A DNA stretch of 64,000 bases. Origin: Candidatus Avimuribaculum pullicola. GTDB lineage: Bacteria; Bacteroidota; Bacteroidia; Bacteroidales; Muribaculaceae. Position numbers and translations under genes: made by a program. This document shows, one piece after another, positions 1 to 64,000 of the stretch; within the stretch, counting starts at the first letter, position 1, and the number at the start of each line of letters is the position of its first letter. The stretch covers positions 1 through 64,000 of the forward strand of contig DVKC01000041.1 in the NCBI GenBank assembly GCA_018716295.1, read 5' to 3'. Below the pieces are notes generated by a model, which was not told the origin of the DNA, searched no databases, and worked only from the letters and a program-made list of their open reading frames with translations.

Positions 1-1
1 C

Positions 2-106
2 ATAATGAACATTTGTTCGGCCCTCACCGCATATTGTTTCTTCGACAACAAGCCTGAAGCCCTGCCCGTCCATATCGAAAACACTCCCCAATTAGTCCTT
101 TTTTAA
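2..106 (+). CDS. C-terminal end of a protein truncated by the window edge, unknown function
   Basis: Frame 2 is open from the window start to TAA at 104-106 (IMNICSALTAYCFFDNKPEALPVHIENTPQLVLF*); too short to identify. Confidence 0.3.
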   Translation: MMNICSALTAYCFFDNKPEALPVHIENTPQLVLF

Positions 107-130
107 CCCAAGCTTATCCCGAACTCACGT

Positions 131-222
131 AGGAAATGGAATTGCGCCAAATTAGGTAATGAAACTGCGCCAAATTAGGAAGCGGAATTGCGCCAAATTA
201 GGAAATGAAACTTCGCCAAATT
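131..222. repeat. Four imperfect 23-bp tandem units (consensus AGGaAATGgAAtTGCGCCAAATT) plus a partial fifth
   Basis: Units read at 131-153, 154-176, 177-199, 200-222; each ends in (T)GCGCCAAATT or TTCGCCAAATT. Confidence 0.85.
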
Positions 223-272
223 AGGTAATTTGAAGAATTAACACTATATTTGTGCTATAAAAATGTGATGCT

Positions 273-1550
273 ATGGATAATGTGTATAAAACGAGGGTTG
301 CCGATAAGCTGCTGGAATACAGGCTTGAAGAGGTAGGCGCAGTCTTGATAGAAGGTCCCAAGTGGTGCGGAAAGACCACTACGGCCGAGCAGAAGGCAAA
401 AAGCACCCTGTATGTAGCAGATCCCGAGAAGCAGAAGCAGTATTTCGAGATATCGAAATTAAAGATAAAAATGCTCTTGGAGGGTGATGCTCCGAGGCTT
501 ATCGACGAGTGGCAACTAATTCCATCATTGTGGGATGCTGTGCGGTATGAGGTTGACCATCGTCGACAAGAGGGGCAGTTCATATTGACTGGGTCGGCTG
601 TCCCGGCATCAACCGACGAGATACATCACAGTGGTGTAGGTCGCTTCGCCTGGGTGACGATGCGCCCCATGTCGCTCTGGGAGTCGGGAGAGTCGTCGGG
701 CGATGTCAGTTTGGCGAAATTGTTCTCTGGTGTTGTCGATATTGAAGGACATAACAAATTGACAATTGACGACATAGCATACTTGGTGTGCCGTGGAGGA
801 TGGCCAAGTTCGACCACAAAGAATGAACGAGCAGCATTGCGTCAAGCGTATAATTATTACGATGCAGTTGTGAAGTCGGATATATCGCGTGTCGATGGCG
901 TGGCTCGCAGCACAGAGCGAGCAAAATTGTTGATGCGTTCGTATGCCCGATTTCAAGGCTCACAAACGAGCCTGAGCGCGATATGCAAAGACATGATAGT
1001 AAACGACGACGACACGCTGTCGGAAAAGACTGTGCAATCATATATCAACGCCCTCAAAAAAATATTTGTCATCGAAGATATGCCAGCTTGGAACCCCAAT
1101 TTGCGCAGCAAGACAGCTGTGCGAAGTAGCAACACTCGTTATTTTGTCGATTCGTCGATAGCTGCAGCCGCGCTTGGCTTGGGACCCAACGATTTGATTA
1201 ACGACCTCGAAACTTTCGGTTTGCTGTTTGAAACGTTATGTGTGCGCGACTTGCGTGTGTTTGCCGATGCCATCGATGGACAGGTGTACCATTACAGGGA
1301 CAAGGAGGGGCTGGAATGCGATGCCGTAGTGCATTTGCGCAACGGACGCTATGGATTGATCGAAATAAAACTGGGTGGTGATACTGCCATTGAAAAGGCG
1401 GCTGCAAATTTGTTGTCGTTGTCACGAATTATCGACACTGGAAGAATGAAAGAACCGTCATTCTTGATGGTTTTGACTGCTGTGGGGGATTTTGCCTATC
1501 GGCGAGAAGATGGTGTGTATGTAGTTCCGATAGGTTGCCTCAAAGATTGA
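273..1550 (+). CDS. AAA ATPase with C-terminal DUF4143-like domain
   Basis: Walker A GPKWCGKTTT, LIDEWQLIPSLWDAVR, FILTGSA, C-terminal YHYRDKEGLECDAVVHLRNGRYGLIEIKLGG (PDDEXK-like). Confidence 0.85.
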   Translation: MDNVYKTRVADKLLEYRLEEVGAVLIEGPKWCGKTTTAEQKAKSTLYVADPEKQKQYFEISKLKIKMLLEGDAPRLIDEWQLIPSLWDAVRYEVDHRRQEGQFILTGSAVPASTDEIHHSGVGRFAWVTMRPMSLWESGESSGDVSLAKLFSGVVDIEGHNKLTIDDIAYLVCRGGWPSSTTKNERAALRQAYNYYDAVVKSDISRVDGVARSTERAKLLMRSYARFQGSQTSLSAICKDMIVNDDDTLSEKTVQSYINALKKIFVIEDMPAWNPNLRSKTAVRSSNTRYFVDSSIAAAALGLGPNDLINDLETFGLLFETLCVRDLRVFADAIDGQVYHYRDKEGLECDAVVHLRNGRYGLIEIKLGGDTAIEKAAANLLSLSRIIDTGRMKEPSFLMVLTAVGDFAYRREDGVYVVPIGCLKD

Positions 1551-1665
1551 CGCATTGCTGGCGTTGTTGCACAATTCCTGCTGTGGTGGTATTTTATGCG
1601 TTTTTCGGGTGTGGTGGTTTGTGTAATAGGCGGGGGAGTGTTATATTTGTACTATCTAAACAGTT

Positions 1666-2856
1666 GTGATTATGGAAGAAGTGGGAAGGAAACCATATAC
1701 TTTCGACCGTGTGGTGAGGCTTGTGATTACCGTCGTGTGTGTCTTGGCTGGTGCATGGTTGTTTCATTATTTGCAAGGTGTGCTGGTGCCGTTTCTTGTG
1801 GCATGCATCATTGCATATATGCTCAACCCGCTCGTGGAGTGGAATGGCAAGTTGTTCAAGCTCAAGGGACGAGTGCTGTCAACCATACTTGCGCTTGTCG
1901 AGGTAACGTTGGTTATAGGTTTGAGTTTGCGTTTTCTTATCCCCTACATGTATTCCGAGGGTGAAAACATGGTGCGCATGTTTCGCTCGTATGCCGCAGC
2001 CAATTTTGATGTCCCATATTTGCCGCAGTCGGTTCATGACTTTATAGTCAACACTGTCGATGTTGACAAATTGTCATCGCTGTTGACCCGCGAGGAGTGG
2101 GCAAATCTGTTCAAGGAGGCAGCAAGCGGTGCGTGGTCGTTTGTTGGCGGTACATTTAGTGTGGTGCTTGGTATAATCAGCTGGTTTATAGTGTTGTTGT
2201 ATGTGGTATTTATTCTCATCGATTACGACAAAGTGGTGGCTGGTTTCAAGAGTGTTGTCCCTCCCAAGTACAAAAAACGTGTTTTCGGCATATTCCGTGA
2301 TGTGAAAGTGAGCATGAACCGTTATTTCCGTGGGCAAGCACTGGTTTCATTTTTTGTTGGTATCTCGTTTTGCATCGGGTTTTGGATTATCGGGCTGCCC
2401 ATGGCCATTGTCTTGGGTCTGTTCATAGGATTGCTCAACATGGTGCCGTATTTGCAACTCATTTCCATCCCTATAGCTGCCGTGTTGTGCTTGGTGAGCA
2501 CGGTGTCGGCAGGTACTAACTTTTGGGAAATGTTTGGCCTCACAATACTTGTTTATTGTGTATCACAAGTGATACAAGACTTGATATTGATACCTAAAAT
2601 CATGGGTAAATACATGGGGTTGAATCCTGCGATTATTTTCCTGTCACTTTCGATATGGGGGGCATTGCTTGGCTTTGTGGGGCTGATAATTGCCGTGCCA
2701 CTCACGACGTTGCTGCTCACATACTATGAGCGTTATATCAACCACCGTGATGCCCGTCAGTGGAATAAGGTTAGGCAAGAGGATAAAAATACCACCACTG
2801 CCTCTGCATCGGTTGGCGAGAGTGGCAGTGATGGTGGTAATACAGTTCAGCCTTAG
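1666..2856 (+). CDS. AI-2E family transporter / permease
   Basis: Multiple TM segments; PFLVACIIAYMLNPLVEW and GLNPAIIFLSLSIWGALLGFVGLIIAVPL are family-typical. Confidence 0.85.
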   Translation: MIMEEVGRKPYTFDRVVRLVITVVCVLAGAWLFHYLQGVLVPFLVACIIAYMLNPLVEWNGKLFKLKGRVLSTILALVEVTLVIGLSLRFLIPYMYSEGENMVRMFRSYAAANFDVPYLPQSVHDFIVNTVDVDKLSSLLTREEWANLFKEAASGAWSFVGGTFSVVLGIISWFIVLLYVVFILIDYDKVVAGFKSVVPPKYKKRVFGIFRDVKVSMNRYFRGQALVSFFVGISFCIGFWIIGLPMAIVLGLFIGLLNMVPYLQLISIPIAAVLCLVSTVSAGTNFWEMFGLTILVYCVSQVIQDLILIPKIMGKYMGLNPAIIFLSLSIWGALLGFVGLIIAVPLTTLLLTYYERYINHRDARQWNKVRQEDKNTTTASASVGESGSDGGNTVQP

Positions 2857-2868
2857 GGGGATTATATG

Positions 2869-3927
2869 TTATTGTAGCAAGTCGCGGTATATGTCGAGTG
2901 CGGCTGCCACATCATCGTCGCTACAGGTCGAACCTAAGCGCAAGTCGCCCACGTCGGCCAGCAGCGAGCAGTTGATTTCGCCGCTTTGGCTCTTCTTGTC
3001 GTGGTGCATGAGTGCGAGTATCTCTTTGTAGTCGTCACAGCCGATGTGGAATGTGCCATAATTTTCTTTGACAAATTGTGCTACAGCGTGCAGTGTTTCG
3101 GTTGGGAACTTGTAGGCTATATGCGACAACACCAATTCGGCTACTAATCCCCAAGCTACTGCATACCCGTGTGGGACATGCTCGCAGCGTTTCATGGCAA
3201 GGCTCTCGAATGCATGCCCCACGGTGTGCCCCAAGTTGAGGGCGCGGCGCAAGCCTTGTTCGTGAGGATCGGCAGCCACGATGTCGCGCTTGATGATTAC
3301 CGACTGGCGCAACAATTCAAGCAGTTGGTTGCGGTCGCCGTTGATGATGTCGTGGTTGAGCAGTGCGGCGAGGTATTGCCTGTCGCTGAGCAATCCGTGT
3401 TTGAGCATCTCGGCATATCCCGACAGTTTCTCGGTTGCTGGCAGTGTGTCGAAAAATATTGTGGATATTATCACGGCATCGGCCTCGTTGAATACGCCTA
3501 TCTCGTTTTTCAGCCCATTGAAGTTGATGCCAGTCTTTCCGCCTATCGAAGCATCGACAGCACCAAGCAGTGTTGTCGGCACATTGATGAAGCGCAAACC
3601 TCTCTTGAATACCGATGCGGCAAATCCGCCCAAGTCGGTAACTACGCCCCCGCCGATGTTTATTATCACAGTGCGGCGTGTAGCCCCGATGGTTTCAAGT
3701 TGTTTCCACACGGCAATGGCGGCTTCGATATTTTTGTTGGTGTCGCCCGACTTGATGGTAATGCATGGCGACTGCGCTATTACCGGCACGTCGGCAACTT
3801 TGGGAAGGGCGAGTTGCTGGGTGTTGACATCGGTCAAAATCACCACTTTGTTGTAGTCAAATGCTTTCAGCGATGTGCCGATAGCTTCTTTTATGTCGTT
3901 TGAAAATATGATTTGCTGGTGTTCCAT
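2869..3927 (-). CDS. aroB: 3-dehydroquinate synthase
   Basis: IGGGVVTDLGGFAASVFKRGLRFINVPTTLLGAVDASIGGKTGIN and LNLGHTVGHAFE. Confidence 0.95.
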   Translation of the reverse strand: MEHQQIIFSNDIKEAIGTSLKAFDYNKVVILTDVNTQQLALPKVADVPVIAQSPCITIKSGDTNKNIEAAIAVWKQLETIGATRRTVIINIGGGVVTDLGGFAASVFKRGLRFINVPTTLLGAVDASIGGKTGINFNGLKNEIGVFNEADAVIISTIFFDTLPATEKLSGYAEMLKHGLLSDRQYLAALLNHDIINGDRNQLLELLRQSVIIKRDIVAADPHEQGLRRALNLGHTVGHAFESLAMKRCEHVPHGYAVAWGLVAELVLSHIAYKFPTETLHAVAQFVKENYGTFHIGCDDYKEILALMHHDKKSQSGEINCSLLADVGDLRLGSTCSDDDVAAALDIYRDLLQ

Positions 3928-3930
3928 TTG

Positions 3931-4668
3931 CTATTGTTTAAAAGCGTTAAGTAACGTGTTTAGCCGTTGTGCAAATTCGGGCATGGAACTGTAAACTATG
4001 TCGGCTCCTGCCTTGGTCATTTCGGCTTCGGGGATAGGGCCAGTGGTAACTCCAATGGTAAAGCAACCTGCACGATGCCCGGCCAACACACCGAGTGGCG
4101 CATTTTCTATCACAATTGCTTCATCGGCTTTGCAGCCAGCCAATTGCAATCCTTTGAGGTACGGCTCAGGGTCGGGTTTGCCATGAGTCACGTTGAGTGC
4201 AGTCACACGCTTGTCGGCGGCGAATATTCCTGGGTAATCGTGAGTGATACGGTCGAGTATGGAGTGTTGGCCCGAGCCAGTCACAAGCACACGTTCGACA
4301 CCTGCATCACGCAGCACCGATAACATTTGTGCTGCTCCAGGCATCAAGGCTGGTTCACCCATTTCAATGAAATATTGCACTTTGCGGGCATAAAGAGCCT
4401 TGGCTTCGTCGGGCGAGGCATCACGGCCGTATGCCCGACGGAACAAGATGTTGATAGTGGCTGCGCCTGTCATTCCCTCGTATGCATAAAATTCATCGCG
4501 AGTACATTCGATGCCCAGTTCGGTAGCCATGCGGAACCACGCCGCTGTGTGATTTCGCATTGAGTCATATAACACACCATCCATGTCGATGAGGGCGGCT
4601 TTCACTCCTCCGGCAGGTATCTTCCTATTGCTAAAATGCTGGTTGACAGATGTTACTTCTTTGTTCAT
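3931..4668 (-). CDS. HAD family hydrolase (beta-phosphoglucomutase/phosphoglycolate phosphatase-like)
   Basis: ALIDMDGVLYDSM, VLVTGSGQ, GKPDPEPYLKGL, VIENAPLGVLAGHRAG; start chosen at MNKEVT. Confidence 0.85.
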   Translation of the reverse strand: MNKEVTSVNQHFSNRKIPAGGVKAALIDMDGVLYDSMRNHTAAWFRMATELGIECTRDEFYAYEGMTGAATINILFRRAYGRDASPDEAKALYARKVQYFIEMGEPALMPGAAQMLSVLRDAGVERVLVTGSGQHSILDRITHDYPGIFAADKRVTALNVTHGKPDPEPYLKGLQLAGCKADEAIVIENAPLGVLAGHRAGCFTIGVTTGPIPEAEMTKAGADIVYSSMPEFAQRLNTLLNAFKQ

Positions 4669-4743
4669 GATTTGTTGTATTTGGTGCAAAATTAGCAATT
4701 TGTGTGTTAACGCATATAATGTCGTTATGGAAAAATGATGCGG

Positions 4744-7095
4744 TTAGTGCCAACTGTCGGTTATATATATTTTGTAATCTTTTATACTGCCAGGAACCTG
4801 GGTTTCCATGCGTGGCAAGTATTGCAGGGCAGTAACGGTGCATGTTTCCCCGAGGTCGATAATGATGGTGTGTGGGAATGGCGACTGTGGTGCCGAACTC
4901 CAGTAGGTTGATTCCTGCAAGTCATAGGCCTTGTCGGCCGAATGGTTGGCACTCATATCTTCGCTGTCGGCATACGCAGCCCTCCATGTTTCGCGTGGTA
5001 GGCGTTGCCCATCTGGGCCAATGGCATATACCTCGGCTATGCAGGCAAGGTTCTTGCCATCATGGGCATTCAAGGCTTCGATGCACAAATAGCGGCCTGT
5101 TGCCGGTTTGTCGAATTTTACTTCTTGCCAGCCGTTGCCTGTAGCAAATGTGCCAGTGGCGGTGGGATTGGTAAGTTTGGGCTTTTCTGTGCTGATTGTT
5201 TTGGTGGTTTCATGTTTTTGCAACTTGTCGATTATAGGTTGCGTCAATCCCTCGGAGCAAGCCTCGCGCGGGCCGATAATGTCAAATACAAGTATCTCGT
5301 TTTCACCTTTTTTCAGCCAGCAGCCGGGAACGTATAGCGTCTGTTGCGGGCCTATTTCCCAAATGCGTCCTATGGCATGGCCATTGACATACACCAAGCC
5401 TTTGCCCCATGTTTCAAAGTTGAGGAAAGTATCGCTGGGCTTTTTCACTGTGAATGTCGCGCGGTAGCAACCAGGAATGCGATGGTTGCCGTTGTCGCTT
5501 ATTGCGACAAATTTCATGTTGCTGTAGAAGTCATAGCTATCAGTGATGTTGAACACGTCCCAGTCTTTCAGGTCGCAAGTGAAATTATAACCTTGCAAGT
5601 CGATGGTAACGCACACGCTGGAAGTTATACCTTTGAAATCCTTGATGGCGCGGCCAAAGTTGATGCGTCCCATTGCTTCAACAAGTATGTCGAGTGTTGC
5701 GCCTTTTTTGCAAGGCGGGATAGTAAGCTGTTTTTCGCCATTTCGGCGGTCGAGTGAGCCTATGAATGTGCCGTCAATGAATATGCGTGCGTAGTCATGC
5801 ACTTCATCGACTGTGAGTGTTGATGACATCGGCAATTCGGGCAGTGTGGTGCGATACAATATGCTGCCGAATCCCTGGTCGTATTCTTCCATCGTCTTTA
5901 TGCTGTGGTCATGCTTGGCTGGTGGAAGGTTTGAGAAAAGTGGGGCATATTCGGTGAAATCAAATCTGCCGATTGCAACAGGTTTGATTAGGTCGGGCAA
6001 TTTGGCTTGTTTTTCTCCGTCCATGTATTTTGCAAGCGTTTCCCGAAGCAGCCAATATTTGGGCGTAGGTTGCCCCGACTCGCTGATAGGGGCATCGTAG
6101 TCGTATGATGTCACGTCGGGAGCGTAGCCTGGGGAGTTTGCCCCGGCCCAATGCCCCCAGTTGGTTCCTCCGTGTGTCATGTAGAGGCTGAACGATATTC
6201 CTTTCGATAGCATTTCGTCAATGCCAGCTATCATTTCGGTTGCTGGGCGTGTTTCGTGGTTGGCTCCCCATTTGTCGAACCAGCCGCTCCAGAACTCGCT
6301 GCACATGAGTGGCGATGTGGGACGTATCTGTCGTAGCCGTTCAAATTGCTGGTCGATATTGGCTCCAGTGCCGAAGTTCATAGTCCACACCATGTCGTCG
6401 AGGGCGTTGTTGGTGAAATTCGAGGCCCAGTCGCATTGGAATAGTGTGACTTCGTCGCCAAAGTTGCGGCGTACTATATCTCTAATCATTGATACATAAC
6501 GCTTGTTGGTGCCATACGAACCATATTCGTTTTCAACCTGAACCATGATGATTGGGCCTCCATTTGCAATGGTGAGGTCGGCAAGTTGCTCGGCGACAGC
6601 CTTTTCAAACATTTCAACACGTTCAATGAAGTAGGGGTCGTCTTCGCGTAGGCGTATCTCTTTATTTTTCAGTAACCACCATGGCAGTCCGCCCATTTCC
6701 CATTCGGCGCATACGTATGGGCCTGGTCGCAAGATTACATACATGCCGTTATTGTGGCATAGACGGCAGAATTGGGCAACGTCCTTTTGCCCCGAGAAAT
6801 CAAATTGCCCTGGTTGCTCCTCGTGGAAGTTCCAAAACACATACAGGCATATAGTATTCATGCCCAACGCTTTGCATAGCTTGATGCGTTGTTCCCAGTA
6901 GGGGCGTGGTATGCGTGGGTAGTGCAATTCGGCTGCTTTTATGACGAATGGTTCGCCGTTAAGCAAGAATGTCGATTCTCCCACGGTGAAACTTTGATTT
7001 TTGACACTTTGGGCTGCCGATGGCAATATGCCGCACAGCAAGATGATAGCGGCAATTATGGTTGCCGTGATTCGGTGGTTGATGCTATGTTTCAT
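4744..7095 (-). CDS. GH35 beta-galactosidase with C-terminal discoidin-like region
   Basis: Signal peptide; YPRIPRPYWEQRIKLCKALGMNTICLYVFWNFHE, PGPYVCAEWEMGGLPWWLL, VQVENEYGSYG, CSEFWSGWFDKWG; F5/8-like C-terminus. Confidence 0.93.
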   Translation of the reverse strand: MKHSINHRITATIIAAIILLCGILPSAAQSVKNQSFTVGESTFLLNGEPFVIKAAELHYPRIPRPYWEQRIKLCKALGMNTICLYVFWNFHEEQPGQFDFSGQKDVAQFCRLCHNNGMYVILRPGPYVCAEWEMGGLPWWLLKNKEIRLREDDPYFIERVEMFEKAVAEQLADLTIANGGPIIMVQVENEYGSYGTNKRYVSMIRDIVRRNFGDEVTLFQCDWASNFTNNALDDMVWTMNFGTGANIDQQFERLRQIRPTSPLMCSEFWSGWFDKWGANHETRPATEMIAGIDEMLSKGISFSLYMTHGGTNWGHWAGANSPGYAPDVTSYDYDAPISESGQPTPKYWLLRETLAKYMDGEKQAKLPDLIKPVAIGRFDFTEYAPLFSNLPPAKHDHSIKTMEEYDQGFGSILYRTTLPELPMSSTLTVDEVHDYARIFIDGTFIGSLDRRNGEKQLTIPPCKKGATLDILVEAMGRINFGRAIKDFKGITSSVCVTIDLQGYNFTCDLKDWDVFNITDSYDFYSNMKFVAISDNGNHRIPGCYRATFTVKKPSDTFLNFETWGKGLVYVNGHAIGRIWEIGPQQTLYVPGCWLKKGENEILVFDIIGPREACSEGLTQPIIDKLQKHETTKTISTEKPKLTNPTATGTFATGNGWQEVKFDKPATGRYLCIEALNAHDGKNLACIAEVYAIGPDGQRLPRETWRAAYADSEDMSANHSADKAYDLQESTYWSSAPQSPFPHTIIIDLGETCTVTALQYLPRMETQVPGSIKDYKIYITDSWH

Positions 7096-7273
7096 TTCAT
7101 TGTCGTTTTTATGGAGGCGTAACCTGTATCTCTTAGTTCAAGCCGCTCGCTGCGGGGCCGTGTGACGGCTGCTCTGCAAACACGCTGATGGTGTTCTCCG
7201 CCGTGTCGGTCTGGTATTGTTGTATTGGAATTTCATGCTTTGAACCTAAGCGAGCTCTTATTGGGATTTTTGA

Positions 7274-8206
7274 TTAATTCAGTTCCTTGATGTCATCTTC
7301 TGCCAGTCCTGTAGCTTTGGCTATCATTTCGACAGAAAATCCCATAGATTTCAGGTTGCGAGCCACGTCCAATGCTTTTTCCTTTTGTCCCTCTGCGCGT
7401 CCTTCGGCTCTGCCTTCAGCACGACCTTCGGCTATACCTTCAGCGCGCCCTTCGGCTCTGCCCTCGTCTAAGCCCTCTTGCCGGGCAGTACTCAGCACGT
7501 CGTTTTGTATCATGATGGCATTGATGTGCTCATCATAGGCGTGGCGTTCTTCAGGGGTCATGTCGTAGTAGCGCAATTTTTCACGAGCCTCTGGCAGCCC
7601 CGGAGCCGTGGTGTCGGGGTCAATGACTCCTGTCTTGAGGTATTGAATCCATTCCTCAAGGGGTGTTTTTGCCACTTGGTTGAATTCGTTGACTCTTATC
7701 AAGTAGTATTCGGGGAAGATTTCGCCAGGCAGTTTCTGCACGATTGCACCCTCTTCCCTTGCGGTGATTAGCAGTTCGTCGTTGGTGTGTACGCCGACAA
7801 ATCGGTTTTGGCCGTGATACAGGTAGTCGGTGCCTTTGCCCAGGTCGAAATACAGGATGCTGATAGAGTACACCTTTTTCACTTTTTGATAGGTGTCGCC
7901 CAGCGAGATGTGTTCCGTGATGGCTTTGGCTGTGCCATACAGTATTCGCTCAAGGTAGTGGATTTCGCGGGTGTTCTGTACTTCTACGATTATGATTTCG
8001 CCTTTGCTGTTTTTTGCTTTTATGTCCACGCGGTTGAACTTGTCGTTCTCGTACTGCTGGTTGCTTTCGCTTTCGAGGATTTCGACAATTTTGGTCTGGT
8101 CGTTGAACAGCACCGTCAGCAACCCTTCGAGCACACCGAAGTTGGCCTTGTCGCGCAGCAGTCGCTTGATGGCCCAGTCGAAGCGTATGTAAGTGTCTTT
8201 TCCCAT
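7274..8206 (-). CDS. Rpn family / PD-(D/E)XK nuclease family transposase-like protein
   Basis: FDWAIKRLLRDKANFGVLEGLLTVLF, VDIKAKNSKGEIIIVEVQ (PDDEXK core), C-terminal EGRAEGRAEG repeats. Confidence 0.85.
   Translation of the reverse strand: MGKDTYIRFDWAIKRLLRDKANFGVLEGLLTVLFNDQTKIVEILESESNQQYENDKFNRVDIKAKNSKGEIIIVEVQNTREIHYLERILYGTAKAITEHISLGDTYQKVKKVYSISILYFDLGKGTDYLYHGQNRFVGVHTNDELLITAREEGAIVQKLPGEIFPEYYLIRVNEFNQVAKTPLEEWIQYLKTGVIDPDTTAPGLPEAREKLRYYDMTPEERHAYDEHINAIMIQNDVLSTARQEGLDEGRAEGRAEGIAEGRAEGRAEGRAEGQKEKALDVARNLKSMGFSVEMIAKATGLAEDDIKELN
7391..7468. repeat. Degenerate 12-bp tandem repeat coding for (E-G-R/I-A)n
   Basis: Protein DEGRAEGRAEGIAEGRAEGRAEGRAEG read on the minus strand. 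Confidence 0.8.
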
Positions 8207-8407
8207 CTTATACTCTTTTTTACAAAGAAAACATTTTATCCCGACATAAGCAACAAGTCGCAGTGATGAATTTGGGCTTAAACATGATTTTGAAGAAATC
8301 TTGTGGGAATACTGGATGTTACGATATTGTAATATATGTGTAAAACTGTTGTTATTTTATCACAATACTTTTGCGGCGAGATTTACAGGATACAATTAAA
8401 CAAGTAT

Positions 8408-11143
8408 ATGAGATTTGTATTTTTGGTGACAGCATTGCTCGCTACTGTGGCGATGGCAAGTGCCTATAAGGTAGAAGGTGTAGTAACCGACAAGGCGACA
8501 GGAGAAACATTGGTAGGTGCCATCGTTTCTTGTAAAGAATTGTCTGGCATTGGGACATCTACTGGGTTGGACGGTTCTTATGAAATAGAAATTCCAAGTG
8601 GTAAAAGTGTTACACTCGTTTGGCACTATGTGAGTTATCATAACCACGAAGAACGGGTGACAGGCAATGCCCATCTCGATGTCGCATTAAACCCCGAGGG
8701 TGAGATGCTTGGCGAGGTGGCTGTGATAGGTAGCGCCAACCGCCGTAGTGATGCCAACGCTCGCATGGTGGAACGCACATCGGCAAATATATTGAATATA
8801 ATGAGTGCCAATAGCATTGAAGTGTCGCCCGACCTTGATGTGGCTGGGGTGTTGCAACGCATGTCGGGCGTGGTGCTCGACAAGGGCAGCAGCGACAACG
8901 AACAATATGCAATCTTGCGCGGCATGGACAAGCGGTATAACTATACACTTGTGAACGGGGTGAAGATACCGAGTCCCGATGATGCAAACCGCTATGTGCC
9001 ATTGAACATTTTCCCCAGCGACTTGCTTGACCGTCTTGAAGTGACCAAGTCGCTCACTGCCGACATGGAGGGTGATGCCACTGGCGGCGTGGTCAACATG
9101 GTCATGAAGAACGCCCCATCGCGTTTTACATTTAACGCCAATGTGGCTGCTGGTTACAACTCAATGAATATCGACCACAAGTTCACCGGATTTGATCATG
9201 GAAATATTACTACCGAGTCGCCACGTGAGGCTTATGGCACAGAATACACTGCCACACTCGGTGATTTCAAGCAAGGGACGACTACGCTCGATTATTTCCA
9301 TCCCATGCCCGATATTGTGGCGGGGGTGACTGTTGGAAATCGGTTGTTTGATAATCGGCTGGGATTTATATTTGCAGGTAGCTTGCAAAGCACTTACCGC
9401 ACTAAGAGCAGCCTTTTCTTCTCTGATAACATGAGCCAGCGCGAAACTACCGTGCGATTGAGCGACATGCGCGATCGCATGTATTCAGAGCAACAATTAC
9501 AGACTGGTTTGCACTTGAAACTCGATTATACGTTTAATGTAAACAACGATATTGAATGGTATAATGCATTTTTCAGCAATATCTCCAATCAAGTGCGCGA
9601 GAGTGTCGAAACTGACTTGTCGCTAAATTACGATCCTGAAAATGGCGATTTGCTACAGACGTTTGAAACTCGTGCCCGACAGACGAAGCAACGAATTTTT
9701 GCATCGACGCTTACGGGGCATCACAACAATTTGTTGGTTGAGGGGTTAAGCATAGATTGGACTGCCGAGTATGCCGACGCACACTACAACCGTCCCGATA
9801 ATACCTATACAGCTCTTGAAAATTTGGTGCAGGACAATGTGTCGGTTGTTACGGCCGACCATGGCGAACGGCGGTTTGAGCATAATTCCGACCGAGACCT
9901 TGCTGGGTATTTGAACCTTAAATATGACCGTAAGATAGGATATTTTGACCTGAATGTGAAAGTTGGAGGGATGTATCGCGACAAATCACGTGATAACACG
10001 CACATAACTTATAATTTCACTCCAGGTGGAGCAAGCCGTCCAGTACAAGGCGTTGATTTCAATGGGCTTAATGAGATAGAATGGCAAGTTACCACTCCAC
10101 ATGGTAGTGTAGGCCCACTCAATTACACTGCCGATGAAAACATAGGCGCAGTGTATGGACAGGTGAAATTGTCGCGAGCCAAGTGGCATGTAATTGCCGG
10201 AGTGCGTGCCGAACATACCGACCAATCTTATTCAATGACTTATCCAACGGTAAGTAACGACCCTGAGAGCAAGCAACTATATTGGGACGTGTTGCCATCG
10301 GTGCACATCAAGTATTCGCCAGTTGAGGATATGAATTTGCGTGCATCTTATTTCAAGTCGATCAACCGTCCGGGTTTCTTCGAGATAGTTCCTTATACCA
10401 TCATCAATGAAGATTATTTGGAATTTGGCAACAATGAATTGCGCCGTGCACAGATCGACAACGTTGACTTGCGGTGGGAATGGTATCCGAGTGCCAGTGA
10501 AGAGTTTATGGCGGGTGTGTTTTATAAACATCTGACCGATCCTATCGAATATGTCAGCCGAACCATAAACAGGCAAGTGGGATACGGGCCCGACAATGTG
10601 GGCAATGCCACAAACTATGGCGTGGAAATCGATATTATAAAATATTTCCGCAACTTCGGTGTGAAAGCCAATTATACCTACACGCATTCAACTATAACGA
10701 CCACCAAGATACTTTATGGGCAAGATGCCGAGGGCAACACACATCGTTATGATGTGGAGCAGTCGCGTCCGTTGCTGGGGCAGGCTCCGCATGTGGCCAA
10801 TCTCACGCTTATGTATAAAGACACCCGTTATGGTTGGGACGCACAGCTTGCGTGCAGCTACACAGGCGAGAAGATTGCAATTGTGTCGCAATATCTTGAT
10901 TCGGATTACTGGGACAAAGGCGAGGTGACGCTTGATGCTTCGGTTGAGAAAAGTTTCAAATGCGGCATTACCATATTTGGCAAGGGTACTAATTTGTTGA
11001 ATACGACTTCGGAGAGGTACATCAAAACTCACAATGACTACAACAATAAATTCCCAGGCCAAAATCCCGATAATGGTAAAACCTTGATTAGGAAAGACAA
11101 GCGGGGTATAGGTTTGCTGCTTGGCGTGAGATTTAAATTGTAA
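8408..11143 (+). CDS. TonB-dependent receptor with carboxypeptidase-regulatory-like N-terminal domain
   Basis: Signal peptide MRFVFLVTALLATVAMASA; plug domain, DMEGDATGGVVNMVMK; C-terminal LLLGVRFKL; start at 8408 rather than 8336. Confidence 0.9.
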   Translation: MRFVFLVTALLATVAMASAYKVEGVVTDKATGETLVGAIVSCKELSGIGTSTGLDGSYEIEIPSGKSVTLVWHYVSYHNHEERVTGNAHLDVALNPEGEMLGEVAVIGSANRRSDANARMVERTSANILNIMSANSIEVSPDLDVAGVLQRMSGVVLDKGSSDNEQYAILRGMDKRYNYTLVNGVKIPSPDDANRYVPLNIFPSDLLDRLEVTKSLTADMEGDATGGVVNMVMKNAPSRFTFNANVAAGYNSMNIDHKFTGFDHGNITTESPREAYGTEYTATLGDFKQGTTTLDYFHPMPDIVAGVTVGNRLFDNRLGFIFAGSLQSTYRTKSSLFFSDNMSQRETTVRLSDMRDRMYSEQQLQTGLHLKLDYTFNVNNDIEWYNAFFSNISNQVRESVETDLSLNYDPENGDLLQTFETRARQTKQRIFASTLTGHHNNLLVEGLSIDWTAEYADAHYNRPDNTYTALENLVQDNVSVVTADHGERRFEHNSDRDLAGYLNLKYDRKIGYFDLNVKVGGMYRDKSRDNTHITYNFTPGGASRPVQGVDFNGLNEIEWQVTTPHGSVGPLNYTADENIGAVYGQVKLSRAKWHVIAGVRAEHTDQSYSMTYPTVSNDPESKQLYWDVLPSVHIKYSPVEDMNLRASYFKSINRPGFFEIVPYTIINEDYLEFGNNELRRAQIDNVDLRWEWYPSASEEFMAGVFYKHLTDPIEYVSRTINRQVGYGPDNVGNATNYGVEIDIIKYFRNFGVKANYTYTHSTITTTKILYGQDAEGNTHRYDVEQSRPLLGQAPHVANLTLMYKDTRYGWDAQLACSYTGEKIAIVSQYLDSDYWDKGEVTLDASVEKSFKCGITIFGKGTNLLNTTSERYIKTHNDYNNKFPGQNPDNGKTLIRKDKRGIGLLLGVRFKL

Positions 11144-11180
11144 ACGAGATAAATAATAACCCACAATTAAATTAATAAAA

Positions 11181-12497
11181 ATGAAACGTAATTTTTTCAG
11201 TGTTTTTGCTGTTGCAGCACTTATGACACTTGCTGCATGTAGCGACGATGAACCAAACAACAATGAGAACAACAACGAAAACAACCAAAGTGAATATCCC
11301 GAATCAGCTATTATTTGGGGTAAAGACTCGACTGTAATTCTCGAAGATCACTTTGTGGTTCCTGTTAATACTTCGCTCTATGTTGAGGAAGGTGTTACAG
11401 TAATTGCTTCGAATACTGCCGTTAAACCCGAAATCGTGGTGCTGGGCAACATGTATTGCATGGGTACAGAGGAAAACCCTATCACATTCACTGTCGAGAG
11501 TGGCTCGAAAAGCGACCGTTTCTCGCGCAACTGGGGCGGTATCATTTGCGGCTATGATTGCCAGGAACTTTATTTGAACTATGTTACCATCGAATATGGT
11601 GGCGCACAGACTACCGAGAACTCGCAGTCGTTTATCAATCAGCTGTTCAAGTCCGAAACTGGCGAGGGTGTTCCTGCCGTACACTTCTGCAATCCCGATG
11701 GACGCATGATTATTACCAATTGCACGTTGATGAACAATGCCGAAGACCAGATATATATCACAGGCGGCCAGTCGATTGTTGCCCACAACCGTTTCATAAG
11801 CAATGGTTATGATGGTGGCGACGCTATCAATTATAAGTCGGAATGTACGGTAGATGCTGCCTATAACCTCATTTACGATGCCAATACCAATGGTTTCAAA
11901 TTGTCGAATACCGACCTTGTAAACCGTGCCACTCATGTCGTTGCATATAACAATACACTCGTCAATGACGGCTGGCGTCGTCCTGGCATCAAGGGTGGTT
12001 CGATTTGGCTTGAGGAGAATATCTATGCCGAGGTTTACAACAACCTTGTCTATGATTGCCGTTGGGGCTTGAAGCATGATATTGAAATACCCGAAGATCC
12101 CCGTTCTGTATATACGCCTAACTTCTACTTTGCTTCGACCGATGAAGGTGTTCAACAGATGCAAGCCGATGAAGCCGAAGGTATCCTTGTAGGTGATAAC
12201 GACAAGCGTAGTGCATTTGCCGGTGACAACGACCCGATGTTTGTGAACTTTACCCAACAGTCTGATATCAACATCAACGTTGGTTCTAACGAGGCTGGTG
12301 CACCTGCCACTTGGGACAATAGCTGGGACTTCCACTTGCAAGCTGGCTCGCCTGCTCTCACTGGTGGCCGCACCGATTTCACTCCTAATTTTGCCAGCAG
12401 TGGTATCACAATGGAGGGCCTTGCCGGAATTGTTGACAACAACACATTTACTTCACCTGCTCCATCGGAATATTTCGGTGCATACGGTGCAGAATAA
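11181..12497 (+). CDS. Exported lipoprotein with right-handed beta-helix-like region
   Basis: Lipobox LMTLAACSDDE, Asn-rich linker, repeated N/G/V turns typical of parallel beta-helix proteins. Confidence 0.6.
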   Translation: MKRNFFSVFAVAALMTLAACSDDEPNNNENNNENNQSEYPESAIIWGKDSTVILEDHFVVPVNTSLYVEEGVTVIASNTAVKPEIVVLGNMYCMGTEENPITFTVESGSKSDRFSRNWGGIICGYDCQELYLNYVTIEYGGAQTTENSQSFINQLFKSETGEGVPAVHFCNPDGRMIITNCTLMNNAEDQIYITGGQSIVAHNRFISNGYDGGDAINYKSECTVDAAYNLIYDANTNGFKLSNTDLVNRATHVVAYNNTLVNDGWRRPGIKGGSIWLEENIYAEVYNNLVYDCRWGLKHDIEIPEDPRSVYTPNFYFASTDEGVQQMQADEAEGILVGDNDKRSAFAGDNDPMFVNFTQQSDININVGSNEAGAPATWDNSWDFHLQAGSPALTGGRTDFTPNFASSGITMEGLAGIVDNNTFTSPAPSEYFGAYGAE

Positions 12498-12516
12498 AAT
12501 TTGATTGAATCAATTT

Positions 12517-12553
12517 CATGGAGTTGTTTTTCCTTGACATAAACAACTCCATG
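12517..12553 (+). other. Perfect 13-bp intergenic hairpin (possible attenuator or processing site)
   Basis: CATGGAGTTGTTT..AAACAACTCCATG; no following T-tract. Confidence 0.6.
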
Positions 12554-12578
12554 ATTATTCGTAACGATAAATAATGGA

Positions 12579-13529
12579 ATGATGAAACGATTGACATTGA
12601 TAATGTTTGCGGCTTTGTCCGCTATTGGGAGTACTTTTGCTCAGGTAGAATTTCAACGTCCCGACATACCTGCTGGTGCAACATCGATTTATGTTGCCAA
12701 TGACCTGGGACGCAATGGATATTTCGAGCAGAAGACTGTGGCCGAACTTATGGGTTGGATGGCCGATGTGGTTGACCCTGAATTTGTGGCTGCCATAGGC
12801 GATGTACACCATTTCGAAGGTGTAGCAAGTGTCAACGACCCGCTGTGGATGACTAATTATGAGCTTATCTATACACATCCCGACTTGATGATTGATTGGT
12901 ATGCCATACTTGGCAATCATGAGTATCGTGGCAACACGCAAGCAGTGCTTGACTATGCCGGTGTGAGCCGCCGCTGGGTGATGCCTGACCGTTATTATGC
13001 ACTTGAGAAAGATGTGGACGAGGGCAACGAGGAGATCCTCTTCGTGTTTATCGACACGGCACCGCTTATCGACAAGTACCGCCGTGACACCGAAGACTAT
13101 CCCGATGCCGGCAAGCAAGCTATTGAGCCTCAGCTAAAGTGGCTTGAAGACACGCTCGCCGCAAGCAAGGCTAAATGGAAAGTGGTATTTGGCCATCACC
13201 CCATTTTTGCCGATACCGACAAGAATGAAAGCGAGCGCACCGACTTGCAGAAGCGTGTGAAGCCGTTGCTCGATAAATATGGCGTTGATGCGTATATTTG
13301 CGGCCATATCCACAATTTCCAGCATATACAGGCTAAAGGGAGTCGCGTGCAATATTTTGTCAACTCGTCGGGGTCGCTTGCGCGGCACAACGTGAAGCCT
13401 GTCGATGGCACACAATTTTGCAGTGGCGATGAAGGCTTCATGGTGCTTTCGGCCAATGACGATGTAATGCGCTTTTTCCTGTACAACTACAAGGGTGAAA
13501 TCATATACCGCTATGAGATAAAGAAGTGA
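12579..13529 (+). CDS. Secreted metallophosphoesterase (acid-phosphatase-like)
   Basis: Signal peptide; GDVHHFEGV, ILGNHEYRGN, VVFGHHPIF, YICGHIHNFQH. Confidence 0.88.
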   Translation: MMKRLTLIMFAALSAIGSTFAQVEFQRPDIPAGATSIYVANDLGRNGYFEQKTVAELMGWMADVVDPEFVAAIGDVHHFEGVASVNDPLWMTNYELIYTHPDLMIDWYAILGNHEYRGNTQAVLDYAGVSRRWVMPDRYYALEKDVDEGNEEILFVFIDTAPLIDKYRRDTEDYPDAGKQAIEPQLKWLEDTLAASKAKWKVVFGHHPIFADTDKNESERTDLQKRVKPLLDKYGVDAYICGHIHNFQHIQAKGSRVQYFVNSSGSLARHNVKPVDGTQFCSGDEGFMVLSANDDVMRFFLYNYKGEIIYRYEIKK

Positions 13530-13677
13530 CGCTTTGCTAAATTCACGTAAGTTTTTTGCAACCAGCTGTCAGGCAATAGGCTTGGCAGCTATTGTTTTTA
13601 TAGCTGGATATAGGTGGAATTTCGACAGTTTCTTAGTATTTTTGCGTATAAGAAGAAAACAATAGGAAGTTCGATGT

Positions 13678-14868
13678 ATGGAACATATCAATGAAGAGAT
13701 GATGCAGCTGCTGGTAGGCATGGGACTTGTGGAGAACAGCATGACGTGGGCTGGGCGCATTGCCGTGATTTTGGCGATGTTGCTGCTGGTGTTTGTCGTC
13801 AATGTGGTGTTCACGCGAGTTGTTATGCCCATGATACATCGTATAACAGCTTCGACAAAAGCTAAGTGGGACGATTACCTTTTCAGTCGCAAGATGTTGC
13901 GAGGATTTTGCCGCGTTATCGATCCGATATTGGTGTACATAATGTTGCCGATGGCATTCAACGACATGCCGCAGCTGTTGGCGATATTGATTAAAGCGTG
14001 TGAGGTATATTTGGTGGTGGTGTCGCTGATGCTTGTCAACACGTTTCTCAACACCATCTATGAGATGTCAAATGAGCATGAGCATTTGCGTAACCGCCCA
14101 CTTAAAGGCGTTTACCAGATGATAAAATTGGTGTCGGCAGGCGTGGGGATTATTGTGGCTATTGCCATATTGATGGATAGTGATGCTGCTTCGATTGTTG
14201 CCGGGTTGGGTGCCTCGGCTGCCGTGCTGATGCTCATTTTCAAAGACAGTATATTGGGGTTGGTGGCTGGAGTACAACTCTCGGCCAACGACATGTTGCG
14301 GCCTGGCGATTGGATCACTATGGCCAAGTATGGCGCAAACGGGTATGTCGAGGAGGTATCGCTGACGATAGTGAAAGTGCGCAATTTCGATAAGACGGTG
14401 ACTACCATTCCGCCATACGCATTGGTGAGTGATTCGTTCCAGAATTGGCGCGGAATGTGGGACGCTGGGGCACGACGCATTATGCGGTCGGTGAATATCG
14501 ACACTTCGACTATCAGATTTTGCTCTGCCGAAGAACTTGCCGAATTGGTTAAAGAGGGGCTTGCCGACGAACAACTTGCTGCCAGTGGGCAGCCTGTGGA
14601 AAATCTCAAAGTGTATCGCCACTACCTGCGCAAGTTTTTAAGTACATATCCCGAGATTGACCAAGACCAGATGTTGATGGTAAGGCAGTTGCAACCTACC
14701 ACCGAGGGTGTGCCTGTGGAGATATATTGTTTTACCAATACCACGGTGTGGCCTGAGTATGAACGAATCCAGTCCGACATTTTCGACCACATACTTGCTG
14801 TAACTCCGCGTTTTGGGCTGAAAGTTTTCCAACGTATCTCATCGATTGATATTGCCAAGTTGCGATGA
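13678..14868 (+). CDS. Mechanosensitive ion channel (MscS family)
   Basis: TM region followed by DMLRPGDWITMAKYGANGYVEEVSLTIVKVRNFDKTVTTIPPYALVSDSFQNW. Confidence 0.9.
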   Translation: MEHINEEMMQLLVGMGLVENSMTWAGRIAVILAMLLLVFVVNVVFTRVVMPMIHRITASTKAKWDDYLFSRKMLRGFCRVIDPILVYIMLPMAFNDMPQLLAILIKACEVYLVVVSLMLVNTFLNTIYEMSNEHEHLRNRPLKGVYQMIKLVSAGVGIIVAIAILMDSDAASIVAGLGASAAVLMLIFKDSILGLVAGVQLSANDMLRPGDWITMAKYGANGYVEEVSLTIVKVRNFDKTVTTIPPYALVSDSFQNWRGMWDAGARRIMRSVNIDTSTIRFCSAEELAELVKEGLADEQLAASGQPVENLKVYRHYLRKFLSTYPEIDQDQMLMVRQLQPTTEGVPVEIYCFTNTTVWPEYERIQSDIFDHILAVTPRFGLKVFQRISSIDIAKLR

Positions 14869-15323
14869 GAGTCGAGCTGGTCGATAGTGACAAGCGGCGT
14901 TACATGCCGCTGTTGCTCGTGGGCGACGAGCAGGAATCGATGGTGTGCCGCTACCTCGATCGTGGTGAGTTGTATGCCATGTTTGATGATGATGGGGGAT
15001 TGGTTGCCGTTGCAGTTGTCACTGATGAGGGCGGCGGCGTGTGCGAGTTGAAAAATATCGCCGTCGAGCCGCGCTGTCATCGCCGAGGCTACGGTCGCCG
15101 CATGGTCGAATACCTGTGCCGCCGCTATGCCGCCCGCTTCCACACCATGCTTGTCGGCACTGGCGAGACCCCTGCCACCACGGCATTCTACACAAGTTGC
15201 GGCTTCACCTATTCCCACACTGTGGCTGATTTCTTTACTATGCACTATGACCACCCAGTCATCGACGACGGCATCCTGCTGCGTGACATGCTCTACTACC
15301 GCCGCTCGCTGTCGCCCCGTTGA
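14865..15323 (+). CDS. GNAT family N-acetyltransferase
   Basis: LKNIAVEPRCHRRGYGRRMVEYLC, TAFYTSCGF; 4-bp ATGA overlap with upstream gene. Confidence 0.85.
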   Translation: MRVELVDSDKRRYMPLLLVGDEQESMVCRYLDRGELYAMFDDDGGLVAVAVVTDEGGGVCELKNIAVEPRCHRRGYGRRMVEYLCRRYAARFHTMLVGTGETPATTAFYTSCGFTYSHTVADFFTMHYDHPVIDDGILLRDMLYYRRSLSPR

Positions 15324-15415
15324 ACTGCGCATACCGCAATGACTGCATTTCAGGATTTGCAAATTTGGTCAGGTTGTGGCAAACCATTGTGGCTGCAATC
15401 GAGGGGGAGGTCATC

Positions 15416-15593
15416 GGGGGTGTATCAAAATGCAAATTTGTGCAATTTTGTAGGGACGCACGGCCCGTGCGTCCGCTGCGTAGTCAGGTGTATATTTTAT
15501 TGATTTACAGATGGTTAATTGAGCCTTGCGGCACTCGGACGCACGGGCCGTGCGTCCCTACGAGGTGGGTCATGCCAATTTTGATACACCCCC
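15416..15593. repeat. MITE-like inverted-repeat element, about 178 bp
   Basis: Termini GGGGGTGTATCAAAAT / ATTTTGATACACCCCC and internal GTAGGGACGCACGGCCCGTGCGTCC / GGACGCACGGGCCGTGCGTCCCTAC arms. Confidence 0.8.
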
Positions 15594-15766
15594 GGTGATA
15601 GCTCGAATGTAGCCGTAATGTGTTGTAAATGTGGTAGTAACGAGCCGCCATAATATGACGGTTCTACATAATTGCCTGTCTGTAATTGTTGATTGTTTCA
15701 GACATAGCTATTTTGATACAACCTCTACATTTTTTTGTTTCGTTTTATTTTTTTTGAAATAAATGC

Positions 15767-15774
15767 TAACTTTG
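15767..15774 (+). promoter_or_regulatory. Bacteroidetes -7-like box (TAACTTTG)
   Basis: Matches TAnnTTTG; the -33 element is weak. Confidence 0.45.
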
Positions 15775-15780
15775 TAGTGA

Positions 15781-16137
15781 TTTTGCAATTATGCCACTTG
15801 GCTTCCGCAAGGTTGGCAGTTGGCGGGTAACGAAATCGATACATAACATAGAACGGCGTTTACTTCAACGCTTCATCTTTACGTTCCGAACTTCGAACAC
15901 TTGGAATCCTTGTAACAGATGACGCAACGGTAGATGTCCTCGGGATGTGGCTATATGCGCATCCCCTCGTTTTGCATACAGCCGTGCGCAGTGGGCGCAT
16001 GGCAGTGGCACAATCGGGGGCAATGGCTGTATTCATATCGGCGTGGGCTTCGGAGTTGCTTGTCCTTACAAGGTGGCAAGTTCGAAGGCCAGGAACGTGG
16101 GATAAGTAACTAAGTACGAATCTCACGCTATTTTTTT
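15781..16137 (+). ncRNA. Candidate structured ncRNA, class not identified
   Basis: -7 box upstream, several hairpins (GCCACTTG..CAAGgtTGGC; GGGATGTG..CGCATCCC; ATACAGCC..GGCTGTAT; CTTCG..CGAAG), intrinsic terminator, no credible ORF. Confidence 0.55.
16096..16137 (+). terminator. Intrinsic terminator
   Basis: CGTGGGAT..ATCTCACG stem followed by CTATTTTTTT. Confidence 0.75.
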
Positions 16138-16329
16138 GTATATGTGTCTATTAATCGAGAGTCGAAGTGCATCGTGTGCAAGGTCGCTTGACCTGAGTGA
16201 CCTGCCGCCGCAACGACTCCGAGTGTGACTTCAAACGTATTTTTATCTTGCAATAGATTGCAAGGTCGCATTGATGAATGTGGGTAATTATTTTATCAAA
16301 TGCGGGTAATTATTTTTAATCATTTTACT

Positions 16330-17802
16330 ATGAACGTGAAACGACTTTTCGTAATTGCGAGTGTGGCACTATTGTGTGCAACCATTATGCCCGACGCTGC
16401 GGCGCAAGGCTACCTCACCGACGCCACCACCAGCACCCCGGTGCTGACGCGCGACCCGGCTCGACAGGCTTCAACCGAGATTGACGCAGTGGTGACCAAC
16501 CCTGCCGGTGTGGCATTCATGCCCGACGGCTTCCATGTGTCGCTCGGCGGCATCTATTCCTATCGCGACATATCGGACTGTGATGCTGCAATTCCGGCTA
16601 TCAAGTATTGGACTAAGGAAACACGCCTGTTGCCGACCGTCCAGGCCGCATGGAAGAAGAACCGTTGGTCGGTGTCGGCCTCGTTTGCATCCGAGGGCGG
16701 CTTCGGCAAGCGCGACGCCAACGGCAGTTTGCTGTTGGGGCAGATGTTTGGAGTTGGCGAAATGGGAAGTGCGTTGGACGAGCTTAACGAATCGATGCAT
16801 AATCTTTGGGATACGTGGAGTACTGTTGGCGAGATTCTTGGCGGTGCTCCCGAGCTGAACATACAAGATGAAGATGAAATATCGTTCATTAGCCGCAAGG
16901 CCAACACGCACTTATACAACTGGGCTATCAGGCTCGGCGCAACCTATAAGTTTGACGACCATTTCTCGGCATACGTAGGCGTGAAAGCCAACTATGTCAC
17001 ATCAAAGGGTAAAGGCGGCAATATGCAAGCGGTCGTTACCCGACCATCGACGGGTGAAAGGTGGGGATATGCCGATTATTTCGCCAAGGAAATACCAACC
17101 ATTCAAAACGCCGACATGAACGAAGAACTCAAAGGCATAGCCCTTGAATCCCTCAACGAGAATATCACAACTGGTAACAATATAGACGAATTGACAAATG
17201 ACTATATCATCAATATTTTCGATGTTCACGGCTGGGGATTTGCACCGATTATTGGCCTCGACTATAAAGTGGGCGACTTCAACTTTGGAGCAAAATATGA
17301 ATTTGCAAGCCACATAAATGCCAAAGGTGTACGGGAACATTTCAACGTTCCGGCAAGCATGTCAGTTGGTGCAAGCTGGCAGATAATCCCACGCTTGAAA
17401 GTGGCAGCCGGTAGCAATGTAGTGTTTGCAACCTACAATAACGTATGGGGAACATCTAAGCCGTCACGTGCCTACGATTTGTCGGTGAGCGGCACATTCA
17501 CATTCAATAGCAAGTGGCTCGTCAGTGCTGGTTATACCTACAGCCACGAACAATCGGTATTCAATGATATCCTCCCTGTTCCATTTGATGCATACTCCAA
17601 CCATCGAATTTCGCTCGGTGGGGCATATTCGCCAATCGAAAATATGCAAATCAACCTCGGCGTAAGCATCTACCCACATTGGGTAGAGAGAAGGAACACA
17701 GTGCAAACTACGGTTAATAATACCTACACTTACACCGTCAACGGAATATCCCAAATCAAGCCGCTCGTGCAAGTAGCCCTCGGCATAAACTACAGCTTCT
17801 AA
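16330..17802 (+). CDS. Outer membrane transport protein, OmpP1/FadL/TodX-like
   Basis: Signal peptide; ARQASTEIDAVVTNPAGVAFMPDGFHVSLGG; beta-barrel strands, C-terminal VALGINYSF. Confidence 0.75.
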   Translation: MNVKRLFVIASVALLCATIMPDAAAQGYLTDATTSTPVLTRDPARQASTEIDAVVTNPAGVAFMPDGFHVSLGGIYSYRDISDCDAAIPAIKYWTKETRLLPTVQAAWKKNRWSVSASFASEGGFGKRDANGSLLLGQMFGVGEMGSALDELNESMHNLWDTWSTVGEILGGAPELNIQDEDEISFISRKANTHLYNWAIRLGATYKFDDHFSAYVGVKANYVTSKGKGGNMQAVVTRPSTGERWGYADYFAKEIPTIQNADMNEELKGIALESLNENITTGNNIDELTNDYIINIFDVHGWGFAPIIGLDYKVGDFNFGAKYEFASHINAKGVREHFNVPASMSVGASWQIIPRLKVAAGSNVVFATYNNVWGTSKPSRAYDLSVSGTFTFNSKWLVSAGYTYSHEQSVFNDILPVPFDAYSNHRISLGGAYSPIENMQINLGVSIYPHWVERRNTVQTTVNNTYTYTVNGISQIKPLVQVALGINYSF

Positions 17803-17820
17803 CCCATAACAAACACACAA

Positions 17821-18327
17821 ATGAAGAAAACAGCAAAAATATTCTTGTTGCCAGTGCTGCTAATCGTGCTGGCAACCACCCTCACCAGCTGCTCACCTGA
17901 CCCTACAATAATCTATGATACAGAACAAACTCGTGTGCGGCTGGTGAACGAAACCACGCACGACACCATTGTCGCAGGACGTACTGACATTTCAATATCC
18001 ATCACCATCGGCGGCGGTTCAAGCGATGAAACGGGTGAAGGTGACGAAACTCCATATCTGGTCGTGCGCAACGGCGACATTCTGAGCATGCAATGCCTTG
18101 ACATAGACGATGATATTCAATACACGATAATATACTCCGTGTTCGGTCAGAGAATTACCTCAAATACTTACCCTTATAAGGTAGAAATGACAGTTAGCGG
18201 AATGGAGATGGGCTTGTACGGAGCATCTGTCACTGGTAGCAGCGTGAACATCTCCACTGACTCCGACGAGGAAATATACCTACAACCCGCCTTCGAGGAA
18301 GAAAACATCCTCCAAGTCATAGAATAA
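17821..18327 (+). CDS. Hypothetical lipoprotein
   Basis: Lipobox IVLATTLTSCSPDP. Confidence 0.7.
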   Translation: MKKTAKIFLLPVLLIVLATTLTSCSPDPTIIYDTEQTRVRLVNETTHDTIVAGRTDISISITIGGGSSDETGEGDETPYLVVRNGDILSMQCLDIDDDIQYTIIYSVFGQRITSNTYPYKVEMTVSGMEMGLYGASVTGSSVNISTDSDEEIYLQPAFEEENILQVIE

Positions 18328-18343
18328 TAAAATTTGAGTAGAA

Positions 18344-18964
18344 ATGAATAGAACAGATATTAGAATAAAAAAAATTAAATTGCTTATTGCGGCGATGTTG
18401 TTGCTTGTGGTAAGTTGTAATGCATTTTCCAATCAGCTTGATTCCAAAAGTGCGCAATGTGACACTGTTATTGTGCGCAGTGATTCAATAATAGCGCAAA
18501 ACGGTTCTGTCGATTCTTTATGTGTCAAGAAAATAATATGTGCAAATAACGTAAAAGATAGTATTACCGAAATTATTTTGAATTTTAAGAAAGTTGAATG
18601 CAAGCTGCAAGGCAAAAATCCTAAAGATACAAATAGAATTGAAGTTAAAAAGAAGTTGCCTCGTAAATTAAATGAAGTTTTAAGATATATCTTGTTAGAC
18701 GAAGACAACTATAAGTCAAATGATATTGTATATGGAGCATTCTCGTCGACTATTAGGTATAAAATTATTCAGTCAAGAAGAATATATGTTTATGCAGAGT
18801 TTGATTTCGGACTAAGGAAATGGCGGATTTTAAACTCAAAGGAAGAAGTTTTATTTCAATGGGATATAAAAGAAAATAATCTTCAAATGCTTCGATTCAG
18901 CAGGGTAGTATTCCCAGAAGATGAAACTTTGAAAATTTTACAGAATAATTTAAAATCATTATAA
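18344..18964 (+). CDS. Hypothetical lipoprotein/exported protein
   Basis: N-terminal IKLLIAAMLLLVVSCNAFS lipobox. Confidence 0.65.
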   Translation: MNRTDIRIKKIKLLIAAMLLLVVSCNAFSNQLDSKSAQCDTVIVRSDSIIAQNGSVDSLCVKKIICANNVKDSITEIILNFKKVECKLQGKNPKDTNRIEVKKKLPRKLNEVLRYILLDEDNYKSNDIVYGAFSSTIRYKIIQSRRIYVYAEFDFGLRKWRILNSKEEVLFQWDIKENNLQMLRFSRVVFPEDETLKILQNNLKSL

Positions 18965-18966
18965 GA

Positions 18967-20259
18967 ATGAGGAAATTTTTAATACTTTTTGCAATTATAA
19001 CATACATGTTTGCTAATGCGCAAACGATTCACTGGCTCACATTTATAGATACTACTGACCCAAATGTTGGTCAAATTGACGTTTATGGGCGACAGATGTT
19101 GTATGGCTATTTTATTAATGAAGTGAATGCCGCTCTTGGAATTAAAGGGTACAAATCGGATATTCAAGACTTTTACGGACCCAGAGTTACTCCAGAGAAT
19201 TGCAAAGATGCAATAGAAATGCTGAAAATCACAGACCCAGACGATATTATAGTATTTTATTATATCGGTCATGGAGTTCGTCCCGCTACAGGTTCTGACT
19301 ATATTAAGAGGCATCCATATCCTCAGATGTGCCTTGCGCAATCTGATGAGAGTAAATATATTCCTTTAGAATGGGTTGATGAACAGTTAAGTTCAAAAGG
19401 CGCACGCTTGTCTGTAACTATTGGAATGTGTTGTAATAGCATCGGCTCTAATGTGAGCGTGAAAGATGAACCTAACTTTAGTCCGAACTATGGAGCTACT
19501 TATTTGAGCAGTAACAAAATCAGACTCATTCAAGAACTGTTTATGAATACAGAAGGTCACATCATTGCAACTTCGTCATCTCCAACACAGACTTCGGGTT
19601 GTGTGCAGATAGCTGGACCACAGCCATGCCATCCAATCTTAGCAATGCAAAACCCACAATGGTTCAGGGATTGGTATTCATTTGCCATTTGTAGCTTCTT
19701 CCAAACTCAAATGGATAATTATAACAAATCTCTTGACTGGAATGATTTTTTATACATCATTAGTGGATTTGTAGATACAAATACGCATGGTGCGCAGACC
19801 CCCATCTATGATGTGTATCCTCCCAAGGTTGTAGCATCTTCACAACGGACTAAACCTGCTGCTCAACAAAGAATCGATATTGAGGTGCAGATTAATAATA
19901 CACAAAAGAAGCAAGTACAAAATGAAACAATTCAGAAGGGCGACAAAGATAGCCGGGATTGGATAAATGAATTAACCAATCTTCTAAGTACATTGATTAA
20001 TGTTTCATTGGCAGACTCTGACCGCCAAGCTTTAGAAATGAGATTGAATGAAAATTTATTCGCAAAGAACGCCGTTGTTAGGTTCTTGGCGCAAGGTTCG
20101 GATGATGTCATTGACAAGTCGGAAGTTAGCAACTGGCTTGGCATTCTTGCAACAAATCCTAACGGCCGGATTATAAAAGTTATTGTTGAAGAAGGTACAT
20201 TCGACGCAAACAATAAAATTAAGACATTGAAAGTACGAGAAATTTATAAACAAAAGTAA
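18967..20259 (+). CDS. Exported caspase-fold (C14/metacaspase-like) protein
   Basis: Signal peptide MRKFLILFAIITYMFANAQ; putative His motif IIVFYYIGHGVRP and Cys motif VTIGMCCNSIGS. Confidence 0.75.
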   Translation: MRKFLILFAIITYMFANAQTIHWLTFIDTTDPNVGQIDVYGRQMLYGYFINEVNAALGIKGYKSDIQDFYGPRVTPENCKDAIEMLKITDPDDIIVFYYIGHGVRPATGSDYIKRHPYPQMCLAQSDESKYIPLEWVDEQLSSKGARLSVTIGMCCNSIGSNVSVKDEPNFSPNYGATYLSSNKIRLIQELFMNTEGHIIATSSSPTQTSGCVQIAGPQPCHPILAMQNPQWFRDWYSFAICSFFQTQMDNYNKSLDWNDFLYIISGFVDTNTHGAQTPIYDVYPPKVVASSQRTKPAAQQRIDIEVQINNTQKKQVQNETIQKGDKDSRDWINELTNLLSTLINVSLADSDRQALEMRLNENLFAKNAVVRFLAQGSDDVIDKSEVSNWLGILATNPNGRIIKVIVEEGTFDANNKIKTLKVREIYKQK

Positions 20260-20260
20260 T

Positions 20261-20899
20261 ATGAAAGTTATTAACAACACATTGAAATTGGCGTTGATGC
20301 TAATTGTAATTATGGCGTATTCTATTTCTGCCAATGCTCAAAATTATAATCAAGAGGAGAAGTTTCTACAAAGAGTAAAGGAACGTGTGAAATTGATGAA
20401 CGACTATGTGTCATATATGGCAAGTAAATCATATAAAAAAGATACTAAAAAGTATTATTTGAAAAAGTCTTTACCACTATTTATTGGCAACGGTTATGAA
20501 TATGAGGAAAATGGCGTTACGAAGAAAGGTGTTACGATGCAAACGACATCGGTGAACAACGATAAAGTTAAAACCACTCTTATTAGGGATTATTTTAAGC
20601 ATTTGGTTGGTTTACCGTATGCCATAGTGGATATAAAGTCAACCGAAATTGCTGATATGAAGGTTTCAGGTTTGAAAAAAGTGGATAGCTACGGCAACAA
20701 AACACTTTATACGTGTACATGTCAGTATGTTCAGTATTTCATAGGCGGATATAAAGATGGTTATTTCTATAAAGATAAAACAACTAAAAGAATCGTCTGC
20801 TACGTAGAAACTGAAGAAACCGAGGATGGACAAGAATATATGATTAAACTTGGTGACGTTGAAGCTATTCATACAGAAGATTATAACATAAAAGAGTAA
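20261..20899 (+). CDS. Hypothetical exported protein, paralogous to C-terminal half of next gene
   Basis: Signal peptide; RVKERVKLMNDYVSYM...KKYYLKKSLPLF. Confidence 0.65.
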   Translation: MKVINNTLKLALMLIVIMAYSISANAQNYNQEEKFLQRVKERVKLMNDYVSYMASKSYKKDTKKYYLKKSLPLFIGNGYEYEENGVTKKGVTMQTTSVNNDKVKTTLIRDYFKHLVGLPYAIVDIKSTEIADMKVSGLKKVDSYGNKTLYTCTCQYVQYFIGGYKDGYFYKDKTTKRIVCYVETEETEDGQEYMIKLGDVEAIHTEDYNIKE

Positions 20900-20904
20900 C
20901 GACC

Positions 20905-22263
20905 ATGCGTAACATATTTATAAATTTAGCTTGTGCAATAATGTTTGTATTAGTGGCAAACGAATCATGTGCACAAATATTGTTCGGAGAAGAACATCCA
21001 TATATGCAGCGAGCTCGTGTGGGATTAGTTGATGAATTTATAAAGAGATTTAATGGAGATGTATCACACCCAGATATTTCACTTCAAGATTCTACATATA
21101 GGAGTTCGAATATACTATATTTAATTGAACCTCCCCAAGATACGGCAAATATAGATAGTCTTTATAACGAGGCTGTGAAATTTGTTAGCACTATAATAAC
21201 AGACTCTGTCAAGTTGAACTATTCTGATAGTACATGGGTTGCATTGGCGAAGTGCAGTGGTTCGCTTGATGGCAAGCAAGTTTCATTTAAAGTGTATCTC
21301 AATGTTGAACATCGTAGTGAAGATATGTATAAATGGGTAATATCGAGAGTTGCAGGAGAATGTTTTGATACTACACCCTTAGACACTACCAGTAACGTTA
21401 TGTTATATCCCGATGACCACGAAACGAAGTTTATTTCATTGGGGCGAATGACCGATGAGCAGCCATTTAATGTTGCACGATTTATGTCTAAGGGATTTGA
21501 ATATGATGCAACATCGGTATTTGTATATTTGGTCAAGTCAAATAGATTGAAAATAAACTATGTGGAAGAGTTGGAATTTATTTTCACACAAGTACCTGGG
21601 TATATTTTCTCTATAAAGTATTTTGAAAGGGAATCTAATAAATCGGGGTGGCTGATTAATAAATTTTCAACAATATCGGCATCAGAAAAGGAGAATTTCT
21701 TGCGATTGTTAAATCTGAGAAGCAGTGAGGACACAATCAATGTGGTTAAACAAAATAAGGATACAGTGAGTGAACTGTCGTCATCTGAAGATACAGTTTT
21801 AAATATGGTTAAAAAAGCAAGAAATATTTATTGTATGCGTTTGCGTGAGCGCATGCGTTTGCTTCAGGATTATATGGATTACATATTAAATGCGAATAAT
21901 AGAACAGCAGCTAAATATTATCAGAAGAAAATATTACCAATGTTCTCGTCTGATTCTCGTGCATTCATTTATAATGAGAATAATGGGATTACGAATGAAA
22001 TGCCAATCGAGAGTTTTTTTGATAGAGTGTTGATAGAACACAAATTCAACAATTACCGGATTGAAAAAATTACCGTTCCTGCAGAACCTATAATGAAAGA
22101 AACAGAAGATGAATATCAATTTAAAAGTATAATTGTGTCATTAACAGGTGATGGTTCTAATGTAGAGCGTTCCGACCAATTGTTAGTTGCTCGAAAAGTG
22201 CAAACAGAAGATGGGATTGAGTGGATAGCATACTTTGGTAATATCTATGTAACTGTTGAATAA
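20905..22263 (+). CDS. Hypothetical exported protein, probable internal duplication
   Basis: Signal peptide; C-terminal RLRERMRLLQDYMDYI...AKYYQKKILPMF matches previous gene; N-terminal RARVGLVDEFIKRFNG resembles the same motif. Confidence 0.65.
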   Translation: MRNIFINLACAIMFVLVANESCAQILFGEEHPYMQRARVGLVDEFIKRFNGDVSHPDISLQDSTYRSSNILYLIEPPQDTANIDSLYNEAVKFVSTIITDSVKLNYSDSTWVALAKCSGSLDGKQVSFKVYLNVEHRSEDMYKWVISRVAGECFDTTPLDTTSNVMLYPDDHETKFISLGRMTDEQPFNVARFMSKGFEYDATSVFVYLVKSNRLKINYVEELEFIFTQVPGYIFSIKYFERESNKSGWLINKFSTISASEKENFLRLLNLRSSEDTINVVKQNKDTVSELSSSEDTVLNMVKKARNIYCMRLRERMRLLQDYMDYILNANNRTAAKYYQKKILPMFSSDSRAFIYNENNGITNEMPIESFFDRVLIEHKFNNYRIEKITVPAEPIMKETEDEYQFKSIIVSLTGDGSNVERSDQLLVARKVQTEDGIEWIAYFGNIYVTVE

Positions 22264-22288
22264 CGAATTTAATTATATGTGTTTAAAT

Positions 22289-23995
22289 ATGCGTTTAAAA
22301 TTTTTATCAATAATAGTTCTTTTATGTTTGGCAATCCATGCTAAAGCGCAAAGTTCGCCCGAGAAAATAGTGGCATCGTTTGGTGAGGCTTTGTCGTCGT
22401 GGTGCAGTACTGGAGAAATCGTTTATCGAGAAAAAATAGACGAATTATGCTCCGGAGTAAAAAGTTGCAGGGTTGAAGATAAAATTCATGCAGATTATCA
22501 AAAAGGCAATGGACTAATAGGTTATGAGACATTTGTGTTGGATTCGTATATGAGTATGTTCCAGTCATTAATGTCAATGCCATCGTCAGTGAATTATACA
22601 ATGAGCAATGTTAAGGTTGTAGGTTCAGATGAAATGCCCGATGGAACATTGACATTTATAACAGCGGATATAAAAGTAACCGGGGCATTGAACCAAACGG
22701 TAACCGACCTTTTTTTGGTTCGGGACAATAAAATCACTGGTATATATTCATATTCTTCTAAATTAAGTTTCTCGCATCTTAATGGAAGTTTGATTAAAGC
22801 ATTGCAGATTGGGAGATATTCTATCGACTATATGGCGGGGTTTCGTAGTGGTCGTTCAATAATACAAAATGAAGCTGGTAAGTGTGGACTCATTGACAAC
22901 AAGGGAGAGGTAATCATACCTTGTATGTGGGATGATATTTTTTACTTTGGTGGTGCGCTTGCTTCGGGAATTGAGGGACCTGAGTCTTCTTCTATGACAC
23001 TCCGAACTTATGACCTTAGATTTAATGGTAAAGTGGTTCCTGTGGTTTATTATCAATATTTTGGTTGGAGTCCTGATTTTGAAGATGGCTTTATGCCTGT
23101 GCCAAGTTCAACAAATTTGTCTGCTTGCAAATTCGGGTATCTAAAGGAAGACGATTATGATTATAAAGTTCAATACGTATATGATTTTGCTGGAACTTTT
23201 TCCAATGGATATGCGTATGTAATTCAGAACGGTATTAGGAAGATAATTGACAAAACATTCACAACCATAGTGCAATCTAATTCAAGATATACGATTTGTG
23301 GCAGCTTCTATGAAGGACTTGCTAAAATACAGGATACTGAAACTGGAAAATTTGGATTTGTGAATACAAAGGGGCAAATAGCAATTCCTTGTATGTTTGA
23401 TGAAGTCGATAATTTTTCGGAGGGTATGTGTTGTGTGTATAAATTTGACCAGCCAAGCCGCCACAAATATGACCAATCTAAGCATTTTGGATATATAAAC
23501 AAGAAGGGTGAGGTTGTTATCCCTATTAGTTATGATTCTTCCGATGGTCGTTCAGTTATTTGGAGTAGGGACTTCGAGGATGGATATGTTGATATATATA
23601 TAAGAGGAACTGATTCAATTCCACAGCAAGCAACCCTTATTGGCAAAGATGGTAATCCACTTCCTGGCTTTTCGTGGTACACAGAAATAAATAGATTTGA
23701 AGAGGGCTTTGCTCTATATAGAGAGAATAAGTATTATGGTTACTTGAATAGAGATGGTAGTATAGCTATTAAACCCACTTTTGAAATAGCTATGGATTTT
23801 AAAAATGGTTACGCATGTGTCGGCAAAACTATAAATGGAGAAGATAAATGGGGCTGCATTAACACGGATGGCGTTCTAATTATTCCATATATTTATGATG
23901 ACATCTTTGAATTTGAGAATGGCATAGCATTGGTGCAAAAGGACAATAAGGTAGGGCTTATTGATGTGTATGGTAACAGCATATTCTTTCCTTAA
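22289..23995 (+). CDS. Exported WG-repeat (KWG) protein
   Basis: GKCGLIDNKGEVIIPCMWDDI, GKFGFVNTKGQIAIPCMFDEV, KHFGYINKKGEVVIPISYD, KYYGYLNRDGSIAIKPTFE, KVGLIDVYGN; start at MRLKFLSIIVLLCL instead of the TTG at 22256. Confidence 0.85.
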   Translation: MRLKFLSIIVLLCLAIHAKAQSSPEKIVASFGEALSSWCSTGEIVYREKIDELCSGVKSCRVEDKIHADYQKGNGLIGYETFVLDSYMSMFQSLMSMPSSVNYTMSNVKVVGSDEMPDGTLTFITADIKVTGALNQTVTDLFLVRDNKITGIYSYSSKLSFSHLNGSLIKALQIGRYSIDYMAGFRSGRSIIQNEAGKCGLIDNKGEVIIPCMWDDIFYFGGALASGIEGPESSSMTLRTYDLRFNGKVVPVVYYQYFGWSPDFEDGFMPVPSSTNLSACKFGYLKEDDYDYKVQYVYDFAGTFSNGYAYVIQNGIRKIIDKTFTTIVQSNSRYTICGSFYEGLAKIQDTETGKFGFVNTKGQIAIPCMFDEVDNFSEGMCCVYKFDQPSRHKYDQSKHFGYINKKGEVVIPISYDSSDGRSVIWSRDFEDGYVDIYIRGTDSIPQQATLIGKDGNPLPGFSWYTEINRFEEGFALYRENKYYGYLNRDGSIAIKPTFEIAMDFKNGYACVGKTINGEDKWGCINTDGVLIIPYIYDDIFEFENGIALVQKDNKVGLIDVYGNSIFFP

Positions 23996-24049
23996 AACCT
24001 ATCTAAGTTATAGATTTCCATATCATATAATATTGTGAAAGTCACGTAG

Positions 24050-24084
24050 AAAGCACACCGTCGGTTGATGGTGTGCTTTTGAGT
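24050..24084. terminator. Hairpin terminator between convergent units
   Basis: AAAGCACACC..GGTGTGCTTT. Confidence 0.7.
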
Positions 24085-24105
24085 TGTTTTTGGAGTAGTT
24101 GTTAG

Positions 24106-24552
24106 TTACTGGGAGTGGGAGCGGCGGCGGAACTCTTGGCGTATTTCGTGCTGGATTTGGGCCTCGACACGGTATATTTTCATCAATTGGTCGGGGTTGA
24201 GGATTTTGGCAAATTCAACGATGTATTTTTTTTGCAAGTCGATGACGCGGGAGTTAATGTCGAGGCGTTCGGTGATTGCATTGCAAGCCTCCTGTGTTGT
24301 TGTGGGGTTGAAGCGGCGGCGGTATTTGCGCGATTTGAAAATCGTTTCGAGTTCATCGAGGTAGTCGTGGTAAATGGGGATTAGTTGTTCGGTCTGTTTG
24401 TCGGTCAGGTCGAGCTTTTCCTGCATCATTTTCATTTTGGCGGTGAACAGTTTGTCGCGTTGTTCTTGGTCGAGTCCGCCACGTGCTTCGATGCTTGGTG
24501 CCGCCATCAGTGCGCATGCGATGATTAGGAATATTGTATATAACTGTTTCAT
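24106..24552 (-). CDS. Small periplasmic Spy/CpxP-like protein
   Basis: Signal peptide; MQEKLDLTDKQTEQLIPIYHDYLDELETI (LTxxQ-like). Confidence 0.55.
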   Translation of the reverse strand: MKQLYTIFLIIACALMAAPSIEARGGLDQEQRDKLFTAKMKMMQEKLDLTDKQTEQLIPIYHDYLDELETIFKSRKYRRRFNPTTTQEACNAITERLDINSRVIDLQKKYIVEFAKILNPDQLMKIYRVEAQIQHEIRQEFRRRSHSQ

Positions 24553-24577
24553 ATAGTTGTTGTCGTTTTAAGAGTTG

Positions 24578-24949
24578 TTATTGTTCGTCATAATCGGTTG
24601 GCAGGTCTTCGATCGTGTAGTAGTCGAGCGTGGCGAGTTCGTCGTTCGACAGTGATGAAAGCACATCGCTCAGCGAGCTGCTTTGGGCTATGGTTTCGGC
24701 AGTTATGTTGTTATTGTTGTCAAGTGCGGCAGGTAGGATTACGGCTGCTGCGAGTATTGCCGCTGCCATTGAAGTGACGGCGATGCCTATGCGCCGCATG
24801 AAACTGCCTTTTTGCTGCTGCCTCATTTTGCCGCTGTCGCGCATTGCTATGGCACGGTCGGCGCATCGGTCGATGAGGCTGCCGATGTATTCGTCGGTTT
24901 CGGCGTAAGGTAATCGTTTGCCTACTGTTGGTTTGAAATCGTCGTTCAT
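24578..24949 (-). CDS. Small single-TM protein, candidate anti-sigma factor
   Basis: Overlaps the sigma gene by 4 bp; TM segment IGIAVTSMAAAILAAAVILPAAL. Confidence 0.55.
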   Translation of the reverse strand: MNDDFKPTVGKRLPYAETDEYIGSLIDRCADRAIAMRDSGKMRQQQKGSFMRRIGIAVTSMAAAILAAAVILPAALDNNNNITAETIAQSSSLSDVLSSLSNDELATLDYYTIEDLPTDYDEQ

Positions 24950-25500
24950 AACGAATTTTCTTTTAAGTAGTTTTTTATTTTTGCCACGGCGAAGTGGTAG
25001 TTGGTCTTGAGCGTGTTTACATTCTTGCCTGTGACGCGAGCTATCTCTTCGTAGGGCATTTCGTCGTAATACCTAAGGTTGAAAGCGAGCCGTTGCTGCG
25101 TCGGCAGCTGTAGCAGTGCTTTTTGGAACAGTATCTCGGCTGCGTCGGCATTCACCCCGGCTTCGTCTTCGAGTTTCTCGACAAGCACTTCGCCGAGGCT
25201 GTCGATCGACTGGAACAAGCCGGCACGGCGGCGCAGCAGCCGCAGGGCTTCGTTGGTGGCTATGCGGTAAACCCACGTTCCGAGCGAACTTTTTTGTTCA
25301 AACTTGCCGATTCCGGCAAGTATGTTGATGGCGGTTTCTTGCATCACGTCCTCGGCATCTTCGTGGGCGACGACGATGCGGCGAATGTGCCAGTACAGGC
25401 GTGAGCCGTATTTGGCAAGCAGCGCACGGTAGCCTCGATCTCGGTCGGTTGGCGACATGAGCATCGCCACTATTTGTTCGTCGTCGATTTGCTTAGCCAC
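24946..25500 (-). CDS. ECF RNA polymerase sigma-70 factor
   Basis: HEDAEDVMQETAINILAGIGKFEQKSSLGTWVYRIATNEALRLLRRR; LPTQQRLAFNLRYYDEMPYEEIARVTGKNVNTLKTNYHFAVAKIKNYLKE. Confidence 0.92.
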   Translation of the reverse strand: MAKQIDDEQIVAMLMSPTDRDRGYRALLAKYGSRLYWHIRRIVVAHEDAEDVMQETAINILAGIGKFEQKSSLGTWVYRIATNEALRLLRRRAGLFQSIDSLGEVLVEKLEDEAGVNADAAEILFQKALLQLPTQQRLAFNLRYYDEMPYEEIARVTGKNVNTLKTNYHFAVAKIKNYLKENSL

Positions 25501-25611
25501 TGGTTTTGTTGTTTTACGTTAGTTTGATACTGCCGGTAGGCAAAAGTTAAATTGTCGAAATGTTAAAAACGGTGCTTTGGCTTGATTTTTTTGCCAAAGT
25601 GTGTGCATGGG

Positions 25612-26817
25612 TCAATGTTCAAACATGCGGCTGCGTGCAAGCATGCATGCTCCGATGATGCCGGCTTTCTCTTTCAGCTTGGAAGAAGCTATTGCCGAGT
25701 CGCGGTTGACAAGGTTGAGCGAATATTTGCGAATGGCCGACTTGATGGGCTCGGTGAGGTAGTCCTCGGCAAGTGATAGCTTCCCGCCGATGATGACCAG
25801 TTCGGGGTTAAACACGTTTATGACCGATGCGATATGCTTGCCGAGTTTTGACCCGACTTCTTCGAGAATTTCGATGCATAATGGGTCTTCCTTGTTTATG
25901 GCGTCGATTATATCGTCGAGGGAAATCTGTTTTCCTTCTGAGATTTCTTTTGAAAGTATGGAGGTTTCGCCGTTGGCAATGCGTTCGAGCAGCACTCGGT
26001 GCATGGCGCGTCCCGAAGCCTCGGTTTCGAGGCACCCTTTTTTGCCGCAGTGGCACAGTATCTCGTTGTCATAGGCGGGAATGTGCCCAAATTCCCCGGC
26101 AAACCCCGATTTCCCTGTATATATCTTCCCGTCGATTATAATCCCTATGCCAAGTCCCCAGCTGGCATTGACGAAAATGATGTCTTTCTCGCCGTTGACG
26201 CAACCTTCCATGAACTCGCCGTAAGTGAGGGCGCGTGTGTCGTTGTCGATGCACACGGGGCAGCCTATCTTGCTCGTCAATATCTCGGAGAGAGGTTGCT
26301 CCGAGAAATTGAAAATACTGAAGCTGTAGCCGGTTTCGGGGTTGACGCGTCCCGATATGTTGACGCAGATGTTAAGTATCTTGTCGTGGTTTATTTCGAG
26401 GCTTGAAATTTGCTGGTTCAAGACATTGCATAGCTCATCGAGCGACTTTGGGGTGTTTTCGAGGTTGTAGGGTATGCCGGTCTTGTGGCATATCAGGTCG
26501 CCCTTGAAGTTTATGACTCCCAGGTCGATCGACGAGTGGTTTATATCTACCCCCAAGAAATACCCCGATTCGGGATTAAGTCCGTAGAGTATCGGGTGGC
26601 GCCCGCCCGAAGTTTCGAGTTTGCCGTATTCGTTGATGAATCCTTCTTCGCTCATCTCACCGATGAACTTGGTCACGGTGGGAATGCTCAAGTTCAATTC
26701 TTTCGACAACTCGGTGATTGTAGAACTGCCGTTATATATATAATGTGTAATTATTTTTTTCTTCAGCAATGCATTTTTGCTGCCTTTTTCTATTTCTTTG
26801 AGTAATGTAAGAGCCAT
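25612..26817 (-). CDS. ROK family transcriptional regulator (NagC/XylR-like)
   Basis: N-terminal HTH (STITELSKELNLSIPTVTKFIGEMSEEGFI), ROK domain with GEFGHIPAYDNEILCHCGKKGCLETEASG. Confidence 0.92.
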   Translation of the reverse strand: MALTLLKEIEKGSKNALLKKKIITHYIYNGSSTITELSKELNLSIPTVTKFIGEMSEEGFINEYGKLETSGGRHPILYGLNPESGYFLGVDINHSSIDLGVINFKGDLICHKTGIPYNLENTPKSLDELCNVLNQQISSLEINHDKILNICVNISGRVNPETGYSFSIFNFSEQPLSEILTSKIGCPVCIDNDTRALTYGEFMEGCVNGEKDIIFVNASWGLGIGIIIDGKIYTGKSGFAGEFGHIPAYDNEILCHCGKKGCLETEASGRAMHRVLLERIANGETSILSKEISEGKQISLDDIIDAINKEDPLCIEILEEVGSKLGKHIASVINVFNPELVIIGGKLSLAEDYLTEPIKSAIRKYSLNLVNRDSAIASSKLKEKAGIIGACMLARSRMFEH

Positions 26818-27121
26818 GGGGATAATGTGTGTAGCGTTAAATGTCTATTGGTGAGCTGTAAAAGTCATGAATTGCAATTGAATTGTGGTTGTTGCGACGC
26901 ATCGTTCCCTTGCAATTAAGCGTGTATATTGGCACGGGTTCTCTTATCTCATTGGTACAAAGTTAGTTATTCTCGGCATTTTCTCGGCTTAAAAATAAGC
27001 GAATAACAATTAATAATTGTATAAATTTGCAATTGGGCTTGCTGTTAACTTAATGAGTTAAAAAGTGGGTCTTAGTTAATAAAAATATTTATTAATTGTT
27101 GGATTTATAATAAAAATAATC

Positions 27122-27129
27122 TACTTTTG
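27122..27129 (+). promoter_or_regulatory. -7-like box upstream of PUL (TACTTTTG)
   Basis: TAnnTTTG match about 34 bp before the 27163 ATG. Confidence 0.5.
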
Positions 27130-27162
27130 TGCAGTGACAAAAATAAACAGACTAATAATATC

Positions 27163-28278
27163 ATGCAGAAAAGTAGTCGAAGAGAATTTATCAAGAGGGC
27201 AGCGATGGCAGGTGCTTCGCTAGCCATATTGCCGTCGGTGGCCGAAGCTATGGCGGCTGGCTCGTCAGCAGTTCAGCAGGCGGGAATGCCACAAGTGTTG
27301 ACCAACAGTGAAGCCGGAGGGCTTATTGTTCCAAAGGGCAACGGGTTGCAAATCACGGGGACATTTCTCGATGAGATTTCCCATGACATACCCCATCAGA
27401 ACTGGGGCATGAAAGAATGGGATCAAGACTTCAGGAACATGAAGGCCATCGGAATCGACACAGTGATACTTATCCGCTCGGGGTATCGCAAGTTTGTTAC
27501 CTATCCATCGGAGTACTTGCTCAAAAAGGGCTGCTATTGCCCGTCGGTCGATTTGGTGGAGATGTTCTTGACCCTTGCCGAGCGTTATGGTATGAAGTTT
27601 TACTTTGGGCTCTACGACTCGGGTCGCTATTGGGACACGGGCGACCTGAGTTGGGAGATAGAAGACAATAAATATGTAATCGACGAGGTGTGGCAACGCT
27701 ATGGCACACGCCACAAGAGTTTCGGTGGCTGGTATATAAGCGGCGAAATCAGCCGTGCCACCAAGGGGGCAATCAAGGCATTCCATGCCATGGGCAAGCA
27801 GTGCAAGGATGTGTCGGGCGGTCTGCCAACATTCATCTCGCCATGGATCGATGGCAAAAAGGCCGTGATGGCAAGCAGCGGTTCGCTCACGCGCAGCGAT
27901 GCAGTGTCGGTCGAGCAGCACGAGAAAGAATGGAACGAGATATTCGATGGTATCCACGATGTGGTTGACGCTTGCGCCTTCCAGGACGGACATATCGACT
28001 ATGATGAGCTTGATGCATTCTTCACAGTGAACAAGAAGCTTGCCGACCGCTATGGTATGCAGTGCTGGACTAATGCCGAAACGTTTGACCGCGATATGCC
28101 AATAAGGTTCCTGCCTATAAAATTTGACAAGTTGCGCATGAAATTGGAGGCTGCCAAGCGTGCAGGTTATGACAAGGCGATAACATTTGAGTTCTCGCAC
28201 TTCATGAGTCCGCAGTCGGCCTATTTGCAGGCAGGGCATCTGTATGACCGTTACAAGGAATATTTCGATATAAAGTAA
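27163..28278 (+). CDS. Exported TIM-barrel protein, DUF4434-like
   Basis: Twin-Arg-like start SSRREFIKRAAMAGASLAILPSVAEA; ITGTFLDEISHDIPHQNWGMKEWDQDFRNMKAIGIDTVILIRSG. Confidence 0.65.
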   Translation: MQKSSRREFIKRAAMAGASLAILPSVAEAMAAGSSAVQQAGMPQVLTNSEAGGLIVPKGNGLQITGTFLDEISHDIPHQNWGMKEWDQDFRNMKAIGIDTVILIRSGYRKFVTYPSEYLLKKGCYCPSVDLVEMFLTLAERYGMKFYFGLYDSGRYWDTGDLSWEIEDNKYVIDEVWQRYGTRHKSFGGWYISGEISRATKGAIKAFHAMGKQCKDVSGGLPTFISPWIDGKKAVMASSGSLTRSDAVSVEQHEKEWNEIFDGIHDVVDACAFQDGHIDYDELDAFFTVNKKLADRYGMQCWTNAETFDRDMPIRFLPIKFDKLRMKLEAAKRAGYDKAITFEFSHFMSPQSAYLQAGHLYDRYKEYFDIK

Positions 28279-28288
28279 ACCCGCAGTC

Positions 28289-29701
28289 ATGGTAGAAGTT
28301 GCCAAGCAAAATATCAATATGGCGTATGTCGTAGCCTTGTCAGTTGTGGCCGCGTTGGGCGGCTTCCTGTTTGGCTACGACGCAGCCGTTGTGTCGGGTA
28401 CGGTGTCGCAAGTGGCCGCGCAATTTGCTCTCGACGAGTTGCAGGTAGGTTGGTTTGTGGGCTGTGCCTTGATAGGGTCGATAGTCGGCGTGGCGTTTGC
28501 TGGCAAGCTCAGTGATGCTTGCGGGCGCAAGGCGACGTTGCTTGTGGCCGCGCTGTTTTTTGCCGTTTCGGGCGTAGGGTGCGCCTTCTCGACGACATTC
28601 CCCATGCTTGTGGTGTCGCGTATGCTGGGTGGCGTGGGCATCGGTGTGGTTTCGATCGTTTCACCACTTTATATATCAGAGATTTCGGTGGCACGTTACC
28701 GCGGGCAATTGGTGTCGCTTTACCAGCTTGCTGTCACCATCGGCTTCCTTGGTGCTTATCTTGCCAATTACATGCTGCTGCATTTTTCGCATAGCGGAGC
28801 CGACCTGGGTACTGGTTGGATGCAACGTATTTTCGTATCGGAGGTGTGGCGTGGCATGCTTGGCTTGTCGGGTGTGCCAGCCATTTTGCTTTTCATAGGC
28901 ATATATTTCATTCCCGAGAGTCCACGGTGGCTGGTGTTGCGGGGCAAGGAAGATGGCGCACTTGCGGTTTTCAACAAGATATATCGCAGTATTGCCGATG
29001 CCAAGGAACAATTGGCTGAAACCAAGTCGGTCATAGGGGCAGCTGTCCGTTCCGACTGGAAGCTTCTTTTCAGCCCGGGCATATTCAAGGCTGTGCTTAT
29101 CGGTGCGGCTATTGCCATACTCGGACAATTCATGGGCGTGAACGCCGTGCTGTATTATGGCCCGACTATTTTTGAACAAGCCGGCCTGTCGGGTGGTGAT
29201 GCGTTGTTCAGCCAGGTGCTTGTGGGCATAGTTAATGCCGTCACCACGGTTTTGGCCGTTTTCATAATCGACCGCGTGGGGCGCAAGACGCTTGTGTATT
29301 ATGGCGTTTCGGGCATGGTGGTGTCGTTGTTGCTCATCGGCTTTTATTTCCATTGGGGCAGCAGCGTGGGACTCGGCAACGGGTTCTTGCTCACGTTCTT
29401 CCTCTTTTATGTGTTCTGCTGCGCCATTTCCATCTCGGCAGTGATATTTGTATTCTTGTCGGAAATGTACCCTACCCGGGTGCGTGGCATGGCCATGTCG
29501 GTTGCAGGATTTTCGTTGTGGGTGGGCACTTATCTTGTAGGCCAGCTCACTCCGTGGTTGCTTCACACGGCAACTCCGGCAGGAACGTTCTTGATTTTTG
29601 CCGTGATGTGTGTGCCTTATATCCTCATAGTGTGGAAGTTGATGCCTGAAACCACAGGCAAATCGCTTGAGGAAATTGAAAGATATTGGACTAAACAATA
29701 A
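28289..29701 (+). CDS. MFS sugar porter family transporter
   Basis: GFLFGYDAAVVSGT, SDACGRK, RMLGGVGIGVVSIVSPLYISEIS, PESPRWL, DRVGRKTL, PETTGKSLEEIE. Confidence 0.95.
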   Translation: MVEVAKQNINMAYVVALSVVAALGGFLFGYDAAVVSGTVSQVAAQFALDELQVGWFVGCALIGSIVGVAFAGKLSDACGRKATLLVAALFFAVSGVGCAFSTTFPMLVVSRMLGGVGIGVVSIVSPLYISEISVARYRGQLVSLYQLAVTIGFLGAYLANYMLLHFSHSGADLGTGWMQRIFVSEVWRGMLGLSGVPAILLFIGIYFIPESPRWLVLRGKEDGALAVFNKIYRSIADAKEQLAETKSVIGAAVRSDWKLLFSPGIFKAVLIGAAIAILGQFMGVNAVLYYGPTIFEQAGLSGGDALFSQVLVGIVNAVTTVLAVFIIDRVGRKTLVYYGVSGMVVSLLLIGFYFHWGSSVGLGNGFLLTFFLFYVFCCAISISAVIFVFLSEMYPTRVRGMAMSVAGFSLWVGTYLVGQLTPWLLHTATPAGTFLIFAVMCVPYILIVWKLMPETTGKSLEEIERYWTKQ

Positions 29702-29719
29702 CACAATAACTGTAGAATT

Positions 29720-30901
29720 ATGGATTTCAACCTGTTAGCAAACCAGTACAAAAGCGAACTCCTCGACAATGTGTTGCCATTCTGGCTCACATATTCGCAG
29801 GACAAGGAGCACGGAGGTTACTTTTCGTGCTTGAATCGCAATGGTGATGTGTTCGACACCGACAAATTCATTTGGCTGCAGGGCCGTGAAGTGTGGCTTT
29901 TCGCAATGCTTTACAATAAAGTGGAAAAGCGGCAAGAATGGCTCGACTGCGCCATACAAGGTGCCGAGTTCCTGAAGAAGTACGGGCATGACGGCAATTA
30001 CAATTGGTATTTCTCGCTCGACCGTGCGGGAAATCCTCTCGTTGAGCCTTATAACATCTTCTCCTACACGTTTGCCACGATGGCTTTCGGACAATTGGCT
30101 CTTGCCACTGGCAACGCCGAATATGCCGAGATTGCAAAACGCACGTTCGACGTTGTGCTGTCGAAGAAAGATAACCCGAAAGGCAAATGGAACAAGTTGC
30201 ACCCAGGCACTCGCAATCTCAAAGGGTTCTCGTTGCCGATGATATTGTGCAACCTTGCACTTGAAATAGAGCACTTGCTCGATGAGGATTTCCTCAAGAA
30301 AGTAATGGAAGAATGTATCCACGAAGTGATGGAAGTGTTCTACCGCCCCGAACTCGGTGGTATAATTGTCGAAAATGTGCTCGACACGGGCGAATTGTCC
30401 GACTCGTTTGAAGGTCGCCAAGTCACTCCGGGTCACGACATCGAGGCAATGTGGTTCATCATGGACTTGGGCAAGCGGCTCGGTCGCCCCGAACTGATTG
30501 AGAAAGCCAAGAATATCACACTTACCATGTGTGAATATGGCTGGGACAAGGAGTTCGGTGGAATTTTCTACTTCATGGATCGCAAGGGCTTCCCGCCGCA
30601 ACAGCTTGAGTGGGATCAGAAATTGTGGTGGGTGCACATCGAAACACTCATTTCCACCATCAAGGGCTACCAGCTCACAGGCGACGAGCGTTGCCTTGAG
30701 TGGTTTGAACGTGTGCACGACTACACGTGGACGCATTTCAAGGACAAGGAATATCCCGAGTGGTTCGGTTATCTGAACCGCCGTGGCGAGGTGTTGCTCC
30801 CCTTGAAGGGCGGCAAGTGGAAAGGTTGTTTCCACGTTCCCCGTGGCTTGTACCAGTGTTGGCAAGTCCTTGAACAATTGAAATTACAGCCTTCTAAATA
30901 A
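29720..30901 (+). CDS. AGE family epimerase/isomerase (N-acylglucosamine 2-epimerase-like)
   Basis: KFIWLQGREVWLFAMLYN, VTPGHDIEAMWFIMDLG, KLWWVHIETLIS. Confidence 0.9.
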   Translation: MDFNLLANQYKSELLDNVLPFWLTYSQDKEHGGYFSCLNRNGDVFDTDKFIWLQGREVWLFAMLYNKVEKRQEWLDCAIQGAEFLKKYGHDGNYNWYFSLDRAGNPLVEPYNIFSYTFATMAFGQLALATGNAEYAEIAKRTFDVVLSKKDNPKGKWNKLHPGTRNLKGFSLPMILCNLALEIEHLLDEDFLKKVMEECIHEVMEVFYRPELGGIIVENVLDTGELSDSFEGRQVTPGHDIEAMWFIMDLGKRLGRPELIEKAKNITLTMCEYGWDKEFGGIFYFMDRKGFPPQQLEWDQKLWWVHIETLISTIKGYQLTGDERCLEWFERVHDYTWTHFKDKEYPEWFGYLNRRGEVLLPLKGGKWKGCFHVPRGLYQCWQVLEQLKLQPSK

Positions 30902-30935
30902 ACCTAATTTATTCAAAACTAAAAAATTTTTTATT

Positions 30936-33900
30936 ATGAGAGAAAACAGTCTAATAATCTGCTCTCGACGATTGAAGACACTTGTGTTTTCGTTGTTGAT
31001 GGTGGTGACTTGTGCATTTGGGGCGGCTGCGCAAGGTATCCTCGTGAGTGGCACAGTCAGCGATGCCAAGGGCGATGCTTTGCCAGGCGTCAGTGTGACG
31101 GTGAAAGGGACAACCAAGGGGGTAATGACCGATGCCCAAGGTGCATACCGCTTGAACCAGGTGAATCCCGACGGTGTGCTTGTATTCTCGTTTGTGGGAA
31201 TGCAGACACAAGAGATAAAAATTGCCGGCAAGCAGGTGCATAACATCACTATGGCCGACGATGCCCAGTTGCTCGACGACGTGGTAGTCGTAGGTTATGG
31301 TACAATGAAGAAAAGCTCATTGACAGGTGCCGTGTCGGCAATCAATGGCGAAGACCTGCTCGTGTCGCCATCGACCAACGTGACGCAGGTGCTCGCTGGT
31401 AAGTTGCCTGGTATCTCGTCGGTACAGGAAAGTGGTGAACCTGGTGTGGACAACGCTTCGTTGCGTATCCGTGGTTCGATTTACAATGTTACTTATATTG
31501 TTGACGGTTTCCCACGTGAAATTGGCGACATCGATCCTAACGATATTGAAAGTGTCAGCGTATTGAAAGATGCCGCAGCAGCTGCCGTTTACGGTTTGAA
31601 GGCTGCCGGCGGTGTAATCATTGTTACGACTAAGAAAGGTGCACAAGGCAAGTCGAAGATTACGTATGACGGCTCGGTGGGTGGTTCGTTCAACACCAAC
31701 TTCCCGGAATTCTGCGACGGCCCTGAATTTGCTTATTACTACAACCTCGGTGACATGATGGACCGCATGGCCAATGGCATTATAACTTCGCCGGCAGAAT
31801 ATGTGCCGATCTTCTCGGAACAGAACATTGCCGACATGAAGGCTGGACGCAATGGCTGGGGCAACGTTGACTATGCCGACCGAGTGTTTGGCACAGGTGT
31901 CAACCAGAAGCACAATGTGTCGGTACAAGGTGGTACTGAACGCTTGCGCTACTATGCTTCGGTGGGCTACATGGGACAAGATGGTAACATCGACAATTTC
32001 TATTACAAGCGTTACAACTTGCGCTCTAACATCGAAGCCGACATTGCCAAGGACTGGAAGTTGTCGATAGGCGTATCGGCTCGCACGAGCAAGCGCCACA
32101 CTCCAGGCTACGCATCGGGTGGCACGGATAGCAACTCGGAACTCGGCGAACAAGGCTGGATGTCAATTGCCAACCAGACAGTGCGTATGCACCCGTATGT
32201 ACCCGAGAAAATCGACGGCGTTTACACTGGTACTGCCAACAACAGTGGCCAATCAAACAGCCCGCTGGCTGCAATCTACGAGTCGGGCTACCAGGAAACA
32301 CGTTCTACTGCTGTCGAAACTAATGTGGCATTGCAATATGATGTGCCTTGGGTTAAGGGCTTGACATTGAAGGTTAACGGGTCGTATGACTACAGCACTT
32401 CATGGAACAAGAACCTGTCCACTCCATATTACACAATGATGACAACGAAGCCTACATCCAATGTAGAACAGCTTACTTATCAAAGCATTCTTGACCCTCG
32501 TGGCAACGCGACCAACAAACTTGGCGAAGGCCAGGCTACTACTCGCCAAATGGTGGGACAAGGTAGCATCGCGTATGTCAATTCGTTCGGGCTTCACAAT
32601 GTAGATTTCCTTGCACTTGTGGAAATACAGGACTATAAATACAACAATCTTGCAGCTTATGCACAAGATATTCCATTCCCATCGCTTCCTGAACTTGGTT
32701 TCGGTAACCCCGATGTGACTGGTTCGATTGCTGGTAGCAGCAATGCTACGCGCAGCATCGGTTATGTGTTCCGCTTGAAGTATGACTACGACAACAAGTA
32801 CCTTGCCGAGTTCACTGGCCGTTATGATGGTTCTTATCGTTTCTCGGGCAACGTTTCGGGCAAGCGTTGGGGCTTCTTCCCTTCGGGTTCGGTAGCATGG
32901 CGCATTTCTCGTGAAGACTTCATGAAAGATGTGACAATAATCAATGACTTGAAGGTTCGTGGCTCAATCGGTCTGCTCGGTTCGGACAATGTAACTCCTT
33001 ACCGCTTTCTCAGCACTTATGCATACGGCAGCAACGTGATGATAGGTGGCAACTCATGGACATCGCTCTACACCAGTGCAATCCCCAACAACACGCTTAC
33101 GTGGGAAAAGACATTGTCGTACAATGCCGGTTTCGACTTGACAATGTGGAACAGTATGCTCGGCGTGGAATTTGACGCATTCTACAACTATACCTACGAT
33201 ATTCTGACTCAGCTCGGCGGTAGCACTTATCCACCATCGATGGGTGGCTATTACAGCTCATGGGCCAACTATAACAAGATCGACACCAAGGGTATCGATG
33301 TTACAGTTTCGCACCGCAACCACTTCATGCTCGGTGGCAAGATGTTTGACTACGGCATCTCGGCTAACGTGAGCTGGGCAAAGAACCGCTGGTTGCGCTA
33401 TGCTGCCGACGGTGCCAACGACCCGGAATGGATACGTGTAACTGGCACGAGCGTATATGCACAATATGGCTGGATTGCCGACGGACTTTACCGCAGCGAG
33501 GAAGAAATCGACAACTCGGCATGGTATGGCAGCCGTCCTAACGTGGGCGACATCAAGTACCGCGACCTCAATGGCGATAACAAGATTGACTGGAGCGACC
33601 GCGCCCGCATCGGACACGACAACCGCCCGGCAGTCACTTATGGCTTGAACCTCAATGCAAGCTGGAATGGCATCGACCTTGACATGCAATTCACTGGTGG
33701 TGCAATCTTTGATGTATCGCTCACAGGTACTTACTACAACGGATATGACGACAACACAGTGTGGACCAAGACTTTCAAGGATGGCATGAACTCTCCGCTC
33801 TACTTGGTTGAAAATGCCTACAGCGTTTACAACCCCGATGGCGAGTTCCCGCGCATCACTGCCGGTAACCTCACCCATGGTGGCGACAACGGCTTGGCTT

Positions 33901-34142
33901 CTACTTTCTGGTTGCGCGATGGCAAGTACATCCGCTTGAAATCTATGACTATCGGTTACACCCTGCCACAGCAGTGGATGGACAAGATCGGTATCGAGCG
34001 CATACGCCTGTACGTGCAAGGCTCTAACTTGTTCACTATCGACGGTCTGCCTGATGGTATCGACCCCGAATCTCCAGGTGTGAACAATGGTTACTATCCG
34101 CAACAGCGCACTGTAATGGGAGGTTTAACATTGACATTCTAA
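30936..34142 (+). CDS. SusC/RagA family TonB-linked outer membrane protein
   Basis: VSGTVSDAKGDALPGVSVTVKGTTKGVMTDAQGAY, DDVVVVGYGTMKKSSLTGAVS, SIYNVTYIVDGFP. Confidence 0.97.
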   Translation: MRENSLIICSRRLKTLVFSLLMVVTCAFGAAAQGILVSGTVSDAKGDALPGVSVTVKGTTKGVMTDAQGAYRLNQVNPDGVLVFSFVGMQTQEIKIAGKQVHNITMADDAQLLDDVVVVGYGTMKKSSLTGAVSAINGEDLLVSPSTNVTQVLAGKLPGISSVQESGEPGVDNASLRIRGSIYNVTYIVDGFPREIGDIDPNDIESVSVLKDAAAAAVYGLKAAGGVIIVTTKKGAQGKSKITYDGSVGGSFNTNFPEFCDGPEFAYYYNLGDMMDRMANGIITSPAEYVPIFSEQNIADMKAGRNGWGNVDYADRVFGTGVNQKHNVSVQGGTERLRYYASVGYMGQDGNIDNFYYKRYNLRSNIEADIAKDWKLSIGVSARTSKRHTPGYASGGTDSNSELGEQGWMSIANQTVRMHPYVPEKIDGVYTGTANNSGQSNSPLAAIYESGYQETRSTAVETNVALQYDVPWVKGLTLKVNGSYDYSTSWNKNLSTPYYTMMTTKPTSNVEQLTYQSILDPRGNATNKLGEGQATTRQMVGQGSIAYVNSFGLHNVDFLALVEIQDYKYNNLAAYAQDIPFPSLPELGFGNPDVTGSIAGSSNATRSIGYVFRLKYDYDNKYLAEFTGRYDGSYRFSGNVSGKRWGFFPSGSVAWRISREDFMKDVTIINDLKVRGSIGLLGSDNVTPYRFLSTYAYGSNVMIGGNSWTSLYTSAIPNNTLTWEKTLSYNAGFDLTMWNSMLGVEFDAFYNYTYDILTQLGGSTYPPSMGGYYSSWANYNKIDTKGIDVTVSHRNHFMLGGKMFDYGISANVSWAKNRWLRYAADGANDPEWIRVTGTSVYAQYGWIADGLYRSEEEIDNSAWYGSRPNVGDIKYRDLNGDNKIDWSDRARIGHDNRPAVTYGLNLNASWNGIDLDMQFTGGAIFDVSLTGTYYNGYDDNTVWTKTFKDGMNSPLYLVENAYSVYNPDGEFPRITAGNLTHGGDNGLASTFWLRDGKYIRLKSMTIGYTLPQQWMDKIGIERIRLYVQGSNLFTIDGLPDGIDPESPGVNNGYYPQQRTVMGGLTLTF

Positions 34143-34166
34143 ACAAACAGAAATACATTGAACACT

Positions 34167-35834
34167 ATGAAATCAAAAATATATACAGGCATATTGGCTG
34201 CCGCATTGCTTGGCCTTGGCTCATGCAGCGATTACCTCGATATGTCGCCTACCGATGAAGTGTCGGACATCACGGTGTGGAGCAGCGTTTCGGGCGCGGA
34301 ATATGCCGTCAATTACTTTTATGGACTGACCGACTACTTCAGCCCCTATTATGACGATACCGATGGTGGGCAATGCACTGCTGGTATGACCGAAGGCTTG
34401 ACCGACATGATCAAGTATGGTGATACTAATTACAGCAAGTATCACTATATACCCAGCGAGTTCTCCTATGGCGAAGATGCAGTGCTCACTGCCAACTATG
34501 TGGCCGTGTACCTTGGCAACTGGAGCGAGGTGTATAATTACGTGCGCCGTGTCAACGAGGCATTGAGCAACCTGCACAAGTATGCAACTTTCAGCGAGGA
34601 CGACAAGACACGCCTCGAAGCCGAGTTGCGTTTCTTCCGCGGTATGCTTTACTTCGACCTTGTGAAGCGTTACAAGGAAGTCATCATATATGACGAAGAC
34701 CTCAGCCAGATACAACCCAACAAGGCTCTCAGCAGCGAGGCCGATGGCTGGCAATTTGTTTACGACGACCTCACTTTTGCTGGCGAGAACCTCGAAGTGA
34801 GCGCAACATCAAACGGACGTGTGACAAGCGGTGCTGCATACGCGTTGCTGACTCGCGCCATGCTCTATGCCGAGCGTTGGACTGATGCCCGCGATGCTGC
34901 CAAGAAGGTTATCGACATGCAACTTTACGATTTGGCTCCGACATACGCCGAGGCATTCACCTCTAATGGCATAGAAGCTATATGGGAATACAATTATAAT
35001 ACGGCCAATGGTGTTTACCACACTTGGGACAACTTGTATGTACCAGGTGGCGACCAAGTAAACGATGGTAACGCACAGACTGGCGGTCTTGCCAACCCGA
35101 CACAGGAGATGGTAGAATCGTTTGAGCTTGCCACTGGCGGTTTCCCCGACTGGAGCGAATGGCACTCTACTACCGGTACCGAGGCTGTGCCTCCGTATGA
35201 CCAACTCGAACCGCGCTTTGCCGCATCGGTGCTTTACAATGGCTCGACGTGGAAAGGTCGTACTATTGAACCGTTTGTCGGCGGTGTCGATGGATGGTGT
35301 GAATGGTACAACGACCCGACTACCAATGGTCGCACCGTTACCGGTTACTACCTGAAGAAACTTGTCAACGAGAACCATAGCTTCCTCACCGTACAAGATG
35401 GCACGACACCATGGATAGACATGCGCTATGCCGAGTTGTTGCTCAACTATGCCGAGGCTTGCTACCACACCAACGAGCCGTCCGAGGCCAACTGGGCAGT
35501 GGGCAAGGTGCGTGGCCGCGTAGGCTTGCCATATAGCGACAAGAGCGGTGACAACCTGATGGAAGCCATACGCCAGGAGCGCAAGGTGGAATTGATGTGT
35601 GAAGGCTATTATTATTGGGACATGCGCCGCTGGGGCTTGTCGCACACAGCATTCACAGGCATTCGCCGCCACGGCTTGAAAATCGAGAAACAGGCCAATG
35701 GGTCGTTTGTTTACACCTATGTTGAAGTTGACCACAAAGACCTCAACTTCCCGCAGAAGATGTATCAATGCCCGCTACCATCGGGTGAAATCAGTGGCAA
35801 CCAACTTGTTGACCAATATCCCGAATGGCAATAA
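34167..35834 (+). CDS. SusD/RagB family nutrient-binding lipoprotein
   Basis: Lipobox LLGLGSCSDYLDMSPTDEVSD; FFRGMLYFDLVKRYKEV; RQERKVELMCEGYYYWDMRRWG. Confidence 0.96.
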   Translation: MKSKIYTGILAAALLGLGSCSDYLDMSPTDEVSDITVWSSVSGAEYAVNYFYGLTDYFSPYYDDTDGGQCTAGMTEGLTDMIKYGDTNYSKYHYIPSEFSYGEDAVLTANYVAVYLGNWSEVYNYVRRVNEALSNLHKYATFSEDDKTRLEAELRFFRGMLYFDLVKRYKEVIIYDEDLSQIQPNKALSSEADGWQFVYDDLTFAGENLEVSATSNGRVTSGAAYALLTRAMLYAERWTDARDAAKKVIDMQLYDLAPTYAEAFTSNGIEAIWEYNYNTANGVYHTWDNLYVPGGDQVNDGNAQTGGLANPTQEMVESFELATGGFPDWSEWHSTTGTEAVPPYDQLEPRFAASVLYNGSTWKGRTIEPFVGGVDGWCEWYNDPTTNGRTVTGYYLKKLVNENHSFLTVQDGTTPWIDMRYAELLLNYAEACYHTNEPSEANWAVGKVRGRVGLPYSDKSGDNLMEAIRQERKVELMCEGYYYWDMRRWGLSHTAFTGIRRHGLKIEKQANGSFVYTYVEVDHKDLNFPQKMYQCPLPSGEISGNQLVDQYPEWQ

Positions 35835-35861
35835 TAACCCCTTAAATTAAGAATTTCGATT

Positions 35862-37559
35862 ATGAAAAAAAGTATATTTCTGTCAATGGGGCTTGCGTTG
35901 CTGCTGGCATCGTGCCAAGACCCCGAATATGTGAGCATTGACACCTCGCGGCAAGGGATAACAAGCCTCACAGCCACATTCACCGATGGGCAGTATGCCG
36001 AGTCGGATGCTGTGGTGTGGAATATCTCGGCCGAGGATTATGCCAAGGATCGCTTTGTGATTCCTGTACCCTGGTTCTTCCCCGAAACGAGCGACAATCC
36101 TACCGAGGATAATATGAAGGCAATGAAGGTGCGTGCCGAGATGAACAACAACTTCGTCTTGACACCGGCACTGGGCACGCTCAACCTCAATGAGGAAAAC
36201 TGGTTCACGTTGACTGGTCCCGACGGCTCGTCGCGCCAGATTTGCATCACTGGCGAACGCACCAAGTCGGCTGCTTGCGACATGATTTCGTTCAGCCTTG
36301 TTTCGCCGGCCGTGACTGGTATTATCAACAACACCAACAACACAATTTCGCTCATCTCGGCCGATGACTTGTCGGCATGCCTTGCCAATTTCCAAGTGTC
36401 GGCTCATGCTACTATTTCGCCCGACCCGAGCACTACCGAGCTTAACTATAATGAGCCGGTGGAACTCACAGTGACGGCTCACAACGGCATAGACAGCCGC
36501 ACCTACACAGTTACCAAGAGTGTTCCTGGCAAGATACCGCAAGGTTTCAATTCCGAGAGCCTTGAATTGCTGTTCAACGTTGACGCTACCAATATCGTGG
36601 GTATTCCATGGTTGGCAACCAATGCACCATCGCTTGGCGCAATTGGCAACAGCCTCGTAGTGTGCATGGGCGATGGCACAACACCGTTCTACCTGAACCG
36701 CATCACTGGCGCACGTGAAGGCGAAATCAACCTTGGCTCGGCTACTGCTGCAAGCATCACCAGCGACGAGGGCGAACACTTGCTCATCTGTAACCATGCC
36801 GAAGGTGGCCAGACGTTTGAAATCTACACCACTTCGTCGGTAACAGAAACTCCGACGCTGCTCACTTCATTCTCCAACAGTTCATCGCTGCCGATGGGTT
36901 ATGAAATGAAGGTTATCGGTAATATCGAAACTAATGCTACTATCATCGTTACCAACGAGGGTGTGAGCGGTGTAACCAATTCTACGGCATTCACCCGCAT
37001 CCAGATTGTCGATGGCGTGGTTCAAGCTCCCGAGGTTGTCGATATTTCGAGCACAGGCTTGTCGTGGGGCCCGTCGCCAGTCAATGGCACTAACGTTGTG
37101 GCTGCATCGACCAATCCTGCCGATGGTTGCTTCTTGTCGTACTACAGCGCCAACCAGCTCAACTACCTTGACGGCTCGAATGCTATAGCAGCAATGCTCG
37201 AAGACCAAAGCGTGGTGAACGGCAATGTTAACCCCAACAACCTTGATACTAAGCAGTTCAACAACTCGCGCTACTTGGCTCTGCTCGTTGTAAGCCACTT
37301 CCCGATGTGGGGTGCCGGCCCGCAACTTTATGTATTTGACATAACCGACATGAGCCAGTTCTCGGGTACATTGACCACTTCGCCATCGTTGGTACTTGCC
37401 AACAGCGCAGTTGAGTGGTATCAGACTGCCACATCTTCGACTGCATCGGGCGACGTGCTTATCGCTCCGACAGCCGACGGTTATAGCATGTATATCTATT
37501 ATTATGATAACAACTGCGGCACTATCGGTGGATATGTAGCCGATTGTATCGCCGAATAA
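35862..37559 (+). CDS. PUL surface lipoprotein, DUF5018-like
   Basis: Lipobox LLLASCQDPEY; SusE/F position after SusD; VTGIINNTNNTISLISADDLSACLANFQVSAHATISP. Confidence 0.65.
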   Translation: MKKSIFLSMGLALLLASCQDPEYVSIDTSRQGITSLTATFTDGQYAESDAVVWNISAEDYAKDRFVIPVPWFFPETSDNPTEDNMKAMKVRAEMNNNFVLTPALGTLNLNEENWFTLTGPDGSSRQICITGERTKSAACDMISFSLVSPAVTGIINNTNNTISLISADDLSACLANFQVSAHATISPDPSTTELNYNEPVELTVTAHNGIDSRTYTVTKSVPGKIPQGFNSESLELLFNVDATNIVGIPWLATNAPSLGAIGNSLVVCMGDGTTPFYLNRITGAREGEINLGSATAASITSDEGEHLLICNHAEGGQTFEIYTTSSVTETPTLLTSFSNSSSLPMGYEMKVIGNIETNATIIVTNEGVSGVTNSTAFTRIQIVDGVVQAPEVVDISSTGLSWGPSPVNGTNVVAASTNPADGCFLSYYSANQLNYLDGSNAIAAMLEDQSVVNGNVNPNNLDTKQFNNSRYLALLVVSHFPMWGAGPQLYVFDITDMSQFSGTLTTSPSLVLANSAVEWYQTATSSTASGDVLIAPTADGYSMYIYYYDNNCGTIGGYVADCIAE

Positions 37560-37673
37560 TGAATAATTAGGTTCTTTGTGCAAAAGGTGTGAGGAATGCC
37601 AGTGGTGCATGTCATCATGAACGCAGAGTAATTGCACTATGGCATCTCCTCACTCCTTTTGTATTTATAAAAA

Positions 37674-39089
37674 ATGGATAAGAAAATAATGAAAAGATTG
37701 TTTTATAGCTTGTTAGTGGCTTCAGGGCTGTTGATGGCGTCGTGCAGCGAAGACAAAGATATGCCCGAATGGCCATGGACACCCGAAGAACCCGAAGAAC
37801 CCGATACGACCGTGGTGGTAAATGCCAAGCCACGATATGTGTGGATCGACGCTGCGGCAAACTTTGATGACTATGCCAATAGCCGCGAGAATATTGCCGC
37901 CGACCTGGCTCGTTTGAAGGAAGCAGGGTTTACCGATATAATCGTTGACGTGCGACCATCGGAAGGCGATGTGTTGTTTTCTTCAACGGTTGCCGATCCG
38001 CTGACACGCATCGATGCTTGGATCGACGGCGGGTATGTGTGGCTTGAACGCACTGCCACGTGGGACTATTTGCAGGCATTCATCGACGAGGGGCATGACC
38101 TCGGGTTGAGGGTAAATGCTTCGATTAATACCTTTGTAGGCGGTTATTTGTGCCCCTATGGCTTGGGTTCGGACGGGATGCTTTTCCGCGATGGTAGCAA
38201 GAAGGACTGGGCAACGGTGATTAATGCAGCCGATGGCTTGACCAACACCATGGATTTGCTCGATGATTCATCGGATTATGGGGCAAAGTTCCTTAATCCG
38301 GCCAACGATGATGTGCAAGCCTATATATTGCAGCTGTTGCGCGACCTTGCTGCCTACAACCTTGATGGTATAGTACTTGACCGTTGCCGCTATGACGACT
38401 ATGGATTGATGAGCGACTTCTCCGATGAATCGCGTGCCAAGTTTGAAAGCTACATTGGGCAGACAGTGGAAAATTTCCCTGGCGACATCATGGAGCCTGG
38501 CACAGATGTGCTTCCTGAAGAGCAGCCGAAACTGTTCAAGCAGTGGCTTGAGTTCCGTGCCAAGGTTATACACGACTTCATGGTCGATGCTCGCAATGCC
38601 GTTAAGGCTGTGAACGATACTATCCGCTTCGGTGCTTACGTAGGAGCGTGGTATTCGACCTATTATACATCGGGCGTGAACTGGGCAAGTCCAAAGTATG
38701 ACACTGCCGCACATTATCCGGCATGGGCATCGGCCGACTACCACAATTATGGCTATGCCGATCATCTGGACTTCATGTTCCTCGGGGCTTACGCTTCGAC
38801 TTCGGATATTTACGGTTCGGGCGAATGGACTATGCAGGGCTTCTGCGAGCAAGGTCGCACGTTGCTGCAAGGCGACGTGGAGTTTGCCGGTGGTCCCGAC
38901 ATAGGTAACAGCACTGGCTGGACCGAAGGCGGACAGGCTGCTTTGATACCCGACGCAATCGATGCTTGCATCACTGCCAGTGACGGGTTCTTTGTGTTTG
39001 ACCTTTGTCATATCAAGATGTATGACTACTGGGACGCTTTCAAGGCAGGATTTGAAGAATATCTTAGTTCAATAACCGTACAAGAATAG
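37674..39089 (+). CDS. GHL10-like family glycosyl hydrolase, lipoprotein
   Basis: Lipobox LLMASCSED; RYVWIDAAANFDDY...GFTDIIVDVRP; LDGIVLDRCRYD; probable start 37689. Confidence 0.75.
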   Translation: MDKKIMKRLFYSLLVASGLLMASCSEDKDMPEWPWTPEEPEEPDTTVVVNAKPRYVWIDAAANFDDYANSRENIAADLARLKEAGFTDIIVDVRPSEGDVLFSSTVADPLTRIDAWIDGGYVWLERTATWDYLQAFIDEGHDLGLRVNASINTFVGGYLCPYGLGSDGMLFRDGSKKDWATVINAADGLTNTMDLLDDSSDYGAKFLNPANDDVQAYILQLLRDLAAYNLDGIVLDRCRYDDYGLMSDFSDESRAKFESYIGQTVENFPGDIMEPGTDVLPEEQPKLFKQWLEFRAKVIHDFMVDARNAVKAVNDTIRFGAYVGAWYSTYYTSGVNWASPKYDTAAHYPAWASADYHNYGYADHLDFMFLGAYASTSDIYGSGEWTMQGFCEQGRTLLQGDVEFAGGPDIGNSTGWTEGGQAALIPDAIDACITASDGFFVFDLCHIKMYDYWDAFKAGFEEYLSSITVQE

Positions 39090-39096
39090 TAAATCG

Positions 39097-40512
39097 ATGA
39101 AAATGAAGATGTTTGTTGCTGCCGCCGCATTGCTTGCAAGTGCGATGGCATGGGGTGGCAATGCCATTGGCGGACGAGTGACGTGCGATGGACGTGGCAT
39201 TGCCGGTGTGATGGTAACTGATGGCTATGAATGCGTTACCACGGGTAATGATGGCCGTTATAATATGGAACTTGACGGTGATGCACGCTTTGTGTATGTC
39301 ACTGTGCCGAGTGGCTACCTGCCACGGGTCGAGAAGACCGTGCCGCTTTTCTATTATCCAGTAGAGGCAGCTCGCACGCAGTATGATTTTGAATTGCGCC
39401 GTAATCCGGTTGACGACACTCGGCATGTGGCAATGGTGCAAGCCGACGTGCAACTCACATCGCAGGACGACCTTGCCACTTACAAGGGGTTGCTGAAAGA
39501 CGTGGTGGACTATGCCGACTCTTATAAGGGGCGAGATGTGTTTGGCATCGACTTGGGCGACATTGTGGGTGACACCCCATCGCTTTTTGAACCATATATC
39601 GATGTGGCTGCAGCGATGAAGATGCCTGTGTGGCGCGCAATTGGCAACCACGACATGACGTATGGCGGACGGACGTATGAATATTCTTATTCAACATTTG
39701 AAAGTTATTTTGGCCCGATTTATTATTCGTTTAACAAGGGTAAAGCCCACTATATCGTGCTTAACAATAATTTCTATGTTAACCGCGATTACCAGTACAT
39801 AGGCTATATCGACGAGCGCACTTTCCGCTGGATTGAAAAAGATCTTGCACTTGTGCCGTCCGACAACTTGATATTTGTAATCATGCACATTCCAGGCTGC
39901 TTGACAAAGGAATTGAAATGGAACACGTTGATACAGGACGAAACAAGCAATATTGCAGGCCTATGGCAATTGCTCGAAGGTCGCAACGCACATTTGCTCA
40001 CCGGGCATACCCATTTCAACTGGAACGTGTGCTTCAACGAATCGCTCATGGAGCATAACACTGCCGCCGTGTGTGGAATATGGTGGAAAGCACCTGTGTG
40101 CATGGACGGTACACCGCAGGGTTATGGCGTGTATGAGGTGAATGGCACTGACGTTAAGTGGCACTACAAGAGCATGGGCTATGATGCCGATTACCAGTTC
40201 AGGGCTTATCCTGTGGGAGCATCGACCGAGTATCCTGGCGACATAATTGCCAATGTGTGGAACTGGGACGAGTTGTGGAAAGTGGAATGGATTGAAAATG
40301 GCAAGGTGATGGGTGAAATGACACGTTTTGAAGGGTATGACCCGATGGCCAGCGAGATATGTGCCGACAAGGAACGTGTGCAATATGAATGGATAAGCCC
40401 TATCAAGACACCACACATGTTCCGAGCTACGCCGCATGATGCCGCTGCAAAAATCGAGGTGCGCGTCACCGACCGTTTTGGTAATGTATATGTTCAAAAA
40501 ATCGGGAAATGA
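39097..40512 (+). CDS. Calcineurin-like phosphoesterase with N-terminal CarboxypepD_reg-like and C-terminal extra domain
   Basis: IDLGDIVGDTPSL, RAIGNHDMTYGG, LLTGHTHFNWN. Confidence 0.85.
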   Translation: MKMKMFVAAAALLASAMAWGGNAIGGRVTCDGRGIAGVMVTDGYECVTTGNDGRYNMELDGDARFVYVTVPSGYLPRVEKTVPLFYYPVEAARTQYDFELRRNPVDDTRHVAMVQADVQLTSQDDLATYKGLLKDVVDYADSYKGRDVFGIDLGDIVGDTPSLFEPYIDVAAAMKMPVWRAIGNHDMTYGGRTYEYSYSTFESYFGPIYYSFNKGKAHYIVLNNNFYVNRDYQYIGYIDERTFRWIEKDLALVPSDNLIFVIMHIPGCLTKELKWNTLIQDETSNIAGLWQLLEGRNAHLLTGHTHFNWNVCFNESLMEHNTAAVCGIWWKAPVCMDGTPQGYGVYEVNGTDVKWHYKSMGYDADYQFRAYPVGASTEYPGDIIANVWNWDELWKVEWIENGKVMGEMTRFEGYDPMASEICADKERVQYEWISPIKTPHMFRATPHDAAAKIEVRVTDRFGNVYVQKIGK

Positions 40513-41843
40513 AGATGATGAATTTACGAAACATAGCTGCGACCGTGTTGCTTGCTGTGCTGTTGTGCGCCTGTGGGGGCAAGCAGCAAGAAGGTGAGGC
40601 GGCACCAGCCAAGCCGGCATTGATGTGGATTGACGCTACTGCCAATTTTTCACGCTTCCAGAATGCCGACACCATTGATTACTATCTCGAAAAGATAAAA
40701 TCGCTCGGGTTCACACATGCCATAGTGGATGTGCGGCCCATAACTGGCGAGGTGCTGTATGACAGCGAGATTGCGCCACGCTTGGAGCAATGGAATGGCA
40801 CGACACGTGCCGACTTTGACTATCTGGGGCGGTTCATTGAAACTGGGCATAAATTGGGCCTTGAAATACATGCTTCGCTCAATGTGTTTTGTGCAGGGCA
40901 TAATTATTTCGACCGTGGCATAGTCTATGATGAGCACCCCGAATGGGCATCGATGGTCTATGATCCTGAAAAAGGAATTGTGCCTATAACCGAGATGAAA
41001 AAGGATTATGGCGCAATGGTGAACCCTGTCAATGAAGAGTATCAAGACTACATATTGAGTATTCTCGTGGAGCTGGTGAAGAAATATCCGCAACTCGATG
41101 GGATTATGCTCGACCGTGTGCGCTATGATGGTATCCGTGCCGACTTTTCTGACCTGTCGCGCAAGAAGTTTGAGGAATATATCGGTGCCAAAGTCGAGAA
41201 TTTCCCGCAAGACCTCTTGTCGTGGGAAAAAGGCGACGGCGACCGTTATGTGCCTGTGCTGGGCAAATTGTCGAAAAAGTGGATAGAATGGCGCACCAAG
41301 ACGATATATGACTTCATGGCCCGTGCGCGTGAGGTGGTGAAGAGTGCCAATCCTAATGTGTCGTTTGGGACATATACCGGTGCTTGGTATCCGTCGTATT
41401 ACGAGGTGGGTGTTAACTTTGCCAGCAAGACCTACGACCCAAGCCTTGAATATGACTGGGCCACCCCCGAATACAAGAATTATGGCTATGCCGAACTTAT
41501 TGACCTCTATGCCACTGGCAACTACTATACCGACATCACGCTTGAAGAATATGGCCGTAACAACCACATTGTGTGGAACGAAACCGACAGCCGCGGACAG
41601 TCGGGCACGTGGTATTGCATCGAAGGGTCGTGCCAACACTTGCGCACGATAATGGGCAAGAACAAGTTTATGGGAGGACTACTTGTTGACCAGTATTATA
41701 GCAATCCATCGAAGTTGTCGGAGGCTATAGCCACCAATTTGCAGAAGTCTGATGGATTGATGGTGTTTGACATTGTGCACATCATCGACCGCAACTTGTG
41801 GAGCCAGGTTGAGGCTGGCATGAAAGCTGGTGGCGCATTATGA
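40509..41843 (+). CDS. GHL10-like family glycosyl hydrolase, lipoprotein (paralog of 37674)
   Basis: Lipobox AVLLCACGGKQ; MWIDATANFSRF...GFTHAIVDVRP; LDGIMLDRVRYDG; overlaps previous gene by 4 bp. Confidence 0.78.
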   Translation: MKMMNLRNIAATVLLAVLLCACGGKQQEGEAAPAKPALMWIDATANFSRFQNADTIDYYLEKIKSLGFTHAIVDVRPITGEVLYDSEIAPRLEQWNGTTRADFDYLGRFIETGHKLGLEIHASLNVFCAGHNYFDRGIVYDEHPEWASMVYDPEKGIVPITEMKKDYGAMVNPVNEEYQDYILSILVELVKKYPQLDGIMLDRVRYDGIRADFSDLSRKKFEEYIGAKVENFPQDLLSWEKGDGDRYVPVLGKLSKKWIEWRTKTIYDFMARAREVVKSANPNVSFGTYTGAWYPSYYEVGVNFASKTYDPSLEYDWATPEYKNYGYAELIDLYATGNYYTDITLEEYGRNNHIVWNETDSRGQSGTWYCIEGSCQHLRTIMGKNKFMGGLLVDQYYSNPSKLSEAIATNLQKSDGLMVFDIVHIIDRNLWSQVEAGMKAGGAL

Positions 41844-41891
41844 AGATTAGATTATAAGGTACGCTTTAGGTAAAAAATGGTTGTATTAGGA

Positions 41892-41926
41892 AACCCGCAA
41901 GGTCGGTGGTGTCGGCCTTGCGGGTT
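41892..41926. terminator. Hairpin at end of PUL
   Basis: AACCCGCAAGG..CCTTGCGGGTT. Confidence 0.7.
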
Positions 41927-41963
41927 GATTGTGTTTGGTGGGCAATTATGGCACCTTAAGTCG

Positions 41964-44342
41964 TCAGTTTACCACCAGGATTTTTGTTGCCACTTTGCCG
42001 CTGCTGTTTGAACCGTCGCTCTGCGAGGCGAGTACAAAGTAAACGCCTGTTTTCACTCTGCGGCCGTTGGCATTGCATCCATCCCATATAGCAGTTCCGC
42101 CTACCGACTGTATGGAACGCACCACATTGCCGGCAGCATCGGTGATTTTCACCAGCGAGTTTTCCATCAGCCCAACTATTGTGATGTTGCCAGTGTATTC
42201 AGGCCTTACGGGGTTGGGATAGGCATAGACTGCATCATAGTCGCTGCTTGGTTGTGAAGCGTCGCTATATATTTCGGCAAGCCCTGCCGCCGTACCCACA
42301 TACACGGCGTTGGACGTTGTGGAACAGCACACCGAGTAGATAGTATTGCTCGGCATTGTACTATTGTCGTAGGTGTAATGTTGCAACACTTCGCTGCCGT
42401 CGGAGTTGACCAGATATACTCCGTTGTTCATCGTGCCTATCCACTTGCGGTTGGCTCCATCAACGGCGATTGATGTCACTTGTATGCCATCGAGCAGGTT
42501 GTCGGCATAGTTTGTGCCATCATTGCGCGAAATGCGCGGCCTGGTGGCCTGGAATGTGGAATTGAACGCATTTGCCGGGTTGAAGTATATCACGCCATTG
42601 TCGGTTCCCATCCACACGTTGCCGTTGTTGTCTTCGGCAAGGCAGTAGATGTATAGCCATGAATACCCGGCACCGTCCTGGTCGTAAATCTGTTGCGACA
42701 TGAACGATTTCATTTCGGCCGAAGATGACGAAACATCGCAATTTATCACATGCAAGCTGCCTTGGTAGCTACCATCGCCTATGATTTTGAGATTGCTTCG
42801 CTTGGCCACTATCATGAAAGAACTGAATGATACCGAACTTGGAAGCGTTAGGTTCATCAGAGTCCAGTCGGCTGCGGTGACCGATGTGTTAAGAACCTTG
42901 TCGCTTGGCAATACCATCAACTTGGGTGCCATCGTTTGCAAGAGCCACATGTTGCCCGATGCGTCAAATTGTATTGAGGGCACGCATATATTGTGTTGTG
43001 TGCCTGTTAACGACATGGTTAATGGGCTGTTTGAAGTGTCATATTTCATCACCACTTCGTTGTCTTTTATTCGATACACCCCTTCAAACCGTGTGCCTAT
43101 GTAGTAGGTCGATGGGTCGGTGGGGCTGAATATAGGTCGGAATATTTGAGTCAGTTTCCCGCTTGATTGGTCGTTGACGAATGTAAGCCCGTCGGGGTAG
43201 GCGTCGAGCCACCAACCGTCGGTGAGTGTGCTCAGGCATGATTTGTTGGTGCTGTATATGGTGTTGATGCCCGTTTGCGCCCCGCTGGTCACGAGCAGGT
43301 AGCCTTCGGCGTTGTTGAAAGCGAGGAAAAATGGCTGTGTCACCGTCGAGGCGTTGGGGTGGAAATAGTCCGACAAGATGGTCATTCCACCATCTGCGTC
43401 GAGGCTTATGTGCCGCAACCCGTTGGTATTAAATTCCCACACTTGTCCCTCTTCTTCGCTTGAAGAAATCAATGAACCAGTCATTTCTGCTGGTAGTTCA
43501 TAGGTGGTTTCGATTGTTCCGCTGGCATCGAGATAAATTAGCCGGCTGTTGCTTTGCGCTATGAAGCGGTCTTGCAGGGGCTGTATCCGCCTGATCATGT
43601 CTTGGTTGTTGACGAGCCCTACCGAGTATTTGCCATTCTCGTTGATCGACAGGCGGTAGGTCCAGCCGCCCATGAATATTATGCCATCGTCGGTGGTGGG
43701 GTCGTTGGGCTTGGGCATCAGCTTGGCATTCTCGTGCAGTGTTGTGGCATTCATTTCGGCGAGTGTCATGGGTGGATTGTCGAGGTCGCCATAGTATAGC
43801 GAGTCGGCGTTAACCCAGATGTAATTTTTAGTTGCTACAGCCGATACTACGTTGGTGTTGAATATTCGGGAAAATTCCACTTCGTGGCGGTCGTCGTTGT
43901 AAACCACATATCCAAATGCTGTGGACACAATCATTCGCCCAGGGGCAAATGTGACATCGTTTATTGTGCGCTCGCCTTGGACTTCGGCATTGTAGATTTC
44001 GGGCAAACTGATTGTTTCCCCGTCGTCGGTCAGCAAGTCGATATTGGAATTTTCATATACCACGGCAAGGTATTTGCGGTCGTTGTTGTAGTATATGTCT
44101 TTTATCGAACAGTCGTTCAGACGGTTGTTGCGTGAGTAGGAGTCGCTCTCGTCATTAGCCTTGTCGTAGCTGTACAAGGTGTTGTCTGAAACGTAATATA
44201 TCACATCGCCGGTGTCGATGATATTTGTTATTGTGTTGCCGAAGACAGGGTGGAGCTTAAGGCTTCCGATGACGCCCTGTGCCGACATTTGTGCCACGGA
44301 GGCTATTGCCAATGTTATGATTAGTATAAGTCGGTTTGCCAT
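41964..44342 (-). CDS. PorZ-like beta-propeller protein with T9SS-type C-terminal domain
   Basis: Signal peptide MANRLILIITLAIASVAQMSAQ; propeller motifs WMGTDNGVIYF, WIGTMNNGVYLV; C-terminal VYAYPNPVRPEYTGNITIVGL...GRRVKTGVYFVLAS. Confidence 0.75.
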   Translation of the reverse strand: MANRLILIITLAIASVAQMSAQGVIGSLKLHPVFGNTITNIIDTGDVIYYVSDNTLYSYDKANDESDSYSRNNRLNDCSIKDIYYNNDRKYLAVVYENSNIDLLTDDGETISLPEIYNAEVQGERTINDVTFAPGRMIVSTAFGYVVYNDDRHEVEFSRIFNTNVVSAVATKNYIWVNADSLYYGDLDNPPMTLAEMNATTLHENAKLMPKPNDPTTDDGIIFMGGWTYRLSINENGKYSVGLVNNQDMIRRIQPLQDRFIAQSNSRLIYLDASGTIETTYELPAEMTGSLISSSEEEGQVWEFNTNGLRHISLDADGGMTILSDYFHPNASTVTQPFFLAFNNAEGYLLVTSGAQTGINTIYSTNKSCLSTLTDGWWLDAYPDGLTFVNDQSSGKLTQIFRPIFSPTDPSTYYIGTRFEGVYRIKDNEVVMKYDTSNSPLTMSLTGTQHNICVPSIQFDASGNMWLLQTMAPKLMVLPSDKVLNTSVTAADWTLMNLTLPSSVSFSSFMIVAKRSNLKIIGDGSYQGSLHVINCDVSSSSAEMKSFMSQQIYDQDGAGYSWLYIYCLAEDNNGNVWMGTDNGVIYFNPANAFNSTFQATRPRISRNDGTNYADNLLDGIQVTSIAVDGANRKWIGTMNNGVYLVNSDGSEVLQHYTYDNSTMPSNTIYSVCCSTTSNAVYVGTAAGLAEIYSDASQPSSDYDAVYAYPNPVRPEYTGNITIVGLMENSLVKITDAAGNVVRSIQSVGGTAIWDGCNANGRRVKTGVYFVLASQSDGSNSSGKVATKILVVN

Positions 44343-44407
44343 ATTATGCAAGTGTTTATTACAATGATAACGTTGCAAGTGGGTGGCAAATTGTGTGAAT
44401 AGCGTGG

Positions 44408-46147
44408 TCACATGCCAAAGTATCGGCGCAGTATGGTGGCGTTTTCTTGTGCCGGGGTGTATATTGCGAGCAATGCTTGCCGCTGGCAGCTGTAGAATTG
44501 CGGCAGTGTGGCGGCAAGTGTGGCGGCACTGTGTGCTTCGTAATAGCTTAGTCCGAAAGCTTCGGCTATGGCATGGAATCGGACGGGACGTGATGCTTCG
44601 AAGTATTGTTCAAGTTCGGGCAGTGCCGATGTGCCGTTGAGGAAGCGGAATATGTTGCCGCCACCGTTGCACATCACTATCACTTTGAACCTCGCCGAGT
44701 TGTATTGTGATGCAATTCCTGCCAGGTCGTAGCCGAAACTCATGTCGCCGGTGATGAGCAATGATGTTTCGCCATCAGGGGCGACTATCGATGTGCCGAG
44801 TGCCGTAGATGTGCTACCGTCAATGCCCGATGTGCCGCGGTTGCAGTAGCACAGATGCTTGATTTCAGAACCGAATAGCTGGGCATAGCGTATGCTTGTG
44901 CCATTCGACAGGTGTAACGTGTAATTGCTGGGTATCGAGGATATTATCATCGAGAATGCCTTTAAGTCGCACCATGGTGCGGCAGCTACGTAGCGTTGGT
45001 GACGCTGCAAGGCACTTTCGGCAAGGTTGCGCCACAGCTGGGCGTAGCTGTTGCCATTCTGCTGTGGGGTGCTGTCGTGTGCCGGCAGCAACCCGTCAAT
45101 CTGTGTGAAGAATGTTTCGGGCGGGGTGTCGATGCGCATTGTGAGGTGCTGCATGGTGTCGATGGTGCAATGGTCGATGCCTATGCGCCACTCTTGTTCG
45201 GCTGGATAGCGGCGCAGGAATTTTTTAGCGACTTTCGACACTAAAGCCCCACCCATGGTGATGAGCAGTTGTGGAGCGTAGTGTGCTGCATCGCCAGTTG
45301 GCATTGATGCCAGTGTGCGGTCGATTGCTTGGATGAAATTGTCGTCGTGCAGGTTTGAAATGGTTTCGGTGAGGATTGCCACATTGTCATGCTTGGCTAA
45401 ATGGCTCAAGGCTCGGTTTAATGAGTCGGACTGGTGGTGAAATCCAGCAACGACCAGCACACGCCGCGAGGTTGCGATGGTATCGGCCAGTCGTTGTGCC
45501 TCTTGGGCTGGCAGTGTGTGGCTTATTGCAGGGCGTGCAATGATGCGAGGCATCGTTTGCGGCATTGCGACGGTGTGGCACAGCGGGTCGCCAAATGGCA
45601 TGTTGATATGCACTGGCCCCATTGGGTAGGTGGTGGCCGTGATGGCAGCATCGTTGAGCAAGCGGTTGGCGTACCAGCGGCTGTCGTCGTTGTCGGGCAT
45701 TGTGGGCAAGTCGTAGCTGTGCTTTACCACGGCGGCAAGTGCGCCGCACTGTCTTATCGTCTGGCTGTCGTTTTGGTCGATCCATTCGCGTGGACGGTCG
45801 GCCGATACCACGATTATAGGCAATTGGCGGTAATATGCTTCGGCGATGGCAGGAGCATAGTCGAGCAGTGCCGACCCCGATGTGCAAGCTATCATCACAG
45901 GCTGTTGCAATCGTTGGACCATGCCCACGGCCACAAATGCCGCGCTGCGCTCGTCGGTGACTACCCACTTGGCAATGCGCGGTTCGCGGGCGAGGGCGAT
46001 GATGAGCGGCGCGTTGCGTGAACCTGGAGAAAGCACTGCATGCCGCACTCCGGCAGCTACCATTACGTGTGCCAGTTCGCGGCATTGCAAGTGTGCCGAT
46101 GTGGTGTTGTCGTTGCTATTGCTTGTGAAATACTTGTCCCAATCCAT
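44408..46147 (-). CDS. menD: 2-succinyl-5-enolpyruvyl-6-hydroxy-3-cyclohexene-1-carboxylate synthase
   Basis: HAVLSPGSRNAPLIIAL, ACTSGSALLDYAPAIAEAYYRQLPIIVVSADRP, QNDSQTIRQ, RGTSGIDGSTSTALG, GDMSFGYDLAG. Confidence 0.95.
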   Translation of the reverse strand: MDWDKYFTSNSNDNTTSAHLQCRELAHVMVAAGVRHAVLSPGSRNAPLIIALAREPRIAKWVVTDERSAAFVAVGMVQRLQQPVMIACTSGSALLDYAPAIAEAYYRQLPIIVVSADRPREWIDQNDSQTIRQCGALAAVVKHSYDLPTMPDNDDSRWYANRLLNDAAITATTYPMGPVHINMPFGDPLCHTVAMPQTMPRIIARPAISHTLPAQEAQRLADTIATSRRVLVVAGFHHQSDSLNRALSHLAKHDNVAILTETISNLHDDNFIQAIDRTLASMPTGDAAHYAPQLLITMGGALVSKVAKKFLRRYPAEQEWRIGIDHCTIDTMQHLTMRIDTPPETFFTQIDGLLPAHDSTPQQNGNSYAQLWRNLAESALQRHQRYVAAAPWCDLKAFSMIISSIPSNYTLHLSNGTSIRYAQLFGSEIKHLCYCNRGTSGIDGSTSTALGTSIVAPDGETSLLITGDMSFGYDLAGIASQYNSARFKVIVMCNGGGNIFRFLNGTSALPELEQYFEASRPVRFHAIAEAFGLSYYEAHSAATLAATLPQFYSCQRQALLAIYTPAQENATILRRYFGM

Positions 46148-46157
46148 ATCTTAGTTG

Positions 46158-46728
46158 TTATAATAGAGTTATGCGGCAATTGTCGAGCGATGCCACACGG
46201 GCAAGGCTATCGACCCGGTATCCCTGCGAGCGCAGCAACTCGCCGCCGCCTTGGAATGCTTTTTCGATGATAAATCCAAACCCTGCGATTGTCGCCCCGG
46301 CTTGCCGCGCGAGGTCGATTATGCCCATTGCAGCGTTGCCGTATGCCAGGAAGTCGTCGATGAACAGTATGCGGTCGCTGGCAGTCAGGAAGTCGGCGCT
46401 GATGCACACTGTGTAGTCGCGATCCTTGGTGAATGAGTGTACCACTGTGGCGAGCATGTGTTCCATCGTCTTGGGCTGTTTCTTCTTTCTTGACGAATAC
46501 CACAGGCAGGTGCATAGCCGCGCCTGTCATTATTGCAGGCGCAATGCCGCTGGCTTCGATGGTAACAATCTTGTTTATGCCGCTGTCGGCATACAAGCGG
46601 GCAAATTCCTCGCCTATGCGGCACATCAAGTCGGGATCCATCTGGTGGTTTATGAAGCTATCCACCTTTAGAATCCCGCCAGGGTAGCATTTGCCGTCTT
46701 CCAAAATACGTTGTTTGAGCAGTTCCAT
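46158..46728 (-). pseudogene. xpt: Xanthine phosphoribosyltransferase split by a frameshift
   Basis: N-terminal [32 protein letters not shown]...VVFVKKEE in one frame, [43 protein letters not shown] in another. Confidence 0.85.
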
Positions 46729-46740
46729 GCAGATGTTATA

Positions 46741-46777
46741 TAAAAAAACACCACTGCCATCCTTGCGGGCAATGGTG
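46741..46777 (-). terminator. Intrinsic terminator for the minus strand
   Basis: Minus strand CACCATTGCC..GGCAGTGGTG followed by TTTTTTTA. Confidence 0.7.
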
Positions 46778-46826
46778 CCGGTTTACCTAACCCCCGATGG
46801 GGGATTTTTAAGATGCTTCTATTGGA

Positions 46827-46994
46827 TTAACCCTCGGTGATGGCATCATTTGGGCAAGAAGCAGCGCAGCTGCCGCAATCGATGCACTTGTCTGGGTCAA
46901 TGTGATAGATGTCGCCTTCAGTGATAGCATCAACAGGGCATGCGCTCATGCAAGTGCCGCAAGCGATGCAAGCGTCGGTAATAACGTGTGCCAT
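46827..46994 (-). CDS. 2[4Fe-4S] ferredoxin
   Basis: CIACGTCMSACPVDAI and CIDCGSCAASCPNDAI; start at MAHVIT. Confidence 0.95.
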   Translation of the reverse strand: MAHVITDACIACGTCMSACPVDAITEGDIYHIDPDKCIDCGSCAASCPNDAITEG

Positions 46995-47266
46995 TGTAGT
47001 TAAGTTTTTAAATAGATTAAACAAATAATGGTGCAAATGTACAGATTTTTTTCATACGTGCAATTGTTGAGCCTGTTTAAATTTCGCAATATTTTTTTGT
47101 GTCTGTGTTATTTTGAGGGTTTTCGGGGGACATTTTCACATTTTTGCATGAGTGTGATGCCCAGTTGTGGCAAGGCATAATTGAATGCGTAACTTGGGAT
47201 TTATGGCGAAGTTAAGTCCAAATCGAGTGTCACTCCCTTTGTGTGTTAAAAAAAAATAATGGGGGG

Positions 47267-47281
47267 TAATACGCCGTATTA
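47267..47281. promoter_or_regulatory. Perfect palindrome TAATACG-C-CGTATTA upstream of a -7 box (candidate operator)
   Basis: 7-bp arms; followed by TATATTTG at 47292-47299. Confidence 0.5.
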
Positions 47282-47473
47282 AATTTTTATATATATTTGC
47301 ATACGTTTGAAATGCCTGATGGGTGCATAACCGCGAGTTTTGCAGCCCCGGGGCATCTTGTTGTTAGATATGGGTGTAGGAATTTTTCTTATATTCGTGT
47401 TTTGTGATTGATTAGGTTTTAGCAGAATTGATATTGCGACCTGTAAAAATGAAAATGACTTTGTAATGAAGTT

Positions 47474-48250
47474 ATGAAACCTTTGTTCAGTATAATTACG
47501 GTCACTTATAATGCCGCCGAAGTGATTGGTCGAACACTCGATAGCATAAAGCTACAGCGTTGTGGCGACTATGAATATGTCGTCATCGACGGGGCTTCGA
47601 CCGATGGTACTTTGTCCCAAGTGGAGGCTTCGGGCATAAGTAACATGCGCATTGTGAGTGAACGTGACAATGGGCTGTATGATGCCATGAACAAAGGGCT
47701 GCGTGAGGCTCGTGGCGAATATGTGATATTCCTCAATGCGGGTGACGCTTTTACGGCATCTGATGCACTCGACAGGCTTGCAGCCAAGGCAGCCGAGGGG
47801 GATTATGATATATTGTATGGCCAGACGCAACTTGTCGATGAGGCAGGGCATGTGCTTGGCGGACGCCACTTGGCTGCACCGCCAGTGCTCACCGCCGCCA
47901 GCTTCAAGCAGGGCATGGTGGTGTGCCACCAGGCTTTTGTGGTAAGGCGCATGATTGCATCGCAATATGATTTGAACTATCGATTCTCGTCGGATTATGA
48001 ATGGTGCATACGTTGCTTGCGGCAGAGCCGGGGCAACGGCTATGTGGGCGAGAAACCATTGGTCAATTTCCTTGTTGCCGCTGGTGGCACCACCGAGCGG
48101 CATCGTTGGGCTTCGCTTCGTGAACGTTTCGGCATAATGTGCCGTTATTATGGTTTTATACCCACGGCGATTCGCCATTTGTTGTTTGTCCCGCGCTTCC
48201 TGAGGGAAAAGCGGCGTATGAAAAAAGTAATAAGGGAAAACACACGCTAA
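47474..48250 (+). CDS. Glycosyltransferase family 2
   Basis: SIITVTYNAAEVIGRTLDSI, VIDGASTDGT, SERDNGLYDAMNKGL, FLNAGD. Confidence 0.92.
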   Translation: MKPLFSIITVTYNAAEVIGRTLDSIKLQRCGDYEYVVIDGASTDGTLSQVEASGISNMRIVSERDNGLYDAMNKGLREARGEYVIFLNAGDAFTASDALDRLAAKAAEGDYDILYGQTQLVDEAGHVLGGRHLAAPPVLTAASFKQGMVVCHQAFVVRRMIASQYDLNYRFSSDYEWCIRCLRQSRGNGYVGEKPLVNFLVAAGGTTERHRWASLRERFGIMCRYYGFIPTAIRHLLFVPRFLREKRRMKKVIRENTR

Positions 48251-48254
48251 AATA

Positions 48255-50555
48255 ATGACTTGTAATAATTCTTCTTTTTGTTGCCGCACGATGTGTGTGG
48301 CGTTGTTGCTCATTTTTTTACCATTAACAATGTATGCACGCCGGCATGTAGTAATAAGCGGACTCGATTCGGTCCCACCGATGGAGTTTATGGGTGAAGA
48401 TGGTGTGCCACAAGGGTTTTTCATTGATGTGCTGAGCACGGCGATGGAAAGGCTCGGCTATGACTACACGGTGAGATTGTGTGACACCGACGAATTGCAG
48501 CATCGCTTTGCCGCAGGTGAAGTAGATATTGTGCCAAGCCCCTTGTTGAACTTGCCCGATACCATGCAAGTGAGCGAAAGTAACATGCTGCTGTTGTCGT
48601 ATATCTCGCTTGTGAGCCGCATTTCCGATAACTTTATTGACATGTCGGAATTGAATGGGAAAAGAGTGGCTATATTGAAAGGGACTATGACCGAACGCTA
48701 TTTTGAAACCGACACAACGGTCAGCCCTGTGCTTGTATATGCGTCTAATCCCGAGCAGGCTATGCGCGACGTGGCCGAGGGACGGGTTGATGCTTTCGTG
48801 ACTCGCACGAATATGGCTTCTTATCTGGTAGCGCGCATGGGAATCGATGGCTTGGCATTGCAGCCGTTGAATGTGCCTCCGGTGGAGCAGCGCGTGATGA
48901 CAAGGGACGAAGGTTTGAGCATGGAAATAACAGGCGAACTCATGCGCATGAGGCGCGACGGGACTTATGACAGCTTGTATAATAAGTGGCTTGCCGAGCC
49001 TGATTTCTACGAAAAATATTTCGCTATATTGTCGGTTGCCTTGGTGATACTGTTGCTGTTGCTGGCTTATGTGGTGACATTGCTTGTGCGAAAGATATAT
49101 AAGGCACACAAGTTGCTGCAGTTGGAGCGTTACCGCATGGCGGTATTGATGGATGCCGGTCAATTTGAAGGTAGCGAAATCGACATGAAGACAATGACGT
49201 TTGCCACGTTGTCGCCTATGGGTGAGGTGCTTTCGATGCATACGGTAGATGAAATGCTCGACATGGTGCATCCGAAAGACCGAAAAATCGTGGCGCAGAA
49301 TATTGAGAATGCCCGCAACACCAATGGCGCGTATGGCGAGTTTGTGGCCAGGATAGAAGCACCTGGCGGAGGATACCGCTACTACATGATATACACCCGC
49401 GAATTGCGCGACAGCAAGGGAAATGTCAAGTTGTATTGGGTGAAAAAGGATGTAAATGACAGCTACTCCAACAGCATAGAGCTCACACGATACCATGCGC
49501 GAATGGACATGGCATTGAAGAACACTGGCATTTTGCAATGGGATTATGACGTGGTGCGCAAGCAAGTGACTGTGCGTAATGCCCGCGGTGTGCCCGATGG
49601 CACTGTGGTGAGCCTGAATGATTACCTTGGGCATTTGCCGACGTTGAAATTCGTGTTTGACATAATGGACGAAGGTCGAATTGCCGAGTTTGTACGTGAT
49701 GTGGCCTACGTTTCTCCATCATCGGGCGAAATGCGCTATGCTACGATGATGGTGCGGGCGATGGCTCGTGATGACGATGGCAGGGTGGTGATGTACACTG
49801 GCATTCGCAAGGACAATACCGAGTTGATAAAGATACAGAAAGACCTTGAGCGTGCTAAAGAAAAAGCCGAAGCTGCCGACAAACTCAAGTCGCAATTCCT
49901 TGACAACATGAGCCATGAGATACGCACACCGTTGAATGCCATTGTGGGTTTTTCGTCGCTGCTACAGGATGCTACAGACGATGAACGCCAGCAGTATGTG
50001 GAGATTATCAATCGCGGGTCGGAACAACTGCTGTCGCTTATCAACGATATACTTGAAATGTCGAGCATCGAGGCTGGCACACTCGACTTGTGTGAAGAAC
50101 CGTTTGACCTAAGCGAGGATTTCAACGCCATGGCCGAAGCCATGCAGAAGAAAATAACGGAGCCTGGTGTGGAACTGATAGTGGACAATCCCTACAAGAG
50201 CTGCATCGTGACACTCGACGAGCGGCGCGTGAACCAGATTGTGAGGATATTCATGACCAATGCTATCAAGAACACTCACAAGGGGCATGTGAAGATGAGC
50301 TATAATTACGTTGAGGGTACGGGTGTGACTATTTCGGTTGAAGATACAGGGGTAGGTATAGACGAAGAAAATTTTGGCCACGTATTCCGCCGTTTTGAAA
50401 AAATTGATAACTTTGTGCAGGGGTCGGGGCTGGAATTGGCTATTGTCAAGGCTATTGCCGACCACACGGGAAATGAAGTGGGCTTTACGTCCAAGAAGGG
50501 TGTAGGCTCGACGTTTTACTTTATAGCCCATTGCGAGGCCACGGTGACTGTGTGA
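48255..50555 (+). CDS. Sensor histidine kinase with periplasmic substrate-binding (SBP_bac_3-like) and PAS-like domains
   Basis: SBP-like EFMGEDGVPQGFFIDVLSTAMERLGY; kinase LKSQFLDNMSHEIRTPLNAIVGF; VEDTGVGIDEENFGHVFRRFEK; GSGLELAIVKAI. Confidence 0.9.
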   Translation: MTCNNSSFCCRTMCVALLLIFLPLTMYARRHVVISGLDSVPPMEFMGEDGVPQGFFIDVLSTAMERLGYDYTVRLCDTDELQHRFAAGEVDIVPSPLLNLPDTMQVSESNMLLLSYISLVSRISDNFIDMSELNGKRVAILKGTMTERYFETDTTVSPVLVYASNPEQAMRDVAEGRVDAFVTRTNMASYLVARMGIDGLALQPLNVPPVEQRVMTRDEGLSMEITGELMRMRRDGTYDSLYNKWLAEPDFYEKYFAILSVALVILLLLLAYVVTLLVRKIYKAHKLLQLERYRMAVLMDAGQFEGSEIDMKTMTFATLSPMGEVLSMHTVDEMLDMVHPKDRKIVAQNIENARNTNGAYGEFVARIEAPGGGYRYYMIYTRELRDSKGNVKLYWVKKDVNDSYSNSIELTRYHARMDMALKNTGILQWDYDVVRKQVTVRNARGVPDGTVVSLNDYLGHLPTLKFVFDIMDEGRIAEFVRDVAYVSPSSGEMRYATMMVRAMARDDDGRVVMYTGIRKDNTELIKIQKDLERAKEKAEAADKLKSQFLDNMSHEIRTPLNAIVGFSSLLQDATDDERQQYVEIINRGSEQLLSLINDILEMSSIEAGTLDLCEEPFDLSEDFNAMAEAMQKKITEPGVELIVDNPYKSCIVTLDERRVNQIVRIFMTNAIKNTHKGHVKMSYNYVEGTGVTISVEDTGVGIDEENFGHVFRRFEKIDNFVQGSGLELAIVKAIADHTGNEVGFTSKKGVGSTFYFIAHCEATVTV

Positions 50556-50591
50556 GCGGTCAGGCTTCGCGCGTATGGGGAATTGGAATTG

Positions 50592-51008
50592 ATGGATATA
50601 GAAACCAAGCAAATTACTATACAATTTAGCGACGACCAGCCTGGCTCCCTTGCCGGGGTGACGGGCATATTGTCGCGCCATGCTGTGAATATCCTTGCCA
50701 TGACGGCGAGCGGAAACCGCGAGAATGGTAGAGCACACATTGTGGTCGATCGTACCGACTTGGCAGTCAATATATTGAAAAATCATGGCTACCACGTGGT
50801 GCTTGAGGACGTGCTGTGCTTGCCAGTGCGCAACGTGGCAGGAGCATTGCACACATCGTTGCAGTTGCTGGCGGGGCAGGAAATAAATATCGATTACATA
50901 TATGCCTTTGCGCAAGAGCAGGGCGGCACGGCTGTTATAAAATGCGACGAGGCCGACCGTGCAAAAGGGGTGCTTGCCGCATATATCAAGCCGCTGTTGC
51001 AACCGTGA
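50592..51008 (+). CDS. Tandem ACT domain protein
   Basis: ITIQFSDDQPGSLAGVTGILSRHAVNILAMTAS and second ACT half; start at MDIETKQ. Confidence 0.8.
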   Translation: MDIETKQITIQFSDDQPGSLAGVTGILSRHAVNILAMTASGNRENGRAHIVVDRTDLAVNILKNHGYHVVLEDVLCLPVRNVAGALHTSLQLLAGQEINIDYIYAFAQEQGGTAVIKCDEADRAKGVLAAYIKPLLQP

Positions 51009-51016
51009 GGCACACA

Positions 51017-51919
51017 CTAACGGTGCATTGGCATCATGCGCGGAGCCATGGGCATTCCCGGGACGGGTGGTGCTCCATATTGCCTCCGATTGTGGTTGTT
51101 AATAACAGTGTGCAATATTTCATATAATAGCCCGCCAAAATCAATGCCGAATTTGTTGCCGTTGATGTTGATTTGTGGAATGAATATCGGGCGGGTAATC
51201 CATTTGTGGCTGAAAGGGTCGTAATATCGTTGCGCGCCCATTTCCATCGAGAATTTATCGCTCACATCGATGCCCATCGTTACGCCATAGCTCGACCGGT
51301 CCAGATAGGGCATTGCTGCCATCGAGTGGTATAGCCCGCCATTGTGCTGGTAGCTGCCAAATGCGTTGAGCGAGATGCGGTCGCTTAACTTGTAAGATAT
51401 GTTTCCGCTCACGCCATAGTTGTTGTAAAGGCGGTTGTCGAGATGGTATTTGTTGCCGATAATAGAACCTGTGACGGTGAACCGGCCTATTTCTTGCGTT
51501 ACCGAAACTCCACCAGAGGCAATGTTGCCCATTCCAGGGAAAGTGTTCATCGAACTTGTGGCGAAAATCCCCCCTCCTTGCCAAGATGTTATGGCACAAG
51601 CGGCATAGTTTGAGTTTAGGGTAAATTGCCGAGGGAAATTATAGTCAGTCGGACGTGGAACGAAGCCATGGTAATAGTTGAAGTTGCCAGCTGTGGCATT
51701 GGTTGTGGCGGATATCGTGTCGCCAGCTGTCGCACCTTGGCCGGTGGGTTGCATGGCGGGAAGTGCGAGGGTGTAGGGTGGTGAGGTGAAATCGCCGTTA
51801 TGTAGCCGCAACTCGGGTACTTGCAATGGATTTTGGTTGTTGAATTGCATGGCGTTGTCTTGTGCCATTAATGATGGTACAAGTATGAGCAATATCATTG
51901 TCGCTAACCACCTCTTCAT
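51017..51919 (-). CDS. Hypothetical exported protein, probable outer-membrane barrel
   Basis: Signal peptide MKRWLATMILLILVPSLMA; alternating strands (VTGSIIGNKYHLDNRLYNNYGVSGNISYKLSDRISLNAFGSYQ). Confidence 0.55.
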   Translation of the reverse strand: MKRWLATMILLILVPSLMAQDNAMQFNNQNPLQVPELRLHNGDFTSPPYTLALPAMQPTGQGATAGDTISATTNATAGNFNYYHGFVPRPTDYNFPRQFTLNSNYAACAITSWQGGGIFATSSMNTFPGMGNIASGGVSVTQEIGRFTVTGSIIGNKYHLDNRLYNNYGVSGNISYKLSDRISLNAFGSYQHNGGLYHSMAAMPYLDRSSYGVTMGIDVSDKFSMEMGAQRYYDPFSHKWITRPIFIPQININGNKFGIDFGGLLYEILHTVINNHNRRQYGAPPVPGMPMAPRMMPMHR

Positions 51920-51985
51920 TTTCCCTTGTCGATTTTTTTGCAATAATAGTTATTATTTGGCAATGGAATGTGGCATTTAATTAGG

Positions 51986-52317
51986 TTTAACACATGGCTC
52001 TTTCATATTTAAACTCAAATCGTCTTTAAAATAAGCCCTGGAGGGGCTATACCATGCTTAACCGCAGCGTGGAGTGAGCGCAGCGAACGTAACCTGCGGA
52101 AAGGCAAAATACACTAAGCGGCTTCGGAGATGCCGCACTATTGCTACAACTAAAGTACGGCATCTCCGAAGCCGTAGTTCAAGGGGGACAAATACCGCAG
52201 GTTACGTTCGCTGCGCTCACTCCACGCTGCGGTTAAGCATAGTGCAGCCCCTCCAGGGCAATTCTACATCTACTATTACGACCCATTGGAGGGTAAATGA
52301 AAGAGTCGTGGGTTTAA
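51986..52317. repeat. Nested inverted-repeat element (MITE-like), about 330 bp
   Basis: Outer 21-bp arms 51986-52006/52297-52317 (17/21 match), 65-bp near-perfect arms 52035-52099/52195-52259, inner perfect 17-bp arms 52119-52135/52158-52174. Confidence 0.85.
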
Positions 52318-52433
52318 CATGACTTTATCGCATCGATGTGAAAAAATGCGGCATGTTATTGAGGGTCAATCCTTCAAACGGTCATTAAATTGCAAAAAGT
52401 AATTAGAAAAAACGGCAAAAATCTAATGGCCGA

Positions 52434-52465
52434 TTTGGGTTGAATGCAAAAAATGTGTAATTTTG
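52434..52465 (+). promoter_or_regulatory. Bacteroidetes promoter for rpsU
   Basis: TTTG-N20-TAATTTTG. Confidence 0.7.
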
Positions 52466-52722
52466 CAGCCGTAACTGAGGTTTTTGGTTCTTGGTTGCAC
52501 AGAAATCATTAATAGAGAGGAGGTTGTTTTTTTACTCCAAACGAATAAGACAATTTGTATTTAAGACATATTATCCCCATTCCCTTGAAGTTCCAGCGTT
52601 GCCACATTGCTGGAGGCGGTTGTGCAGATAGTTGCATTACGGTCGCATTGCAAGGGATTCCTCTCACACATTATGTGGTAAATTCATATATAAATAAGTA
52701 AAAATTAAAAAACAGAATAGTT

Positions 52723-52914
52723 ATGATTATAGTACAAGTAAGAGAAGGCGAGAACATCGAAAGAGCTTTGAAAAAGTTCAAACGTAAATATGAAAAGACT
52801 GGTATCGTAAAGGAATTGCGTGCACGTCAAGCGTTTGAAAAGCCATCGGTAACAAAGCGTAAACGCCTGATGAAAGCTATCTACGTGCAAAAGATGCACC
52901 GCAACGAAGAATAA
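52723..52914 (+). CDS. rpsU: 30S ribosomal protein S21
   Basis: MIIVQVREGENIERALKKFKRKYEKTGIVKELRARQAFEKPSVTKRKRLMKAIYVQKMH. Confidence 0.97.
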   Translation: MIIVQVREGENIERALKKFKRKYEKTGIVKELRARQAFEKPSVTKRKRLMKAIYVQKMHRNEE

Positions 52915-52938
52915 TCTTCATAGATAACAACTTATACT

Positions 52939-52979
52939 TTGGGGCAAGAGGCAAATGTGCTTCTCGCCCCAATTTTTTT
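52939..52979 (+). terminator. rpsU intrinsic terminator
   Basis: TTGGGGC..GCCCCAATTTTTTT. Confidence 0.85.
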
Positions 52980-53077
52980 GCGCATGTCAGCCGTCAGCCC
53001 AAACTTCGTGCTTGAGAAAGACAGGGTAATATCACAAATGGGGTGCCTTTTGGAGTGTGCCATGCTTGCAGAGCGGG

Positions 53078-53793
53078 AAGTGAAAAAATAAAGGCTACAC
53101 GAAATCGCATCGCATAGCCTTAGGAAAAAAATAGTATGAATAAAATGTGGTATTAGGGTTAACTCTTTTTAAGATATGCGAGGTTCGGAAATTTCCGTTT
53201 GCCATCGCTATCTTGGATAGGAGGACTTTATGTATCACAATACCAAAAAATATAATTCTCAATAAAATAAAATCTTCCAAAATCGCGAAGCCTTCAATCA
53301 TTTGTATATCTCAATATATACACACCACTTGCACGACTGGAAAATTCTGTTGTCCGTCAGTGAATTTCCCTTTCAGGAAGGTTCACCATTTTTTGCAAGC
53401 CATCACAGGATGTATTTCCTGAAATGCCATGGTGGCATGGCTGCAAAAAGTCACAAATTTCATTTTTTTTACGGCTGCTTATGCGAGCCTATGCTCATGC
53501 GGCAGTCGTTTTCTCGCATTTTAGGAACTCGGGCATTGCCACATAGCCTTGCCTACGAGCTGCCAATAATGCGGCGTTTGGATGATAAGCGTGAGTAGGT
53601 AAAACCTTGCACTTAAACATCGTTGTTGAATTACTGTAATTTCCCATAGTTTCTCTAAATTATGGGCGGAACCTTTCGGTTCACCCCTAAAACAATCTTT
53701 TTAAAAACCTTCGTAATTACTATTGCAATTCCCTTGCCAAACTGTTTTAGCACTCAGGGAATGCGCGGTTCAATTCTCTATTTCTGTCTTTTG
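53078..53793 (-). ncRNA. Candidate long structured noncoding transcript
   Basis: Minus promoter TTG-N20-TACCTTTG (53800-53830), GAACC-GAAA-GGTTC tetraloop hairpin, ATTCCCT..AGGGAAT stem, minus-strand terminator-like AAGGCTA..TAGCCTTTATTTTTTC; no convincing ORF. Confidence 0.35.
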
Positions 53794-53887
53794 GTTACGC
53801 AAAGGTACAGTTTTTTCCGAAAAAATGCAATTTGCAGTGTGAAAAAATGCCAAAAAACGGCATATCTGTTGCATTTTTTTATACAGT

Positions 53888-54631
53888 TTAGTGCTTGGCA
53901 GTTTTTAGTGACATGCGTTTCCATACGCAGCGGGGAAGCAGCCGCCAGAAGAACACGAGCACTGCGTATGGCCAGTTGATGATGGCTACTCGCCGCTTGT
54001 GTGCGATGGCGCGGCGTATGGCACGTGCGGTGTATTCGGCCGAGAGCTGCATAGGGTAGTGGTTGCCATCGTCGAGCAGCGGCGTGTTGACAAATCCAGG
54101 GCGCAAGTCGGTGATTGACACGTTGACATGCTGCGTGTGTGCCAATTGTTCGATGGCTGTCAGGTAACACCATTGGTAACGTTTAGTGGCACTGTAGGAG
54201 GCGGCGATGCCAATACCACGAGTGCCGGCTATTGAGGTAATCGCGGCTATTTGCCCAGGCGTGCCTGTGGCTTTGAAGTAGTTGTAGGCGGCATCTATCA
54301 TCATTGTGAACCCTTTCACGTTGGTGTCGATTGTAAGCCGCTCTATGGCAGGGTCAAGCGATGGGTTTTGCTTGCCTGTGCCAGAGGAAAGCAAGAAAAT
54401 GTCCATTCCGCCCATGTCGGCGATAAGTTGGTCAAGGCGTTGTGCTGCGTCGTCGGCTGTTACATCGATGGTTGCGGTGTGGACTCGCCCAGGTGCCATG
54501 TCCTTCAGTGTTTCGAGGCGGTCGGCACGGCGGGCAGCAACGCCCACTATCCATTGACCGCTCATTATATATTGTGATGCAAGGCTGTGGCCAATGCCCG
54601 ATGATGCGCCTATGATGACGATGCGTTTCAT
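53888..54631 (-). CDS. SDR family NAD(P)-dependent oxidoreductase
   Basis: IVIIGASSGIGHSLASQY; YSATKRYQW; DLRPGFVNTPL. Confidence 0.9.
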   Translation of the reverse strand: MKRIVIIGASSGIGHSLASQYIMSGQWIVGVAARRADRLETLKDMAPGRVHTATIDVTADDAAQRLDQLIADMGGMDIFLLSSGTGKQNPSLDPAIERLTIDTNVKGFTMMIDAAYNYFKATGTPGQIAAITSIAGTRGIGIAASYSATKRYQWCYLTAIEQLAHTQHVNVSITDLRPGFVNTPLLDDGNHYPMQLSAEYTARAIRRAIAHKRRVAIINWPYAVLVFFWRLLPRCVWKRMSLKTAKH

Positions 54632-54646
54632 GACTGTGTCGAATGC

Positions 54647-55597
54647 TTAATTAGAGCCTGGCCCGGGTATTACGACAGGACGTGAGCCAGTGGCTGGGGA
54701 ATTGATAGGTTCTCCGGTATAGGCGTTCTTGCCTTTGTCATCGTCGCGTGGCCACTTGTCGCTGTTTAGAGGCAATGTATAGTAAATCGACATTCCTGCC
54801 GATATTGCCGAGCCGCGAGTGCCATAGCCTGGTATATACCAAGGGTCGCCCGATGGGTTTGACTTGTAGTTGAACAAGAAATGATATTTGAGAGTCCAGC
54901 CAGCCGACCAGTTTTTATACAACTTTATGTGCATGGCCACGACAAGCTCGCCCCACAGCGCATGTGATTTAAGCCCGTCGATGTTCAGACTGTTGTTTTC
55001 TTGCCAATAGCTGTTGTTTATGGAAATGTCGTTGATGCTGTACTTGAAATTGCTATAGCCGAGCCTGAAACCCACGAGTGCCATGTAGTCGGGTTTGTTG
55101 TTATATTTGAAATTATAGCCGCAACCTATTTTCCCGTATAATGCCATGTCGCCCTTGTAGGTGTAATTTTTCTCTTCAGGGGTGTTGTTGGCCGAGCCAA
55201 TGCCAAGTTCCACTATGGGCACGATGCGATTCCACAGGCTAAGTTCGGCCGAGAAGTCAATGCCCCCATATTTTTGTCCGAGCAGCCGCATCACAGGATC
55301 CCACACGTTGGCCCCTATTGTCACGCTTGTAAGCAACGGGTATTTCATGCGTGTGATTTTGATGGTGTCGTTCATCATTGCAGCCACAGTGTCGGGCAAA
55401 ATGGTGTCGCCCACCATTACCAATCCCTTTTGCTTCAGTTCGGCAATTTTTGCATCATTTTCTTTAGAAGTCATCACCTTGTTGGTCGATGGCTTCACAG
55501 GTGTTATGCGCCTTTGGGCCACTATGGGCAACAAGCAGCACGCCGCCATTACGATGGCGACGAGCCTTGTCAGTGTGTGGCTTGTGATGAATTTCAT
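54647..55597 (-). CDS. DUF6048-like exported protein
   Basis: Signal peptide MKFITSHTLTRLVAIVMAACCLLPIVAQ; GANVWDPVMRLLGQKYGGIDFSAELSLWNRIVPIVELGIG. Confidence 0.6.
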   Translation of the reverse strand: MKFITSHTLTRLVAIVMAACCLLPIVAQRRITPVKPSTNKVMTSKENDAKIAELKQKGLVMVGDTILPDTVAAMMNDTIKITRMKYPLLTSVTIGANVWDPVMRLLGQKYGGIDFSAELSLWNRIVPIVELGIGSANNTPEEKNYTYKGDMALYGKIGCGYNFKYNNKPDYMALVGFRLGYSNFKYSINDISINNSYWQENNSLNIDGLKSHALWGELVVAMHIKLYKNWSAGWTLKYHFLFNYKSNPSGDPWYIPGYGTRGSAISAGMSIYYTLPLNSDKWPRDDDKGKNAYTGEPINSPATGSRPVVIPGPGSN

Positions 55598-55773
55598 TGT
55601 ATAGCGTGTCAAATCTATTGCCGTGCTGGAATTTCGGCACTGCAAAGATAGTGCAAGGAGAGCGCAATACAAAAAAACAACTTGTTGATTTTTTTGTATT
55701 GCCGAGCCGCCGCCTGTCTTATCAAAAGATAAGACGAGGCGGGCGCAGTGGCGTGTGCTGGTTTTATGCCTGT

Positions 55774-57351
55774 TTACAGGGTTTCATCGGGCCATGGACA
55801 CAGTTTGCCTGTTGATTTGAACGAGGGGCGTTGTGCGTCACGTTCTCGCAGGTATTGCGACAATTCGGTGGCAAGTGCTTTTACAACCTCCGGGTTGTTG
55901 GCTGCAATGTCGTTTTGCTCGCCGATGTCGTTGGCTGTGTCATATAGCCGCAAACGACCTGTTTCCCAAGTGTAGATAAGATGGTAGTTGCCTTTCAGTA
56001 TAGCCGAGTATGCACCATAACCTTCTTCGGTGTTTTGTGTTTCGCCCCATAGGTTGGGGAAGTGCCACACAAGTGGACGTTGCACGTCGGAGGTGTCACC
56101 TCGCAAGGTTTGAACGAAGCTGATGCCATCGATTGTCTGATGGGTTTCATAGTTTTCAATGCCAGCCATGTCGAGGATGGTGGGATAGAAATCTTCAATT
56201 ATGACACGTTGCGTTGTAGTAGTGCCGCCTTGTGTCACGCCAGGCCAGTAAACCATCATCGGCTCACGCACACCGCCCATGAATGCCGACCCTTTTCCTG
56301 CGCGAGCAGGGTAGTTCTGGTCGCGATTGGCAGTGCCTTGCCGCACATTGTTGAGGGCTTGTCCTCCGTTGTCCGACATGAACAGTATGATAGTGTTTTG
56401 TGCTACCTCGGGTTGTGATTGCAAGAAGTCGAGCAGGTCGCCGAGGCTCTTGTCCATCCCCTCGACAAGGGCTGCATATCGTGCTTCGCTTGATTTGAGC
56501 GTGTCGTTTAATTGCTCGTCTTGCTTGCCTAAGTAATTGCCAACGAAACGCTTGTCCTCACTGTAAGGCGAATGCACTGCGTAGTGCGACATGTACAAGA
56601 AGAATGGTTGCCCTGCGGCGATTGACGTTTTCATTGCCTCAATGGCTTCGATTGTAAGGGCTTCGGTAAGGAAGATGTCGGTGCCGTGGTATTTTTCGAG
56701 GCCTTCGACCGCAAATTTTGAACCTGCACCGAAGTTTTCAGTCCCCAAGTAGCTTCCAGGAGCTCCGTTTGGGCCACCGCCGATGTTTACATCAAAACCC
56801 ATTGTCGATGGGTCGGCACCAGGTGTGGTGCGAGCACCGAAGTGCGCTTTGCCACAATGGATTGTGTAATAGCCATTGTCGTGTAGCACCTGTGGCAACG
56901 AGGTGATGGGGGTGGCATTGGCTGTATTGTGTGGAGATTTCACCGTGTCGGGCTGTATTCCGTTGTAGTTCCATTCGGGGAGGGCGAGTACGTCGCTTTG
57001 TGCGTCGGTCTGGGTGTTATATTCGAGAGTCCAGTTGGTCACACGGTGGCGAGATGCGTTCATGCCCGATAACAGGCTGCACCGTGTGGGCGATGAAATG
57101 GCACAAGCGTATGCCTCGGTGAATTTCACACCCATCTGTGCGAGCCGTTCCATGTTGGGTGTGTTGTAGCGGCGGTTGAGCGGCGTGGTGTCGTTGTAGA
57201 ATGGTACAGAAGTGTCTTGCCACCCCATGTCATCTACAAGGAACAGCACGATGTTGGGGCGTGCTGTTTGTTGTGCCTGTTGGTTGCAACTGCAAGCCAT
57301 CGACAGGGTGGCTATTCCTCCAATCGAGGAGAGTAAGATATTGTTTCGCAT
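55774..57351 (-). CDS. Sulfatase, apparently Ser-type active site
   Basis: NIVLFLVDDMGWQDTSVPF; active-site region CAISSPTRCSLLSG; FMSDNGGQ; GKGSAFMGGVREPMMVYWPG. Confidence 0.9.
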   Translation of the reverse strand: MRNNILLSSIGGIATLSMACSCNQQAQQTARPNIVLFLVDDMGWQDTSVPFYNDTTPLNRRYNTPNMERLAQMGVKFTEAYACAISSPTRCSLLSGMNASRHRVTNWTLEYNTQTDAQSDVLALPEWNYNGIQPDTVKSPHNTANATPITSLPQVLHDNGYYTIHCGKAHFGARTTPGADPSTMGFDVNIGGGPNGAPGSYLGTENFGAGSKFAVEGLEKYHGTDIFLTEALTIEAIEAMKTSIAAGQPFFLYMSHYAVHSPYSEDKRFVGNYLGKQDEQLNDTLKSSEARYAALVEGMDKSLGDLLDFLQSQPEVAQNTIILFMSDNGGQALNNVRQGTANRDQNYPARAGKGSAFMGGVREPMMVYWPGVTQGGTTTTQRVIIEDFYPTILDMAGIENYETHQTIDGISFVQTLRGDTSDVQRPLVWHFPNLWGETQNTEEGYGAYSAILKGNYHLIYTWETGRLRLYDTANDIGEQNDIAANNPEVVKALATELSQYLRERDAQRPSFKSTGKLCPWPDETL

Positions 57352-57363
57352 AGATTGAATTAG

Positions 57364-57816
57364 TTAAAAGAATACTGCCAGTAGCACGATGCCTACAATT
57401 GTTGCCAACAGCGAGTAAATGTTCCAGAATATGAACCTGATTCCCAATAGCACGTATCCGAGTACTGTGCTCAGGAGTCCGATAATTGCAAAAACTATGT
57501 ATCCGATAATAAAGGCACCAATGATGCAGAGTACGCCATCAAATACGCCACCGTTGACAAACGACATTATGACCCATATTGCCAATGCTATTACTGTGAT
57601 GACACTTGCTGCGACAGTCACCCAGTCGGTGATGTCTTCGATGCGGTCGGCAATCCAGTCGCCAATGTCGGCAACCCAGTCATTTAGCCTTTCCCACCAG
57701 TTATATGTGGGTGCGCTATAGGATTGTGTTGGCGGGGTATAAGTGCTGCGCCGGGTGTCGGGCAGTGGGCGTGCCCTGTTGAGAATAATATTCCCGTGTT
57801 CGTCCATTCGTGCCAT
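57364..57816 (-). CDS. Small multi-TM protein, unknown
   Basis: Hydrophobic C-terminal two-thirds; last gene of the E2-JAB-E1 operon. Confidence 0.65.
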   Translation of the reverse strand: MARMDEHGNIILNRARPLPDTRRSTYTPPTQSYSAPTYNWWERLNDWVADIGDWIADRIEDITDWVTVAASVITVIALAIWVIMSFVNGGVFDGVLCIIGAFIIGYIVFAIIGLLSTVLGYVLLGIRFIFWNIYSLLATIVGIVLLAVFF

Positions 57817-57822
57817 AGTGCA

Positions 57823-59148
57823 TCAATCTTTGTTCTTGTAAGGGACTATAATGCTTGTAGTTACTTGTAACGGATATGTGAAAATAGCGGCTTGTTCGCC
57901 TCCGATGTCGGTGTTGTTGGTGTTGCACACCAGCGTGTATTGTGTCAGGTGTGGTATGAGCCGTTGTGTATATTCGGGATTGTCGCGGTTGAGCAGGTCA
58001 AGGGCCATTTTTATGGCGATGATTGTCACGAAATTCACATCGGCCGATATGCCGGGTTCGAAGCTCACTTTTGCCAAATCCTCTTCGGTGGTGTAGAATC
58101 GGCGGTTTTGCGTCACGCGTCCCGATACGTATCCCACTGCGTCGAGGAAGTCGTCGTAGGTCGGTTGCCCTTGTGGAAGGCAATAGAAGATTTCGCCGGC
58201 AAATGCCCTCTCCCAGCAGCCTACCGACATGAAAGGCATTCCAGCCTCGACCGACAACTGGCATGCGTAGAGGTCGCCCTCGCGGTTGTCGGCACCGCCG
58301 ATAGCTATCGACGAGCTGCCGCAAAATGCGATAACCTCGTCGCGGTCAACTTCTTGTATCATGCAATTCTTCTTCACCACCTTGGCGTATGGATTGATTT
58401 GCAATATGCGGTCGGCCACGGCATCGGTCTTGTAGCGTCCCACATCGTAAATTCCGCATTGGTGGCGGCAGATGTTGTGGTAGCCGAATATGTCGTTGTC
58501 AACCAGCATGAATCGTCCCACGCCAGCCTTGGCAAGCTCTACAGCCACAAGGCTGCCCACCGAGCCGCACCCTATTAGCAGCGCGCCCTTGTCGAGCATT
58601 ATCGACGATTCGAGTATGCCTGTGTTGCGCGAGAACACATCGAGCTTGAGCGAATATGCCTCGGTTTTCACCTCGATGAATGTTTTGCATTGTATTATGT
58701 GCAAAGCATCGTTTTCCCAGTAGCCTACGACACGGTCTTCGCGGTTCCACCAGTCGGCTATTTCCTTGGCAGTATCTTCGTTGCCAAGCAGTGTCGCCAA
58801 CTTGGCTTCGATTTCTTGGCGCGAGGCTCTGCTGGCGGTCGCTTCAGCTGCTTTCCTGTTTTTGACCGCAGCTTGGAAGCGTTCGGCGGCAGTGAGGTTC
58901 TTGTCGATTTTCACGTCAAGCAATTCTACCTTTTGCTGCAGCGCGGCGAAAATATTCACAGGGACAATGCATCCCACCACTTCTACTCTCGATTGGTCGA
59001 TGTTGGCATCGGCCGGCGTGATGTTGAAGTAGTTGGAATTTTCGACGTAGTAGCCGGTAAGCATTGTTATGCCATATTGCTTTCCTGCCGTGGTCAAGTC
59101 GGCAGGAAGCAATATGCGGGGTTCGGGACGTTTCTTAGATATTTCCAT
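57823..59148 (-). CDS. E1-like/ThiF-family adenylating enzyme with about 190-aa N-terminal extension
   Basis: ALLIGCGSVGSLVAVELAKAGVGRFMLVDNDIFGYHNICRHQCGIYDVGRYKTDAVADRILQINPYAKV. Confidence 0.9.
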   Translation of the reverse strand: MEISKKRPEPRILLPADLTTAGKQYGITMLTGYYVENSNYFNITPADANIDQSRVEVVGCIVPVNIFAALQQKVELLDVKIDKNLTAAERFQAAVKNRKAAEATASRASRQEIEAKLATLLGNEDTAKEIADWWNREDRVVGYWENDALHIIQCKTFIEVKTEAYSLKLDVFSRNTGILESSIMLDKGALLIGCGSVGSLVAVELAKAGVGRFMLVDNDIFGYHNICRHQCGIYDVGRYKTDAVADRILQINPYAKVVKKNCMIQEVDRDEVIAFCGSSSIAIGGADNREGDLYACQLSVEAGMPFMSVGCWERAFAGEIFYCLPQGQPTYDDFLDAVGYVSGRVTQNRRFYTTEEDLAKVSFEPGISADVNFVTIIAIKMALDLLNRDNPEYTQRLIPHLTQYTLVCNTNNTDIGGEQAAIFTYPLQVTTSIIVPYKNKD

Positions 59149-59860
59149 TGCTCACCAATTTTCTGATTATTTTTTTGAAGTCGTTATATGCATCATCGGG
59201 AGTGTATCCCTTTGCGCTTTTAATGTCGGCTTGCATGATGGTGTCGATTATCTCGGTGTTGCTTTCATCGCTGCCATCGTCATTGGCAACCTGTTCTTCG
59301 CGGCGAGTGGTGTCTTCTACTACGCCACGGCTATTGAACACTGGCAAATCTTCTTCGGTGGTGAAACGAAGTGCAACAAAGTCGTCGGGAATCATTTCGC
59401 CGTTATCGACATACCAGTCGATGTCTTCGTATTCGCCATGCTGATCGACGTGATACATGGTGATGCGCATCTTCGGGTCGCAGTTTACCAATGCCGATAT
59501 TGCACCGTAACGCCTCCCTTTGGCAAATAGCAAATTGGTTTCGTCGTCGGTTGATGAAAACACGTCCATACTGCCAGGGTGCCGATGCCACAATCCCAAC
59601 ACTTGCATGCTGAGTCTGCCCTCGTATTGTGTGGCGACTACATTTTGCAGGTAATTGACAAATTCGGCATCATATTCAAAGTAGGCCTGGCGGTGTATGG
59701 TGTGGTAGCCAGGCGGGATGTTTTCAATTACGACCCACACGCCATTGTCGAGGATATACCCGATGAGTATTCCACCTGTTTCGATGGGATGCTTGTCGAT
59801 TGTTTCAGTCACAATGGCATTGAAAGCCCGTTGTGTGAACACTACGTAGGGTTTGTCCAT
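59135..59860 (-). CDS. JAB/MPN+ (JAMM) metalloprotease, deubiquitinase-like
   Basis: ETGGILIGY plus GLWHRHPGSMDVFSSTDD: exact HxH-x7-S-x2-D. Confidence 0.9.
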   Translation of the reverse strand: MDKPYVVFTQRAFNAIVTETIDKHPIETGGILIGYILDNGVWVVIENIPPGYHTIHRQAYFEYDAEFVNYLQNVVATQYEGRLSMQVLGLWHRHPGSMDVFSSTDDETNLLFAKGRRYGAISALVNCDPKMRITMYHVDQHGEYEDIDWYVDNGEMIPDDFVALRFTTEEDLPVFNSRGVVEDTTRREEQVANDDGSDESNTEIIDTIMQADIKSAKGYTPDDAYNDFKKIIRKLVSNGNI

Positions 59861-59867
59861 AGCTGTG

Positions 59868-60653
59868 TCAAATTCCGTCGGGTCGGTTGAAGTCGGCTTC
59901 GCTCAGTTCCCCTATCATCACTAATTCCAGAGCAGTGAGCCACTTGACGGCTAAGGCCAGTGTGGTGACAGCGGTCGAATAGGAATGGGCAGTATTGGTG
60001 AGGTCTTCGGCACGGGTGGTGCAGAGGAATTTCCCTCCTTCACCATCGTTTATCAGGTGGTGTGGATAGTATCCCAGCGCGTCGTGTACATCTTCCACGG
60101 TCGGTTGCCGCAGGTACACCCTTACAGTTCCGCCCATGACTGGGGTAGGGTAGTTGGGTGGGTATATTGCCAGCAATTCCCATTCCATGTCTTCCATGAA
60201 GCCAGGTTTTACTGTCCCAATCCAGCACATGCTGCCGTCTTCCAGTTTATAGAGTTCAAAATTTTTGAAAGGAGATTGGCGCATGAGGTCGATTTCGTCG
60301 TCGAGCATTTGAGGGTCGCGCTCATACCATTGAGCAGCCAGCTTGCCAGGTTGCGTGGTCAATTCTGTGCGTTCTTTCCCAGTAGTGTCGCCTTTGTCGC
60401 CCAATTGCACGGGACGTCCTTCCACCAAGTCCTTGGCTACCTTTTTTGCCGACTTGATTTTTGTTGGGTCTAATGCCAGTTTGCCAGGTTGTGTGGTCAA
60501 TTTAGTGCGTTCTTTTCCAGTGGTGTCACCATTGTCGCCCAATTGCACAGGTCGTCCTTCCACTAAGTCCTTGGCCACTTTTTTTGCCGATTTCAGTTTT
60601 GTGGGGTCCAAAGCCAAACGTCCGCTTGGGACCACGAGGAGATTTTTGTTCAT
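59868..60653 (-). CDS. Prokaryotic E2-like (ubiquitin-conjugating fold) protein with duplicated N-terminal module
   Basis: WELLAIYPPNYPTPVMGGTVRVYL...HHLINDGEGGKFLCTTRAEDLTNTAHSYSTAVTTLALAVKWLTALEL matches the E2 pattern YPxxYP..H..G..LC...W(L). Confidence 0.7.
   Translation of the reverse strand: MNKNLLVVPSGRLALDPTKLKSAKKVAKDLVEGRPVQLGDNGDTTGKERTKLTTQPGKLALDPTKIKSAKKVAKDLVEGRPVQLGDKGDTTGKERTELTTQPGKLAAQWYERDPQMLDDEIDLMRQSPFKNFELYKLEDGSMCWIGTVKPGFMEDMEWELLAIYPPNYPTPVMGGTVRVYLRQPTVEDVHDALGYYPHHLINDGEGGKFLCTTRAEDLTNTAHSYSTAVTTLALAVKWLTALELVMIGELSEADFNRPDGI
60343..60618. repeat. Two diverged 138-bp tandem units inside the E2-like gene
   Basis: GTGCGTTCTTT at 60367 and 60505; encodes [GK/R]LALDPTK[L/I]KSAKKVAKDLVEGRPVQLGD[N/K]GDTTGKERT[K/E]LTTQP twice. 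Confidence 0.92.
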
Positions 60654-60784
60654 AATAGTTTAGTTTTAATGGCAGGTTCTTTTAATGGTGTTTAGCTTGA
60701 CGAAGTCGGCAGAACCTATTATCCAATCTTCTACAATAATAAACTCTCTATATTGTTAGTTGTTGCTAAGTGCATTCGATAATG

Positions 60785-60815
60785 CAAATATAAGTATTTA
60801 TTTGTTCATTGGCAA
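60785..60815 (-). promoter_or_regulatory. Bacteroidetes promoter of the E2-JAB-E1 operon
   Basis: Minus strand TTG-N20-TATATTTG. Confidence 0.6.
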
Positions 60816-60881
60816 CATTGCAGCCATTAGTGTAAAATGATGTTCATAGCCAATCGTGATGAATTTTAATGGATTCGTTTG

Positions 60882-61289
60882 CTAAGAATTTTTGGGGCTG
60901 CTCGGACGTTGCTTTTTGCTGTAAGCATTTTGTGCTTCAGATACAGCGGCAAGATTGGTTGAGGAAGTTTCCACATCATTAAATGAATATGGAACAGGAA
61001 TATTGATAAGTTCAAGCCCTAACGATTCTTGCAAGGCAGATATTGTTTCCAAAGTCAAATTTTCTTGCCCTTTAAGCAATTTGGCAATATATGAAGGAGA
61101 AACGCCTATGCTATTGGCCAACTCTTTCTGTGTCATGCCTTTTTGATGTAAGCAGAAACGTATGGACAGTGCTATGTTTTGTGAAAGGCGCAGCCATTTT
61201 CGGTTGCGTTTCCTGTATTCCTCGGCTTGTATGTCTTCCATTGGCCGGTCTTTGGCAATGGCTTTTAGCTTTTCAATATTGAAATTCAT
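60882..61289 (-). CDS. XRE-family HTH protein (antitoxin-like)
   Basis: SIRFCLHQKGMTQKELANSIGVSPSYIAKLLKGQENLTLETISALQESLGLELI. Confidence 0.9.
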   Translation of the reverse strand: MNFNIEKLKAIAKDRPMEDIQAEEYRKRNRKWLRLSQNIALSIRFCLHQKGMTQKELANSIGVSPSYIAKLLKGQENLTLETISALQESLGLELINIPVPYSFNDVETSSTNLAAVSEAQNAYSKKQRPSSPKNS

Positions 61290-61310
61290 ATTTATGTGTT
61301 TTGAGTGAGG

Positions 61311-61468
61311 TTATATATCTTCCTCATCGATTATTCCGTTGATTCTCAACCAGGCTCTGCATATTCGATATCATTCCATTCATATAGAAGACGGTCATAT
61401 TCATTTTTGTCATGTCCGTCATATTGAATGCTATAAATATATGGAGGGAATATTTTGATTATTTCCAC
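61311..61468 (-). pseudogene. Truncated/frameshifted small protein resembling a HigB-type toxin N-terminus
   Basis: GTG start VEIIKIFPPYIYSIQYDGHDKNEYDRLLYEWNDIEYAEPG*; continuation RAWLRINGIIDEEDI* in another frame; directly upstream of the HTH gene; absent from the ORF track. Confidence 0.45.
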
Positions 61469-61711
61469 GACCGAGATTTATTAATACTGCAAATATAATA
61501 CTTTGTGTTTAATTATAATACAAAATACGCAAAAAATCAACTTATGGGTTGATTTTTATTGTTATTGCATAATAAGAGCGTCTGTTTGTTCACTTTATGC
61601 CGCTCCTTGGAGTTTGTGGCTTGGGGATATTGTGTAAAAGTAGTATTTTTGTGTGAATTTGGGTGGCGCATGTGGTTTTGCTTGGCATGTGCCAGCGTGA
61701 AAATAATCAAG

Positions 61712-63646
61712 ATGGGAAATAAAGAAGAATTGAAATATGACAAGGGGCTTGTCTTGGAGCATCTCAAAGCCCCTGCTTTTGGAATTGTAGGCGAGGTTGC
61801 CGACGAGATGGGGCGTGAGTGTTATGTAGTTGGAGGGTATGTGCGTGACATATTCCTTGGTCGAGTATCCAAGGACATAGATTTCGTGACAGTAGGCAGT
61901 GGTATCGAAGTGGCCGAGAAAGTCCAGCAACGGCTTGGGCGGAAGGCATCGTTGGCTGTTTTCCGTAACTTTGGCACGGCGCAAGTGAAATGGCAGGGCG
62001 GTGAGCTTGAGTTTGTCGGGGCACGTCGCGAATCATACACCCGCGACAGCCGCAATCCTATTGTGGAAGATGGGACGCTTGACGATGACCAACGCCGCCG
62101 CGACTTTACAATCAATGCTATGGCTGTGTGTGTCAATCGTGGACGTTTCGGCGAGTTGCTCGACCCATTTGGTGGAATTGACGACTTGAACGCAGGTATT
62201 ATACGTACACCACTCGACCCCGACATAACTTTCTCGGACGACCCGTTGCGCATGATGAGGGCCATCAGGTTTGCCACGCAACTCGGTTTTGAGATATATC
62301 CCGATACATTTGCCGCTATTGAGCGAAATCGCGAACGAATAGGCATAATTTCACATGAACGCATTGCCGATGAATTGATGAAGATTATGAAGTCGGGCAC
62401 ACCGTCGCGAGGTTTCATGCTGCTCGACCGATGCCGCTTGCTCGAAATTATTTTCCCTGAATTGGCCGCGTTGAAAGGCGTGGAAACGATGAACGGGCGT
62501 GGGCATAAAGATAATTTCTTGCACACGATGCAGGTGCTTGACAACGTGGCTGCAAGCAGCGACAATGTGTGGTTGCGGTGGGCTGCGCTTTTGCACGATA
62601 TTGCCAAACCTGCCACAAAACGTTATGATGAAAAACTCGGCTGGACGTTCCATAACCATAATTTCATAGGCGAAAAGATGGTGCCGCGTATATTCAAGCG
62701 CATGCGTTTGCCTATGAACGAAAAAATGAAATATGTGGCCAAACTTGTGGGGTTGCACATGCGCCCGATAGCATTGGTCGAGGAGGTTGTCACAGACTCG
62801 GCAGTAAGACGACTGTTGTTTGATGCCGGTGATGATATCGATGACCTTATGACATTGTGTGCTGCCGACATCACATCGAAAAATCGAGAAAAAGTGCGCC
62901 GTTTCAAGGAAAATTACGACCTCGTGCGGCGTAAGTTGGTGGAATTGGAGGAGAAAGACCGCATACGCAATTTCCAGCCGCCAGTTACTGGTGAAGAGAT
63001 AATGACAACATTCGGCTTGAAGCCATGTAGCGAGGTGGGCAAGATTAAAGAAGCTATAAAGAATGCCATACTTGATGGCAAGGTGGCAAACGACCATGCG
63101 GCTGCACATCAGTTTATGCTTGCCGTGGCTGTAGAAATGGGTTTGCGGCCTGTGGCGGTCGAGTCTTCGGTGCAGGGTGAAGCCCGTGAAGTGTATCATT
63201 CTCCGATTGGCGATATGCTGCTTGTGTCGGATGGTAAGGGGCTGGCTGAATGTCGATTTGTTGATGAAGTGGATATGGAGGCAAATGCTGCAAAGGGGAA
63301 TGCCATTACCAACTTGGCTGCCAAACAGCTTGCCGAGTACTTTGCTGGTACGCGGCGCGATTTCACTGTGCCACTCTCGATGCATGGTACTGACTTCCAG
63401 CAACAAGTGTGGCAACAATTGACAAAAATACCATACGGGACTTATATGACTTATGCACAAGTTGCTGCCGCTATAGGCAATCCGCAGGCAACTCGTGCCG
63501 TAGGGAACGCCAATGGTCGAAATCCTGTGGTTGTGATTGTACCGTGCCACCGCGTGCTTGCATCGGGTGGTCGTCTTGGTGGATATTCGGCAGGACTTGA
63601 ACGCAAAGAATATTTGCTGAAGTTGGAATCAATAGCAGTGAAATAG
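61712..63646 (+). CDS. CCA tRNA nucleotidyltransferase (HD-domain) fused to methylated-DNA-[protein]-cysteine S-methyltransferase
   Basis: N-term YVVGGYVRDIFLGRVSKDIDFVTVG, RRRDFTINAMAV, LLHDIAKPATK; C-term YHSPIGDMLLVSDGKGLAEC, QQVWQQLTKIPYGTYMTYAQVAAAIG, IVPCHRVLASGGRLGGYSAGLERKEYLLKLE; start at MGNKEEL. Confidence 0.9.
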   Translation: MGNKEELKYDKGLVLEHLKAPAFGIVGEVADEMGRECYVVGGYVRDIFLGRVSKDIDFVTVGSGIEVAEKVQQRLGRKASLAVFRNFGTAQVKWQGGELEFVGARRESYTRDSRNPIVEDGTLDDDQRRRDFTINAMAVCVNRGRFGELLDPFGGIDDLNAGIIRTPLDPDITFSDDPLRMMRAIRFATQLGFEIYPDTFAAIERNRERIGIISHERIADELMKIMKSGTPSRGFMLLDRCRLLEIIFPELAALKGVETMNGRGHKDNFLHTMQVLDNVAASSDNVWLRWAALLHDIAKPATKRYDEKLGWTFHNHNFIGEKMVPRIFKRMRLPMNEKMKYVAKLVGLHMRPIALVEEVVTDSAVRRLLFDAGDDIDDLMTLCAADITSKNREKVRRFKENYDLVRRKLVELEEKDRIRNFQPPVTGEEIMTTFGLKPCSEVGKIKEAIKNAILDGKVANDHAAAHQFMLAVAVEMGLRPVAVESSVQGEAREVYHSPIGDMLLVSDGKGLAECRFVDEVDMEANAAKGNAITNLAAKQLAEYFAGTRRDFTVPLSMHGTDFQQQVWQQLTKIPYGTYMTYAQVAAAIGNPQATRAVGNANGRNPVVVIVPCHRVLASGGRLGGYSAGLERKEYLLKLESIAVK

Positions 63647-63670
63647 GCACTGCCGATGAATATGCAAATA

Positions 63671-63707
63671 AGCGGGGCTGCACATGCTTGAAATGTGCAG
63701 CCCCGCT
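63671..63707. terminator. Perfect 15-bp hairpin between convergent genes
   Basis: AGCGGGGCTGCACAT..ATGTGCAGCCCCGCT. Confidence 0.8.
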
Positions 63708-63733
63708 TGTGTTGGGTTATTTGTGTGATTGGT

Positions 63734-64000
63734 TTATTTTACTACATAGTCGCTTGAAGCAGGTGTGCGATACCAATCGTTGTCTTGGGCGTGGTCGGCA
63801 GCCCAAGTGGCAAATTGTGTGTATGCCACGTTGATGCTTGTGCGTTCGGTTGGCCACAGCCAATTGTTGCCATCAATGCAAATCATTTGCGGTGCGCTGC
63901 CAGCTTCGGGGGCTGCGATGGTGGCTTGTCCATCGTTGCCGTCAACGACAATCGTAAATCCGCCCATGTCGGTCGATGCCATGCTGAAATCTGCACCGAC
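63734..64000 (-). CDS. C-terminal part of a LruC/DUF4842-like exported protein, runs off the window edge
   Basis: Frame open to position 64000 (VGADFSMASTDMGG...); C-terminal DGNNWLWPTERTSINVAYTQFATWAADHAQDNDWYRTPA. Confidence 0.55.
   Translation of the reverse strand, partial: VGADFSMASTDMGGFTIVVDGNDGQATIAAPEAGSAPQMICIDGNNWLWPTERTSINVAYTQFATWAADHAQDNDWYRTPASSDYVVK

Follow-up and report, generated by a model that had tools for sequence, protein, structure and literature searches.

A bacterial E1/E2/JAB conjugation cassette whose missing modifier is most likely encoded within its E2 gene

Introduction

What does a ubiquitin-like conjugation cassette attach when no gene for a ubiquitin-like protein (Ubl) can be seen beside its enzymes? 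This question is raised by a minus-strand operon (57364-60816) in the 64,000-nucleotide stretch of Candidatus Avimuribaculum pullicola DNA analysed here, which we call the window. The original prediction described an E2-JAB-E1 operon ending in a small transmembrane (TM) protein gene, with no visible Ubl gene, and offered four alternatives: a modifier encoded elsewhere, the TM protein itself, a modifier embedded in the E2 or E1 extensions, or a system working without a classical Ubl. We find that the missing modifier is most likely encoded inside the E2 gene, and we present the sequence comparisons and structure predictions on which this reading is based.

The operon and its neighbours

All four ORFs were found in their predicted positions (Table 1), with the E2 and JAB genes spaced by 7 bp and the JAB and E1 genes overlapping by 14 bp, as had been described. 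The E2-like ORF (59868-60653, minus strand) encodes 261 aa. The operon had also been credited with a promoter of its own, and a promoter-like sequence of the Bacteroidetes type is indeed present upstream of it; the window contains 8 instances of this pattern, where chance would give 1.2. The operon is flanked on one side by sulfatase, DUF6048 and SDR protein genes; across from these lie an HTH gene and a poly(A)-polymerase-like gene. The upstream HTH gene (60882-61289) is probably outside the operon, since the sister locus in genome G003, where the cassette occupies the same chromosomal site, lacks it; on the same ground we rejected it as a member of the system.

Table 1. Features of the cassette and the evidence for each
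Feature	Position	Strand	Evidence
Promoter-like TTG-N20-TATATTTG	60785..60815	-	Pattern scan; upstream of operon
14-aa leader MNKNLLVVPSGRLA of the E2 ORF, ending in PxGxLA motif	60612..60653	-	Translation
Candidate modifier unit 1 (46 aa), ends TTQPGKLA	60474..60611	-	Selection vs G003; unit alignment
Candidate modifier unit 2 (46 aa), ends TTQPGKLA	60336..60473	-	dN/dS; profile matches
E2 (UBC-fold) domain, His199 (60057-60059), Cys211 (60021-60023)	59868..60335	-	Conservation; AF2 + Foldseek
JAB/JAMM metallopeptidase (E27, H92xH94, S102, D105), 241 aa	59135..59860	-	Pfam Prok-JAB 9.8e-11
E1-like adenylating enzyme, 441 aa; C-terminal ThiF fold + 160-180 aa N-terminal domain	57823..59148	-	Pfam ThiF 6.1e-23
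Membrane protein, 150 aa, N-terminal tag MARMDEHGNIILNR	57364..57816	-	E1-adjacent homologues in relatives

The three enzymes keep their active sites

The JAMM residues listed in Table 1 are invariant across 23 homologues of the JAB protein, and the E1 assignment is supported by its ThiF match and by nucleotide-site residues (G193, G195, D217, D219, R228, K240, D287) that are invariant across 32 homologues. Foldseek searches with an AF2 model of the E1 returned BubCD, Cap2 and MccB. Whether this E1 forms a thioester is uncertain, because cysteine is not conserved at any position of its crossover loop (FEPGISADxNF) and the sole cysteine common to the E1 proteins of both clades described below is C231 (31/32 and 7/7). 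We considered that a Ubl might be hidden in the N-terminal domain of the E1 and provisionally rejected this, as the best matches of the AF2 model are Cap2/BubCD-like E1 proteins.

The E2-like ORF matches no E2 family in Pfam, while PADLOC E2 models match its residues 117-246 (8e-6 and 1.7e-5). H199 and C211 are invariant across 44 homologues. Structure prediction could have contradicted the E2 reading of 59868-60653; instead, E2-fold proteins head the list when the AF2 model of the domain is compared with the PDB by Foldseek, the top match being the CBASS E2 8yjy (probability 1.00, E 1.5e-3), followed by UFC1 and UbcH7. The solved bacterial E1-E2-Ubl complex 8tz0 is a weak match (E 0.39). The E2 is under purifying selection, and a plasmid search using it as the query gave no match.

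No classical modifier was recognised in searches of the locus and the genome

Scans of the locus with Pfam, NCBIfam and PADLOC found no beta-grasp Ubl, in agreement with the first description, nor was any beta-grasp protein recognised in the cassettes of the clade to which this one belongs. The reading of the operon as an E1/E2/JAB conjugation cassette lacking a classical Ubl is supported. A modifier encoded elsewhere is disfavoured, since a profile built from the repeat unit described below matches only its two copies in this E2 when run against the whole genome (83% complete), in which ThiS/MoaD searches also gave nothing above cut-off; we therefore set this candidate aside. The membrane protein was rejected as the modifier because the C-termini of its homologues are unconserved. 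It is a conserved partner beside E1 in the closest loci: L022-L028 and L035 have homologues adjoining E1, and several of these carry a bacterial SH3 domain at the C-terminus. This protein, the last to be encoded, may serve as a target, an anchor or an effector. Of the four alternatives, that of a modifier lying within the E2 extension is clearly the best supported.

The E2 ORF opens with a leader and two repeats under selection

A 106-aa tandem repeat at the N-terminus of the E2 ORF had been overlooked in the earlier reading. Within residues 1-106, a leader is followed by two repeats of 46 aa that both end in PGKLA; the second directly abuts the E2 domain. Leader and units share the ending P(x)G[K/R]LA, and the leader motif recurs in many relatives. 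The internal copies in the window read QPGKLA rather than PxGKLA.

The units are under strong purifying selection: unit 1 differs from its G003 copy by 17 synonymous and 0 nonsynonymous substitutions, and unit 2 compared with unit 1 gives a dN/dS of 0.05. They match no ubiquitin-like family or structure. AF2 models them with low confidence (pLDDT 50-70), as one helix and short strands.

Relatives carry the unit fused to E2 or as a separate gene

A scan of 84,980 species yielded 80 related loci from many phyla. The cassette of the window belongs to clade A (61 loci, L022-L082), which is supported as one clade at 100/100. The unit is fused to E2 in 38/61 of these loci, ending 1-4 residues ahead of the E2 domain, and forms a separate small gene directly upstream of E2 in 19/61 (18 found by script, plus L070); two of the 61 have both forms, and another two carry divergent variants. 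The separate proteins end in ...VPxGKLA followed by 0-4 residues; the end is exactly GKLA or GVLA in 12, and the others bear a tail of 1-4 residues, which recalls the short C-terminal tails of Ubl precursors. The two forms meet at a clean junction, ...EGKLA-SFYWYE in L060 against ...GKLA* plus MASFYWYE in L051.

When 5,980 ORFs were scanned for the C-terminal motif, all 21 matches (21/21) adjoined an E2, with a regular expression that was derived from these same loci, L120 excepted. L120, an out-of-sample IMG/VR locus, encodes a 63-aa modifier ending in APEGKLA, then E2, JAB, E1 and a 1153-aa gene, and its gene content matches the prediction. A unit-profile search of 395 genomes of the phylum found one other genome (G883); its contig is as long as that of L060, and we do not count it as new evidence. 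JAB and E1 are fused in the relative L035. In sister clade B, a different small protein is encoded between E2 and E1; most versions have a conserved DGF[FA] and a short variable tail, and in L100 of this clade the protein is a two-copy tandem repeat.

Taken at the level of sequence, the repeats, the selection on them, their occurrence in relatives either fused to E2 or apart from it, and their conserved C-terminus are established. One may ask whether the cassette is simply a Bil- or CBASS-type system in decay, its Ubl or CD-NTase having been lost, as its gene order (that of BilB-C-D) and the resemblance of its E2 and E1 to CBASS, Bub and Cap2 proteins could suggest. This idea is largely refuted and seems hardly credible to us: all active sites are kept, the E2 is maintained by selection, and the 61 loci of this single supported clade share the same architecture across many phyla, with no recognised Ubl or CD-NTase in the core cassette.

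Another explanation is that the units are a permanent, uncleaved extension by which E2 docks to E1, JAB or a scaffold, while the modifier is either the membrane protein or the product of a gene elsewhere. In some eukaryotic E2s, N-terminal extensions dock to E1 and stay uncleaved, and this precedent, together with the position of the unit beside E2 in nearly all clade-A loci and a low predicted order (AF2) that would suit a flexible tether, speaks for docking. However, docking needs neither a separate unit gene, as found in 19 loci, nor a conserved C-terminus with short variable tails, and the same motif closes each tandem copy; moreover, the searches for a modifier at the locus, in the genome and in the membrane protein described above tell against the second half of the explanation. 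We consider it unlikely.

A proposed polyprotein of peptide modifiers

Judging from these comparisons, we think it quite probable that the operon is a conjugation cassette with a short-peptide, non-beta-grasp modifier, produced in the form of a polyprotein together with the E2 that serves it. The ORF runs leader, unit, unit, E2 domain, and JAB would cleave behind each GxLA, thereby setting free the E2 and a pair of near-identical modifiers of 46 aa, by analogy with DUBs acting on polyubiquitin or ubiquitin-ribosomal fusions. The E1, with its conserved nucleotide-site residues, may then adenylate the C-terminal alanine of the modifier, which would pass to the invariant Cys211 of E2, with the equally invariant His199 in the active site, and from there to a target. 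JAB might also take the modifier off again. Precedents are known: the non-beta-grasp protein cGAS is conjugated by Cap2 through a Gly or Ala at its C-terminus, and in a tandem Sumo-cGAS-cGAS fusion Cap3 cleaves behind the first cGAS (PMC10097602).

Alternatively, the E1 could activate the unit as MccB does MccA, so that a small modified peptide with a toxin or signal role results, whose release, rather than attachment, is controlled by E2 and JAB. The units are short and the E1 resembles MccB and PaaA in sequence and structure, but the invariant E2 His and Cys and the JAMM residues point to conjugation and deconjugation, and MccB/PaaA systems are not known to have an E2 or JAB. We consider a peptide product of that kind very improbable.

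Some 28 clade-A loci adjoin FtsK/SpoIIIE genes, often together with WXG100-like genes. In the sister clade, Septu, IetA or ThsB genes are neighbours of the cassette at some loci. We lean towards the view that the cassettes form a widespread class using a 45-65 aa, non-beta-grasp and possibly partly disordered peptide with a GKLA end, encoded singly or as an E2-fused polyprotein, matured by the JAMM enzyme and employed by FtsK/WXG100 (type VII secretion-like) machines, with the sister clade placed beside anti-phage genes.

Definitions of the ubiquitin system usually rest on its fold, and CBASS has shown that such enzymes can attach a large protein other than ubiquitin. Here the enzymes appear to be paired with a small dedicated peptide, encoded in the manner of polyubiquitin but fused to E2. 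If this is true, E1/E2/JAB machinery works without the ubiquitin fold in a small modifier, and its enzymology is separable from beta-grasp; biochemistry would gain a very small tag, and ubiquitin-type chemistry would be tied to FtsK/WXG100 secretion-like systems and to anti-phage loci. It also raises a directly testable question, namely what E1, E2 and JAB recognise.

Comparison with known systems

Within the literature and libraries available for comparison, we found no Bil, PRTRC, Bub or CBASS type already described that the cassette fits. The gene order agrees with Bil (BilABCD, the bacterial ISG15-like system), where E2, JAB and E1 are also separate genes, and the likeness noted originally extends to order only: in Bil, the Ubl BilA is encoded together with the enzymes, whereas BilA is missing from the scanned locus. 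Bub operons (BubA/BubB/BubCD) provide the best Foldseek E-value for the E1 model, BubCD; they have the Ubl BubA and a BubCD fusion, unlike the present locus, with separate JAB and E1 ORFs and no Ubl. The PRTRC ThiF family is not matched (TIGR03736, 14.9 bits against a cut-off of 144.75).

Type II CBASS Cap2/Cap3 (Iyer 2006 row 6b; Jenson 2023, PMC10097602) applies E1, E2 and JAB to a non-beta-grasp protein, and the E1 fold and the JAB/E2 profiles of this cassette are near theirs; the present cassette differs in that its E1 and E2 are separate proteins and the candidate modifier is an E2-fused 46-aa repeat, and no CD-NTase or effector gene was recognised in the operon or among its neighbours. 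The type II-short CBASS E2 (CdnG-E2, 8yjy), to which the E2 domain is structurally most similar, acts on CdnG, while the cassette has no CdnG.

A likeness to type VII secretion comes from the FtsK/SpoIIIE-adjoining relatives. The genome of the window (83% complete) has one FtsK-like match and no WXG100 above cut-off, and we rejected such partners for this genome; a 2024 survey of T7SS variants mentions neither ThiF nor isopeptidase (PMC11217815).

The proposed modifier also resembles Pup in being short and apparently flexible. Pup ends in GGQ/GGE and is handled by PafA/Dop, not by E1/E2/JAB. A parallel in genetic layout is offered by polyubiquitin and ubiquitin-ribosomal fusions, which share with the E2 ORF tandem near-identical units on another protein, a common C-terminal motif and a candidate processing protease; unlike them, the unit described here has 46 aa and a Leu-Ala end, neither its size nor its sequence is that of a beta-grasp protein, and the protein to which it is fused is its own E2.

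The E2 ORF begins with two copies of a candidate peptide modifier

The four ORFs, their spacings, the promoter-like site and the motifs of the original prediction were all borne out by translation, Pfam and a pattern scan. Overlooked there was that residues 1-106 of the E2 ORF consist of a leader of 14 aa (MNKNLLVVPSGRLA) followed by two repeats of 46 aa each (LDPTKLKSAKKVAKDLVEGRPVQLGDNGDTTGKERTKLTTQPGKLA and LDPTKIKSAKKVAKDLVEGRPVQLGDKGDTTGKERTELTTQPGKLA), after which the ORF continues with AQWYERDP. A profile of this unit found only two matches in the window's own genome, namely both copies in the E2 ORF. Unit 1 of the window differs from that of the same-genus genome G003 at 17 synonymous and 0 nonsynonymous positions, and within the window dN/dS of unit 1 against unit 2 is 0.05; the units thus evolve under strong constraint.

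Features of the window and of related loci (L handles)
Feature	Sequence	Position	Strand	Remark
TM protein	window	57364-57816	-	tagged N-terminus
E1	window	57823-59148	-	
JAB	window	59135-59860	-	
E2 ORF	window	59868-60653	-	
HTH antitoxin-like gene	window	60882-61289	-	
~40-codon remnant	window	about 61347-61469	-	precedes HTH gene; resembles its truncated toxin partner
Poly(A)-polymerase/CCA-type protein	window	61559-63646	+	same ORF appears to include O6-methylguanine-DNA methyltransferase-like C-terminal part
Small TM protein	L033	4119-4400		N-terminus ISIPATKMAGDDSLRQKQEELKRKLQ copies modifier leader and helix
JAB	L016	11559-12536		clade-B protein; C-terminal extension resembling second RWD/E2-like domain
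JAB	L017	11225-12205		same extension
PtuA/PtuB	L095	7885-9958		
ThsB	L096	7957-8445		
IetA-like AAA protein	L088	7941-9602		homologues in L085 and L098

The unit accompanies the E2 in nearly all clade-A loci

Searching the E1 alignment against one genome per species (84,980) yielded 117 relatives, and 80 loci were retained. The maximum-likelihood tree separates clade A (62 rows including the window, support 100/100) from clade B (19 rows, among them the long-branch L083). Because clade A hosts are so scattered (Bacteroidota, Clostridia, Coriobacteriia, Spirochaetota, Planctomycetota, Chloroflexota, Methanosarcina and Candidatus Thiomargarita), horizontal transfer is suggested, with the proviso that many rows are MAGs, in which mis-binning is possible. 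One MAG labelled Clostridium (L042), whose E1 groups inside Bacteroidota loci, may be either mis-binned or a recent transfer.

Nearly all clade-A loci have the order E2-JAB-E1, and in nearly all the unit accompanies the E2. It is fused to the E2 in 38 loci, its last motif lying 1-4 residues ahead of the E2 domain, and forms a separate small gene immediately upstream in 19 (18 found by script, plus L070); two loci have both forms and two, L081 and L082, divergent variants. Twelve separate modifier proteins end exactly in GKLA or GVLA, the remaining ones carrying tails (A, T, R, KQ, RGE, RRS, RRG, FKEA or TTEV). The E2 of separate-unit loci starts with MASFYWYE or similar, and a fused junction reads, for example, EGKLASFYWYE. 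The aligned units consist of a helix, a short strand with an invariant Gly, a linker and GKLA, with G28, G43, L45 and A46 invariant. As a control, the C-terminal motif was looked for in 5,980 ORFs of 40-220 aa from these loci; it matched 21 of them, every one adjoining an E2.

As the motif had been derived from genome loci, we searched a fresh collection (IMG/VR). Its sole related contig, L120, is laid out as predicted: a protein of 63 aa with the C-terminus KAPEGKLA is followed by a 154-aa E2, the JAB, the E1 and a gene of 1153 aa, as long as the FtsK of its relatives. A fecal phage record with its start cut off (L121) holds a partial JAB, E1, one large gene and an ORF resembling a recombinase.

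Clade B encodes a small protein between E2 and E1

In clade B the genes run JAB-E2-small protein-E1. Most of the small proteins measure about 58-86 aa. They carry a conserved end (KDGFF or KDGFA, for example) that is exactly terminal in some and precedes a short tail in others; L100 has two copies within one 160-aa ORF. Their exact mature end is ambiguous, because the corresponding residues read PYY in L016 and L017 and PYFA in L101.

Active-site residues of the enzymes are invariant among the homologues compared

His199 and Cys211 of the E2, the JAMM residues and the E1 nucleotide-site residues are invariant among 44, 23 and 32 aligned homologues, respectively. AF2 modelled the E2 domain fairly confidently (pLDDT about 74-90 across most of 107-261, lower near 211-223) and the units at low confidence; in Foldseek the top match was the CdnG-E2 complex of CBASS (probability 1.00, E 1.5e-3), with UFC1 next. 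The E1 model (mean pLDDT 81.6) matched BubCD, Cap2, MccB, ThiF and UBA5. The crossover loop of the E1 contains no conserved cysteine; the Cys common to both clades is C231 of the RHxC motif. The window E1 lacks two CxxC pairs (around residue 325 and at the C-terminus) kept in L013 and L016; both pairs, which would form a zinc site, appear to have been lost together.

Neighbouring genes

In G003 the cassette occupies the same site, between sulfatase and poly(A)-polymerase-like genes, without the HTH gene, which therefore probably lies outside the conjugation unit; the remnant is missing there too. The E2 was found in 0/7 other genus mates searched, five of which have the sulfatase with no cassette adjoining.

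About 28 clade-A loci carry FtsK/SpoIIIE-type genes, often with WXG100-like ones; neither was found near cassettes of the window's subclade, where E1 is followed by a membrane protein that has a C-terminal SH3 domain in some relatives. Together with PtuA/PtuB, ThsB and IetA-like neighbours in clade B, these partners point to a possible role in conflict or secretion.

Proteins 3' of E1, membrane and other, often share an N-terminal tag (INEYGEIIR and IDKHGQIIR are two forms), with several tagged proteins in a locus (examples: the window, L033, L034, L047, L050 and L067). By regex, the tag occurs in 24/79 loci vs 2.7% of other ORFs; it is similar to the unit's Gly hairpin.

Comparison with known systems

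The portions of Iyer et al. 2006 (PMC1779556) covered here describe rows 6a-6e and FtsK-linked YukD clusters, and an E2-fused or adjacent peptide modifier was not found in them, within a partial coverage of the literature. The sequences show the anatomy of the cassette, its conservation, the fused and separate forms of the unit and the selection on it; we infer that the modifier would be cleaved, activated and conjugated to a target. Cap2 conjugates cGAS via a C-terminal Gly or Ala, though cGAS is without a ubiquitin fold, and Cap3 cleaves the tandem fusion Sumo-cGAS-cGAS behind the first of its two cGAS copies (Jenson et al., PMC10097602). The window cassette fits this chemistry, with a small dedicated peptide as the putative modifier.
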